Origin: Xylona heveae TC161
Lineage: Eukaryota > Ascomycota > Xylonomycetes > Xylonales > Xylonaceae
Assembly (NCBI RefSeq): GCF_001619985.1
Contig: NW_017264202.1
Location: forward strand, 434,001-498,000
Reading direction: 5' to 3'
Length of the DNA stretch: 64,000 bases
A model generated the notes under the pieces. It did no database searches. It saw nothing but the letters and a program-made list of their open reading frames with translations, and was not told the DNA's origin. Numbering within the stretch: position 1 is the first letter of the stretch; every line of letters begins with the position of its first letter. Positions 1 through 64,000 of this stretch are shown piece after piece. Both the position numbers and the translations under genes were made by a program.

Positions 1-916
1 CGCCTACGGGGTACATGGTCAAGGTATTTTTTTTTTCTTCTAAAAAAGGGTACCTAGATACAAGCGCGTTGTTCTGTGCTTCTAATTTCATGCGTGTCAT
101 TATTTTGTTGTTATTGTTTGGCGTGCTAGCTTTGTTCGCGACGTATTGTTATGGTGTTGATAATTTTTAGTTATAGAAGGAACGATTTAGGCTACGTCAA
201 AGCGGCATTGGCGGGACGAACAGGCGGGGACGGAGGGGTGCCGACGCCACAAGCGACGCCTTGGCCGTCTTTTGCCCCGAGCCCTGTCAACTGTCAACTG
301 TCAAGTGTCTTGCAGCCACCAATGCAAGCCTCAAACTGTAATTGTCAGAACTCGGTATTCCAGTCGACGGTAACGTTTACAATCAATTCCCAGGAAGGAG
401 TCATCACAGCTGGCTCAGTCATCAATATCCTAATTACCACGTCCGTCTTGCATCATTCTCGGCAGCATGCTTCACGTACTACGGTACGTTGCTTCATTCA
501 GATGCTCCAGCGCTTGTTAAATACCAATGGCCCACTTTGTTCTTGGTAATTATATAGTCGACAACGGGGATTTTATTTTAAGCAGATATCGAGATACGTA
601 ATGTGACAAAAATTTGTCAGATATCACGATAGTATTTTGACACTTATTTTACTTTTATTTTTATTTTCAAAAATTTTTGGATAATTTTATTACCCAAGCA
701 AGATTCTTTTGAATTGAAGTAATATATATCTATTTTGGTTTTCGCACCCCCCCTTTCTGCCTCCTTCCCTCCGGCATACTTTCTTTATTTTACTAACATT
801 TATCTTGTCATTCTCTAGCGGAGGGGAAATTGGGACGGCGACCAGGCAGGGCACGAGCAAAGCGAAAAGCGAAGTCAATGGCGGCTGATGCCCGGGGAGA
901 AAGCAAGTATCGCATC
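1..916. other. Left flank of the transposon, no gene recognised
   Basis: The stretch has normal CpG content, unlike the element that follows. Open frames here are short and overlap without any recognisable protein. A small tandem repeat (three copies of a GTCAACT-like unit) lies near 283-303, and an AT-rich stretch covers about 560-740. I see no RNA gene. The last 8 bases (909-916) are the left target-site copy of the hAT element. Confidence 0.5.
909..916. repeat. Left 8-bp target-site duplication of the hAT element
   Basis: ATCGCATC directly precedes the left TIR. The right copy is ATCACATC; the single difference is a CpG to CpA transition. Confidence 0.85.
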
Positions 917-931
917 TAGGGTGTCCGTTGG
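917..931 (+). repeat. Left TIR of the hAT element
   Basis: TAGGGTGTCCGTTGG is the inverted partner of 17938-17952. Inside it, to about 1040, lie several GGTCT/AGACC motifs in both orientations, the usual form of subterminal transposase-binding repeats. Confidence 0.85.
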
Positions 932-1283
932 GGGCGGTGGCAACCGGTGGTCTTTGGTCTTTCTCATAAAAAGACCAGACCAACAGTGGAATTTTGCATC
1001 TGGGACCAGACCAACTTGGGTCGGTCTTTTTCGTGGTCCACTGCTGGTCCTCCATCCTTGATTTGTTTCTATATTTAGGCCATTTTGTTTCTTTTTATAA
1101 TGGTAACTACAGTGGTAACTACAGTTTGTACATGGTGACACCTAGATTTCAAACTTTATACTATAGGTGATACTAATGCTTTATTGTAACTTTTTTACAT
1201 TTAATGAACTATATATAGAACTATCTATTCTTCATTCACTGCTTTTGAGAATTTTGATGCTGAGATACTTGAGGTTAAGCTTG

Positions 1284-4230
1284 CTACTTCTTATTTGGTG
1301 GTAGAATTGTAATGTTTTCCAGAGCTGGTAAGCTGGATTCAGGTAGATCTCTACTAACAACAATTTTATCAAGCTCTTTGCTAGTTCTAGCATTAGAATT
1401 GCTTGAAATTAATTGAGGTTTAGAGACACTACTTAAATTATCTAAATCTACAATTTTATTACCTGATGTCAAATCACTACCATGAACTTCACCATTACTT
1501 TCACCATTAACATCATATAAGTCCTCCTCTGTATCACTTATAATGGCATTCTCAGTCTGTTTTCCAAGAACTTCATCATCATGAAGGGCAAATAAGGTGG
1601 TTTCATCATCCCAGTCCTCCTCTACTAAATGCTTGGCAAGAAGGTACTTGTGATCATAATGTTAGACCATTATAGTTAAGTAGATGGTTTCAGCACTCAG
1701 CTGATTTTGCTCAAATGATATTAGCTGCCTTGTAGTACTAAAGCATTGCTTACTACCAACCCCCAAGATTGGAATGGCAAGAAAGTCTTTTGCCATCTAC
1801 TTCAAGCCTGTGTACTGGTTATGTAGCATATTTTTCCATACCTAAATAATTAGCAGGCTGTTCTGGAATAGCATGGTAGTTACCAATGTAGTTACCATAC
1901 TTACCCTTAATACATCCTGTGATTCAATACAAGGTTTATTAAGATATTAATTTGCACTGTCCATATTAGTTGTTTTTTACTTTTGCTAAGCAGCATATTA
2001 GGCCATTGCATTCATATCCTGGACTATCATTTCTTCATCATCCAATGGCTGGATATTGACATCAAGATGGCTATAATGTTGTTGATAGTAGTTTAGAAAC
2101 TGCCTCTGGTATTTGTTGACATGCTCCTTTGACTACTCTAATGCCTGACTTGTATGAGAAAATTAATTATGTAAAAATAAAAAGGATCTTCACTTGATAG
2201 AGCTCAAGCTTGGTTAATAGATCAAGAATATAACTCAGGTTGTAGACTCTGTCCTCCTGGTCCTTAGTCAAGGTATAATAATGATGAAGTTTAGTCCAAG
2301 TAGTTTCTAACACATGAAGAATTTCCCTTTTCTACTATGTCTTCTTTGGCTTCAATTTTCTAACATGCTCCTCAATGTACTTAAAAAGATCATTATATAC
2401 AACCCAAGCCTTGTAGATGGTAGGCCTAGTTGTTTTTGAAAGTATAACTGTCTAGTCTTTGAATGGTTGTAGTATTGCAATAAGATATTGAACTTGTTGC
2501 TACTCCTCCTTCTTGACTCAAAGGCAGAAGAACTTATATCCCTCCTGTATTACAAAGTTGTTGATTTTGTGCTATAAACTGAAAGCATGTGCCAGCATAT
2601 TAAATGTAAAGTTCTAACAAGTCTTGATGTCTTGGATAAGGTTTAAAGGTTTTCTGAGCCATAGTTTCAGGAAGTACTTTCTTTGTTATGGTAATTCATT
2701 TACATATATGACAATAATGCAAACCTAGTAATGAACATAGTTATCAAAATAGTTAGCAATGTACCCTTATGGAATACAAGTCTTTGAAACACATTCTAAA
2801 GCTTGGTAGTTACTATAAGTGTTACCATGTGTATAACATACCTTGCAAAGTGTATTGCTAAATGAAATGCTACTGCTTATAATCTCCAAAGTAGACTTGT
2901 TCTATCAGGTGGTTCTAAGCAGGCTGTTGTTATTAGTAGTAATACTTAATGCCTTTAAAAAGGCTGTAACAGCAAGCTGGATGACATGTGCCAAGCAAGG
3001 TACCATGGCTAGCTTACTATCCTACTGTATATCTAACATTGCAAGCATTTTTCCAACATGGACATACATGGTTGAGTTGTTCCTTGCATTGTTAGTTGTA
3101 GTAGCAAGTAGCCAGCCCTGATTCAAAGTTAGCATTCTAAAATGACAAGAAGCCCTAACTAACCTTTATATCAAACCATTCTAAAACATTTATCAAAATC
3201 TCAGTCATGTGTTTACCTGAATGGACACTAGAGAGTGACTCAAATCCTAATAAACATTCTTAATAATTCCAGTCCTCATCAATAAAGTAGCTCAATATGG
3301 CCAGAAATGGTAATCTATTTGGGCTTGTCCATGCATTTAGAGAGATTGATATTCTTATTGCTAGTCTTAGCTTACTCAAGATCTTTGGCTGAATAGTCAA
3401 TACTTGATTACACAACCTTTTATCAAACTACTGTCATTTTAGTATGTTTACATTACAAAGCATGTATATCAGGGTTTAAAATTGAGGATTCTTGATGGTT
3501 TAGAATGACTAGTTGCAAGCAAGAGCAGCTTACATTAGTTGCTCCAGCCAGGAATTACAGGTATATACTAGTATATTTGACTTAGTTAAAGCCTTGCTCT
3601 AGGATTGAGTTAGCAAGCTGTAATAGTTATTAATGTAGTTACCTTACCATTTTTGATGAACTTCTCCAAAGTAAGTCCAAAGTAAGATGTTTGCTTAAGG
3701 ACAGGTACTTGCTACATTAAGTAGAACAGTAGTGATCTTATAAATTGCTTGTGCCTGTATTGCTATTCTTGCTCCATGTTGGATGCTGCATAGCCTTTCC
3801 ATACCTCAAGCATAGGATGAATGGCATACCATCTCAAACAGCAGCAGCCTGATCAAATTCATTCCAATATTTACTTGATTGACCTCTCTCCTCCTAGTTA
3901 AGATATATCTAGGTACTCATTCTACATAGGGTTTGCTCCTACTACTTGAGAAATAAACCATGATTTTCTTTTTCCTATACAACATACTTACCTTTTAACA
4001 TAGTCTTCAAATCTATAGGGACTAGATTTTCATTGTTAACAATAGATATATCTTCTGATGGTAAATCTATACCAAAGGCTAATGAGGAAGACAGAGGGCT
4101 ACTTGGAAATGGTCTATAAATATTGGATGAAGGAACTAGAGACATGAGTATTGAGTATAATTGATCATAAAGAACATTGACACAAACTAGCAGGTACAAA
4201 AGCTATTCATTCTTCTATTTCCAATATTGC
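1284..4230 (-). pseudogene. hAT transposase, decayed, multi-exon
   Basis: The best preserved part is the C-terminal hAT dimerisation domain (about 1662-1850 on the minus strand). It reads DFLAIPILGVG, then CFSTTRQLIS, then QLSAETI, which matches the family pattern of LAIP.SGVG, FSTAR and LSPETI. An acidic tail runs on to a stop at 1284. A convincing intron interrupts it at 1904-1842: GTAAGT donor, TGCTAAT branch, TTTAG acceptor. A second probable intron lies near 3650-3600. The 5' part starts around 4200, and the reading near 3980-4200 ends in a good donor. A few in-frame stops are seen where TAG or TAA would come from CAG or CAA, as expected of C-to-T decay. The exact start is not resolvable by eye. 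Confidence 0.7.
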
Positions 4231-4432
4231 TACTGTATACAGTAGTATATACAGAGTACAGAATAAGCATTCTGGTATAGTAGGACTCTTGATAGTTAAT
4301 TAACAAAAGGTAACTACCTTGGTAACTACATTTGCAAAAGGGGCTCATTAAGTCAGAAGAGCTATAGCATTACAAAGTAGACATATAGTGTATCTTGGTT
4401 ACATTTTAGTGAAATCAGACAGACTATCATTC

Positions 4433-4945
4433 TGTTATGGTAACACCTATGGATAGGCATCAGGTTGTATCTTTCTAGATAGTTTCCTGTTAGTACATCA
4501 AGGGTTCTTACCTAGTAATATAACATCCTGCAATATTATTTAGTGATAAGAGCAATATAAGATGAAATAACAATTCAGGTTAGGTAGATAAAGTAAACAA
4601 TAAGATATTGTCATTGTACTAGTATCTGAATACTAATAACTAATTACTATAAAGTAGTAATGCTAAAGCAATAATGTCAAGAACTATATAGAACAATTCT
4701 AGCTACATAGGAAAACCATCCTCCTTATATAGACAATCTGTTCTGTGCTAATTATACTTGATCATCTTGATTACCTTGTAATTACTTGTGATCACTGTAA
4801 TTACTATTTCTGCTACTGTTCTCTGCTTTCTTATCTTATCATCATGTAATTCCTTGTCCTATGATATTATATAGTGTACTGTGCCTCTACACTTCATAAG
4901 TAGGCCCTGCACCATCTATTACTGACCCTTGTAATCATTGTTACA
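4433..4945 (-). repeat. LTR, left copy (3' LTR of the minus-strand element)
   Basis: The 513-bp repeat pairs without gaps with 11499-12011. It lies next to the putative polypurine tract, which marks it as the 3' LTR. Confidence 0.9.
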
Positions 4946-7900
4946 TTAGGTCCTCCCTTTCTATCCTTTTAACTTGAAAGGTCAATTCCATGACTACCTG
5001 GTTTTCTCATAAAAGGTAAGGCTTCTCCCTCTTTTTGTTGCTTCTTCATTCTTCTAACCTTTTGTTTCATCATGCTAAAGGTTTCTAGTTCTACTTGTTA
5101 TTATCACCTTGCCAACCATGCTTCTGAACTTTCTTGTAACATACTAACTTCTTGCTCTGCCTGCCATTCTTCTAGTCAGGCTTACAAAGTTTCCCTTGAA
5201 TCTAGTCATTGTGTTAAGTGCATTTCCTGTAGTCAAAAGTGTGATCTAGTAGTATCCAAGGCTGACTAGTAGCATCTTGATTCTAATTGTTGTTACATTA
5301 AGGCTTCCTTAGAGGAAACAAAGTTCAAGTTTTCTTACTTGGTCAAAAAGGCCTTCTAGCTTTCTATCTGTTGTTTATACCTTTACAAACAGCTCCTTCA
5401 AAACTATAATCATGGCAAGGAGATGTTTTAGCAAGAACTTGAATCCATTAAGGAATTAGAGCATCTAGAACAAGAGTCTAAAGTCACTACTTCTACTGTT
5501 TTCTCTCCTTCAATTTCTTTTGATTTTGATTGGTTTGCTTTCTTGAATCCCCTGGATCTTTCCTCTTCCTTTGCCAGTAGAATTTAGCAATCTTCTCAGG
5601 GCAATTTAAATTGGTTCATGGTTCTCATGAATTTGATTCTTCTCTATAGTCAAGCCATTTGACATAGTATTTCTATTGCTAACCTTCTTTCTTTGTGTCT
5701 AGAATTTCTTTAACATTATACTCTTTGTCTTTAGATGAAATGTCTAGTTCCTTTGCAAGTAGTATACTTTCTGGTACTAGTTCCAATAGTGAGACATAGA
5801 ATGTCAGATGTATTCTCATTTCTTTAGGTAGTTATAATCAATATATTACTTCATTGACTTGTTTCTTGATTTTAAAAGGTCCTGCCTTAACATAGTCTAA
5901 CTTCTTGTTTAATCTCTTGGATTTCAAGTTTCTATAGAATAGGTAAACTTTACCCCCCTCCTTAAAGATTGGTCCATTCAATCTTCCTTGATTAGCATAT
6001 TCCTACATTTTCTGGTTTCTGAACTTGATTTCTTGTCATAGTGATTTGTAGAGTTCCTTGATTCCCTGGCTATATTGTAATCCTTGTAGTAATGTACTGT
6101 TACTCTTGATTTCTGCTCTTTGAACCACTAGATTGTATCTATAATTTGCCTGAAATGGTAACATTCTGATAGTATCCTGTTTTGTGCTATTATATGTGTA
6201 CTAAGCTACTAGTAATAGTGGTATTTAATTGTCTTACTGGTAGCTAATATAATGTTGTAGATACTGTTCAACAATCTAATTAATTTGTTTGGTCTGTCCA
6301 TCTGTTTGTGAGTGAGCTATAGTTGACATCTTGTGTTCTACTCCCAAGCTTGTTATCATCATTCTCTAGAATCTTAATGTAAATAACTTATCTCTGTTAG
6401 TAATGAATTCCTTTAGTAACTAATGATTTACTATTACTGTTTGTAGTACTAGGTATGTCATTTGTTCTGCTATAGCCTCCTTTATCATTGGGATGAAATA
6501 CATGTATTTTGTAAGTTGTTCTACAATTACAAGTAATGTATTGTACTTTTGTCCTATAACTAGGTCTGTTGATTTTAGTAAATCTGTAATAAAGTCCATC
6601 ATGACCAAGTCCTATAGCCAATGTAGTACTTCTAGATTCTTTAAATTCCTGTATAGCTTATGTCTGTTTTTCTTGTCCTGATTGCAAACATGGCATCCTC
6701 TGACTATTTCTTTAACTAACTTCTATATATCTAGTATATAGTAGTTTGCTATAACTTGTGTAACTGTTTTTGTAATTCCTAGATGTCCATTCATTGGTTC
6801 TTTGTGTATTTCTTTAACTAATTCTTTTTATAGCTTCTGTAGTATATAGATTTGTCCTTCATGATATAAGAGTTCATCCTTAAGTAGTTTTCTTACTTCA
6901 TGGTTCATAGTCTTGTCATCTTGGGTTGCTTCTTATATCTACTGTTCTCAAGTATCATGACTTTTGATCTGTAATGTTACAATCATCTTTGCTCTATACA
7001 CTAGGGTTCTATTGCTGTTGAGTTTGAGTATTGTATCTTGTACTAGCTTTATACCTTTCTTGTACCTTTCCTGTTGACTAAGTGTATTTGTAACTTCATT
7101 TTCTTTCTCCTTTTTGTAGTGTATTTGGAAGTCATACTGAGCTAATGTTTCTGCCCATTGTACTTGTTGTCTATTTAGCTTCTTTGTTGTTGTAAACATC
7201 ATAAGATTCTTATGATCTAAGTATATTGTAGTTGTGTCCTTTGCTCTAAGCAAGTAGACTCTCTAATACTCCATTGCTAATACTACCCTAAGTAGTTCCT
7301 TGTTATAGATATTATAATTTAATTCTGGTACCAATAGTTTTCATGAGTAGAAGGCTACTGGGTGTCTCTTGTCATTCTCTCCTATCTATGTCATTTGTAC
7401 TCCAATGGTAAAGTTTGATAAGTCCATCTTAACTTTAACTTCTTTTCCTGGTTTGTACATCTTTAGTACTGGTTCTTTTAAGAATTTCCTCTTTAATTCT
7501 TCAAATGATTTTTAAGCCTCTTTAGTCTAACTGAAGGGTATACTGTCTTTTGTCAATTCTATGAGTAGTGTTGTGATTTCAGAATATCTTTGTATAAACT
7601 TTTAGTAGAAATTAGTAAAGCCTAGGAATTCCTTGATCTCCTTTTTGCTTTTTAGTACTTCTTAATTCTGTATATCTTGGACTTTTTTTAAGTCTATTCT
7701 GATTCCTTTGCTAGATATAATGAATCCCAAGAATTCTACTTTTTCTTAATAAAACTTGCATTTTTTGGGCTGAATATAGAGATTGTACTCCCTGAGTTTA
7801 GTTAAGACCTTCTTAACTTGCTCTCTATGTTCTTCTAACATTCCATCTATGTAGACTATAATATTGTCTAAGTATGCTGTGACAAAAATGTCCAGGTACT

Positions 7901-10900
7901 AGTGAAGTGCATTGTTAATCATGCTTTGGAATGTAGCTAGTACATTTGTAAGTCTGAATGGCATTACTAGGTACTTATACAGGCTATAACAAGTCCTAAA
8001 AGCTATTTTCCATTCTTCTCCTTCTTTTATATAGATTTAGTAATATCCCTCTTGGATATCAAATGTTGTCATCCACTTGGCTCCTGACAACTGGTCCTAG
8101 AGTTCTTGAATAAGTGGTAACAGGTATGCATTCTTAACTATTTTGTTGTTTAGCTGTTAATAATCTACACATAGTTATAGTTTGCTGTTTTTCTTTGGTA
8201 CCTACAGTATTAGAGATCCCATTGGACTCTTACTAGGTCTAATGTATCCTTTCTCAATATTCTTTGTAAGATATTCCTTTAACACTTTAGCTTGTTGTTG
8301 TGTTTTGAGATATATTAGTCCTGGTTTCAATGTTGCCCCTTCCTTAAGAGGTATTTCATGATCCTATGGCTTGTGTCTTAATAATACTGTTTCCTTTGGA
8401 TCTTTGAAAAGTTCCCTAAACTCTTTATATTCTGGTAGTATCTCAGTTATTAGCATCCCTTTAACCTTATAGATCTACATTACATAAGCCCTATGCTTAG
8501 TGTCTAATATTTCTTTCTATATGTGTCTAAGACTTATTACCTTGATATTTAAGTCTCTCATTAATTTCTTATAATTGATCTTCATTTGTTGCTTATTCTG
8601 TCAAAGTCTTTAGCATCCTGCCTTTCTAAGCAACTTAGGATTTTCTAATCTAGGCCTTCTAGTTTGTTAACTTCCTGCAACCTTTGTAGTAGGAAAGTGA
8701 ATGGTCTATCAACACTAGTCAATTTGTAGGTTGGTTGCCTGCAACTAGTCCATTCCTAAAATGAGGTCTAACCTCATCTCCATATTGATAATGTTAATAG
8801 AGCTATGCCAAGACATTCTGTCTAATTGCATGTCAAGCTCTTCTGTATGCATCATGATGAATCTCTTACTATATACTGGTAAACTTCTGTCTACCATTCT
8901 TACTTAAATTAGATCTTTCTTGAGTTTCCATGACAGATTTAGCCATTCCACCACCCTGGGTAATATAACACTTTCTGTAGCTCCACTGTCTACTAGTGTA
9001 CTGACATGTTTTCTTTAGATCTAAACCTGTACATATACTACATTCTCTGGGTTTATGTTTACAAAGCATATAGTCATGTCATCCTGTTACTCTAGATTTA
9101 GGTAGCCTCCTAGTTTTTTGACTAAGATTTCCCTTTGGAACTTATATCAATGCTATGTACTAAGCAACCATTTACTATGTAGTCTTGCTTTAGTATCTAG
9201 TAATGTCCTAGATACCTTAGATCCTTCTTTGCTACTTGTTATTCTAGGGTATGTGAATAGCATCTATCTTTTAGGCAATCATACCATTTTGTTTGATGTA
9301 GGTGTTCATCTTGTCATTGAATCCAATTTAGGCATCTAATTTTCTAATATTCATACCATGGATGGTACTACTCTATTGTTTCTACCTTGAGTACTTAGTC
9401 TCTCCATTGGTTACATTTCTTTTAAGCTTCTTAGAGTTTGCAAAATAAATACTCTTCATAATGAGCCTTAGCATTGGTGACTTTGGTTTCTGAGTCATTA
9501 GACTCCTCATTCCCTAAAATGAATGTTTCTCTTGTTTCTAGTTTATGCTATTGTTGCTCCTCTTGTTACCTCCTTAGCTACTGTTCTAGGTCTTGGTGTT
9601 ATTATTGGTGCTCTAGGGTCCATTCCTTAATAGCATTCTTCTAGATGTTCTGTTTTATGACCTTTTCTTCTTCCATCTCTTGATGGAAGTTATGTCACCC
9701 TACTGTTTGTCTTTGGACTCTCCTGATGTATTTAATTGCTACAAATTGTCAATCTATGTCTGTAAGCTAATCTTCATTGTTAATCCTCAGATCATCTAGC
9801 CAATATCATTTACTCTGCTCTTGGAGGTCCTCCCTTAGCTTCATGAGTATAGCTTCTTCTAATATTATGCCTGTGATATTCTAGTATTCCTTAGTCTGCT
9901 TAACTTCTTTGGCAATTAGGTCTACATATTCTGTCATTTACCTGTATCAGGCTAGGAACTTGTCTTTTTGTCTCTCTTCTAGCTAGTCTAGTTCCTGGGT
10001 CTACTTTTGTAATACCTTGATTCATTTTGTAGTTTCTCCTTGGGTTATTCTGGTTTGCTTGTCAACTTCCTTCTTAAGCCATTTGACATAGTTCTAGTGT
10101 CACTCCATGACTACTTCTTGCAAGTATAGGTATTGTTGTGCCAGGTTCTTATAGATCACTTATCAAATCTTGCTTTCTTGTTTTAATCTACTAGATGTTC
10201 CTAGGTAATGTATATTTATTTTTCTAAACATATACTATACATTGACTTTGTGCTTTCACCTGTTCTGGTCCCATTAGTATTAGTCAAGTAGTTTGTTTGG
10301 TTATTCATGTACTTTAATAATTAATATTGTTACTACTTTAGCTTCTTCTTTCATTTTGTTAATAATTGGTTCTTCTATAAATTCCACAGTTGTCCCTATG
10401 ACTACCTTCAAGTATTGGGTCTGTTCTTGAGCTTTCTATACCCATTTGAGGTCTAGATCTAGTTGGTTTTATTCACTTTCCTTCTATCCTTGAGGTTCAA
10501 TAGGTTCCAAGAATCTAATCCTAAGAGTCTATATGTCTTTGGATTTCCCATGGTTCTTTTGTTTAGTTTTGTAATCCTTTCTCCAGTGTCTAGTTTTTCT
10601 GCATCTAAGACAAGCTTTTTCATCAAAGTATTATTGTCTTTCTTCTTTGCTAATGGAGTTTCTGTACTTTTGTTTTTGTATAGCATCAAGGTCCATTAGG
10701 TTACCTCTGTCTGGTATTTTGTTTTAATACTTCTTTATATTTGCTCTGTAGCTAGTCTTGTATCCTGAATGTTAACACTTCTTTTCTTGCTCTTGTTTAT
10801 ATTAGTGGTTGTTAATTTTTATAGCTAGTTCTGCCATTCTATGCATGGTTTCTAGCCTGTCTCCTCTGGCTATTTCATCCTTGACTTACTCCTTAAGTCT

Positions 10901-11498
10901 ATTATAGAAGATTGTACTTAATAGTACTTGTCCTTATGGTATGACTAATGCTACTCATGTAAACTCTGCCATGTATAAGGCTGCTAATCCCTTCTGCTAC
11001 ATTGTCTAAAGCTTTTATTCTACTACTTATACTTTATTAATCTTGCCATAGACTTCCTTAATGTATTGTTTAAATTTGTCATAGTGGCTAAAGATGAGTG
11101 TAGTCTTTGCTTCCATTTGATCATTTGGTCCATTCCTCATGTAGTCATCCATGTATAGTTAGAACCACTCTAGGGCTTCTTCCTTTATGTACATTCCTAC
11201 TACTAAGATTTTGTTTAATTTGCCTAGAAAGGTTGTTATATTGAACCCTAGGTATAGCTTCATAGTAATAAGTCATGCTTTAAGCATCCCTCTCTTTCCA
11301 TCAAATTTGTCTAGTATTACTACTTTGATGTTGGCCTGTCAATGCTATGTTGTCAATTGAGCTTAAAGTCCTATGATCTACTCCCTAAGTGTTGTAACTA
11401 CTACTGTGGTTGTCCTGGTAGTAGTTGTTCTTGAATTACTAGACATAGTGAAATGCCTTTACTTGTATTACCTTCATCCTAACATTGAGTAGTTCTTT

Positions 11499-12011
11499 TG
11501 TTATAGTGACACCTATGGATAGGCATCAGGTTGTATCTTTCTAGATAGTTTCCTGTTAGTACATTAAGGGTTCTTACCTAGTAATATAGTGTCCTACAAT
11601 ATTATTTAGTAATAGGAGCAATATAAGATGAAATAATAATTTAGGTTAGGTAGATAAAGTAAACAATAAGATATTGTTGTTATACTAGTATCTAAATACT
11701 AATAACTAATTACTATAAAGTAGTAATGCTAAAGTAATAACATCAAGAACTACACAGAATAATTCTAGCTACATAAGAAAATCATCCTCCTTATATAGAC
11801 AATCTGTTCTGTACTAATTACACCTGATCACCCTGATTACCTTGTAATTACTTGTAATTACTGTAATTACTATTTCTACTACTGTTCTCTACTTTCTTAT
11901 CTTATCATCATGTAACTCCTTGTCCTATAATATCATATAGTGTACTGTACCTCTGTACTTCATAAGTAGGCCCTGTGCCATCCATTACTAACCCTTGTAA
12001 CCATTGTTATA
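11499..12011 (-). repeat. LTR, right copy (5' LTR of the minus-strand element)
   Basis: The 513-bp repeat has the same length as the left LTR. I count about 44 differences, all transitions and no gaps. I found no clear tRNA-type primer-binding site beside it. Confidence 0.9.
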
Positions 12012-12016
12012 CATCC

Positions 12017-14160
12017 TCACTACATATTTAGTATGCTATAGTTACCTTTGTAGTTACCATCATGTCTTGCCTAGGTTACAAATGTGTCCCAGTATTAGTT
12101 AAGAAAGTATAGAGGTATGTTTAGTGGCTTGCATAACCATTAGCTTTACTACAATAAGTAAATGTAGCTAGGCAAGCTATGTAGTTCTACTAAAATAGGC
12201 CTTACTAAATTAGGAAATGAATCAATACCTAGTAATGGATTTAGTGTTTTATTAAAACACTACAATTCTTTTCTACTACAAAGTATACATTCTATTACAA
12301 ATTTAAATTAATTACACAGGTTAGTCTTTCTTAGCATCATGTCTACAATGGTAACAAGTATAGTAACTAACACTTAATTAATAGATCTACAAAAATGACT
12401 CATGAAAAGAGAACTTCAAGACACTTACTACCTATGAAGTCTTAGGGTCAAAGGGCCAAACTATAATTCTTTTAGAATCACAGACACTAGGTCTGGTTCA
12501 GGGATGCAGCTGCCCAAGATAGGTGGCCTTTCAATGTCCTTGAGCTAGTGAAAGAGTCAATGAGTCAGGGAAAAACCAATGGTAAGTCTTACAAGGTAAC
12601 TACAATGGTAACTAAGACTAACTTGACTAAATGTAAAACAGTAGAAGCATTGTAGAAGATCTAGTTCTATCAAGAGAGTATCAGGCTCATTCTCCCCTGT
12701 ATAGCTTTTTCCTGTATAGTTCAAGAAATTACAATGAGCTACAATACAGAGCTGTGTTTTTAAAGGGTTGTAATGCTTGCATTGCAGAAGGTAACAAAGG
12801 CATATCTTGTAGCATTTTTTGATAGTTTGTACAATTTAAGCATACTTATTAAACATTTGACTAATGCATTTATCAGATGTAACTCTGCTTACAATCCATG
12901 CCAAGTAAGTTACATTGTAATTGAAGGATGTACAGTTCTTAAAGCAGCTTATGAAGAATCTTGAAGTAAAAGCAATTGGTATTTAAGGTAGACAAGTTAA
13001 AAAAATAACATTTGATATTACATCTCCATTGGGTCTTTCTTTGATCCTGTTAGTAAATGTAATGAAATGCTCTTATCATCTTCTTCATTCCAAAAGACAT
13101 TATTGAATTCATCAACAAGAAAATTAGCAAATTCATCATTATCATCATTATCATCCTCTTCATTGCTATCAACTTCCTTAGCTTTTAACTAATCATCTAT
13201 GTCTAATGCATTTTAATTTACTAGTAGATTATCCAACTAGTTTTAGTTAGCAGACTAAGAAATGTAACATGAAGTTACCATTATAGTTACCTTTAGATCC
13301 ATGTAGGTCTGATTTACAATACTACCATTAAAGATGCTCATTTCATGCTTAGCATTAATAGAGCCAGCCTGTGCTAGGAAGGCACTCCTTGCATATTTGC
13401 CAAGCCACTCTTGTCTTTTAATCACTGGGTCAAGATGTTTTCACAATACTGCTTTTAAATCTTACTGTTGCTGGCTGTCAAGTCTGATTGTCTAGTAAAG
13501 GTACATGCATTAGTTGAAGTAACTAAACAAAATCATTAGCTTCTCAATCAACTTACAGTTTCACTTCAAAGCTTCATTACTTCTGCCTCTAGATCCATGG
13601 CTGCTAGCTTCTCTTCAAGCTCTTTTGACTCCTTCATCTTTCTTGCTACCATTTGGGTGTCTTTAATAAAGTTACCTTTGAAATAAATTAGAATACCTTT
13701 AATCTATAATAGTAGTTACTATAGTAGTTACTAAAAGAACCTTTATTGTATTTGTCCTTCATTAGCTTAGCTATGGCTGCCTCAATGTATACCTCCTGAG
13801 TTTCTTCATCATTGAGTGTAGTATATTCAAGATCTCTTATAACAATCTTCTTTCTAAGCTTTGAGGTAGCAATACAATTAGCAGTCTATGCCCTGGACAG
13901 CTCTAGCTCATTACTACTTAGTGTGTTGACCTGCTCTCTAGCTTGTTGTACATTTATATTCTGTACATAGCTCCCCTTACTTTTCTTTAGTTTAATGGGC
14001 TGCTTGTCCTTGTGGCCATGCTTTCTTTTTGGTAGTACAGACATGGTAACTATTTGGTAACTATTAATAAGGAAATTAGATCTAGCAAATATTCTGGTTT
14101 TGAACTTACATTTTAATAGATATAACAATAGATATACTATTTTGCTAGAATGTAACAATT
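12017..14160 (-). pseudogene. Accessory multi-exon gene carried by the hAT element, function unknown
   Basis: A minus-strand ATG at 14044 opens a lysine-rich N-terminus (MSVLPKRKHGHKDKQ, then KLKKSKGS) that reads to about 13742 with one TAG. It is followed by exon-like segments near 13670-13560 (charged, EL/EK-rich, coiled-coil-like) and near 13190-13020 (acidic, Asp/Glu-rich). A convincing intron lies around 13291-13235: GTAACT donor, TGCTAAC branch, CTAG acceptor. The protein family is not recognised. It could be a DNA-binding partner of the transposase or a captured host gene. The upstream limit and exon joins are uncertain. Confidence 0.35.
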
Positions 14161-17100
14161 AACTTTCTTTATTTACAAGTTTGTCAAGGTTCTTTGTATA
14201 GTGTTTGACACTAAGCAACAGTGGCTGTATTAGTGTGTTTTCTAGTTTAATTTTTGAACAAGACAGAAAAGGTTAGTGAATGATAATCTACAGACTAAAG
14301 ATCTCTTTGTTAATTAATTATTATAAGAGAAGCAGGATGCAAATATTATGATTGCAATTGAGTTCTTACTTCTACTATAAGGTAACTAGTAAGGTAACTA
14401 GCAAGGAGCTTACAGAATAGTACAGGAGAAGTAACTTGTCTAACAAGTACCTCTTTTTCAAAATCAGCTATAGATAGCTAGGGAGTGATTTCAACAGGTA
14501 TATATAAGATAGCAAAATTGATGCCATGCTACTCAGACTCAAAATCAAACCTTTACTAAGCTACCTCCAAGGCAAGAAGACTATTAGTTTAGAACCAAAC
14601 TATCTATTAGTAGTATGACAATACCATTCCCTATTAGTAACTACAAGGGTAACTACATACTAATGCTTAGCTTTTATAGAGAATGCTTTACATGAGATCT
14701 ACTACTACTAAAAGTCTATTAGTCTCCTTATACCTTAACTCAGCTTCTAGTATCTTACCCATGAGATAGCTTTAGATGCTACTTAAGTAGGAGTAACACT
14801 ATGTTTCTAGAGAGCTGCCTTACTGGCTGTCCAAGAAGTAGCAGAAGCATTCCTGGTTTTATATTTTGAGAGTATGCTATATGCTTTCAAGTTTCTATAT
14901 ATGTGTTCTGTTTACTAATTACATGAACAGATGTACAGCTACTTACCTTTTATACAAAAAGGATTACTTTATAGATAAAAGACCTGGTTTTGTTGAGAAA
15001 TTTCATGAAGAATTTAGATATATAGATTAAATAGATTAAGGGCCTCTAGTAATTGAGATTTACAGTTCATTTAAATACTAGTATTTTTTTGGGGTAGGTT
15101 TTTGTAATTTTTATCTCTTATTTAATTATCAAGTATTTTATTTATCTTTATTTAATAGAAATAAAATATGGAACTAACATACCTTATATTCAGCTACAAT
15201 ACAAGTTATATCTATAATTAAATATCTTTCTACTTAAATACTATTTAAATAAACAGAATAATTTACTCTACTGTTATAACAAGCACTATAAGTTCAAAAT
15301 ATTACATGACTTTTCATTTTGGAGAAATATAAATATAGAACATGTAACTTTTAAAAAACATAGGGTTATCAAGATGGTAACTATACTGGTAACTACTCAG
15401 AGTTGGAGGAGTTATAGCTCAACCCTGAATCCAGGATAGGTTCAGGACTAGTACTACCATGAACACCTCTTCTAATATCTACATCTGAGCTGCCAGGACT
15501 GTTAGTATCAATCCATTGCATGTCAATTGAGGGTTTTAACATAGAGGACTCAGTCAAGTAAATAATCTCTATATTATCCATGACTATCTAATGTCCTTCT
15601 ATTTCTAGCAGCCACTTTGAGAAAGTTGCTAATGGTTTAGCAAGCTAAATGTACTCCTTTATTTGCTTACAAATGTACCTTTAGCAGTCATGTTTAATTG
15701 CTTCCAAGAAATTAGCTATTTTAGTCTAAGTATAGCAGGATTTTTAGCAAGACCATTCTTTCTAACACAGTATAGTTACCAGGATAGTTACTATAACTAG
15801 CTTGCTCCATCTAGGTTAGATTTGCTTTACTATATTTCCTTTACTTTTGATAGATCCTTATACTCTCTTGTTAGTGTAGCTCTAGTTTATGATAGAAAAT
15901 ACAAATGGTAGCTCCTTACAAGCAAGTAATTTTTTAGATTTTTTCCACTACTATCATTTTGCTCAGAATTACTTTCATTGAACCTGGTATACTACTACTC
16001 TTTCTAAATCTTGTATACAGACAGATTTTGCCTTTAATCTTGCCTTGATGATTGCATTCAGTCATCTGTATTTGACTACTTTCATTAGTCATTTTCTTAG
16101 ACAGGCTTTTTGTCTTTTCTTACCTTCTTTAGTACTCTCTTGTTACTTGTTATTGCTTTCATCATTTTCTGGCTTGTTTTCTGCCACTCTAGTATGCTAC
16201 AATGCTTTCTTTGTTACTTTAACTTTTCCTACATTGTATAAGCTTTATATCTAATAATAAAGTTACCATTATAGTTACTAATCTTCTGACCTGTTTTTTA
16301 CTTTGAAGTCCTTAACTTTCCTCCCTATCTACTTTATCTTGTAATGCTTTGCTTTCCTAAGCAATGTAAGTAACTCTCTCTAAATACATTAGAACTTTGA
16401 AAAGCTTACTTGTGTATTTAGGAGCCATGATGGGCTGACTATTTCATATATATTGTTTGCTAATGATAATAATACCTTTGCATAAGCTACAGCTGAGCCT
16501 GTAGATACCTAAGTCATCATTGCTATAATAACAAAGAGTAGTAGTAAATGTAGAAAGCAGAGATTACTACTCAACCTAACAACAAAAGCAACAAACAAAG
16601 CATTATCACTACCATTACCAAGAATCCAAGATACAAATAGCCTGCCTTTGAACAATTACAATTTGTAGCAATATGCCTAGAAAGCATGGTCATCCTGAAA
16701 GCAAGTTTTGTTCTATATCTAACATTGCTTGCATCTAACATCATTCTAGTTATAACTCATGAAGGTCTAAAGGCTAGCACTCCTACATTCTATATGTATC
16801 TGCATATCTAATTCTCTATTACATGTTTTACTAACTATCTTGGTAACTATCTACAGAGTTAGACAATCTCAAACAGTTACAAATTATCAAAAGTTAAATC
16901 AATACTTTGAAAGGCTTAAAGGGCAGCAATCCTACATCCTATATGTATCTATATGTCTTATACTTTGTTATGTGTTATCACTTAGTAACTGTCTTAGTAA
17001 CTATAGAAGCAGACAATTTAGAAAGTATGCAAGTTTTGCTACATACTCTAGAAGATACAAGAATGTCTACCCTACAGGGTAAGTCAAAGAATGCAATACT

Positions 17101-17937
17101 CCTTGTTTATGTATATACTAACTAATCTATAGTAAAGACATTAGCTGGTCTTGGTCTATCATGGACTGACTTGGAGATCTATCAAATGGATTTTCTTCTA
17201 CTTGTAGAGGAGTACTTGTCACTGGCTGGCCTGGAATACAAGCTTTTAGCAAAGAGTACAATCATCTTGCAAGCCACCTGTAAACAATTTCTAATTGCTT
17301 TTTTTCAAAGTATGTAATATGATCTTTATGTATTTAGCAATAATCTAACATTAGTAGATTGTAACAAGTATATTGTCAGCTATAATAGATATTGTGTCCT
17401 TTGACAAAAAAACTTTAACAATATGAGAACCTTGTCTTTCAAGAAAGACAATTAGATAGATATCATAATTCTAGATTACCATTTACCATTGGTCCATTAT
17501 AGTTACCATTATAGTTACCTGTTGCTTCAAGAGTATTGATTGATAAATGCATCCTAAAAATGGTAACTAACATGGTAACTATGACCATCTTTTGTAGTTA
17601 CTTTTTTCTAATACAAAAACTTCATAATTTCTTGCTATAACCTTCTTCTATATATTGTTTTGTACTTTTAATCTCATGATAAAAAGCTAAAATCAAAACT
17701 TAAAGCTTCTTGAATTTTGATGATGGCATTTCATTCCTTTCTAAACAAAAGGTTATGGAGTAGTCTAAGTAGACATTTTATGCATGATATACATTTATAT
17801 CAGATTTATGCATAGATGGGTTTAGTCAAAAAAACCACCCATGCCTAGTCTAGAGGTTGGTCTTTACCTCAAAGACCAACCTAGACCAAAGACCAGCTTG
17901 GTATAGAAATTTTGAGCAAAGACTAACCTAGACCAGA
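14161..17937. other. Right third of the hAT element, decayed and mostly unassigned
   Basis: Short minus-strand readings may be relic exons. One begins at an ATG near 16428 (MAPKYTSKLFKVLMY); another runs 15581-15393 and is Ser/Asp-rich. Neither matches a family I know. The stretch holds nine copies of the 12-bp-period GGTAACTA pair and is free of CpG. I see no second set of TIRs or LTRs, so I treat it as part of the hAT element. Confidence 0.4.
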
Positions 17938-17952
17938 CCAATGGACACCCTA
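17938..17952 (-). repeat. Right TIR of the hAT element
   Basis: CCAATGGACACCCTA is the inverted partner of 917-931. The adjacent subterminal zone (about 17850-17940) repeats AGACCA/GGTCT units as on the left, but with all CpG lost. Confidence 0.85.
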
Positions 17953-17960
17953 ATCACATC
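17953..17960. repeat. Right 8-bp target-site duplication of the hAT element
   Basis: ATCACATC directly follows the right TIR and matches the left copy at 7 of 8 bases. Confidence 0.85.
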
Positions 17961-18081
17961 CTAAACACATGCCCTTTGCTTTAATATGTCCTTATGGTTC
18001 ATTTCAGCCACAATGACAGTAATTACAAAGGCCCAGTTTCTAAGTTTCCAACATGAGCAATGTACAACAAAGGGAGATGAT

Positions 18082-18714
18082 TTAGAAACTCACCAGCAAC
18101 AAGTCTACTCCTGCCAGAACATCTACCTCCCAGGCAGCATAACCTGTTCTGCAAGGTTTTTTACCATCAGGCCAAGGGATCCTATCAGGTGCCTCACGTG
18201 ATGGAATCTTACAGAGGTCAACAATTTTTGCACCATCCAGGTAAACAGCAAAAGCCAAGTGCCTGTAGGTGAGTGCTTGCATTTCAAGAGTAGTCTGCTT
18301 GCCCTTGGCAGTGCCTGGTACCACCATATTGTTCAAGGTAACATTGAAGTTGTTCCAACCCTTCCACACCACTGTAGCAGAGAGTGAGCTGCTGACATCT
18401 TCTTCATCACTAGCACTACTAGAAGGAAACTTGAGATAAAAGTGTTCCTTGATGTTAAAGAACTGCCTCCAGAGTTTGAACAGCAAAGTGCCATTATTGG
18501 GGTCAATGAAATTGTAGTGCTTGCTGTTGCTAAAATGTTTCCTGTTGACATGGAAAAGAACACTTGAGTTGGCATGAAAACAGGTAAAATCTTTCCACAT
18601 GTTGTGTTGTTTAATGATAATCATAGTAGGTGATGTGGTGATGTACTCGGGGCATATTGCAACTGGTTTGGCACGGCTCTCCAATGGCTTGTTTTCTGCT
18701 TGTTTCGCAGGCAT
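18082..18714 (-). CDS. LURP-one-related / tubby-like (LOR) domain protein, probably damaged at the 3' end
   Basis: The 210-aa reading from the ATG at 18714 fits the roughly 200-aa LOR fold. Typical parts are an N-terminal PVAICPEYIT, the FHVNRKHFSNSK-like strand, LFKLWRQFF, VVWKGWNNFNV, and the fungal signature GYAAWEVDVLAGVDLLL. The same frame stays open upstream to 19002, but that part is low complexity and I prefer 18714. Known relatives end in a further short hydrophobic exon. A donor GTGAGT (18091-18086) and an acceptor TTAG near 18037 are present. The expected ITVIVAEM reading beyond it is one base out of phase, so the C-terminus may be broken. The gene body has only one CpG up to 18647, unlike its 5' part. 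Plant LURP1 relatives act in defence; the fungal role is unknown. Confidence 0.6.
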   Translation of the reverse strand: MPAKQAENKPLESRAKPVAICPEYITTSPTMIIIKQHNMWKDFTCFHANSSVLFHVNRKHFSNSKHYNFIDPNNGTLLFKLWRQFFNIKEHFYLKFPSSSASDEEDVSSSLSATVVWKGWNNFNVTLNNMVVPGTAKGKQTTLEMQALTYRHLAFAVYLDGAKIVDLCKIPSREAPDRIPWPDGKKPCRTGYAAWEVDVLAGVDLLLVSF

Positions 18715-21700
18715 ATTGTGCAAGAATAAGGTGCATGTACTTTTCAGTAGTGAAAAAATGGAGGAGGCCTGACTTAAAAAAAGGGAGAAAGGATTGATAG
18801 TTAAATAATGAGATGACCTCGGACCGTCATGGGGAACTTGAGTCTTGACAGGAGACGCTACGCGACCGTGGACCCTCTTGGCCAAAGCCAAATGCTCCGA
18901 GCTGTCTGGTCTGTGCAAGGGTTTGAATGCTAAACAATAACCAAGTGGATCTCCATTCACCGAGGCAGACCCGTTCTTATTACTGGCACTGGCCATATCC
19001 ACAAGCCTCCTGGCAGCTGATTTCTCTCAGCACTCTCGCTTTCAAGCTTGGCAGCGTCATCGTCAACTTCTCTCCTCAGGGCAGCCCTTGGTAAGTCAAG
19101 TGTCCCCAAGGAGTATCCTTCCACCCGGTGACATGGCCAGCCCCGACATTATGCCAATGTCCGTTCAACGCTAGAGAAACTCTGAGTCGTCTGGCCAATA
19201 ATTAAGGTCCATTTTACGATGACGATGACGTCGTGCAAGGGCAAGGAACGTCTTTTAAAAGATGACCCTCAAGGGCAGGTCGCAGTGAAGTGAAGTAGCA
19301 TACGGAGGTAAACGCCCAACTCCCTCCTTTATACATACAGGCACCTTTAGTTAAAAATTCAAGGTCTGTGGACCTTTGTACGAAGTAACTTACAGTGTTT
19401 AATAATGTCTGTCATGTCATGCATTATCACAATGTACCAAAAGGACTGCGCACAATCATGTTCGTCTTGTCTTGAACACTTGGACACTTGGACTCTTGGC
19501 AATTTCAGCAATTCTGGACATGGCTGCATATGCTTTTCCTCCTATCCCGCCCTTCGCGGCAAATAGCGGCAGGCAGCCGGGGGGAAGGGACCGCAACCGC
19601 CCGGTCTCCACTGCTCCCTCCCGCTAAACACACGACCCACTGGTTCGTGCGGCGTGCACTCGGTAGTAGGCTTTGCTCATTTTCTGGTCCTGTTCCTCGT
19701 CCTGGTCCTCGTCCCCTCCGCTCCACATTAATTGTGCACTACAATACTTTTTATAAAATAGTATGATTGGCCCCCTTTTGACTTTTTGACGGTTCTTAAT
19801 TACCTCTGCCAGTCTTAATTACCTTTACCAATTTCAATTACTTCGGACAGTTGTAATTACAGTGTACGGAGGTATGGAGGTACGGAGTATTCTCGGAGAA
19901 GTAACAACTCTGGCGTGTGGCAGGGGTCTTGACTTCTGGATCAACACAGTGTACCGTAGCACTTTGAAGAGAGTACCAACTTCCCAAGTTTGTCTTTCCG
20001 TGCTCTAACTTCAAATATTAACCATGTCTATTACTGAGACGGGAGGTCTTAATGGTCCAAAGGTGTTGCACGTTGCAATCATTTTTTTTTTTCTTCATTT
20101 TATTTTATTTTTATTTATTTGTTTGTTTGTACTTTTCAGAAACACATTCCTATCCTTGAATATAGTTGTTTGTTGGTAATACTAGATATTAAATAATCCC
20201 AATTCTTACTGCTGGAGTATTAACTTGTTAAGTTCTAAAAAGTCTAAAAAAAAAAAAAAACTATCTGCTATCTACAAACAGTAGACTTCTAGCAGATGGC
20301 TATCTTTTATAGTTTACTACATTGTTATACAGAAACAGTAAACCTTGTACTGTATATATATATATTCTATGTCTTTACTGTACTAGACTCTAGTATACTA
20401 TATACTATATACATAATACATAATACAAAAGTCTATTACTTATAATTTGTAAACTCGTGGACCATAGCACACTAGTATTGAAATAAAGCTTTTACGTCTG
20501 GGTTGCTTGATTTAATCAAATTTTATTTTGAACAGGCCAACAGTACTATGCTCAGTAGCTGTTCTACCTTCAAAGCCTTGGCTGAATTCTAGTCTCTTTA
20601 CCGTATAATATCTAAGGTAGGTTCAATAGTTGAAGTACTCGCTAAGAAATCACCGAGCCAGGCATTAGCTGCTTCTAACAGTGGAATTCGTTACTTGTGT
20701 ATTTTATCTTTTTAACCCGAGTCCCCGACACCATGACTACGGTCCATGGTCCATGGTCCATGTATTACCTGATTCGCCGAGCCATTGAGTTGTTGAGTTG
20801 TTGAGTTGTTGATGTAAGGGCCGAGGAAGAAGAGGAGCAGGTTTTAGATAACTCAAGTTGTATATAGTATACTACTAAATTAATAAATTACTTGTATAGT
20901 TTATAAGTAAAGTAGAATGAGAACGAGCCAGATTATTTTTACTGTTCTATAATAAAAGTATTGGATCATTGATGTTATAGATGTTTTCCTTCATCTATAT
21001 TTACTCTGTACACCCTGCCGTTCAAGGTCGGATCGGCTCGGATTTATATACAGAATATAGGAATATTGATTATTGCAACTAAAGTACGAGCGAGTCACGA
21101 GAACTCTCAATTCTCTGTTCACCTTGATTCTAGAATTCTAGTGAGAACTGAGCATGTAGTATAGTTCCGGGATATTCAATACTTCCAGGTTTGAGGCTTG
21201 GCTTGTTCCATATCAGCGACTCTGCGATTTAGCATTGCTGGTCATTCTACATGTCCTCAACATTGTACTTCTTACATTTACGGTTTACCCATTTCATACT
21301 GTCATGCCGTCATGCTGTCACACATGGAGCTATCTACACGCAGTACACTACATAATGCTTTTGCATTAATAAAAAGAAGACCCTAAATTATTTCTTATAC
21401 AAGCTTTAATCTTAATGGCTGGCTAATTTATTAGATGGCTAGCAAGTTTATTTCAGGAAAATATGCCCTAGTGTACCGAAATTGTAGAGTTCTGGTCTAT
21501 ATTGGGAAGTGCTTTAACCATTTATAATGGCGAGCCGCGCGTTATCCTTTTTTAACGCACCTGTTTTGTTAATCCGCGATGGGCAAAGTAATGGCAGACT
21601 GTAGACCTGTTTTATTAATATTCATGATAGGTGTACGGTGTACTGTGTGTTCCTACTAAACTGAAGAAAAGATATGGTCCCATGGATGCTTGTAGACAGT

Positions 21701-23311
21701 AGACCTGCTTTAGTCAATCTCCAAGGACCAAGTTCGATGCCTTTCACTCAGACTAAAACTAAAGTAGAGATGGACGCTGGCTCTGGCAAAGTATGTAGAA
21801 CTAAGAATATAAGATCCGAGAAAAGCTTTAAATTTTAATCTAGGTCTAAAGAATGACTTGGTTTAGATAAATTAAATCAACAACCCGGAGTTCACAAATC
21901 CATAAATCAACCAGTCTACAAGTCGAACTATGAAAACAGACTAACAGTAAACATGATAACAGATATAACTAAACTACTCAATGAAAAATCACTCACTCAG
22001 AGTCATAGTCTCATGGACAATATAAACTACTTTCCTTGAGTCTTGGCATACCCTGCTCTCAACTACACGTCGCTGTCTGGGAAAGATGCGTTCGAAGGGC
22101 ACGCCGCACTATTGATGCTATTAGAGTTTTACCCAAGATTTCTATCAAACTTCACGGATTGCGCATTGAAGATATGGACAGCCTGATTGAAAGTTAGATC
22201 AGATTGAGTTGGTACAGTACACAGAGTACTACCAAGGTATGCAGCCCGCAGGAACATGGACAGCGCCTAGATTGTTAATTGTTAAGGAAATTTTAGTCGA
22301 TATAGGAATCATTCGATATGAAAATCATGATTCATGGGAATCATTATGGTTGGCGGGTTATGGTCAGAGCTACGGTTAATCAATAAATGATAGCTCTACA
22401 ATGCTTATACAGCTGCAATAGGGCTCCCCATCCCCCCTTTAGGGGCCTCGGGGTTTTCAGGGGGATGCTAAAAGCCCTTTGTTGAAATTTCATTACTCGA
22501 ATTAGGTATACAAAGGTACTGCTGTTTTTTGAGGTTGTGACACATCCTATGCTGTAGACTCCTCAAACGCCTTTTACTCGTCCAGCCTGAGTCGAGGAGT
22601 CTGTTTTAGCGTAGCTTCGTAGCCGCGTGTCTTGGAGCCCTCGGAGTCTAGTTTGTTAGGCGCCAGGGCGCGTTGCCTGCAGATCCCGCTTGCAGAACCA
22701 TACCTACCTACCTAAAGCACATCACGCCATTATTTCCATGGAACATGTATCATTGTCGCGTGATTGATCGGCTGGTTCTTATCATGACTCAGGATTGTGT
22801 TCACGTACTATTGTGAACATCTATGAACATGAGAATTTCCGAAGTGTTATTGCAGAAGATTTAATAAAATTTCGTTGGATTCATTAGGGTATATCGTCTA
22901 GTCTAAATGCGTAGAGAATTGAAATGAGTCTATATCTAAGGAACCAGTGATGCCAAGTCTATTCTGTCTATACCGATATGCATCGCTGAAAGAAAAGCGA
23001 AAGGAATCTAAAAAGGGCGCGTCTAATGGTATTGTGCGCCATGGGAAAAGTCGATGCAGATAGAGGAAACGCAAAATTGGAAGATGAAGAGGGGGAAGGG
23101 GTAAATGGAATGAAATGCAAAAGACGGAAAACGCAAAAAAAAGAAAAGAGGACAAATTTTGATTTTGCATGAGGTCAATGCCAGATTGACCAACCTTGTA
23201 ACTCCATCCCAAATGCTTTTGACTCTAATGGTTGCGATTTTCCGTGACTAGGTCATCCTCCAAATGATGTCGTTGTAATGTAGTTTTTTTGCACAATATG
23301 CAATCATTCCT
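18715..23311. other. Gene-poor 4.6-kb spacer
   Basis: I see no supportable gene. It contains degenerate AATTAC-spaced repeats (19795-19860), an A-tract near 20250, an imperfect hairpin (about 20261-20300), a triple GGTCCAT repeat (about 20741-20763), a GTTGAGTT tandem repeat (about 20785-20812) and a GC-rich fold-back (22421-22477). AT-rich patches at 20.1-21.0 kb may be old transposon debris. Open frames such as 22898-23212 are compositional and unlike proteins. Confidence 0.5.
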
Positions 23312-24472
23312 CTAGAGAAGATCACCCTTGAGCAAGGCCCAGGTATGGCAGGTTCCGACAAATAGCCACATGGCGACTTGAATGACGGTAAGGACGCTGC
23401 CTACCCAGAGAATTGCTGGGCTGCCGAGACCGTGGCCGATTTGGATGGTGGCAATGATGAAGCCGGTGTTGGGGAAGACGAAGCTCCACCAGCTGAGCTG
23501 AAAGCTCATTTCGCGGACCTTTGACAGGACGGCGACGGCACCGAGACAGATGAACCAAAAGGATACCGACCAGAGGAAGACGCCTGTAAAGACGGCCATG
23601 ATCTTGAGTACGTCGGCAGTCAACACAGAGGTCGTACCCGCGACGTAGTGGTCTGGCATCACGATTTTGGCGGCATCAGCCATGCCAATGAGTGCGAGGG
23701 CTGTGAAAGATGGTGGACCGACGGCAATGAACATGGCCGGCCGAACGCTTGGCGGAGGTAAACCGTAGAGGAAGAGGCGGCCCATCCAGTTGGCATATCC
23801 AAAGACAGCAACCAGCATACCAAGGCCCTGAAACGTGACACCACAGATGATGATTGGAATAGCTTGCTTGGGTGGCTGCCCTGCGGCAATGGCAGAGGCA
23901 ATGGTACCTGCAATCATGGCCGGAAAGATGGGCAGCAGCCACGCCGGAGTCATGTTCTGCATGGTTAACGGTTTGCCGGTAAAGAGGATTTGATACTGAA
24001 CAATGGCCAGTAAAAATGTGCAAGCAGCATAGATCCAAAAGAGTATTCGTACAACCACCACCAGCCAGTAACCCGTGTGCGGGACACCATAATGCTGCAT
24101 ACAGCTGATGATGGTCGACAAGGAAAGACCAAAAGTGCTGACGAACAGAGACTCATGTGGGGAGGTAAACGACCGAATGAAACTGCCCTTGCAGAGAATG
24201 AAACGGCACATCATGGTCGTGCAGAGAGCAGAGAAGAGGACCAAGTCGAAAATGTAAACAATGACGCCGATAGTATTGAGTCCGCGGAATTGATGAGGTG
24301 TTACGCCTAGGAGTAAAGCAACTCCACCTGTACCCATGGTGCTGGTAAACCAGGCCCAGGTAAACTTCTCCAGGCGTTGGCGTAAAGAAACCTTCTTCTG
24401 GACGTCATTTTCAGATGAGCTATCCTCAAAGTCCTTTTCTGGGTCTTGGTTATTTGACGTCATGATAGCCAT
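23312..24472 (-). CDS. TDT-family plasma-membrane transporter (malate/C4-dicarboxylate or sulfite exporter type)
   Basis: This is an intronless 386-aa reading from the ATG at 24472 (a second ATG follows at codon 4). After a short acidic cytoplasmic tail it has about ten hydrophobic segments. The first carries FTWAWFTSTMGTGGVALLL, the typical TDT opening. Later landmarks are WLLPIFPAMIAGTIAS, GLGMLVAVFGYANWMGRL, and the last segments with SFWFICLGA and WWSFVFPNTGFIIAT. Members include yeast malate permease Mae1 and sulfite pump Ssu1. The conserved HPS-like motif and length fit the malic-acid transport branch, but substrate cannot be settled from sequence. It stands alone, with about 1 kb of empty DNA upstream. 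Confidence 0.85.
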   Translation of the reverse strand: MAIMTSNNQDPEKDFEDSSSENDVQKKVSLRQRLEKFTWAWFTSTMGTGGVALLLGVTPHQFRGLNTIGVIVYIFDLVLFSALCTTMMCRFILCKGSFIRSFTSPHESLFVSTFGLSLSTIISCMQHYGVPHTGYWLVVVVRILFWIYAACTFLLAIVQYQILFTGKPLTMQNMTPAWLLPIFPAMIAGTIASAIAAGQPPKQAIPIIICGVTFQGLGMLVAVFGYANWMGRLFLYGLPPPSVRPAMFIAVGPPSFTALALIGMADAAKIVMPDHYVAGTTSVLTADVLKIMAVFTGVFLWSVSFWFICLGAVAVLSKVREMSFQLSWWSFVFPNTGFIIATIQIGHGLGSPAILWVGSVLTVIQVAMWLFVGTCHTWALLKGDLL

Positions 24473-25527
24473 GTCGTTGGCGATTGAGTGTCTGTCGGAA
24501 GAGACTGTGTCTTGATTCGTTCAATAATATATTGGAATAGAAATTTCAATCGCCTTTCCATCAATGCATTATATGTATCAGTCAAATATCGTGCTTTTTA
24601 GAACTTTTTTTTGCTTGTCGTGGCTGAAGTGAAGTCAATCCACACCACAAAGGGGGGGCCGTCCACGAGACATATATGGACCGGGCCGTCCGATATCATC
24701 AGACCTTGTCGCCATGCTGTAATTCGATTTTTTTCGAATCGATCGATTCCCTGCCGAGTCAGAATGGACAATAAACGAGCTGCCCCTGCATGGTTCCTGG
24801 CGCCCCTGTCGGTGCGTTCCAGCTTCACGTTTTTTTTGTCGGGTTCTTCCCGAATCATTGAAAATAGCAGTCCTGGTCCGGATTATCTTCGTGGACGAAT
24901 GATGGCACCGGAAAGCAGCCGAGATCTGCCCACCAACACGGAATCAAGTCACTTTGCAGTCACCTTACCCTTGACCCGCCTTGCCAGTCACAGTTACTCT
25001 TCTGAGCCGTCAGTCCCGACTCGGAACCTGTACCGCTGGCACCAGGTGGCCCAGGTGGCACCGTCGCTGCGCCGTTTTTGCGACCGTGCCGAGTTTTGTC
25101 CACTGCTACACTGCATCCTCCTCCTGTTCCGTCATCGTGTAGCGCATAGCAGCTGCATCGCATCACAGTGCTCATGACAAACATTTCAAATGCGCAGCGG
25201 ATCATCCTCTGCTTATTCTGTTGATCGGGCTGTCGCGCGGATATTCCTTTCTCCTCAGCCAATAGCCCATGGAACTATAGCCTGGCACCCTATCCCAAGG
25301 ATATTGTGCCATCCTGCCTTTGTCTGACATACTATGTTCACAACCAAGCTATCCTACTTCGCCTGGTAGCTTTCCTTCTCACTATCGCGCTGGTTATCGC
25401 AAACGACCCTAGCTTCCCAGCATACCCTTGTCTCTTTATTCATGCCACTCACCCTTTAAGTCCAACGGCACAGCAGATAGCCAACTATACCCAGTCCCGA
25501 CAGGACTGTTTCTGACCATCTGTCGAT
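24473..25527. other. Divergent spacer between the transporter and the serine-rich protein gene
   Basis: About 1 kb with ordinary composition. Open frames on both strands (24611-25177 plus, 24960-25262 minus) show no domain and have no intron or start context I can support. It probably holds both promoters and 5' leaders. Confidence 0.5.
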
Positions 25528-26823
25528 ATGAACATGGGCGAGCCTGCAACAGCTGAACAGCTCGAGCATCATCCCAGCCGTCATGTTCACTATCATTCTA
25601 CGAGCACGTCAAATTCTCTCGTTTCTCAACCTGTTCTGGTCCGTACCTACTCTGGCAGTTCTTCTCGTCCTCCATCACAGCCCCGCTCTCCAGCCCGACC
25701 ACATTTCCACCATGAGCGGAGAGAAGATGCCAAGCTGCCGGCGCTGAATCAGTTTGAGTTTGATCAGATCTTGGCTGCTGTTCAAAATGATGTTGGAAAA
25801 TCTCTCGAGGCTATTGCCGCAATCTGGGCCTCAAACAAGATGAGCTTGGCAAGTGAATACGCGGCCCACCTTCCACCACAGGGCGACGTAGGCCGCCTTG
25901 GCCATGGCCTCCATTCAGCACGCCACGGCAACGGCCCGGACACTACCTTGACTGCCGTCTCAGAAGCTTCATCAAGCACCGAGAGACTTGCTTCTTCAGC
26001 ACCTGGTGCAGTTCTGCCAAACCATGAAGATGAATACCACAGCAAACTGCCTGCGAACCATGAGAACGGCAGAGACTCAAAGCGACATTTACTTCGCAAT
26101 GATATCACTGGAACGGCGCAACGATCACAGAACAATTCTCTGGACTCTGATGGATCGCACTCTGACCTTCTGAAGGACATTCCTGGGGGAAATCCACGGT
26201 TCCGTTCGACGCTCGATACGAACCCGCTGCAACGAGTAGTTTCGCCGGCGAAACCGATATTTGCCAATGAGAATAGCCGCTCTCGAAACCCTGAAGGGCC
26301 GTCGGCCACTGTACAGCATCTGGCATTGGGCTCTGGGCGGTTTGGATTGGTATCACCTTCGTCACTCCGGAGTGGGTCCGGCTCAAACCGTCTGGATACT
26401 CCTCGCCTACCCCAGTCAGCGGGTGCTCCAGCCCAAGTCTCGCTGGCGAACGTTGATTGCGTCGTCTCGTCGTCCATTTCTCAACGCCCAGGGACAGCAG
26501 TTGATGATAGTGATCTTAATTCAATGCCGCTTGTCCTCGAAAGCACAACGACACTGCCAGCTGACCTTGGCGTATCAGAGAGGTCCTCAATAACTGGGAT
26601 TAATTCAACAGGTAACATTCCATCATCTTTGCCGTTACTCATGGGTTCGACCCACAGTCGCCGCCCCTCTGCCTTAGAGTCCATGGTGTCTTGGATTTAC
26701 TCGTGCACGGGCCACACTCCTCCCGAGTCTTCCCGAGATCCACCGCTCACTGGCCGTGAAGCTATAGAGCATTCATTGAGACAGCTCCTCTCCACGGCGT
26801 CAACAAAGGCCTCGCAGCATTGA
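25528..26823 (+). CDS. Serine/proline-rich conserved fungal protein, function unknown
   Basis: This is an intronless 431-aa reading with ATG at 25528. Most of the protein is Ser/Pro/Asn-rich and probably disordered. Two patches look conserved and folded. One is residues about 71-115 (LPALNQFEFDQILAAVQNDV, then LEAIAAIWASNKMSLASEYA), predicted helical. The other is a C-terminal patch, about 375-425, with ALESMVSWIYSC and a helix REAIEHSLRQLL. No signal peptide or membrane segment is seen. Runs of Ser-Arg and RPPSQPRSP type suggest phosphorylation. It resembles hypothetical proteins typical of Aspergillaceae; I do not recognise a function. The opposite-strand frame at 25782-26477 is its shadow. 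Confidence 0.7.
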   Translation: MNMGEPATAEQLEHHPSRHVHYHSTSTSNSLVSQPVLVRTYSGSSSRPPSQPRSPARPHFHHERREDAKLPALNQFEFDQILAAVQNDVGKSLEAIAAIWASNKMSLASEYAAHLPPQGDVGRLGHGLHSARHGNGPDTTLTAVSEASSSTERLASSAPGAVLPNHEDEYHSKLPANHENGRDSKRHLLRNDITGTAQRSQNNSLDSDGSHSDLLKDIPGGNPRFRSTLDTNPLQRVVSPAKPIFANENSRSRNPEGPSATVQHLALGSGRFGLVSPSSLRSGSGSNRLDTPRLPQSAGAPAQVSLANVDCVVSSSISQRPGTAVDDSDLNSMPLVLESTTTLPADLGVSERSSITGINSTGNIPSSLPLLMGSTHSRRPSALESMVSWIYSCTGHTPPESSRDPPLTGREAIEHSLRQLLSTASTKASQH

Positions 26824-28535
26824 AATTGGTCCATGCTTCATCGACACAGGGATCTTTTGCCTCTTCCTTGCATGCGTCTGATTTCGCGGATGATCGGTAA
26901 ATGCTCTTATCTGGAATCTTTCAACCGAAGTAAAGATTGATTAATTTCTCTGATCCCCTTTGGCTCGCGGGGCTCGAAGCCCGTGATGACCAACCTCTTC
27001 TATTGATACGATTCATGAAATCTCCTCATCCCCTGTCTGGAGCGACTGCGTATACTGCCAAGCCGGGCTGGCGGCGCCTTTTTTTTTTTGTCTGGCTAAC
27101 CATCCATTATTCTCTTGGGGTACCCTTTTTTTTTTGCTTATTTCGATCACTTGAACTCCCTACTCATTCAACCTGGGCTTTTCAGCCAAGGCGGGAAGTG
27201 GCCGCCAAGAGAGCGCAATTGAGCTCCAACTTGGCTCAATGTCTTGTTGAAATAGAGTCTGCAGAATAAGTGCCAACTTATTTCGTCAAGGGCAGCAATG
27301 CTCTGCATGGGAGTTGCGACCTGGCAATATCCTAAACAATTCCGTTGTTCCCAGAAAGCTGTGGCTCATTTGGAAGAATCTTCTTCTTCATCGTGAAGCC
27401 TGCTCCCATGTTGGCAATTACCTGACCCGGCTCAACCCTTTTCAGGCACCGTCCGCTAAACGGCCTGAAATATCAGCGTATATTTTCCATGGCGCTACCA
27501 GACATCGGTCAACGGCTTTCAACAAACTGCTCAATCTCAATGCGCTCTCCGGCAAAAAATGAAATTGGTCCTCACCCTTGCTGATAACGATTAATGATTC
27601 CACCATTTCGGAAACGATCCAACGACTACGTAACGAACTTATGACCTTCTGCTACCCAACACAGCGTCTGCACATTTGTTCATACTCCTTATTGCTTGGT
27701 AATCTTTTCGAGAATACGTGTTAGGACTATGGACCTTGGTCCTTATTTTCGGATAGCTTGTCAATTTCTTCCATAGTATAGTCAAGTAGAGCTGTAGAAT
27801 AGTCAGCACATATCTTTCTATTCAGCCGTACCATCAAATGTCCAGAATGACCTGTTAATTTAACAAGTTCAGGTCAAATATACGTGTTGAAGCTAGGAGA
27901 GCCATTCTGTCCACAGCTTCTGGATTATGAAGCTCTGAGTGATTCTTGATAGTACAGATAAAATATCCATCACTCCCGGTACCATTATGGGCCAATCCTG
28001 TGCCGTGGTTTTGCCCAGAGAGTGGGTATCTCGAAAATATTGTGGCGGAAAGCATGCTGTGTCTTGCCCTTAACGACGGAGGCAATAAGCTAGGGTTCTG
28101 ATGACGACAGAGCGGGCTGCAAACTCAACCAAAGTGCAGAGCAAGATGGATTTTCAATTGACTCATGTTGCTGAATGACTTGGGATAAGGAGACAGATGA
28201 AGTGTATGTGTGTATTGTAGTGGGCGTGCTCTAGGCCAAAGGTTGAAAGGAGCAACCAGCCGAGGCTCGAAAGAGCTGTAGAAGCTGCTGGTCACTGCAG
28301 GCAAATGCAGAAAGCTACAGTTTACACAGTGGTAACTCCAATCAATTTTGTGTAGCGATTTGATTCTCAAGGATGAATCTAGATTGGTGACCATATAAGA
28401 AAAAAAACACGACAAAGCTTTACTTAAGAATAAGGCTCTATATACTAAAACAGAAAAAATATATTTCCCTTCCCAAAATCACGCCGGTTATGGTACTTGT
28501 ACATATACTCTGCAATCCCTCTTGCTCATTTCATT
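26824..28535. other. 1.7-kb spacer
   Basis: It includes the 3' region of the serine-rich gene and of bL19m. T-runs occur near 27080 and 27128. I see no gene, tRNA or repeat with support. The short open frames at 26937-27269 and 27314-27562 lack any recognisable protein signature. Confidence 0.5.
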
Positions 28536-29543
28536 TTACCTCTTCTTGCCTTTGCGCTTGCCAGAGTTGGCGTCTCGGCCCCTGACCTCGCCTCCGGACC
28601 GCAAAACGGCGCTCCGGCGCTGGTACTGGAGGACAATGTTCTGTACGGAGCCAACATCGTGCTTGGGTTGTCTGGAAAAAAATAATCGTTAGAAAGCATT
28701 CAAGACACCAACGTTAGATCTTTCAGACATCAAAAACGTCTGCATAGGATTATGCAATAGGCGCAAGGCGTGTGGAAAAAATGGCATTCTGGACATGGAT
28801 CTGCCTGGAAAGCGTAATGGGAAGCATTGAGAAAACTACTAACCTCATGTAATACAATCGTGCCCTTCTAGCACGCTTTTCTCTTCTTTGAACCACTTCA
28901 ATACCCTCCACATTGGGAGAGTAGATCTTGAACCACATCTCCACGCCAACACGCGTGAGCTGGTTTCGCAGCAGAATACCAGTATCCACACCTCGACGGC
29001 GGATGTTCAGGCAGACACCAGCAAAGGGGTCACCATTGCGCTGACGAACCAGAAGGATATCACCGACCTTGGCGGCATCGGAGTTGTCACGGGCGAACAT
29101 GCGAGTGCGGGCACCGGTGGGGTCAAGCGTGGTCAATTGCGCCGCTGTAACGTCTGAAATAGGCTCTTTGAAGTGCACGCGAGCAGAAGGCGGAGGGGGA
29201 TAGGTCTTGATCTTTTTAGGACCTAATAATTCAAAGTGTTAAAGTCAGTAATGATTCGCATTAGATGTACTATCTAGGCTGAAATATCTGATTGGGAAAG
29301 TATCATGAATAGAAAACCTTTGAGAGGCCTTATTCATGAAGATCAAGGGGCGAAATCTGCGGATCGAGAGAGCGTACCAGCAGAGAGACTTCTTTCAGCA
29401 AGCGCAGAGATCCCAATCCGCGGAGGAATCGTTGATGCTGAGGGGGGAGTCGCGGTCGTCAATTGCCGCACACATCTCGTTGATCGGAAGATAGACTTCC
29501 AGCAGCTCAGGGGCCGCATTGTCGAAGAAAGGTTCAGGGCCAT
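28536..29543 (-). CDS. IMG1: Mitochondrial large-subunit ribosomal protein bL19m (yeast Img1 type)
   Basis: Three exons: 29543-29378, 29222-28844, 28671-28536, giving 226 aa. The N-terminus is Arg/Ser-rich and acid-free (about residues 1-45), a mitochondrial presequence. The L19 core reads VGDILLVRQRNGDPFAGVC, then GILLRNQLTRVGVEMWFKIY and SPNVEGIEVVQRREKRARRARLYY in successive parts. The basic tail ends GKRKGKKR. Introns have GTACGC/ATTAG and GTTAGT/TCCAG ends, the second with a CTAAC branch point. bL19 sits at the subunit interface of the mitoribosome. It shares a 272-bp divergent promoter with the mitochondrial-protein gene at 29816. Confidence 0.93.
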
Positions 29544-29815
29544 TATGGCGGCCTTGGAGAGCGCGAGTTGGCGACGAGTGGAGGTGAAGTGATGATGGTA
29601 CTCCGAACCTCCGTCGATGTTGATTGCCCTGCATGCACGGCATCGCCAAAAAAAGTTCGCTAAATTCCGTCGCAACCCATCTTGTCCATATCCGACCTGC
29701 CTGCTGCACCTACATTTTTGGACTTCTATATACTTCCGCAATTAACCTTCTTGATAGTGTTTTAAGGCAAATTGGCTTAAATAATCCTGCTGATTTGAGA
29801 GAAGGCTTGATCAAA

Positions 29816-30997
29816 ATGGCCGGCAGAGGTTTGGAGCAGGGTCTTCGGAGCTGGAGGTGCTCCATTACCCCGGGTCAGGTGCGGTCCTTTAGCAGCACGC
29901 CGAGATGCCAGAAACACGGTAAGTAGAAACTCCCATTGGAGGGAGCAATCTCTACACTTGAAGAATGTGGTATTTGAGCACCCATGTGTGGCTAATGCAG
30001 TTGTCCATTAGGTGCAATTCCCTCCTTCTCTCCGACATCCTCTCCCGAGCTGGACGCTCTTCTTGCCCAATTCCGCTCGAAAGTCTTTCTCCCATCGCAT
30101 CTTCTAAAGCGACAGCGCGACCTAGTGTACAAGGAAAAATATCGATCATTGGTCAGCAACGATCCTGTGATGGTTACAATTGGCGACGAAAAGTTCCAGC
30201 TGGAGCATATCGACCGGACAAAGGATGAGCCTAGCTCACAACAAGGTTTTGCTCAACTCCTTGATCTGATGAAGGAGCCTGGTGACTGGAAGAATCTTCC
30301 GGGATTCCTTGAAGGCATGCATACGGCGAAGAGAAAGTTGAAGAAGCACCAGATGGAGAAGATGGTGCGAAGGGCAAACATGATTGGCAGGCAAGGTGTC
30401 ATTGTGGATTGTGTTCAACGGGTGGGAACCACGGGACTTGCGCTGACAAGCGCCAATGTCGTCCGGGAGATTATGCTGGGAACTCATCTGGAGGCTCAGG
30501 AATCCGAGTGGGATGAGCAAGCTACGCTCAAGGCGTTGACCCATGCGGAACAGATTGTTAGCGCACTGGAGGACCCTAAACATATCGGCAAGCAGCCCTT
30601 CAAGACTGCGCATATTCGGTCCCAGCCTGCGATCATTGGGGTTGTTCTTGAGCTTGCGGCTGTGCGCGCAGTCAAGCACCTTGACGGGAAAGACGTAGAC
30701 GGCAAGGTGGCTACCTATGCGGGACGTTTGATGGCAACATGGAATGATGCGAACCTCACCCCTCGCGAGACTTGGCAAGATGCGAACAGGCAACTGCTTG
30801 CCTGGGTTCCTGTGCAGAATGCGCTTAAGGCGACTCTAAAGGTGTTGGATTCGAACAGTGAGGTTGCGGTGTGGGCACAGAAAGTGCTTCCTCAAGTGAA
30901 CCAAGCTCTGGAGCAAGCCGCGGAGATGGTACGCCAAAAGGAGGACACGCCCAGACGAGGTCTCAATGTGTACGAGGCTGTTGAAAGAACAGTTTAA
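29816..30997 (+). CDS. Predicted mitochondrial protein of unknown function
   Basis: Two exons: 29816-29918 and 30012-30997, giving 362 aa. The donor GTAAGT and acceptor CATTAG keep the phase (G|GT to Gly). The first exon encodes an Arg-rich presequence with RSFSSTPRCQKHG, a strong matrix-targeting pattern with a likely cleavage near RSFSS. The body has LPSHLLKRQRDLVYKEKYR, a basic stretch HTAKRKLKKHQMEKMVRRAN, and a helical C-terminal half. There are no membrane segments or catalytic motifs that I recognise. The divergent pairing with bL19m and the basic character suggest a role in mitochondrial translation or gene expression, but that is inference. Confidence 0.8.
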
Positions 30998-31419
30998 ACC
31001 TGTTCACAAGCGCTTTTCTCATGTATTATATACTTTGTAGATTTTTTATTCCCGTTCTTTGAAGGCTACATCATGAATCTGTAATCTGGAGGTTTCTGCG
31101 CTGACTTTTTCATTTTCGTGAGAAGCCTAATCCCAGGATTCAGAGCGTCATGTCACTGTGACGGAATTTGGAAATATGGGATTTCTGTCAAGTATTCGCA
31201 GTGCCTCGCACAACGTTAATTTCGAAATGGTATCGAACGAGCTGAGGTGAATATATGCAATGCAAACTAAATCTAGCTAAATGGACAATCCAACCATCGC
31301 TATATGCCTAATGAAGCGCTAAATAGACTAATAGAAGTTTTTGTTACTTTGGAAGATGCGGCAGAGTAAACATTATGCCTTTGCGGAATTGCAGCATCCG
31401 GAAGATTTAAATGCTGTAG
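30998..31419. other. Convergent 3' spacer
   Basis: About 420 bp between the stop of the unknown mitochondrial protein gene and the stop of the opposing adenylation-domain gene. AT-rich, with no gene seen. Confidence 0.6.
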
Positions 31420-33310
31420 TCAAACATATGCAAGGGTATGGTCATCCCGGAAGACACCATTCACCCCGAGTGATGCCTCGCCGCCAAAGACAGCAGGACC
31501 GCGGACAACAATCTGAACCTTGTCAGCACAATCATCAAAAATTCTCCAAGTAGACAATTTGACATACCTCTCCCTGGGGCTGGCCCTGGTCAAGAGTCTT
31601 ATGCGAGGGGGTATCCACTACTTTCACCTCAACGGAACTGAGCGGTCCGCCGAAGTGGCTTTGATTGCGAGTGGGACCATTTTCACGTCGGTAGTCATAA
31701 AGATTCGTCTGTGCCACCGCGCCCGCGACTTTCTCAGCAGTTAGAGCATAGACAATGCGAGCACCAGTGAAAACCCGTAAGTCATTTAGGTCGCTTGAGC
31801 TCAAAGGAGGCGAGTCTGTTCCAGCACGCTCAGCAACGTACATAATACGCAGTTTGCCGGGAGTTTCCCCGACAGATGGACGAGATGTAGCGTTGAAACT
31901 GCTCAAAAGGCCAGGTCTTGGCATGACACCTGCTTTGAGAGAACGTATTTGCAGCCAGTGAGAATACTTCCGTAAAAGGGTACTCGATGAACCTTTGGCC
32001 AATCTGTGTGCCGCCGCAGCAGTTTCGGCAGATACCGCAATGACTGTGGGCGAGATATTCCTGGTGGCCAACGCCAAATCTATCCCCTTCCCGGCAACGG
32101 AATTGAGTGCCACCGAAGCATGGGAATAGAGGGCTGCGAGAGTTAGACTCAACGGATAGCTAGAGCAAAGAGAGTCGACAGGCAGGAAAAGATCCTTGGG
32201 ATTCAGTCGCTCACGGGCCGGGAGCGAAGTAATAAGGGCGGCGACAGCTGCTGCTAAATTCTACAGCGGATTGTGAGTTGATTTGACTTATATTCGGAGC
32301 AAGAAACTGAGAAACTCTACCTTTTGGGAGAATTCTACCAAGCGCTCCTCACTGTTTTTGCCTTCCCAGACCGTTACAATTTTCGTTTCAGAAGCTTCGG
32401 GGAGATTATCTGGCAGAGGCAAGTCCTTAGGACCGTTCTCAACCAATTCGTGCCAAATGGAAACCGAAAGCTTCCCCTTCGTCTCTTCGGCCGAAGGATT
32501 CCAGTCAATGTGCCTGCTGGTAGCTTCAACCACTAAAAAAACGCTCTTTAAACTTGGACATCTTTCCACAAGGTCAGATAAGGGGACAACGCCGGCTTCA
32601 GACACCAGTGTGTCGGCTCCAGTTTGCGCAAGGAGCTTGAACAGCGAAGATGGGCTCTGGTGGTGTGGTATCAAGATAACGGTAAACCCATAAAAAGATC
32701 CCGCTTTTACGCCATATTAGCCTTGACTTCCTTCTCGCCCGTAACAGTCTCAAATGATTCACCTACCAAAAATCGTCGTGAGAAGCTCAAGAGAGTTGGG
32801 AAGATGAATAGCAACGCGTTTTCCATTGGACGTTTGGACTGAGCTACCAACGATGCTGATGGAACGAGAGATATCGGCAAGATTGTGCTCGATGACCTCT
32901 TCTTTCCCAAGTACCGTGAGAATTTTGCCAGGTTGACCAGTTGACTGCCCGGTCTGATCCAGAGGATCCCGGGCCGCTTGCTTCCAGATGTCGCGGAGAT
33001 CACCATCTCTGCCACGAGCCCATCTTGGAGCTCCTGGATCCTTCACACCCAGGCCCGATTTGAGCGGAAATCCATATGGAGTCTCAACTGAGCGATATGT
33101 TGCAGATTCTCCGGCATTTCGGACCGGAGCGGGGGTCGCCTGGCGCGATAAGAGGATAGGATGAAGGTCAGGGTCTTTCGAGAACCACCAAGGCAGTACC
33201 ACATAGGCAGATATTAGGATGACCAGAATCGTTGTATAAATGCTCCACCCCGAAAGGAGCTCAGCAAACTGAGCGTCTAGCTGCTCTATCTTATTAGGAA
33301 CTTGAGACAT
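31420..33310 (-). CDS. Membrane-anchored AMP-binding (acyl-CoA synthetase-like) protein, probable pseudoenzyme
   Basis: Four exons: 33310-32767, 32703-32321, 32260-31568, 31512-31420, giving 570 aa. The last acceptor could instead lie 6 nt upstream. One hydrophobic segment (residues about 22-43, YTTILVILISAYVVLPWW) follows a short N-terminus. The rest follows the ANL adenylate-forming fold: RVAIHLPNSLELLTTIFG, then NLAAAVAALITSLP, then LTLAALYSHASVAL, ending with EIVVRGPAVFGGE. The ATP-binding loop expected just before NLAAAV (normally TSGTTGxPK) is replaced by VTVWEGKNSEERL. The C-terminal lid domain of about 100 aa is missing, since the reading stops 17 residues after FGGEASLG. This is therefore likely a non-catalytic member. 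Introns have normal GT-AG ends. Confidence 0.75.
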
Positions 33311-34101
33311 GATAGCCTAGCTTGTGTAGACGTGGATACGATATGCGTGACAATCAATGAAACATGTCTTTCAACGGAGTAAACGAAGCAGTATTAGGCC
33401 GTGTATAAATGAAGACTCGCTTGCACAACAAACGCAAGGGCAAAAAAATTGTACAATAATGGGATATGCTGCGGGGCAGAGAAATAACAGACAAGGTCGA
33501 GCTTCCGAATCACTTTTCAGCTGTTGTATACGAAGTAAGCTGTGACATCGTACGGGGGGAATTTATATCAGGCGGTGTGCCCGAAAGGTGGCTGTGCTCT
33601 GTGGCACAGCAACTCGGTACTCGTACTGTAGTAGGTGGGACGTCAACGGCCAGCAGCGCTAATCATCACCGAGGAAGGCATGCATGGCACAGACCACGAA
33701 CACACAGCGAAGAAGGACCTCTCGCCCAAAACAATCATCTGTCCCAAGGGACAACAGGGCAATCACGGCCATCGCCTTCCATTCCGGCACAATGCTATAG
33801 ACGATAATATCGATTCGATTTGGATTTGCATGAGTAGATCTCGTTCCCTCAACAGGTAAGTACGGTAAGTATTTAAAGGAAAAAGTTCCAATCCGGCATT
33901 ATTTGAGAAAGGTACGTGACATTCGAACTTCCTTGTCCCTCCACTCTGTGCACTTATTTTCCTGCCCGTTTCAAACACGTTCATTGGAAAAGTACGGCCC
34001 AGTCCTTCGAAGCGTGTTTATCCACCCAACCTTGTCGCCTTCCCTCTCAGCTGGTCATCTTCGTTGAGACTCAGATACACTGACTCCCTAAAGAATTCAA
34101 A
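33311..34101. other. Divergent spacer
   Basis: About 790 bp between the adenylation-domain gene and POM34. Open frames (for example 33466-33807 plus) show no protein signature. Presumed promoters of both genes. Confidence 0.55.
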
Positions 34102-34972
34102 ATGGCCCCGCTCGCAGCAGCTAGCCCTGCGACCCCTCAAGCCTACCGCTCGCCAGGCTCGGAATCAAAAAACACTCCCACTGGGACATGGAGACATCCT
34201 CGATTCGATGAAATTACGCGCCGGCAGAATGCTTCGACGTTCAACGACAAGAGCGTGGCGAGACTTCTTTACAATGGACTAGTTTTCCTAGGGACATTTC
34301 TCTTGACTGCCTTGCCTGAAATTTTGTACGTGCCTGTTTGCGCAGATTCATGAACATATCATGCTTACAAGGACATCCAGCCCCCGCGCGTTTCATGCGT
34401 TGAGCTTCTTGTCGCCGTATTATTGGTACGCCCTTCTGCTCACGCGACTATTGTTACTCTTCAACATATCCGTTGCAGTCTACCCACTCTTTCGCCGCAA
34501 AGATGAATTGGCCGATATACCTTTGACCCCGTCGCAGCGGGCCCTTCTCGGCTTGAACCCCAATTCTGGATCCCCCGCTACGACTCCGGATCAGTACATT
34601 ACTCCACCTCGTTATCGTCGCTCTTCGACTCCGAGGAGCGGATCTCCTGTGAGTGGCAGCAGCACATATTCTAGTTCACCTCTGTCCGGTCGAGCCAGCT
34701 TGAATGCCGCCGGTTCCTCTTATTCGCCATCGCCTAGCCCGCTTTTGCAAAAGGCAGTGAGCAGTGGACAGAGGAATCTCAATCGGCGCTCTAGTTATGG
34801 AACTGGATCTCCCTTCGGTGTAAGCTTCAATGGAAAGGAGAGTCTTGGATTTGGGGTTTCGAGTTCACCGAGTCCGACCATTGGCAAGGGAGCCAGCGTG
34901 CCGTTGAATAGCCGCTGGTTGTATGAGCGAGGCCGAGCCAGCCCGGCGGGTTATAGAGATCTTTATTCATGA
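34102..34972 (+). CDS. POM34: Nuclear pore membrane nucleoporin POM34
   Basis: Two exons: 34102-34325 and 34381-34972, giving 271 aa. The chosen acceptor is CCAG at 34380, because the alternative at 34371 lies too close to the branch-like GCTTAC. Two membrane segments are about 20 residues apart: LLYNGLVFLGTFLLTALPEI (about 54-74) and the stretch around WYALLLTRLLLLFNISVAVY. They are followed by the fungal POM34 signature DIPLTPSQRALLGL and a long Ser/Pro-rich tail (YSSSPLSGR, SPSPLL) ending RDLYS. Yeast Pom34 is part of the pore membrane ring with Pom152 and Ndc1. Length and topology fit fungal family members. Confidence 0.85.
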
Positions 34973-35540
34973 AGTTGACAGTATGCGACGACGCCCATTT
35001 TGTATTTCAATTGCTTTCATGTTACACTCTGGCGTCAACTGGCTCATGTTGTAAAAGCACGCGCTCGGGCATGCCTTAGTCTGCTTCCTTACTTTTTTTC
35101 TTCTCTCCCTTCCCTTTTCGCTTTGCATGCCACTGGTGTACGGCACGATCTTGCATTTCTACGGATGGGTCCGCCAGAGGCGCTGACCTATATATTGGTA
35201 GTGGTAGCATCGTTTATTATTATTATACCTAGATAGAACAATAAACTCACTGGTGATTTTAGCCAAACAGTTTCCCGTCTGGTTTTAGCGATAGCTTGTG
35301 ATGGTTATGATGCTACCGGCTTCTAACTACAAATTGGGCCAGGGGCTTAGTCACGGAAAATCCCGGACAGCTGGGGACCATGACGAATGGGTCAATGACG
35401 CTCGTGCAATAATAGTGAGACATCTTTACAAGCACAACGGTAACTTTATTTTTAAAAACAGTGATATTTTCATTTTAGGAACATTCGGTACTTTGTTGCG
35501 TTCCTTCCCTTTCTCACGCTCGTGAGCTCTCGAGCTCAGA
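34973..35540. other. Tandem spacer between POM34 and HID1
   Basis: About 570 bp with ordinary composition. It contains the POM34 3' region and the presumed HID1 promoter. No gene seen. Confidence 0.6.
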
Positions 35541-38500
35541 ATGGGCGCATCGGATTCCAAGCTCGTCTTCAAACAGGGCATCTTCAAATTATCAGAGCCG
35601 AAAGTGATCCCCGAGGATGACCCATATTGGACTTCGGTAATTGGGAACTTTGACATGCTTGCCAGAGTACAGTGATCGCTGATGTCTTCTATAGTATTGG
35701 GATCTTCCAGAGTCAGCGGAGGATGTATTCAGCTTGTTTGCTCCTGCCGACATTCGGCGTACAAGAGACAACAACTTTGTGAATCTCGAAACCCTCATTC
35801 GTGCCGTCTGCACACGGATCTTCCTGCTACGAAATCACCCGTCTTTCCCTGATCCCGAGATCGCCCCAGAAAAGCACATTCTAAATTGCATTCGTGTTCT
35901 CACTCGCGTACTTCCATTCATTTATGAGTGCGACCGCTTGGAAGAATGGCAAGATCAGTTCTTTTGGGCTCCACGTAAGCGGCGGAGTCGAAGAGGAGAG
36001 CTTGTCAAGGCGGAGGTATTGTTCGACGAAGCAAAACCGGGTGGAGAGAGCCCTGTATCGACAGACCCGCCCGAGAATTTCGAAGAAGCAAAACCTCTAG
36101 CTGAGGAGCTGCTAGATACTTTGACTGATTTGTTGTTTTTCTCCGGCTTCACGCTACCACAAGTCCAATCAGGCAAGAATAGGGTCACTTATTCAATATG
36201 GCAGAGCGGAGTTGGTTGCAATATGCCAGTTGCGTCGACCAAAGAGTACGAAAGCAATCGGAGTGAGATACTGCGCTTACTGTTGGCCATCACCGGAAAG
36301 TCCATGTACACACCTCCAAGTAAGATTTTCCCGGGACATCTCTCAACCATAGATACTTATATTGTTAGACATTCTGCCAGTAAAGGGAGTCAAAGCGATC
36401 ACATATTTTGCGACCTGTCCGGATAAGCAGGTAGTGTTATCAGTCCTGTGTTCACTACTCAACACAGTAAGTCCATCTCAGCTCTTACTCTACAGACAAA
36501 GATTAATTCGCCGTGTGATAGACTCTCAAATACAATCCAGCAAATTGGCGTGTTCCATATGACCATGTTGTCTATCGAGATCCAAAGCAAATCCTAGTCA
36601 CCTATTGCCTACAATTCTTGCTTGTACTGCTCCTTTACCCAGTGCCGGACCCTGAAAATGGACAAACTCCCAAGAATTTCTACCGTCACTTTTTTGGTCG
36701 CCTTCATCGTCCTCAGGATTTTCAGTTCCTTACAGATGGGATGGCAAGAGTGCTCAAACAACCTGTACCTTCCCCACCTTTTTCTTCCCCTTTCTTTGCT
36801 AATTAGCTATAGGTTCAAGTTCATTCATCCTATCTTCCCGGAAGCCAAAAGTCGCTAAAGTGGGCCCCGGAGATGATCATGCTCTACTGGGAAGCGCTGC
36901 AATGCAACAAGCGCTTTCGGTCTTTTGTCATCGATACTGACAGGGCACATGACTTTGTCATTCTCATCCTATTCTACGCACTGGAGAACAAGAACGACCC
37001 TTCAAAACAGGGCATTGTCAGGATGTGCGTCTTCGTGCTTCAGACAATGAGCGTAGAGCCAAATTTTGGTCGCAGCCTGAAGAAGGCGTTTGAGGGTCAG
37101 GAGTCTTTGCCCAATAGTGTGCGGGTTCCCAATTTTGTCGGGACATATGCAGACTATCTCGTAATTGTAAGTGCAGATTGTGCAACTAAGAGTCCAAGTG
37201 CTAATTGCTCCTTCAGTCCATCTTCAATCTGATCACGGGCAGCAAAGGAAAACTAGACACTATCTATCCAGCGCTGATGGCAATTATCAACAACATTGCG
37301 CCATATATTGAGAACCTCAGTCTGTCTGCGAGCTCGAAGCTTCTCCAGTTATTTAATTCCATATCATCTCCGAGCTTTCTCTTAGCCAACGAGACCAACC
37401 ATGCGCTTTTGCAATCATTGCTTGAGTCTATGAACGCGATTATCGAACACCGATACAAGGGTAAGTAAAGCCACAGCGGATATCAATCCCGAATTACAAA
37501 TTACTAAGTCACAATACCAGAAAATCCAAAGTTCATCTACGCAGTGATTCGTTCGAAACATCGTTTTGAAGCTTTGCGAACATTTACCCTGGAAAGTGCG
37601 CAAGAGGAAATTGGTCGCCTTAACCAAGCTCGAAAAGATCATCGCGACGATCTCACTTCGGACTTTAACGTACGGAATTCTAGACATGGCAACTCGCCGG
37701 AAACTATTCGCAGCTTGAATGGCAATAATCAACGTCAAAGTTCTCCCCTAAGCGATGTGCCAGAAGACAGCAACGCATTTGCCATTGGCGATGACGAAGA
37801 TTTTGACGAAGACAATGAGGCTCATCCACCGCGCTCTCAGGCCTCAGCTCAAGGCTCCCGGACGGCATCGCTTTCCTCTTCAATCGACGACGCCGTACCA
37901 TTGCAACTGCGTGGAATGTCGGAAAAGGCTCGTGGGAAAATGCCCGTCGGTCAGCCATCATTTTCTCGTCAAAATAGTACGACTAGTATCAATAGTTATT
38001 GGACTGCCTCTCACCAACCGACAGGCAATTTTATGCCTTCGGCGGAATGGGTAAGAATCAAGAGTCCCCTGAAATACCGAAAGAAATGAGATATTAACAA
38101 ACCCATTAGGTTGAAACTTGGTTAGCCGAACTTCCACTTCACACCATCATGACAGTCATCTCAGAAGTTTCTCCACGGCTTCCAGCCCGAGATACCCAGA
38201 ATTCTTCGGCTGCAAACTCTTCTCTTTCTGTCATTCATGATACTCAAATTCACGGAATCGAACCTTCACCTATCAGAGTTCAGCTATTCGAATGGTCTCC
38301 TCTTTCTTTGGGGTGGTATGAATCCTTACTCTGGGGTTTTATCTTCGCTGCCGAGATGGTGGTCTCCAAGGGAACTGTCGGGGTATGGAATGGGACAAGT
38401 ATCAAGCTTTTCCGAGTCCAAGAAGCACCTGCTGAAGGTCCAACACTGCTCGCGCCACGGGGGGCAGTGGATGCAGTGGGGACCAGTATTGTCCAACGGA

Positions 38501-38601
38501 TTGGCAGTCTCAATCTTGGCTCCACCCAGCCACAGTCTGAGCAAGGCGGAGCGAATGAAAGTACTGGAACGATCAGAAACCCCGCGTCTCGCGAGGCCTG
38601 A
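35541..38601 (+). CDS. HID1-family (dymeclin superfamily) Golgi protein
   Basis: Eight exons: 35541-35636, 35695-36319, 36369-36466, 36522-36764, 36813-37166, 37217-37460, 37521-38050, 38110-38601, giving 893 aa. The N-terminus MGASDSKLVFK is a good N-myristoylation site (Gly2, Ser6), as in other HID1 proteins. Diagnostic blocks are DPYWTSYWDLPESAEDVF, LPVKGVKAITYFATCPDK, YNPANWRVPYDHVVYRDP, ILVTYCLQFLLVLLLYP, KWAPEMIMLYWEALQCNKRF and FVGTYADYLVI. The last two exons carry an acidic Ser-rich insert and a Ser/Gln tail. Metazoan HID1 works at the Golgi in dense-core vesicle and secretory sorting; fungal members include yeast Ecm30. All introns are 48-60 nt. Confidence 0.9.
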
Positions 38602-39801
38602 TAAGGGCTTGTCATTGAAATGTTTTGGGCATCTGCACAGCACCTTTTTCTGATTTTATGATTTGATGGAGCATGCATGCATGGCGTAACACGATATCCC
38701 ATTATCGTCTGAGGATCCGCATATGATTTCTTTTCTATCTTTCTTTTCTTCTTTCAAGTTTTTTTCGCGAAGCTATTTCCACCATAGACATGCAATACAG
38801 AAGGAACTGGATTTGGCGATTGTTTATCTGTTCTCGAGTTTTACATTTTGACGCAAATGATTTTCTGGTTCAGTTAAAGTACTTGCACGTGTAGTCCGTC
38901 TTGAGATCTGGTTGCGTAAGGAGTAGCTCATAGCGTTTCCAATTTTCTGTCATTTCAGCAATTTTCTTTTGCCAATCATGGCAGGTCGTCCCGTAAATAT
39001 GGGTAGAGCTGTGCCCGCATTGTTCCCTCCCTCCACGAGCTGTAGATGCCGTGTATGGTCATTATAGAGCTCTGCCCTGATCAACAGTACGGCCGCAACG
39101 TTTGCAACCTCCTTCCCTCCATTGAATCGTCGCTATATTCTAGAAGAATAAATCCGAGAGTTGAAGCGCTCAACCTTGATGAAGCATTGTGATGAAAATA
39201 AATGATGAGGATCCTTGTCACTGGGAAATCCTTTGTCTCTTTTCTCTTTCTCTTTTCTCTTTTTCATTTTTATCATTTAATATTATTTTCTTTTGTTTAT
39301 GTTTATTTATAGTTTTTCCTCCCTTTCTCCTTCAATTAGCATTCTGGAGCTAGATATATCAAGTCCTTACCTATCTCGTATAATTGTATGTTTATTTCTA
39401 TGGCACCGAATAATTTTCCTTGCTTCGAAGTCGAGTCACTATACGTGAATAGATGACTATATTCACTTGCGAAGACCTGACAGGTATGACTCACTACTAG
39501 AGCAATCTTATGGATTCACTGATACGTTCCGCCACATATAAATATCATACGATTGTAGGCTTTTCCTTCCTTGTCCAGAATACAGCTTGAGTCGTTCATA
39601 ACGGTGACGTTGGTCTTTTACTTTGGTCGTTTACAAGTACAGGTTGACACATTTAACCTCGGCTTGACCCCAGACAAAAGCCCCAGCCGAGGCATCTATA
39701 GTTCCCCGGATTTGACTAAACCCACCCTGGACGCTCTCCATAACCTGCCACTGGGCCTTTACCTGAATCAACTCCGGCCGTTGTGCCTCGGATGCACCAC
39801 T
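38602..39801. other. 1.2-kb spacer
   Basis: AT-rich with a strong pyrimidine tract (39238-39300) and several T-runs. No gene or RNA recognised. Confidence 0.55.
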
Positions 39802-40032
39802 ATGAGACCCTGGATTACCTACAACTCCGACAAGTCGTTCCGATCACGAGCGCAGGCCTCCCCCGGGCTTACTCTTGACGTCCAACGGGTCATGGCATCC
39901 TCTTCTGATCAAATTTCCAACAATCAGCAAGAGATATACGCTCGAAGAGAACAATATTTGCGAATTATCTTTGGGGCTCTGGTAATCACCTCGTCTGCCG
40001 TGATCCTGTACTTGATTCCTTGGGGTCACTAG
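39802..40032 (+). CDS. Small single-pass membrane protein, unknown
   Basis: The reading from the ATG at 39802 gives 76 aa; an internal ATG at 39892 gives 46 aa (MASSSDQISNNQQEIYARRE). The frame stays open upstream to 39571 without an ATG. The C-terminal half is a clear transmembrane helix, LRIIFGALVITSSAVILYLI, ending PWGH. The preceding charged helix (EIYARREQY) gives a tail-anchored or small mitochondrial/ER subunit layout. I recognise no family. A spliced longer form is possible. It ends 246 bp before the nitronate monooxygenase gene. Confidence 0.4.
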   Translation: MRPWITYNSDKSFRSRAQASPGLTLDVQRVMASSSDQISNNQQEIYARREQYLRIIFGALVITSSAVILYLIPWGH

Positions 40033-40278
40033 AGCTGCGTCGAGGAAACACTCATACGCTGGGCCAGTATTTTGTCCTTGCATAGCCCGGCTACGATTCC
40101 ATATTATCTGTTTCGCTTTTTTTTTATATTTTGTCGTGACGATTGTTTATTCAGAATTATCTCAAAGAATATTATTCCTGTCAGCATCGATCTTGATCTC
40201 CATTGTTTATCATTCTGCTAGATTGTACGAGCTGGGTTATTCTGTTACATTTGACGAAAAAAGGAAAAGATTTACAAA

Positions 40279-41623
40279 ATGCCGTTCAATACTCTTCTTA
40301 CTCGGAAACTAGGGATTAAAAGTATGTTTCCCTCTCTCCGGTTCCATATTTTCTACGTCCGGCCTGCAGAATGCGGACGCTACGATAAACGTGTATAATG
40401 CAGGCAGAGCACAAAGTGATTCTATGATTCTGGAGCTAATGTCATCGTTCACAGTCCCTGTGGTACAGGGTGGTATGCAATGGGTCGGATTTGCTGAACT
40501 GGCGAGTGCAGTTAGCAATGCAGGAGGTCTGGGCATCGTAAGACCTGCCTTAACATTTCCCCTTCTGTGTTTTGTCTCTAGTAGGACTAACGGTGCAATC
40601 TTCCTCAAGCTTACTGCCCTTACTCAACCCACGCCTGAAGACCTGCGCAAAGAGATTCGAAAATGTCGCGCAATGACGACGAATCCGTTCGGTGTCAACA
40701 TCACACTATTACCAGCTCTGTCTCCACCAGACTATGGCGCCTATGCTCGTGTCATTATTGAAGAGGGTATCCGCATCGTTGAGACAGCAGGAAACAGTCC
40801 TGGACCAGTCATAAAGACACTGAAAGAAGCCGGCTGCATCATAATCCATAAATGCACTACCATTCGTCATGCTCAGTCGGCCATTAAGCTCGGGGTAGAC
40901 TTTCTTTCTATTGACGGATTCGAATGCGCAGGCCACGTCGGCGAATCAGATATCACCAACTTCATCTTACTAAGTCGGGCAAGGCAATCTATCAGCATCC
41001 CTTTTATTGCGTCTGGTGGATTTGCCGATGGTCAGGGACTGGCTGCTGCATTAAGCCTTGGTGCCGAAGGCATTAATATGGGTACAAGATTCATGTGCAC
41101 TGTTGAGGCACCGGTGCATCACAAAGTCAAGGAGGCAATTGTAGCTGCGGACGAGACGGACACACAACTAGTGCTTCGTAGGTGGAAGAACACGACAAGA
41201 CTTTATGGAAACAAAGTTGCCAAAGAAGCCGCCAGAGTTGAACAGGAGTCCACGTCCGGAAAATTTGAGGACGTGGCACCCTTTGTGAGCGGCAAGCGGG
41301 GTCGAGAAGTGTTCATCAATGGAGACGTTGACTACGGGGTACGTTTACGCCTCAATGGCCGCTTGTTTCCCTAGATATCTGATTCACTAACAAAGTAAAA
41401 ATAGGTCTGGACAGCAGGACAAGTCATTGGCCTCATTCATGACATTCCCACTTGCGACGAACTTGTGAAGCGCATCGAGCGCGAAGCCGAGGAAACCATC
41501 TCGCGGGCTGCCTCGTTGATGTACGATGGCCACCAACATCTCAAGTCAAAAGAGGGAACAGTGGGTGACAAGACGAACAATCCAACAGCTGAAGTATGGG
41601 GTGTAGGCAAGAGCAAGTTGTAG
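40279..41623 (+). CDS. Nitronate monooxygenase (2-nitropropane dioxygenase family)
   Basis: Four exons: 40279-40321, 40455-40537, 40610-41338, 41405-41623, giving 357 aa. FMN-dependent TIM-barrel enzyme that oxidises nitronates. Landmarks are PVVQGGMQWVGFAELASAVS at the N-terminus, GGLGI, the NPFGVNITLLP strand, the phosphate-binding region DGFECAGHVGE (with the conserved His), IPFIASGGFADGQGLAAAL and GAEGINMGTRFMCT. The C-terminus has the usual GQVIGLIHDIPTCDELV helix. Intron 2 has a CTAAC branch 16 nt before its acceptor, although the frame stays open through it, so a retained form would still read. Length is normal for class I enzymes. No obvious targeting signal. Confidence 0.92.
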
Positions 41624-42580
41624 AAGGTGGTTGCAGCTAGACTTCACATCTAGACTCAAAGATTTGATTCGATTTCATTTGCTGTTTCGACTTTTTTGTG
41701 AAAAACACTCTCAAGATGTCATGGCACAATTTTGTTAAGGCATCAAGCTCTAGAACAGTCCTCTGCAGTATAAACTTTTCTTTCTCATCTGCCATTTTTT
41801 AAATAATAATAGGATACAAAGAGTGTAGATGTGACCCTGATATGAAACGCACCGAATCACGGGAGACGATTAAAATGCGCGATTAACGACGGGTTCAGGT
41901 ATGAATTCCCTTTCTCTTCGGGAACCTTGAAGAGCCTATATCACTTGACAGAATGCCAAGCAACGACTCACACATGCACTTCGAATATCCCCGAAAGGAT
42001 CGAAATACATGCTTGAGTTCCCGTGAAGAAGGAAAAAAGAGAAGGGAAGCTGAAAATCAACACGAGAAAAAGCTTGTCTCGTCTGTTCTTGTGTTATGTA
42101 ATTCATTAGTCATTCCGCATGAAAGTTGCTTCGGAATTACTCCCTTCTAATTGGCCAGATGATGCTAAGCAACCACTGCGCTGAAGGAAAGCTACTTTGA
42201 GAGTACTTTACCAAGACGTGTAATTAGAGGAGAGTCAAAGTACACAGGAGTACCGCATGACATAGCCGAAAGTCCGATGGACATCCCATTCCCCAAGATG
42301 GATCGTGCAAGGTCCCTCTTCGTTCGAATCTATTTCCTCGTGCCGTGTCGTTGATCGTTGATCGTTGATCGATTGTCGTCGTACTGTCGGGCTTTACGGT
42401 ATGTTAGCTTCTTCAGCAATTGATCTATTGTCATGTCAATCCCCTTGGTCAAGGGAAGCACTGAGTTGAGCTGACTGGACTGTGACCGACCAGAAACCAA
42501 ATTCGAGAGGTTGATTGATTGATCAATTGATCGGAGGCCACGAGCGGAAACGAAGCTACTTGAATTGAAATACCGACAAG
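41624..42580. other. Spacer upstream of SDHC
   Basis: About 960 bp. It has a triple GTTGATC/TTGATCG repeat at 42352-42374 and a TTGATTGATTGATC stretch near 42513-42530. No gene seen. Confidence 0.55.
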
Positions 42581-43795
42581 ATGCTGGCCCAAAGAATCGC
42601 GCAGCAGTCCCTTCGGCGGAGTGAGTGATTCTATATTTCCTCTCTCTCTCTCTAAATTCCTTTTTGTCAATCATGGAGGAAAGTCGTGGGGATCGAGGTT
42701 CAAGGTTTCAGGCTCCCGGAAGGTCATCTGCAGCAAAATAGCGACAGAGCAGGTTTGCGAGACAATATCGGCAAGAAAAAACGGCAGTGGAAAGAGATGA
42801 CCTAGTGAAAGCTCTGCAGCAGTGGAAGGCACAAATAGGATCTACGGTGGAATAGCATGAGGCATTTCATCTCGGAGAAGATGTCAGGGACACGAAAACC
42901 AAACGCCCGCGACGCTGCACGTCTTGACAAACCGAGTACCTGCAAATCATTCAATTGGCGTGCTACATGCACATACGGCCTGCGTACGCCGAGAGAACTT
43001 GAAGTCGTCGAAAATTCTACGGACAGTCGCAGCTTGAAGCCATGGCCCAAGCTCGAAAGCCTGAACTCGATCTATGCGACATAATTGGCAAACTGGAAAG
43101 AGAGATATATTGATGGGAATATCTGCTAACATGCATGCAAATACAGTGGCCGTTCAGCGCCCTCTTGCCACCTCCATGGCCAAGTTTGCCAGCCCTGCCG
43201 CCATCGCAACCAACCAGTTCATTCAGACTAGGTTAGTCTTCACCCTGAAGCTCCCTCAATGGACCCTTTCCCGCTCCCGTCATGCGGAGTGTGTGCCTCA
43301 ACATATTGCGACTTTTATATGACTGTAACGTGATGCTAACGGCATTCTGACAGACCGGTTGCCACGCAAAACATGAAGCCCAACGAAGCCTACAACATTC
43401 TCGTTGAGCAGCGCAAGCACCGCCCCGTCTCTCCCCACTTGGGCATCTACCAGCCCCAGATCACCTGGTACGGCTCTGCTCTCAACCGTATCACCGGCGC
43501 CATCTGCAGCGGTGGCCTCTACGTCTTCGGCGCTGCCTACCTTGTTGCTCCCCTCATTGGCTGGCACCTCGAGTCTGCCAGCCTTGCTGCCGCTTTCGGC
43601 TCTCTTCCCCTCATCGCCAAGGTCCTGATCAAGAGCAGCCTCGCTTTCCCTTTTACTTACCACTGCGTCAACGGCATCCGACACTTGGTCTGGGACTTTG
43701 GCAAGTGGTTCACCAACAAGCAGATCCAGGTCAGCGGCTGGGCTGCCTTTGCTGTTTCCGGTCTTAGCACAGCCTACCTCGCGCTCGCCTGGTAA
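42581..43795 (+). CDS. SDH3: Succinate dehydrogenase cytochrome b560 subunit (SDHC), mitochondrial
   Basis: Three exons: 42581-42620, 43147-43231, 43354-43795, giving 188 aa. The presequence (MLAQRIAQQSLRR, continuing AVQRPLATSMAKF) is split by a 526-nt first intron with GTGAGT and ACAG ends. The mature part reads ILVEQRKHRPVSPHLGIYQP, then the family signature WYGSALNRITGAICSGG, then YHCVNGIRHLVWDFGK with the haem-ligand His. Three membrane helices follow the usual spacing. It anchors the succinate dehydrogenase catalytic subunits in the inner membrane (complex II) and helps bind ubiquinone. Codon use in the last exon is C-ending and biased, as for a highly expressed gene. Confidence 0.93.
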
Positions 43796-44398
43796 GGCAG
43801 CCGTTCGAAGGGGGTGTATATATTGGTGGATGGTGTGTGATTGATTGAAGAAGTGCTGGACGAGGCGTAGATATATATAGTATCTTTTTTCTTCTCTCGG
43901 ATTAACGATCCTCTTTTTCTTATTACCAAAGTTCCAAGGAACTATTGCGGGCTGTACGTTATTTAGCTAGCAATGAATAATTATATTCGTTTGGCATTTC
44001 AATTCGGTACAGCAATGCCATTTTAACGTGAATAGATGATGAACGAGGGAGTAGTCAAAAGATGAATAGTGGGAAGAATTAATAGATGGGAAAATACTGC
44101 ATTTCTAAAGGAAGATGGGGTTTTATCGAAACCGCTTTATACAACAACACATGGTAGTCAACATGATAAATGAGATTTGACGAGAAAAACAACGCCCAAA
44201 ACACCCTTGCAATGCAAATACGTAGTTGCGCACCGCGGCCCATGGCTTGAAAAACAAAACGACTAGACCATTGGCGAGTCATCCATGAGTTGAAAATCCA
44301 CCACGACACTGGTGGTTTCAATGGCAGAAAACGAGGAAATCGGGGGAAACGGGGAGACGGAGGACCGGATGAAAGAAGAAGCACAAAAGGGACAAGAA
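43796..44398. other. Convergent 3' spacer between SDHC and SRP54
   Basis: About 600 bp, AT-rich, holding both 3' regions. No gene seen. Confidence 0.6.
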
Positions 44399-46204
<1,806 letters not shown>

Positions 46205-46478
46205 GCTGGCAGTGGGCGCACAGTCTGAAAAGGTAAATTGTTGTCTCCGGGAATAAGACCAAGGATATTAATGAGGAGATAGATTGATTTATTGTTCCAT
46301 ATGTGTTGCTTGGAGTGTCTGGACCTCGAGGGGCGATGTGGGATGCAGAATGATGGATTGTCATTGGTCACCGGCATCTGCCGCTCCCCAAGACAAAAAG
46401 TTCCCAAGAGAATCATAACTGGACGATACAGCAACTACAACAAAACAGAAATCTATACCCTGCGCAAATTCATACATA

Positions 46479-47336
46479 ATGGCTCCCACAGCCGCATACA
46501 AGAAGCGCAAGGTCGACGAGGGCATGAAGGGCAGAGTGACCTCACGCCCGTCAAAGAAATTTAAGAAGCAAAAACGCTACGAAAGCGATTCCGACGACAG
46601 CGAAGAGGAAGAACCTGAAAACACCGACTTCAAGCCCGTGACCTTGGAGGATTCGGACGATGAAGTGAACGATGACGCTCCGGCTGATGAGTCTGATGGC
46701 GCCGATGATGCTGCAGGAGAGTCGGAAGGCGATGATGAAAGTGATGCGGAAGAGGAGGGTTCAGAATCCGAAGCCAGCGATGCCTCCTCCGATTCGGAAT
46801 CTTCACGAATTCAGTCCAAGAAGCGCAAGCGGAATGATCCCGAGGCTTTCGCAAACTCCATGACCAAGATTTTGGGCTCGAAACTTTCCACCTCAAAGCG
46901 TGCCGACCCTGTCTTAGCCCGGAGCAGGACTGCTGCGGATGCCGCCCATGAACTCTCGAACTCTCGACTGGAAGCCAAAGCGAAGCATAAGATGCGCGAG
47001 GAGAAAAAGGCTCAATTGGACCGTGGCCGTGTTAAGGATGTGTTGGGACTGGAGTCGGCTCCCGCAGAGGGCGGAGAAGTGTCTGTTGCCGAAACAATCG
47101 AGTTGGAGAGACGCCTAAAGAAGACTGCCCAGCGTGGTGTCGTGAAGCTTTTCAACGCTGTTCGAGCAGCACAGGTCAAAGCGGAGGAGATCGCCAAGCA
47201 GATGCAGAAGGATGGCACTGTCGGCGTGGCAAAAAGAGAGGAAAAGGTCAATGAGATGAGCAGAAAAGGTTTCTTGGATCTTATCGCCAGCGGAGGAAAG
47301 AAGGGCTTGGGCGCCGATATTGAGGAAGCCCGGTAA
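46479..47336 (+). CDS. RRP15: Ribosome biogenesis protein RRP15
   Basis: This is an intronless 285-aa reading from the ATG at 46479. A basic start (YKKRKVDEGMKGR, SKKFKKQKRY) is followed by a long acidic Ser/Asp/Glu region (about 36-110) and the conserved RRP15 block: DPEAFANSMTKILGSKLSTS, DPVLARSR, LERRLKKTAQRGVVKLFNAV, and the C-terminal EEKVNEMSRKGFLDLIASG. Rrp15 acts in the nucleolus on pre-60S particles and 27S pre-rRNA processing. Length fits fungal members. It shares its 5' spacer with SRP54. Confidence 0.93.
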   Translation: MAPTAAYKKRKVDEGMKGRVTSRPSKKFKKQKRYESDSDDSEEEEPENTDFKPVTLEDSDDEVNDDAPADESDGADDAAGESEGDDESDAEEEGSESEASDASSDSESSRIQSKKRKRNDPEAFANSMTKILGSKLSTSKRADPVLARSRTAADAAHELSNSRLEAKAKHKMREEKKAQLDRGRVKDVLGLESAPAEGGEVSVAETIELERRLKKTAQRGVVKLFNAVRAAQVKAEEIAKQMQKDGTVGVAKREEKVNEMSRKGFLDLIASGGKKGLGADIEEAR

Positions 47337-47727
47337 TGAAGAGGATGCACATTTTCGCATCATAAAAAGTTTCATTTTTTTTGCGTTTGTCGCTTGGGAA
47401 AAAGGTTATGGTTGGAGGTGTTATATGTCGCATATCGCATGGCTCCTTTTGTCTTGGTCATTGTACAGTACGGATCATTTTATCACAAGCAATACCCTCA
47501 TAGAATGAAATGTCCGAACGACGGGCAGCAATTCCTCATGCCATATCAAGACCGCAGATTGAACTTTTGATCATGTCTCATTCCGCCTAGTCGCTATAAT
47601 GTCTAACAAAATATGCTGCAAAATGCTCCAGATCACGCCAGGCAGCAGAAAGAGGCGCCATCCAACAGATTAAATATTATACAGTGACTCAATCACATAC
47701 TGTCCCCGTCAACCGTAATTGCAGGGC
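47337..47727. other. Convergent 3' spacer between RRP15 and the ferredoxin gene
   Basis: About 390 bp, AT-rich in its first half. No gene seen. Confidence 0.6.
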
Positions 47728-48470
47728 TTAGGTCTTGCTGAAATCGCTGGCCTGCAAGTTCCGAGTCATGCTGGGCAGCTTGACTCGAAGCCCGTCGTAC
47801 TCAGGCTTCATTATAACTTGGCATCCCAGCCTCGAGGTCTCAGTCAGACCGAAAGCGAGGTCGAGCATGTCGTTCTCGTCGTCGTCAGGCTCGGGCATCT
47901 TATCAAACATCTCCGGGTCTTCGATGATAACGTGGCACGTCGAGCAGGCGCAAGATCCACCGCATGCACCTAATAAATGTTAAAAAGATGCTTTCAATAA
48001 CTAGGGTGAGAGAAAAAGGCTTTTTGCAAACCTTCCATTTCCAGGTCATTGGCCTGCGCAATGTCGAGGAGGTTATCTCCCTCGGCCACCTCAAAGTTGT
48101 GCTCGTCACCGTCCTTGTCGACAAAAGTTACATGGATCCTGTAGAAGTAAACTAGGTCAGCAATTAAATGTATTAAGGCTCGAAAGTCAATGGCATACTC
48201 TTCGCCAGGCTTGGGCGGAGTGACATGGCCGTGTGCTGCGGCAGTTGTGGCCGAGAAGCTGCGGCGCCCTGCCGCCTCCTTCAAACCAGCATTGCGCGGA
48301 AATCTCAAGACATTCAATCGCGCAGAGGCATTCTTTGCCACCTGATGATATCTCCGGTGCGAAAAAGAGGAGGAAATTGAGGTGCGATCCAGCGCAATAG
48401 ATCCCCGGATGTAAGATGACGTCCGTAAACCGCCCCGCAGAGATGAAATTCCCGCTCTTGACAACGACAT
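47728..48470 (-). CDS. YAH1: Mitochondrial adrenodoxin-type [2Fe-2S] ferredoxin
   Basis: Three exons: 48470-48199, 48138-48032, 47969-47728, giving 206 aa. A long Arg/Ser-rich presequence (about 1-75, ending RRSFSATTAAAHGHV) precedes the ferredoxin fold: HVTFVDKDGDEHNFEVAEGD, then CGGSCACSTCHV with the C-x5-C-x2-C ligands (about 129, 135, 138), and the fourth Cys in SRLGCQVIM (about 176). The acidic helix PEPDDDENDMLDLA is the partner-docking region. Yeast Yah1 feeds electrons to Fe-S cluster assembly, haem A and ubiquinone synthesis. It is divergent from UGO1 over 329 bp. Confidence 0.94.
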
Positions 48471-48799
48471 GCCGACAAAAGGAATAGACGCCCCAAATCA
48501 CAGAAAGAACCAATTAGTCTTGCTTCCAAAGGATTGAGAAGCAAGCTATGCGCAAGGTGAGATCACCGGGGGAGTGGTAGCAACAGCAATCGTCACAAGA
48601 AAAAGTCGAGTGTTATGGATTTAGGCGGACGATGATTTGACCAGAGAGAGTCAAGCGAGAGAGAAAGGAAGAAAGAGAAGAAACATCTCGGACTTTACAC
48701 CTTCTCTCTCTCCGAAATCACCGAATTTCACCTACTTTCTCGCCACAACTCTTCAACATTTGGTCGAAGCAGATAATTTAACACTCTGCTGCTATCGCC

Positions 48800-50399
48800 A
48801 TGGCTTCTTCTTCACAAAGAGAAGGCCCCAATCCTCTACGGCCATATTACATTCCTCCATCGCTGGGACTGCCACCGGGAGCTTCAATCTCACAATCACC
48901 TTCTGGGAATATTCCAGGAAAGAATGGCGCCGCAGCTCCACCAGCCAGCTTTGGCACTTCTGCACGAGACATTCTCTCCGACCTTGACTACTCAGAGTAT
49001 CTTTCCGACTCGTCGCCGTCCGCTGGTGAGATGGCACGGGACATCTTAGATCAAGCTTTATGGAAATACACGAGCATCCTTCTCGCACAACCTTTTGATG
49101 TCGCAAAGACGGTGCTTCAATGTCACCTTGCATCATCAGGAGCAAGACCATTAGTTTCTGGACGTGGATTTTCAAAAAGCGATGCGGAGGACATTGGGCT
49201 CATGCCAGACGTATGTTTGCATTTCAATTATCGCAGAGCTCATCCGGGCGTCGGCTAACCAAGTTTTTGTTGATGATGATGTAGTCAGGTGCAGAAGCAT
49301 CTGATGCAGAGGAAGACAGCGACGAGGAACCTTCTTATTTCAGCTCTACCACACCAGACACATTACAAACATCTTCATCTCGCCGCCGAAGACATGTTAC
49401 CGACCGAGCGGGCTATGTCATTCCGCCCGCCTCTCAACGACTCCCCCACAAGCTCGAATTACGACGCACAGATGCCCTCCTCGAAGTGATTTCTCAGCTG
49501 TGGTCAAAGGAAGGCGCATGGGGTGTCTGGAAGGGTACAAATGCGACGTTCATCTACAGCGTGCTCGTCAGGACCATTGAAAGTTGGACGCGCAGCCTTC
49601 TCTCCGCTTTATTCAACGTCCCAGACCCAGGTCTGCTTTTCGGAGCCGACGTAGGTGGTCTGGACGTGCTCGATAGTCCATATCCGCTTGCTTCCCTCGG
49701 TGTAGCCATTGCAGCAGCCGGCCTAGCTGGCGTGATACTGGCACCTCTTGATATCGTGCGCACGAGGTATGAAAGCCCTCTACAGCCTTTTTCAAATCAC
49801 AACACCGCTAACTCAACCCCAGATTGATTCTCACCCCCACAACACATGCTCCTCGAGCACTTCTTCCCTCTCTGCGCTCTCTACCGTCGCTTTCCTGCCC
49901 ACCCAATCTCCTTCCCATTACTCTCCTCACATCCACCATCCCCACCTTCATCACGACATCCGCCCCGCTCTTCCTCCGCTCCAGAATGGGCATCGACCCC
50001 ATCCTTACTCCCACAACATACGGAGTCGCTACATTCTTCACTTCCGCCGTCGAGCTCTTTGTGCGACTACCCCTCGAGACCGTCCTGCGGCGCGGCCAAA
50101 TGTCCGTACCTCTGGGCGGCAAGCGGCCTGCCGCCAGTGAAGCAGTCGTCGACGTTGGCCCCTACCGCGGCGTCATTGGCACCATGTGGTCCATCGTCAA
50201 AGAGGAGGGAGGTGCCCCGCAGGAAATCGTCCCCGGTCCTGCCGGCGGCCCTGCTATCCGCCGTGACCGAGCCGGCCAACGTCGCGGCCAGGGCGTCGAA
50301 GGTCTCTGGCGCGGCTGGAGAGTAGGCATGTGGGGTCTTGTCGGTGTCTGGGGCGCTGCGGCCCTTGGAAGCGTGGGTGCGCGCGCCGACGAATTTTAA
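48800..50399 (+). CDS. UGO1: Mitochondrial outer-membrane fusion protein UGO1 (carrier-like)
   Basis: Three exons: 48800-49210, 49285-49766, 49823-50399, giving 489 aa. A Pro/Ser-rich N-terminus (RPYYIPPSLG) is followed by degenerate mitochondrial-carrier repeats with modified P-x-[DE]-x-x-[KR] motifs: QPFDVAKTVLQ, APLDIVRTRL and LPLETVLRRGQ. An acidic insert (DAEEDSDEEPSYFSS) lies after the first. The third repeat carries GVEGLWRGWRVGMWGLVG. Ugo1 links the fusion GTPases Fzo1 and Mgm1 in yeast. The frame runs to a stop at 50397-50399, and length is close to other filamentous-fungal members. Confidence 0.88.
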
Positions 50400-52387
50400 G
50401 AGTACTGTGTTAGCCTCTCAATTTCTTCTCTCTCTCTGTGGTGTCTTGGTATCAACACAATTTCTCCCACAATTCTCTCTTTTTTAACCCCCTTTCCCCA
50501 CTCTTTCATCCCTCACATTTTTCACCTCTCGCACTTCCCTTTCCGCTCGACTCCTCGCTCTTCTCTTTTTATCCCATCCGAAAATCATAGCATCTACTCG
50601 TATTCCTTTCCCCTCCTTTTTTTGCGTTTCCTTGTCTCATCACGCACGCTATACCTAATTGTGCACACGGCGTAATTGAATTTCCGGAGGGCGTTTCACC
50701 GGCGTTTGTTGTTTTTTCCCTCAATTTATTTCTTTTCCCTCAATCTATAAGTTATCTTTTACTTAAAGTACCTGTGACTTGTTACTTGTTACTTGTTACT
50801 TGTTCTATATTATGACTCTCTCCAACCAATGTATAATTGTATATCATAACCATGACACATCTCTGAACCTCTACACATTATCGAATATCATACCTCTGTA
50901 TTACTCCATGTCTTTTCTCTATCGTAGATGATATTATTCGTATTTTTCATTGGATCCATCATCCATCATCCATCATACATCATGGGCGCCATCAGTTCCC
51001 TCCATCCCCAACAAGAATGATTGTGATAATGTGCATGGCTGTATGGGAAGCTGCAACACGTACTGTGTCCTGTGCATTAAATCTGAGACATTTGGGGTGG
51101 GGGGCAGGCCAAGAGAGCACGGGGGGCAGTTTCAATCTATTTTCCAGTCTATTTGACCACGGCTCTTCTCATATAGCTTGTAATTGTGTAGTTTCAGTTA
51201 ATGCATTTATAGCTTGTACTTCATATTCACGTTTTATGTTTTGTGTTTTATGTCTCATGTTTCATACATATAAGTTGTTATTTTATTTTATTTTGTTTGG
51301 TTTTAGTTTTATTAGTTTTACTTATTTATTTTTCTTTTTAAATATCTTTTTCCTGTATGAAAGCGCTTGCAACAATCAATGATCAAAAATCACAGTACTA
51401 CAATATTGTACACACACCTATCCAAAATATTTTCAAGAAATCTTGTCCTGTTGATATAAATCATCTCTTGAAAATGTAATGTAAACCAGCTCAACTCCAC
51501 GGGACCACGTCCCAAAATCCAATATCACTATATCACATCGTCAGAAATATCACAATATCATAACATCACAACATCAGACAGTAAGACAATATCACAGCGC
51601 ACGAGTAACATAAAAATTATAGAAAAAGATGTGAAATAGAGAAAAGCATTGTATTTCTACTTTTGACATACACTCATTACCTCCAGCCTCGAGTCCTCGA
51701 GTGCCTAACAATAAAATTTTCTTTTTGAAACAAACGGACTTTCTTTTCTGTTTGAACATGAGAAATTGAAACAGAAAGAAGATAAACAGAAGAAAAGGTG
51801 ACATCACCTACCCTCTTCCCACCCGAAAAGGCAAGGAGGATAATCAGAAGATACAAATGGAAAAGGAAGAGAATTGGAAAGGAAAAAAATTAAATAGAAA
51901 AGTACAAAGAAGAAAAAGGAAAGAAAAGAAGAAAGGATATATGTGCAAAGCGCAATGTATAGCGGCTATGGGAATAATAGTAGACAAAAAGGATAATAGT
52001 AAACAGTAAGAAAAAGGGCAAGGTATGAACAAAGTGCCTCCATGATAGTGGAAAGAGAAAGGTAGAAAATGACAGGACCACCGAATGATAGAAATGAAGA
52101 AAGGAAAGGGATGAAAAAAAAAAAGGAAAAAGAAGAAAGAAAAAGCTTTTGAAAGCGCCTGGTAAACACCCCAAACCTCATCAGTCTATTTTCCGGCTCA
52201 AGGGAAAGAATCAAAAGTCATTTACTAGGAAAGTCTCGATTGCTCGATCTCAATTCTCATCGAAAATGAGAAAAAGAGCAAAGACAAGAGAGTTTCCTAT
52301 GCATCTTTCATGTGCTCGTAATTATAATTATCACGTCGTTTGCCTAATGAAACGCAACTTTGGAACACCAATCACAGATGCGTGTAT
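50400..52387. other. 2-kb convergent spacer between UGO1 and hapX
   Basis: The first 250 bp are pyrimidine-rich on the plus strand. About 51840-52160 is almost pure purine on the plus strand, so pyrimidine-rich in the hapX sense. Small tandem repeats are TTACTTG (about 50778-50802), CCATCAT (about 50956-50985) and ATATCACA-like units (about 51520-51600). No protein-coding gene is supportable; the open frames here are low complexity. Long 3' untranslated regions or a non-coding RNA are possible. Confidence 0.5.
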
Positions 52388-54094
52388 TCATTCCCTGCCG
52401 AATCGCCTGTCAAAGTACTTGAGCACACCCATGACGCTGGCAGCTTCGACCTCTAGCGCTGGACGGGTCTGTGGCGGGTTGCTGTTTCGACTCGTATTTG
52501 ACGAAGAAGGAGGGGGAGGAACCGCCGTGGTATGGAGCTTGCCAATCCATGAATTCAACTCATCGGTGGCACGGTCAAAGTGCGCGTGTCGGGCAAGGGT
52601 GGTATATGCATCGGCACAGGACAGTGAGATATCACGAGCAGCTGGGTTTTCAGGCGCGGGCGGTGGTGCAGGACGGGTGTTGGTGGCGGTGGTAGGGGGG
52701 CCTTTGGAACGGCAGCATCCGCCACTGGCACCGCCGCCTCCGCAGCAGCCTCCTCCGGGAGGACCGAGCCCTGCAGCTCGAGAAGCAGCAAGAGATTTGC
52801 AGAAGAGGGTGCTGTTGGGATCCGCTCGGCACTGAGCACAAGTTCCTGGACCGTTGGCACAGGGATTGCTGCTCTTGCCGCTGCTAATGGGAGCAGCTAG
52901 GTGGCGGGAACTCGGCTCAAGGGTGGCTGGCTTCAAGGACTGGGGCAGGCCAGAAGAGGAGATGGACTGGCGGTGGGCATTGCTGATATCGGTGTCAGAG
53001 GGAGGAGGTGTGAAAGGTGCCAGAAGAGGAGCGAGGCGGTTATTCTCGAGTTCTCGCTCTCGGTCGTGCTCGTTTTCGACATTGGTGAACTGGTTATTCG
53101 CGTTCTCCAGCTCTGCACACACGCAGGGCGTGCCGTCTTGACAGAAGCCGCATGGATCTGGAATTGCCATGGGCGAAACAGTGGCTGAAGGGCTGGGAAC
53201 CTCAATGATATCTGGAGAAAGACTTGTCCTGGCTCGAAGCGATGTGAAACGGGAGGTAAAGTCGATTTCTAATTCGACTGGCTCTGCCTTGACGGGCTCG
53301 CTCGTGCGACGAGTACGCTTGGAGACGCGGTTCTGTGGCGAGTGAGGTCGTTTAGGAGCAACTGGCGAGGTGGTGGTCTCGGGATATGTAATGTGAGAAA
53401 TATTAAAGGCTTGCTCGATGCATGCACAACGAGCGTTGGTGCTGCATCCTCCACAGCCCATAGGGGCAGCCGCGTGCTCGGATTGCAGATGTTGAGTTTC
53501 GTGATGATGGGTTGGGTGGTGATGAGTCTGCTGAGGTACAGTTGCTGAGACGGCAGGCTTGCGAGTAGCATTCCGTCTGGGTGGAAGAGGAACAGCATCC
53601 GTGCTGGTTGTTTGGCCACGTCTCAGATATTCAACCTCTTTCTCCGCTCTCTCTTTTAGTTCTCTCTCGTGGTTGAGAGCTTGTTCGAGCCCTTCTGCTC
53701 GACTTCGCCACGCTACGAGTTCGCCATTAAATCGATCCACTTCTTCCTGCAGCTGCGATATTTGAGCTTGCATTTCAGCCTGCTCTCGGTCTGCTTCATC
53801 TTCAATCTGCTTCATTTGTTCCTCAAGCTCGCCAACTCTGGCAGCTCGACGCTCGCGAAAGGCTCGCTGAGCGGCTCGGTTCTGGGCCTTGCGTTTGGTT
53901 GGAGGGATATCAGTTGCAGGCTTTCGACCTGGTTTTGGCCGAGGAGGTATCACCCATTCTTTGCTCGTGACAATGCCGGACGGTGGGAGAGAGTGAACAG
54001 CCGGAGAAGCAGCTCTACTTGGAGCAGGTGAGAGCTTAACCGCCAGCGCTGGTGCTGGGGCTAGCATTGGGGTGGGTGCAATTGACGTGGTCAT
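52388..54094 (-). CDS. hapX: HapX-type bZIP iron-response regulator
   Basis: This is an uninterrupted 568-aa coding frame from the ATG at 54094. The N-terminus has the CCAAT-complex (HapB/C/E) contact motif KEWVIPPRPKPGRKP (about 45-59). The basic region KAQNRAAQRAFRERRAAR (about 69-86) is AP-1-like, followed by a heptad coiled coil to about 160. Four cysteine clusters follow: CGGCSTNARCAC (214-225), CGFCQDGTPCVC (315-326), C-x6-C-x2-C to C432 (412-432), and CC-x8-CC (450-461). These clusters sense iron, probably through Fe-S clusters. In Aspergillus, HapX represses iron-consuming pathways when iron is scarce and activates storage when iron is plentiful. The 5' spacer has a SreA-type palindrome and a possible leader intron. 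Confidence 0.95.
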   Translation of the reverse strand: MTTSIAPTPMLAPAPALAVKLSPAPSRAASPAVHSLPPSGIVTSKEWVIPPRPKPGRKPATDIPPTKRKAQNRAAQRAFRERRAARVGELEEQMKQIEDEADREQAEMQAQISQLQEEVDRFNGELVAWRSRAEGLEQALNHERELKERAEKEVEYLRRGQTTSTDAVPLPPRRNATRKPAVSATVPQQTHHHPTHHHETQHLQSEHAAAPMGCGGCSTNARCACIEQAFNISHITYPETTTSPVAPKRPHSPQNRVSKRTRRTSEPVKAEPVELEIDFTSRFTSLRARTSLSPDIIEVPSPSATVSPMAIPDPCGFCQDGTPCVCAELENANNQFTNVENEHDRERELENNRLAPLLAPFTPPPSDTDISNAHRQSISSSGLPQSLKPATLEPSSRHLAAPISSGKSSNPCANGPGTCAQCRADPNSTLFCKSLAASRAAGLGPPGGGCCGGGGASGGCCRSKGPPTTATNTRPAPPPAPENPAARDISLSCADAYTTLARHAHFDRATDELNSWIGKLHTTAVPPPPSSSNTSRNSNPPQTRPALEVEAASVMGVLKYFDRRFGRE

Positions 54095-54121
54095 TGTCGA
54101 TGTGTATTTGAGACGCCAAAG

Positions 54122-54290
54122 CTGTTGAAAATGTCAGTATATCTTCTCAAAAAGACAAAAGACAATGCCATCTGCATATTAATCCACAAAAGATGATGAA
54201 TATCCTTTTCATAGGCTCGAAAGCGAGATATCTCCGACGACGAATTACTATGAGGGACTTATGCCCTCGCCAAAGAAAAAAAGTCCTTAC
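54122..54290 (-). other. Possible 5'-leader intron of hapX
   Basis: On the minus strand, GCAG|GTAAGG at 54290 and a pyrimidine-bearing TTTTCAACAG acceptor at 54122 bound 169 nt, ending 27 nt before the ATG. No transcript evidence. Confidence 0.4.
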
Positions 54291-54470
54291 CTGCCGCACA
54301 TCTGCTTGAATGGAGTCAAAACGATTAGAGATTCAATTGATAGATGAAGGGAGAGAAAAAGAAATATTTGCAAGGGCCCTTCAAGGTGCCCAGTCAGGGT
54401 CTAAATGAGGAGTTAGGGTAAATGGAGAGGGAGGAGGGAGGGGAGCGAGTATCCGAAGGTTGATCAAATC

Positions 54471-54500
54471 ATCAGATAACTCCACTTAGAGTTATCTGAT
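54471..54500. promoter_or_regulatory. Perfect palindrome of two ATCWGATAA (SreA/GATA) sites, hapX promoter
   Basis: The arms ATCAGATAACTC (54471-54482) and GAGTTATCTGAT (54489-54500) are exact reverse complements around CACTTA. Each contains ATCAGATAA, which fits the ATCWGATAA element bound by SreA-family GATA iron repressors. It lies 377 bp upstream of the hapX ATG. SreA represses hapX in Aspergillus when iron is plentiful, so the site fits the known circuit. Binding itself is inferred. Confidence 0.8.
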
Positions 54501-54574
54501 CCTGCACTGCCAAGCCACTAAACCGCAAATGGTGTAATGACCACGTCCTCGGCCGGTCTCGGAGGAATTTGTGA

Positions 54575-54579
54575 CCAAT
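54575..54579 (+). promoter_or_regulatory. CCAAT box in the hapX/COG2 spacer
   Basis: CCAAT at 54575, with an inverted copy (ATTGG) near 54762. It is a candidate CCAAT-binding-complex site, supported by sequence and position only. Confidence 0.35.
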
Positions 54580-54938
54580 CATGTTACACAGTGGTTTGGC
54601 AGTCACGACCCGCAATTCTCTCTCGACCAACCACCATTCGAGCTTAGAATTTCGATTTATCAGATCCTTTCTGTGCCGTCCTCGAGCTTGCTAGCTCAAC
54701 CCGGTTGATTATCTCCCTCTCCACTCCTTGCATTCCATCATTATTGTGGGGATTGGAATTGCTCCGGCCTCTGGCGATACTTCACCTAAGGAGAAACTCA
54801 GAAGCATTTTACTAAAGTCTGGACGTTTCCTTTTGCTGGTAAACCTCACGGTCATAGGGGAGATGATGCCCGCCAACTAGTAACACTTGTTTCTAGGCCC
54901 CCCGCCCTCTCTGCAGCCCTTGAGAAGCGTTGATCACC

Positions 54939-55894
54939 ATGAGCCGGTTCTACGTGCGTACTTTCTAGTCTTTTCCTAATCCAAATGCTCTTACCTCATC
55001 GCCCGATGGCTTTTACTTTTCTGACTCATTACATTACAGTTCGGTGATACGGATAGCTCATCGGGGCTTGAGGACGACGACTTGCCCTATCCTGCCCCCC
55101 TTGCTCGCGCCGACTTCCTCCAACCGGATTTCAGCCCGGCGGAATACTTGTCAACTTTACGCAATAGACATCAGACCCTAGAAGATCTTCGCGGAGATCT
55201 CCGTAGCCGCTCTCAACTTGTATCAAAAGAACTCCTCGATCTAGTCAACAGCAATTATACCGATTTCTTATCCCTAGGTGGTAGCCTGAGGGGCGGCGAT
55301 GAAAAGGTTGAAGAGGTTCGGGTGGGATTGCTCGGGTTCAAACGGGACATAGAAGATGTCCGGAAACGGGTCGAAAAGCGGGGAAAGGAGGTGGAGGATC
55401 TGATTCGCGAGCGAACAGGCCTACGGAGGCAAATAAATGTCGGCCGGGCGCTCCTCGAGGTTGACAGTCGGTTGACAGAATTGGAGGGTCGGCTTATGGT
55501 GAAATATGCTGGACAGTCTTCCCTTGACGACGAAACGGCAGAGGCAGGGTTTACCAGTGAGAGCGAAGAGGACTCCGATGAAGAGGAATATTCCGAAGAT
55601 AATAACGGTTCTCTATCTATAGCCAAGCTCAAGGGGCTTGTGCAGCGGTATCTATATGTTACCCAGCTCATTGACCACATTGGCTCAGAGCACCCGTTTT
55701 TAATAGCCCAAGAATCTCGCTTGATGCGGGTGCGCAACACTATTTTGTTGGACTTGGGGACAGCGCTCAAGCACGCCAAAACATCTCACACCAAAAGCCC
55801 TGATCGATTGATGAAAATCATGGCGGTGTATAGAGAGATGGGCGAAGCCAAGGAAGCAGTTCAAGCCCTGAAAGATTTGAAGCTTAAGGCTTAA
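54939..55894 (+). CDS. COG2: Conserved oligomeric Golgi complex subunit 2
   Basis: Two exons: a 15-nt first exon 54939-54953 (MSRFY), then 55040-55894, giving 289 aa. The N-terminal COG2 pattern is clear: LARADFLQPDFSPAEYLSTL, LEDLRGDLRSRSQLVSKEL, then LVNSNYTDFLSLGGSLRGGD. A long coiled coil follows, with an acidic insert (SEEDSDEEEYSEDN) and a C-terminal helix ending KDLKLKA. COG2 is a lobe-A subunit that tethers retrograde vesicles at the Golgi. Animal COG2 is much longer (about 700 aa); fungal forms are short, so this is not a truncation. The mini-exon is inferred from GTGCGT and TACAG. Confidence 0.85.
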
Positions 55895-56801
55895 GTATCA
55901 TGTTATGTATACCGGCATGGCTCTGGCGTCTTGGAATTGGAATTGGCGTGGCGTTCGCGGAGCAAAGTAGCATCAAACCTGGAGAATTCTCTTGCTTAGC
56001 CGATGAAAGTTATAATTTTAATAGTTTGATACGTCTGTCCATGTCGAGGTACCGCTATATATCAATTTGAACTCATCCTGAAACTCGAATGATTTCATAA
56101 ATGTTTGCAGGATTGCTTCAACGCCTTATCGAAAATAGAAAAAGCTCAAAATCTCCTGTTCGGAGAACAATAATATAATGAAGAGGAACCTGCCCGAAAA
56201 TGCCAATCATGCATGATTGGTTTTAGACTGCTTAGATAGTTGATGAAACATTTCCAAACAATTATCACGATAATTCCGCTACTTGTCAATGAGATGCTTG
56301 AGCTTGGGATCCAATTTGGGGTAGCAGTTTTTGACTGTGCTGAAAAGGGCTATTTCGGAACCCCACCAAACATCGAAACTGGGGTGCTGGTTATCTGTCC
56401 AGAGCTGTCTTTCAATCTGCTTCCAAAAAGAGTAATTGTGAAGTCTCGTTGAACGTCGTATGCAAGCCAGCCTTGGCATCCAAAGGAGTGCCGCCAATGA
56501 TAATAGCCTAACGGCAAGGTTAGCCCAAAAGAGGAAATTAAATTGTTCATTGGACGTCGTGACATTGAGTAGTTGGCAGCCCGTTCGCGGAGACAAGTTG
56601 ATTCACAAACGCCCCATGACGTCTGTAGAGATTGACGATTCAGACACAATAAAAATAAGCATAACCCTGCTTGAACAGCGCACTCCGGACAACATGTGTG
56701 TACCAAAAGATCTTTGAAAAAAGTAAAATTTACTTCAAATATGCTTCTATTTAATACAGTCCGAAGAAATGATGCTCCATGGAAACCTTGATATTTGAGA
56801 A
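55895..56801. other. Convergent 0.9-kb spacer with unexplained minus-strand reading
   Basis: Between COG2 and uL1m. A minus-strand frame (56279-56596) ends in a protein-like stretch, FWKQIERQLW and HPSFDVWWGSEIALFSTVKN. I find no convincing start or splice partners, so it may be a gene relic or chance. Nothing else seen. Confidence 0.35.
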
Positions 56802-57815
56802 TTACAAAACGGAAAGATCCCTCGTCGAGGGAGAGTTGGCGCTTCTGAAGTCGCCATTGAGACTGAAGCCTGGGGCATTGGTAGAGCTGAGGACCTAAAT
56901 TGAAACATCAGTGAATAGTGCGCCAGAAGATGGGAAGTTGTGCAAAGCCTACCACTTCATAGAGCTCCTTGTGGATCTTGTCGCTCATGGCCGACATGTC
57001 TTTCTTGACATGATCAATGAAATAACGGATATTCTTCTGCATCTCCTCAGGAGTGAATCCCAACTGACCAACCGCCATCCGAATTACTCCCAGTCTCTCT
57101 CGGTATTCACTTCCTCCGACCATTTCTTTGACGGTAGCGCCGACATCCTTGACTACCGTACCAGTCTTTGCGCTGGGCATGAGGCCTCGCGGTCCCAATA
57201 CTCTTCCCAGAGCAGCTTTATTCAGCTTTGCCAGTGAATCCACATGACATAGACAGCGGTCGAATTCTATCCGACCGGCCTTGACGGCTTCGAAGATGGC
57301 CTCTTCGCCAACGAGAACGGCGCCGTGTTTCTTGGCTGCCTCGGCGGCCTTAGAGTCGGGCGGACAGATGACGCAAATACGGATATCGGTCTTGACGGGG
57401 TGGGGAAGCTGAAGACGGCTTCGAATGACGGGGCCGTTCTTGAGGGTTTTGAGCCTTAGGTGCATTTCATATTTGGCAGATGTAGGGGGTCGGCCGACTT
57501 CGAATGCGCGGATGTACCTGTTGGCTGTTAAGAACCAGTTCTCTTTTCGGTAATAGAGAAGGGATCCAACCTCATAGCATCGCAAAGAGAGAACTGCTCC
57601 GCATCCTTAAGACTGTATTGAATAAATGATGATCTTGTCGTTTTCTTCTTCTTTTTCGTATCCTTCTTCTTATACTTCGGGTTCGCTTTGGTCGAGGCAC
57701 AACGCAATTGATCAGCAGCACCCGAGAAGACGAAAGGTAGCCTTGGCTGCGATCGAACCGCTGGACCTATCGTTAATCTGCTCAATTGAGCAATTGGCAT
57801 CTTGAGGGACGCCAT
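56802..57815 (-). CDS. MRPL1: Mitochondrial large-subunit ribosomal protein uL1m
   Basis: Three exons: 57815-57571, 57517-56953, 56894-56802, giving 300 aa. The presequence ([14 protein letters not shown], then RSQPRLPF) is followed by a very basic linker ([15 protein letters not shown]) and the L1 domain: [61 protein letters not shown], the L1 signature [17 protein letters not shown], and the C-terminal [21 protein letters not shown]1 forms the mobile stalk near the tRNA exit site. It is divergent from the glutamyl-tRNA synthetase gene over 262 bp. The frame is open upstream to 57962, but the ATG at 57815 opens the presequence. Confidence 0.93.
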
Positions 57816-58077
57816 TGCAGGTCGAATGTGATCTTGAAAGCTTGACCGAATTCCCAAAGTTGTCGCCAATCGTAGGATTATTTCCGAACTCTTCTCCGTG
57901 GTTACCCGGCGAATTAAATCCGTGTGACAGAGGCATAAATTATGCACCTTTATGCCAACCACGGATTATTCGCTGAGTCATCCTATCAGCAACACCGAAC
58001 CCCACCATATCCCAACTTTTGAAAGTGGGCTGTCGACCGTTGTTCCTCTACGCAATTGCACAGTCTACCAGTTAACA

Positions 58078-60339
58078 ATGGCCACTCTTACTTTGGCCGT
58101 TCGGGCGAGTCACGCCTTGCTCGCTCCCCCTCTTCTCGTTGCCCATCTTATCAATGAGAAGAAGACTGAATCTCTAGTTACTATTAAGCTCGAGGACGTA
58201 GAGACCATCAAGACGACCCACGGTGAAGGCGTTGTCGAGCTCACTGCGGGCTCGTCCACACCTGTTTATGGTGACAGCGCCGTGCTCAAGAAGCTCCTTG
58301 CGGACTATCCAATTCCCTCGCAGCAGCAAAAGGCGGTTAGTCATAGCCACACGGCTTTTGGACATGTGAGCTTTCTGACATTGGATATTTAGGAGGAGGA
58401 ATGGCTCGAACGCGCCGTTGCTTTCACAAACCCCACCTTTAAAGCCTTTGAGGCTGCACTCGGAGAGCTCGATGCTCATCTGACTCTGCGATCATTCATT
58501 GTCGGATACAGTCTCACTCCAGCCGATCTTGCAGCCTGGGGTGCTCTCCGCGGAAACAAGGCGGCTTTCGCTTTTGTCCGCCGAAACACGCTCGCGAACG
58601 TGGGACGTTGGTTCCGCTACGTCGACGAGATCATTCCTTGGGCTGGCAAGGCTGTTGAGTCGCTGAGTGCTTCGGCAAAGGAGAAGAAATCAGCAAAGAG
58701 CCGAGAGGGTGCCAGCTACGACATTGCTCTGCCGGACGTCGAAAAGGGTGTTATTACCCGTTTCCCTCCGGAGCCTTCGTAAGATAACACTCATCCAGTA
58801 GCATAATCTATAGTCATAAAGTACTTATGATTGTTTAGGGGCTATCTCCACATCGGACATGCCAAGGCGGCTTTGTTGAACGACTACTTCGCCCACGAGC
58901 AATACAAAGGAACGCTTCTTCTTCGATTCGATGACACCAACCCCTCCAAGGAAAAGCAGGAGTACCAAGATGCAATTATCGAGGACCTATCTCTTATGGC
59001 CATCTACCCTAACAAGACCTCGTACACTAGTGACTACTTTGATGAGCTGTACGATTACTGTGTCCAGATGATCAAGGAGGGCAATGCCTACGCCGACAAC
59101 ACTGACCAGGAAACCATGCGGTACCAGAGAATGCACGGTATCCCCAGCAACTGCCGCGACAACAGCGCTGAGGAGAACCTGGCTCATTTCGAGGAAATGA
59201 AGAAGGGCTCCGAGGAAGGACTTACCTGGTGCATTCGGGCCAAGATTTCTGTCGATAATCCAAACAAGGCCATGCGCGATCCCGTCATCTATCGTTGCAA
59301 CCCGCTCCCTCATCACCGCACCGGCAGCAAGTGGAAGATCTACCCCACCTACGACTTCTGTTGCCCAATTGTCGACTCCATTGAGGGAGTCACTCACGCT
59401 CTCAGAACTATTGAGTACCGTGACCGTAACCCTCAGTACCACTGGATGCTGAAGGCACTTCACCTTCGTGATGTCCACATCTGGGACTTTGCCCGCATGA
59501 ACTTTGTTCGCACTCTGCTTTCCAAGCGTAAGCTGACCAAGTTCGTCGATGACGGTGTTGTCTGGGGCTGGGATGACCCGCGTTTCCCCACTATCCGTGG
59601 TATCCGCCGCCGGGGTATGACCATTGGCGCTCTGCGCGAGTTCATCCTCAAGCAAGGACCGAGCCGGAACATTGTCAACCTTGACTGGACCCTCTTCTGG
59701 GCCACCAACAAGAAGTACATTGACCCGATCGCTCCTCGTCACGTCGCCGTGGTCAAGGAGAACGCTGTCCCCTGTACAATTGTCGGTGCCCGCGCAGCTC
59801 CTTACTCCGAGGACAAGCCCAAGCACGCCAAGAACGCCGAGGTTGGTCTCCGGAAGATCTGGTACAGTGGCTCGATCTTGATCGATCAGGAAGATGCCCA
59901 GTCCTTCAAGCAGGACGAGGAGATTACCCTTATGCAATGGGGCAATGCCATTGTTCGCAAGATCTCCCACTCGATCAACCCCTTGAACAAGAACGTGACT
60001 GGCTTGGAGCTTGAGTTACACCTCCAGGGTGATGTCAAGAAGACTGAGAAGAAGGTCACCTGGCTGTCGACCGAAGGCCAGGAGCTTGTTCCCGTTGAGC
60101 TCGTCGACTTTGACTACTTGATCACCAAGGATAAGCTCGAGGAAGACGACAAGGTGGACGACTTCTTGACCCCCAACACTGAGTTCCGCACCAGCGCTGT
60201 TGCGGATTGCAATGTTGCCGACCTTAAGGCCGATGATATTATTCAGTTTGAGCGTAAGGGCTACTACAGAGTGGACAAGCCCTTCCAGCATGGACAGCCA
60301 GCCGTCCTGTTCAACATTCCCACTGGCAAGACCAAATAG
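58078..60339 (+). CDS. GUS1: Glutamyl-tRNA synthetase, cytosolic
   Basis: Three exons: 58078-58335, 58393-58778, 58839-60339, giving 714 aa. The N-terminal GST-like domain (about 1-190) is the Arc1-binding type, with FIVGYSLTPADLAAWGAL. The catalytic core opens with FPPEPSGYLHIGHAKAALL (HIGH motif about 219-222), then LLRFDDTNPSKEKQEYQDAI. The KMSKS-equivalent LLSKRKLTKFV is near 440, and the RGIRRRGMTIGALREF block is archaeal/eukaryotic class. The C-terminal beta-barrel ends RVDKPFQHGQPAVLFNIP. It charges tRNA-Glu in the cytosol. The intron at 58779-58838 splits the Ser codon just before GYLHIGH. Strong C-ending codon use suggests high expression. Confidence 0.96.
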
Positions 60340-60914
60340 AGAAGAGGATAGATTAGAGTCTGAGGGCCTATACTGAGGGCCCATACACGGCAATCTAGCG
60401 GCCATATATGAGTATAGTACTTTATGAAATCATGTTAAAATAAAATTTGTTTTCCTATTTCGTCCTTTGTCGGCTGCAGAGATGACCTTTTACTTCTCTT
60501 TCGAACTCCACCTATGTTCTTTCTTGATCTTTTGATTGATGATCACCCAACAAATGAGGTATACATAGATGCATCGTGAAGAACAGAAGAAAGATAAATA
60601 AATAAGATAGTCGAGATGACATAACACCCGTCCCGTCAAATATGATCCGCATGCATCGGGCCCTAAAACACCATCTACGCCCCAAGCTCCATTACCCAAA
60701 CTAGAAATACACCAACCCAAAGGAAAAGAATGAAGAAGAAACTCGAGACTTTTATCCATCACACCGCATATATCAATGCATCCTGTTGCTCAGCGCGTGA
60801 GACCAACCAAGGACAGTTTCGGCAGACCCAGCGTGAGAACAACTAGGATAGACTTGACAGATCCAGCGTGTGAAACATCAAGGAAAGGAGAATTCCCTCC
60901 CTAGACAAAAACAC
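60340..60914. other. Convergent 3' spacer between GUS1 and TAF6
   Basis: About 575 bp. Two similar 18-bp units, CAGACCCAGCGTGAGAAC and CAGATCCAGCGTGTGAAA, lie at about 60824 and 60859. No gene seen. Confidence 0.6.
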
Positions 60915-62546
60915 TTAAGCAGCAAGCCTGTCCTCGAGCACCGCACGAACCAAGCCCGGTCTTCGTGTCTCCCAGACACGCATTCCAACAATATCACCCA
61001 CTTTCTCGACAAGTCTCTGCTTGATTTCTTCACTGAGATCCGATGTATCTGTGGGCCCCGACACCGGGCGGCCCAGCGAATCAACCTCTAGCCTCTCCAG
61101 CGCAGAAAGAATCGCATCCACGACTTTCTCGGCCTCGATTTTCTTCGAGCTTGTTCCTGGCGGCTGCTGCTGGGAACCTTGGTCCTCGGCAATACGGTCT
61201 TGGAGAATGCCATCGTAGGGCTTCAGATTCGGCAGGATCAAGACGCGGACAATATCGGCTCCGCCAATAGCGGTCAGGCCGTGAATTGCGCCATAGTGCA
61301 CGCCGAATGACCGGTGTGGGTCAAGAAAGTGTTTCAGACAGGTACGTGCGAGTCGTGGGTTGAGCGTGTGGCTGGCTTTGGCGTATTTGGTGGAGATTTT
61401 GGCGATGAGAGAGGCAGCGATATCGCGCAGGGCGAAGTGTGCGAGGGGAGATGGTCCGCTGGCGTTGTTGGAGTCGACGCCCCCTCCTCCTGCACCTCCT
61501 CCTCCGCCGCCGAGACGGCGCCCGATGAGGCATGTGAGGATGGGAGGGATGATTGATGCGACCTGTTTGTAGAGTTGTGAGTATAAGAGGGTTACAGTGT
61601 TGAAGGGAGATAACAAAAGTGCCGAGGGAGAGAGAGGGGCGAGGAAAGATGAGGTGTTAAGGACAGTTGAAATGATAAGGACATACGTAAGGATCGACGT
61701 AAAGGCTTGAATTGTCAAGCATGGCCGAAGTAAGCTGCATCATCTGCGTCAAGATAAAGAGGCTGTTTAAGCTATGCGTGACCTTCTCGGCGACGAATTG
61801 CACAAAGTACGGCACGAGCTGGTGCAGGCCAGGATCACTGCGTAAGCTGGCCAGTGCAGCCACGCGGTATTCGTCGTTGTTTTCGTCAAGCACAGCGCCG
61901 CAGACTCGCTCAAAGTACAGCTGTAACTCTTTGGACAAGATGTGTTTTACTAGCGGCTTGACAGCGAAATTGTCTTCTCCTCCGGCGGCACCTAGGCTGG
62001 CATTTGCTCCTGGACCCTTGGGTACCAGCTCTTGGTTGCGCGAGTCGGCTGATGTAGGATTCTGTGGGATTGACGGTTGGACGCCTTCGACGGCAAGCCA
62101 GTGGGCTGTTTTTGTGGGGAAAGGTTAGTATAGAGTATATTTGAAGCGGGATAGTCTGAGAGGAGGAGGAGCAGACCTGTGAATGAAATCTCCCGAGGAA
62201 CTTTCGGAAGCGGTGCATTGATGAGCTTCTCAAAGTCGACTTCCTCGTCTTCAACGTAGAACAATGGTTGGCCTGGGCCAATGGACGCTTCGCCGAATCG
62301 AAGAGGTCGCGTCGATTCATATCCATACAAGGGCTCGACATCAAGGACTCGTAATGCTTGGGCAATGTCTTGTGTGGACAGGGTTGTGCGCTTGCTGTGT
62401 CTCATGAATTTGAGCGCTTCTTCGAGCACTTGCGACAGACGGTACTCTACATCGCGGGAAAGGTTCTCGACTACATCGTTGTTCAACGCGGAGATGCCTA
62501 CTGACTCGGCGACGTCCTTGATGTTTTCCGGGTTCCACACCGACAT
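60915..62546 (-). CDS. TAF6: TFIID/SAGA-type subunit TAF6
   Basis: Three exons: 62546-62177, 62105-61687, 61562-60915, giving 478 aa. The N-terminal histone fold reads [55 protein letters not shown], and the fold-adjacent VEPLYGYES. The TAF6 C-terminal HEAT domain starts near 185, [19 protein letters not shown], with [20 protein letters not shown] and the invariant [20 protein letters not shown] Gly-rich loop (GGGGGGAGGGG) interrupts it. TAF6 pairs with TAF9 in TFIID and SAGA. Introns have GTCTGC/ACAG and GTATGT/ACAG ends. Confidence 0.93.
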
Positions 62547-64000
62547 TGTGAAGGCGTAATGACTGAGCCGAGTAGCGCCGTCTTAGGGAATAGCTGAGGT
62601 TCGGAGAAGGTGGTTGCCCTCACGCGATGATTGTAATTTGTCGAGCTCGGCTTCTGGCAGGAAATGCCACGTTGTTTTTGAGCGGTCGGGTGAAACGGAC
62701 AGAGCGGCGGTCAGACAAGCTTGGGATCCTGTTTCCTTCTCGATTGCCTCTTTGCTTGTTCTTTGAGGCACTTCCTTCGGGTCCTCGCATAAGGTTGCGG
62801 AGAGATTGGGCGCAACTTTCCGCCAGGCAACGGGGACGCCGCTGCTCTCTCGCTGTCAAGTTGATCTTTGTATTACCAAAGTCGCGTGGAGATTGTATCC
62901 GCCAGAAAATTTGGATTGCGACAGGATATTGTCAAAGTAGAGCAACAGAGCTCGGGCAATGGAAACGGAGACCTCTCTAAGAGATGCGATTCTAAGCGCG
63001 AAATAGACGGCTCTCATATACAGTGGTAAGCGCAGAGCTCGCTTATTGCGTCTATTTGAATGGGCTATAGCTCAGCGACAACTTCAGACATGACAGAACA
63101 ATTGTTTGCCTATAAAAAACAAAGGAATACGAATATGCACCCCGCATTTCTGCATCATGCAAATTCTCAGGGTAGTGTCTGTGGATCAATTTCCCACCCA
63201 ATTGTGGCTGCCGGTTTCCCGTATGAAGGCCACTTTTTTCAGTCTTCTAGCCGTTTTTCTCCCAAAGAAAAGTCAGCGATAACTCCATTTGAACCAACGT
63301 CAATTCTGGAGATTGAGACTTTGGTCATCACAAGCTCAGAATATCACATGGATCATTTATGGACAGATTACTGACGTGGATGTACACCGTCATGATCTGC
63401 GCAAGGGGTTCCAGCCCTTTCTCCAGCTTACGAGGTACATGGGACCTAGGATTTGGGTTCACATAGTTGCACAAATTTCAACTGAAAGATCAAAGACGCC
63501 ACTTCCCTCTCCTCATTCGCCTTGACATGATTGAAAGAGTTGATTTCAGGGTCTGGCTCAAGCCAATGCTTCCTTGAGCGGCACGATGGGCACTGTGACA
63601 GGCTCTCTTGGTCTGCAGGGTCCTCTCACCGCTCATTCCCGAAAGCTTGGAGATACCTCCACCACCTGGTGACTTTGGTTTGCTGGCAGTAACGGAAGAT
63701 TTCTTATCGTTCCACAGCAGCATTCTAGTCAACTAATGTCCGATGAAGCATTAGGGATCTTGCAGTTGTTTTGTCCAAAATTTGGGGATTGCAGCTCCCC
63801 CATGTCGTCTTTCCGCGCTTCCACATGAGCCATGCATTGCAAAGCTTGGCATGCCGTGGAAATGTCTCCGGGCCGCTCCCTGCTTTATATCTACCTTTTA
63901 CATTAGTCACTTCACTAATCCTTTTTGTACTGTACCCTTCAAGGGAGTCTCGGGACGCTTCACCGGTGGCGCTGTGGCGCCCCTTGCGGGCCCTTTCAAG
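62547..64000. other. Right edge of window, no confident gene
   Basis: Short frames occur on both strands. A minus-strand reading at the very edge (64000-63942: KGPARGATAPPVKRPETPLK) ends near a GT donor. Minus readings at 63910-63750 and 63690-63530 (with SKPKSPGGGGISKLSGMSG) could be exons of a gene that continues beyond the window. The plus strand at the edge also reads without stops. The parts do not join into one supportable model, so I do not call a CDS. Confidence 0.35.

Follow-up and report, generated by a model that had tools for sequence, protein, structure and literature searches.

Histone H3-like genes (H3L) are carried by hAT transposons of Pyrenophora tritici-repentis and Pseudocercospora fijiensis (PMC3538342, PMC6710886), and the reason for their presence in fungal hAT elements was raised as a question in 2013 (PMC3538342). 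A second relevant system is found in Arabidopsis, where the anti-silencing VANC proteins of VANDAL21 and VANDAL6 bind a motif of the element and cause loss of methylation (PMC5735166, PMC10398659). We analysed a window of 64,000 nucleotides from Xylona heveae TC161 (contig NW_017264202.1, positions 434,001 to 498,000) that contains a decayed element of the hAT-H3L kind. The element spans about 17 kb including an inserted 7.6-kb LTR retroelement (Table 1). Its assignment to the hAT superfamily is based on an 8-bp target-site duplication (ATCGCATC/ATCACATC, 7 of 8 positions identical), short TIRs (TAGGGTGTCCRTTGG) and the C-terminal dimerisation domain of its transposase (PF05699, E=1.2e-6, 28.7 bits against a cut-off of 21.4), which was matched on a read-through translation with X at stops. 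Besides the transposase, the cargo between the hAT ends consists of at least two decayed H3-like genes and a central ORF. The 8-bp duplication and RIP-like decay are shared with the Pyrenophora and Pseudocercospora elements, and the Pseudocercospora elements (~9.5 kb) likewise carry one or two H3-like copies each (PMC3538342, PMC6710886). Unlike the Pseudocercospora copies, which are described as intronless, an H3-like gene of this element contains an intron that lies at or adjoins the position of the host H3 intron. A dispersed motif is not described for those elements in the available text of the two papers, whereas an array of one was found here.

H3-like gene 1 was identified through its copy in a relic elsewhere in the genome (C9; PF00125, 5.7e-13; PDB H3.2, 6.2e-16), to which the gene in the window is 62% identical. 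The nearest PDB chain to H3-like gene 2 is an H3/CENP-A chimera (1.6e-8), and its Pfam score (1.5e-3) is below the cut-off. By eye, the H3-like tails of the element differ from the host H3 tail. A third ORF (17150-17330) also looked H3-like by eye and was dropped, having no Pfam match and no PDB match at E up to 5. The X. heveae assembly yielded no complete second member of the element's family (family 1), and a protein search with its transposase gave one match, at 22% identity.

The original prediction was that paired octamers with a rigid 12-bp period run through the whole element, and our results confirm this array. It had missed the H3-like genes and the central ORF. There are 20 pairs of the form GGTAACTA-N4-GGTAACTA, 10 on each strand, and one more with an 11-bp period at 14045, making 21 sites in all. 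At up to three mismatches the window yields 22 matches against 0.42 expected, a number reached by none of 100 shuffles; the count of 20 omits a three-mismatch match in the retroelement (9563) and a second register of 15376 (15364). Self-similarity at distance 12 was seen at 31 places, compared with 3-13 at each other distance from 8 to 30. The prediction had also placed no pairs in the retroelement, and apart from the match at 9563 this held. Exact octamers number 25 in the 9.5 kb of hAT sequence and zero in the 7.6-kb retroelement, the 46-kb right flank and the 0.9-kb left flank. The contrast is weaker at one mismatch: the two parts of the hAT give 12 and 35 octamers, and the retroelement, the right flank and the short left flank give 8, 18 and 3. 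The sites are spread more evenly than uniform random placement would give (P=0.0025; largest gap 861 bp), and every point of the element lies within 430 bp of a site. Conservation is confined to positions -2 to +20, with at most 0.35 bits per column elsewhere; each site consists of two units, and longer arrays of the unit were not seen.

Table 1. Features of the hAT element and sites of the array (positions in the window).
Feature	Position	Strand	Remarks
hAT element	917..17952		TIR TAGGGTGTCCRTTGG; 9,457 bp without inserted LTR element
Left target-site duplication	909..916		ATCGCATC
Right target-site duplication	17953..17960		ATCACATC; 7/8 identical to left copy
hAT transposase gene, decayed	1287..4144	-	Dimer_Tnp_hAT 1.2e-6
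Transposase introns, predicted by eye	3599-3647, 3118-3163, 2796-2841, 2725-2764, 2145-2193, 1842-1904	-	
H3-like gene 1, decayed	12413..12880	+	intron 12582-12641 contains pair
Central ORF	13000..14044	-	no Pfam match; predicted intron 13237-13290 holds pair except its first base
H3-like gene 2, decayed	14671..14890	+	predicted intron 14637-14670 contains pair except its first base
Pair	1102..1121	+	
Pair	1877..1896	-	in predicted transposase intron
Pair	2738..2757	-	in predicted transposase intron; intron not backed by mechanical splice test
Pair	2807..2826	-	in predicted transposase intron; no branch point in mechanical test
Pair	3624..3643	-	in predicted transposase intron
Pair	4309..4328	+	upstream of transposase
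Pair	12039..12058	-	between transposase and H3-like 1
Pair	12350..12369	+	upstream of H3-like 1; possible 5' UTR intron
Pair	12595..12614	+	in H3-like 1 intron; same position in C9 relic
Pair	13272..13291	-	predicted intron of central ORF
Pair	13713..13732	-	probable intron of central ORF, with a change of frame across the pair; not backed by mechanical test
11-bp pair	14045..14063	+	immediately upstream of central ORF start codon
Pair	14381..14400	+	
Pair	14636..14655	+	predicted intron of H3-like 2
Pair	15376..15395	+	no gene recognised at site
Pair	15773..15792	-	no gene recognised at site
Pair	16260..16279	-	no gene recognised at site
Pair	16830..16849	+	no gene recognised at site
Pair	16984..17003	+	no gene recognised at site
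Pair	17500..17519	-	
Pair	17562..17581	+	

We see about an even chance that the array consists of sites, spread over the whole element, at which a sequence-specific protein encoded by the hAT-H3L elements themselves binds double-stranded DNA. Of the two explanations in the original prediction this is the one that gained: the sites are private to these elements in this genome, evenly spread, on both strands, absent from recognised exons and rigid in period, and a second family has a motif of its own with a 12-bp period. The protein could instead be the hAT transposase, its sites having spread inward from a subterminal place for autoregulation, protection from self-insertion or assembly of the transposition complex. 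The transposase is common to both families, and hAT transposases do bind short repeated words in the subterminal repeats of Herves and, as cited there, of Ac, Tol2 and Tag1 (PMC3143072). Those repeats lie near the ends, however, whereas the outermost pairs here are 185 bp (left) and 371 bp (right) from the element ends and the interior is filled evenly. The ends have a different common word of their own, TGGTCTTTGGTCT. Further, the half-site is missing, even at one mismatch, from all seven short TIR-bounded copies examined, so the pair is not needed in cis for movement. We therefore consider the transposase an unlikely binder of these sites.

The other explanation was a family of introns spreading within the element. 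Predicted introns hold seven pairs, including those that the original prediction had placed in introns near 1890, 3640, 12600 and 13280, which fall within the transposase, H3-like 1 and central ORF. Recognised exons hold none, although exons are possible around the seven sites from 15376 to 17562, since no gene was recognised in that stretch. All four pairs within the transposase gene lie wholly inside predicted introns (P=1.6e-5, an optimistic value because the pairs were visible when the introns were drawn by eye). The seven, and a probable eighth, are in the sense of the gene and near the 5' splice site, at a distance that is not fixed (~0-15 bases by eye); a common sense is not required of DNA-level sites. 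The public protein for the C9 relic omits the stretch containing the pair, and a coding role for the pair at 12595 (KVTTMVTT) was ruled out on this ground. In a mechanical test, a branch point and 3' splice site followed the pair at 6 of 21 sites in sense and 2 of 21 in antisense (random 11%).

Fungal introner-like elements are near-identical whole introns carrying repeated sequence. The pair resembles them as a repeated sequence in introns; a splicing signal spread within the element (pseudo-5' splice site GGTAAC) is another form of the same idea. In contrast to introner-like elements, only a core of ~22 bp recurs here, with little conservation outside it, and the seven predicted introns leave 14 of 21 sites, on both strands, uncovered (12 when the probable intron at 13713 and the possible one at 12350 are counted). 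The mechanical test supports just five of the seven pair-bearing introns (not those at 2738 and 2807), and two of the six predicted transposase introns have no pair. In all three family-2 introns judged by eye the unit has the reverse orientation, if the register used in the unit comparison is right. The spreading-intron proposal is thus not supported, and an intron or RNA-level feature of any kind seems quite improbable.

The motif has survived strong decay, as the original prediction held, but selection is not needed to explain this, since the motif contains no CpG and its sole CpA/TpG is at the edge. Decay had affected 25 of 42 CpG, 23 of 77 CpA and 16 of 113 other C/G sites. The first base of the motif shows A for G only after T (11/31 vs 0/9, P=0.043). 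Conservation of the pair in a single homologous copy (C9) is weak evidence, as sites outside CpA/CpG are 84% identical there anyway. The composition of the word and the substitution at its first base would suit an AT-rich, RIP-proof word left behind by mutation. Nevertheless, the LTR element at the same place is also AT-rich (GC 0.33), yet has no exact half-site, and decay can explain survival of a word but not a 12-bp period. Such an artefact is hardly credible.

The genome-wide search proposed earlier bore out the near-privacy of the pair. In the 24.3-Mb genome there are 11 exact pairs, nine of them in this element (reversed control, 0). The remaining two sit inside relic genes, at distances of 363 and 955 bp from termini of this hAT family; one of these genes is H3-like (C9) and the other weakly H3-like (C5). 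The C5 relic gave no histone match in a Pfam search and was kept, as a weak case, for 27 tail residues that match the C9 relic (E 4e-4) and an intron position similar by eye. When GTAACTA pairs are included, 12 of 14 exact pairs are in this element; the one-mismatch level is noise, as its 26 matches (GTAACTA pairs included) are below the 33 of the reversed control. Outside the genome, the exact pair occurs in at least 120 stretches of viral contigs, often several per contig and on the same strand among the matches listed; these are probably coding Gly-Asn-Tyr repeats.

Distant hAT relatives (family 2), with transposases 24-29% identical and in two cases an H3-like gene nearby, have a separate motif, GATYRCTACAAW, likewise in 12-bp direct pairs. 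Pairs of TTGTAGYRAT at this period number 10 exact and 27 at up to two mismatches in these copies, against 5 for the reversed control. Genome-wide, AATTGTAGYRATC was found 19 times (reversed control, 2): 15 in family-2 copies, one beside the C9 H3-like relic and three elsewhere. Family 2 showed no self-similarity peak at 12 bp, its pairs having been found by motif instead. The family-2 unit occurs 20 and 30 times in family-2 copies (simulated means 8.3 and 9.5) and 16 times in family 1 (simulated 7.8); the family-1 unit, at up to two mismatches, gave raw counts of 13 and 12 in family-2 copies. Taken by itself, the resemblance between the two units falls short of significance (permutation P=0.067). 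The searches gave no candidate domain for a binder: no Pfam model matched the central ORF of either family, a protein database search with the family-2 ORF found no relatives, and homology between the two ORFs was dropped, as they show no similarity.

A pattern joining both motifs was also searched for. At up to two mismatches all 25 matches fell in copies of the two families or in the C9 relic, although these elements were themselves the source of the pattern, which leaves only its absence elsewhere as informative. This bears on whether the sites serve a host transcription or chromatin factor, gathered by the element to drive or insulate its genes. Sites do lie upstream of recognised genes (4309, 12350, 14045, 14381), in both orientations. 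A host factor predicts sites elsewhere, however, and at up to three mismatches only 12 of 56 matches were outside these elements, not above the control's 16; the second family, moreover, has a different motif. We regard a host factor as rather improbable.

Returning to a binder encoded by the element, each site would present a 12-bp unit (~WTRGTAACTAYN) twice in direct orientation, the copies about one helical turn apart, a spacing suited to a pair of DNA-binding domains bound head to tail. The sites are placed outside recognised exons, in introns, promoters and spacers. By analogy with VANC on VANDAL, the array would likely let the element recognise its own DNA over its full length. DNA so recognised would likely be kept open to transcription, or loaded with the element's own chromatin, against silencing. 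As with VANC, the short motif is private to an element family in this genome and lies outside recognised exons, with other motifs in related families (PMC5735166, PMC10398659). The VANDAL motifs are repeated in tandem, whereas the motif here forms isolated pairs rather than arrays of units, in a hAT, and its binder is putative. More tentatively, and with the odds against it, hAT-H3L elements may have a self-recognition system of chromatin, in which the binder on these pairs would keep host silencing out or deposit H3-like histones made by the element, under a code that is private to each family and changes from one to the next. Such a system would be an independently evolved, histone-using fungal counterpart of VANC.

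In conclusion, an array of paired sites that is evenly spread and private to these elements provides a concrete handle on why fungal hAT elements carry an H3-like gene, and supplies a DNA sequence with which a binding protein can be fished out. Its presence in elements carrying H3-like genes suggests that they organise chromatin of their own, and the array may be another, independent example, besides VANC, of codes private to an element.

Our analysis has shown that the hAT element of the ascomycete endophyte Xylona heveae carries 20 pairs of a short unit at a 12-bp period, ten on each strand, together with one 11-bp pair. This bears out the original prediction of paired octamers across the element, as does the absence of exact half-sites (single copies of the unit) from the inserted retroelement, which had been described as free of pairs. 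Exact half-sites were also absent from the flanks, and three with one mismatch lie in the short left flank (0.9 kb). Word statistics counted 25 copies of GGTAACTA against 0.66 expected, and self-similarity peaked at a distance of 12 alone (31 places; 3-13 at other distances). Alignment of the sites gave a consensus close to WTRGTAACTAY-NNT-RGTAACTAY; beyond positions -2 to +20 no column exceeded 0.35 bits. Spacing was evener than random, since the largest gap (861 bp) was equalled in 0.245% of 20,000 random placements. Without the LTR element the hAT measures 9,457 bp. The LTRs are 92% alike across 300 bp, with an apparent 5-bp duplication (CATTC/CATCC), and sequence 84% related to this LTR adjoins the hAT on contig C11 (L074 9341-9900). 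The two copies of a 66-bp direct duplication (77%; 16762-16827 and 16911-16976) are each followed closely by a pair, at 16830 and at 16984.

Features of the hAT element (window positions) and a related protein
Feature	Position	Strand	Remarks
hAT element	917-17952		inverted ends TAGGGTGTCCRTTGG; 8-bp duplication, one base differing
LTR element inside hAT	4433 to about 12011
Decayed hAT transposase	4144 to 1287	minus	Dimer_Tnp_hAT 1.2e-6
H3-like gene 1, decayed histone	12413-12880	plus
Central ORF	13000-14044	minus	no assigned function
H3-like ORF 2	14671-14890		nearest, H3/CENP-A chimera, 1.6e-8; Pfam 1.5e-3, under cut-off
Protein L228DRAFT_178166, partial [Xylona heveae TC161]	C9		protein search

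Some copies had been placed in introns, and seven pairs do fall in predicted ones: four belong to the transposase, while the two H3-like genes and the central ORF have one apiece. A pair at 13713 is a probable eighth case. We drew these intron models by eye, guided by shifts of reading frame and by splice consensus. When a branch point and a 3′ splice site were sought mechanically, five of the seven were supported, but not those at 2738 and 2807. Fourteen sites lie outside the seven introns, or 12 if two doubtful cases are counted as intronic, and seven sites (15376 to 17562) fall in sequence without any recognised gene. The H3-like 1 intron is the only one with outside support, as the public C9 protein lacks the stretch bearing the pair. 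A 459-bp C9 segment, 77% identical to H3-like 1, shows less decay; the protein it encodes hits PF00125 (5.7e-13) and PDB H3.2 (6.2e-16). By eye, the host H3 gene has an apparent intron at or beside the same place, so that the element’s H3 may derive from an H3 copy in the genome and not from a transcript. In contrast, H3-like copies in Pseudocercospora hATs lack introns, according to the excerpted text of PMC6710886. The host CENP-A-like gene (L197, C8:971300-972100) has by eye an intron near ..RLVREI, at a place unlike that of the host H3 intron.

The original prediction that the pair is confined to this hAT family was largely upheld in a scan of the genome (24.3 Mb, 17 contigs; window at C10:434001-498000). 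Only two exact pairs occur outside the window element, on C5 and C9, at distances of 363 and 955 bp from terminal sequences of this family (family 1); the former sits in a relic whose H3-like tail is weak, the latter in an H3-like relic. Within the genome, the exact pair is private to hAT elements carrying an H3-like gene (hAT-H3L) and such relics. Among the matches listed, many viral contigs also contain the exact pair, often in several copies on one strand; these are probably unrelated coding Gly-Asn-Tyr repeats. Family-1 ends recur at about 20 places, where similarity covers the end sequence only, and the seven short copies examined that are bounded on both sides lacked any half-site even when one mismatch was allowed. 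The pair therefore seems dispensable in cis for movement of short copies. The leading alternative explanation of the array is that the transposase binds the pairs in a regulatory role, which we regard as unlikely.

Distant transposase relatives (24-29% identity) on C11, C5, C6 and C1 represent a second family, with H3-like genes within 5 kb of the relatives on C11 and C5. C1 and C6 were tentatively assigned by transposase similarity and equal motif spacing, and a place on C3 by spacing (560-562 bp). The copies on C11 and C5 share 89-90% identity across 5.9 kb and show no self-similarity peak at 12; their top enriched 8-mer, AATTGTAG, occurs 11 and 12 times against 1.7 and 1.9 expected, which is modest alone. 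Across the whole genome AATTGTAGYRATC is matched 19 times, of which 15 fall in the copies on C1, C5, C6 and C11, one beside the C9 relic and three elsewhere; its reversed control is matched twice. Two units of TTGTAGYRAT with a 12-bp period match exactly at 10 places, every one in these copies, the C3 place or the C9 relic, and at 27 with up to two mismatches, against five in the control. Both motif types meet at the C9 H3-like relic, where a family-2-type pair lies 340 bp upstream of the family-1-type pair (L036 4534-5150; C9:672033-672649). The interval that separates the H3-like gene of family 2 from its central ORF holds tandem 23-bp arrays of related units, with three copies on C11 (L074 5134-5203) and about nine on C5 (L075 8087-8289).

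On the other strand the family-2 unit reads GATYRCTACAAW, close to the family-1 GGTAACTAYAAT. A joint pattern, drawn up post hoc from both units, has 25 matches at up to two mismatches (C10 element 4, C1 3, C5 7, C6 3, C11 6, C9 relic 2) and none elsewhere in the genome. At three mismatches, 31 more appear, 19 of them in these elements or relic, the C3 place or C5:469-470k and 12 elsewhere; the control gives 16 in all. The likeness is best in the chosen register among 24, but is not significant alone (column permutation P=0.067). In family 2, a histone intron near LFE/DTNL contains the motif, and a protein search finds the flanking exons there; by eye, the motif also occurs in a central-ORF and a transposase intron. 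In the shared register it opposes gene sense in 3/3 introns, whereas family 1 follows it in 7/7. An RNA signal is unlikely if this register holds; otherwise each family would have a separate gene-sense intronic motif, leaving a DNA reading with the 12 to 14 sites beyond the predicted introns.

The motif has outlasted C-to-T decay, but its survival does not stand as a sign of function: it contains no CpG and one edge is TpG, so survival is expected. The frequent variant that starts with A instead of G is seen only after T. Compared with the C9 copy, C-to-T type changes affect 25/42 CpG, 23/77 CpA and 16/113 other C/G. The hAT has elevated yet mixed RIP indices: TA/AT is 1.09 and 1.27 (flank 0.67), and the second index is 1.24 and 1.07 (flank 1.32).

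We give about an even chance to the pairs being docking sites for an element-encoded protein. ORF starts at about 16673-16705 (+; MPRKHGHPESK..) and 14044-13985 (-; MSVLPKRKHGHKDK..) resemble decayed AT-hooks and are candidates for a DNA-binding protein. hATs with an H3-like gene are already known, as parts of PMC3538342 and PMC6710886 describe; a dispersed paired motif in hAT-H3L elements was not found in the portions of open-licence literature searched. In the available sections of PMC5735166 and PMC10398659, targets of VANC, the anti-silencing proteins of Arabidopsis VANDAL elements, are short tandem motifs in non-coding parts that differ between related families, and VANC causes local methylation loss, then spreading. 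The array in the window, which is even, family-private, made of isolated two-unit sites and outside recognised exons, resembles these targets. Some fungal DNA transposons, hAT included, encode TET/JBP dioxygenases, which shows that transposons of fungi carry epigenetic tools (PMC12730594, in part). The most likely role of a docking protein would be in anti-silencing or element-specific chromatin, and the H3-like histones within these elements, although circumstantial, make a chromatin role attractive.
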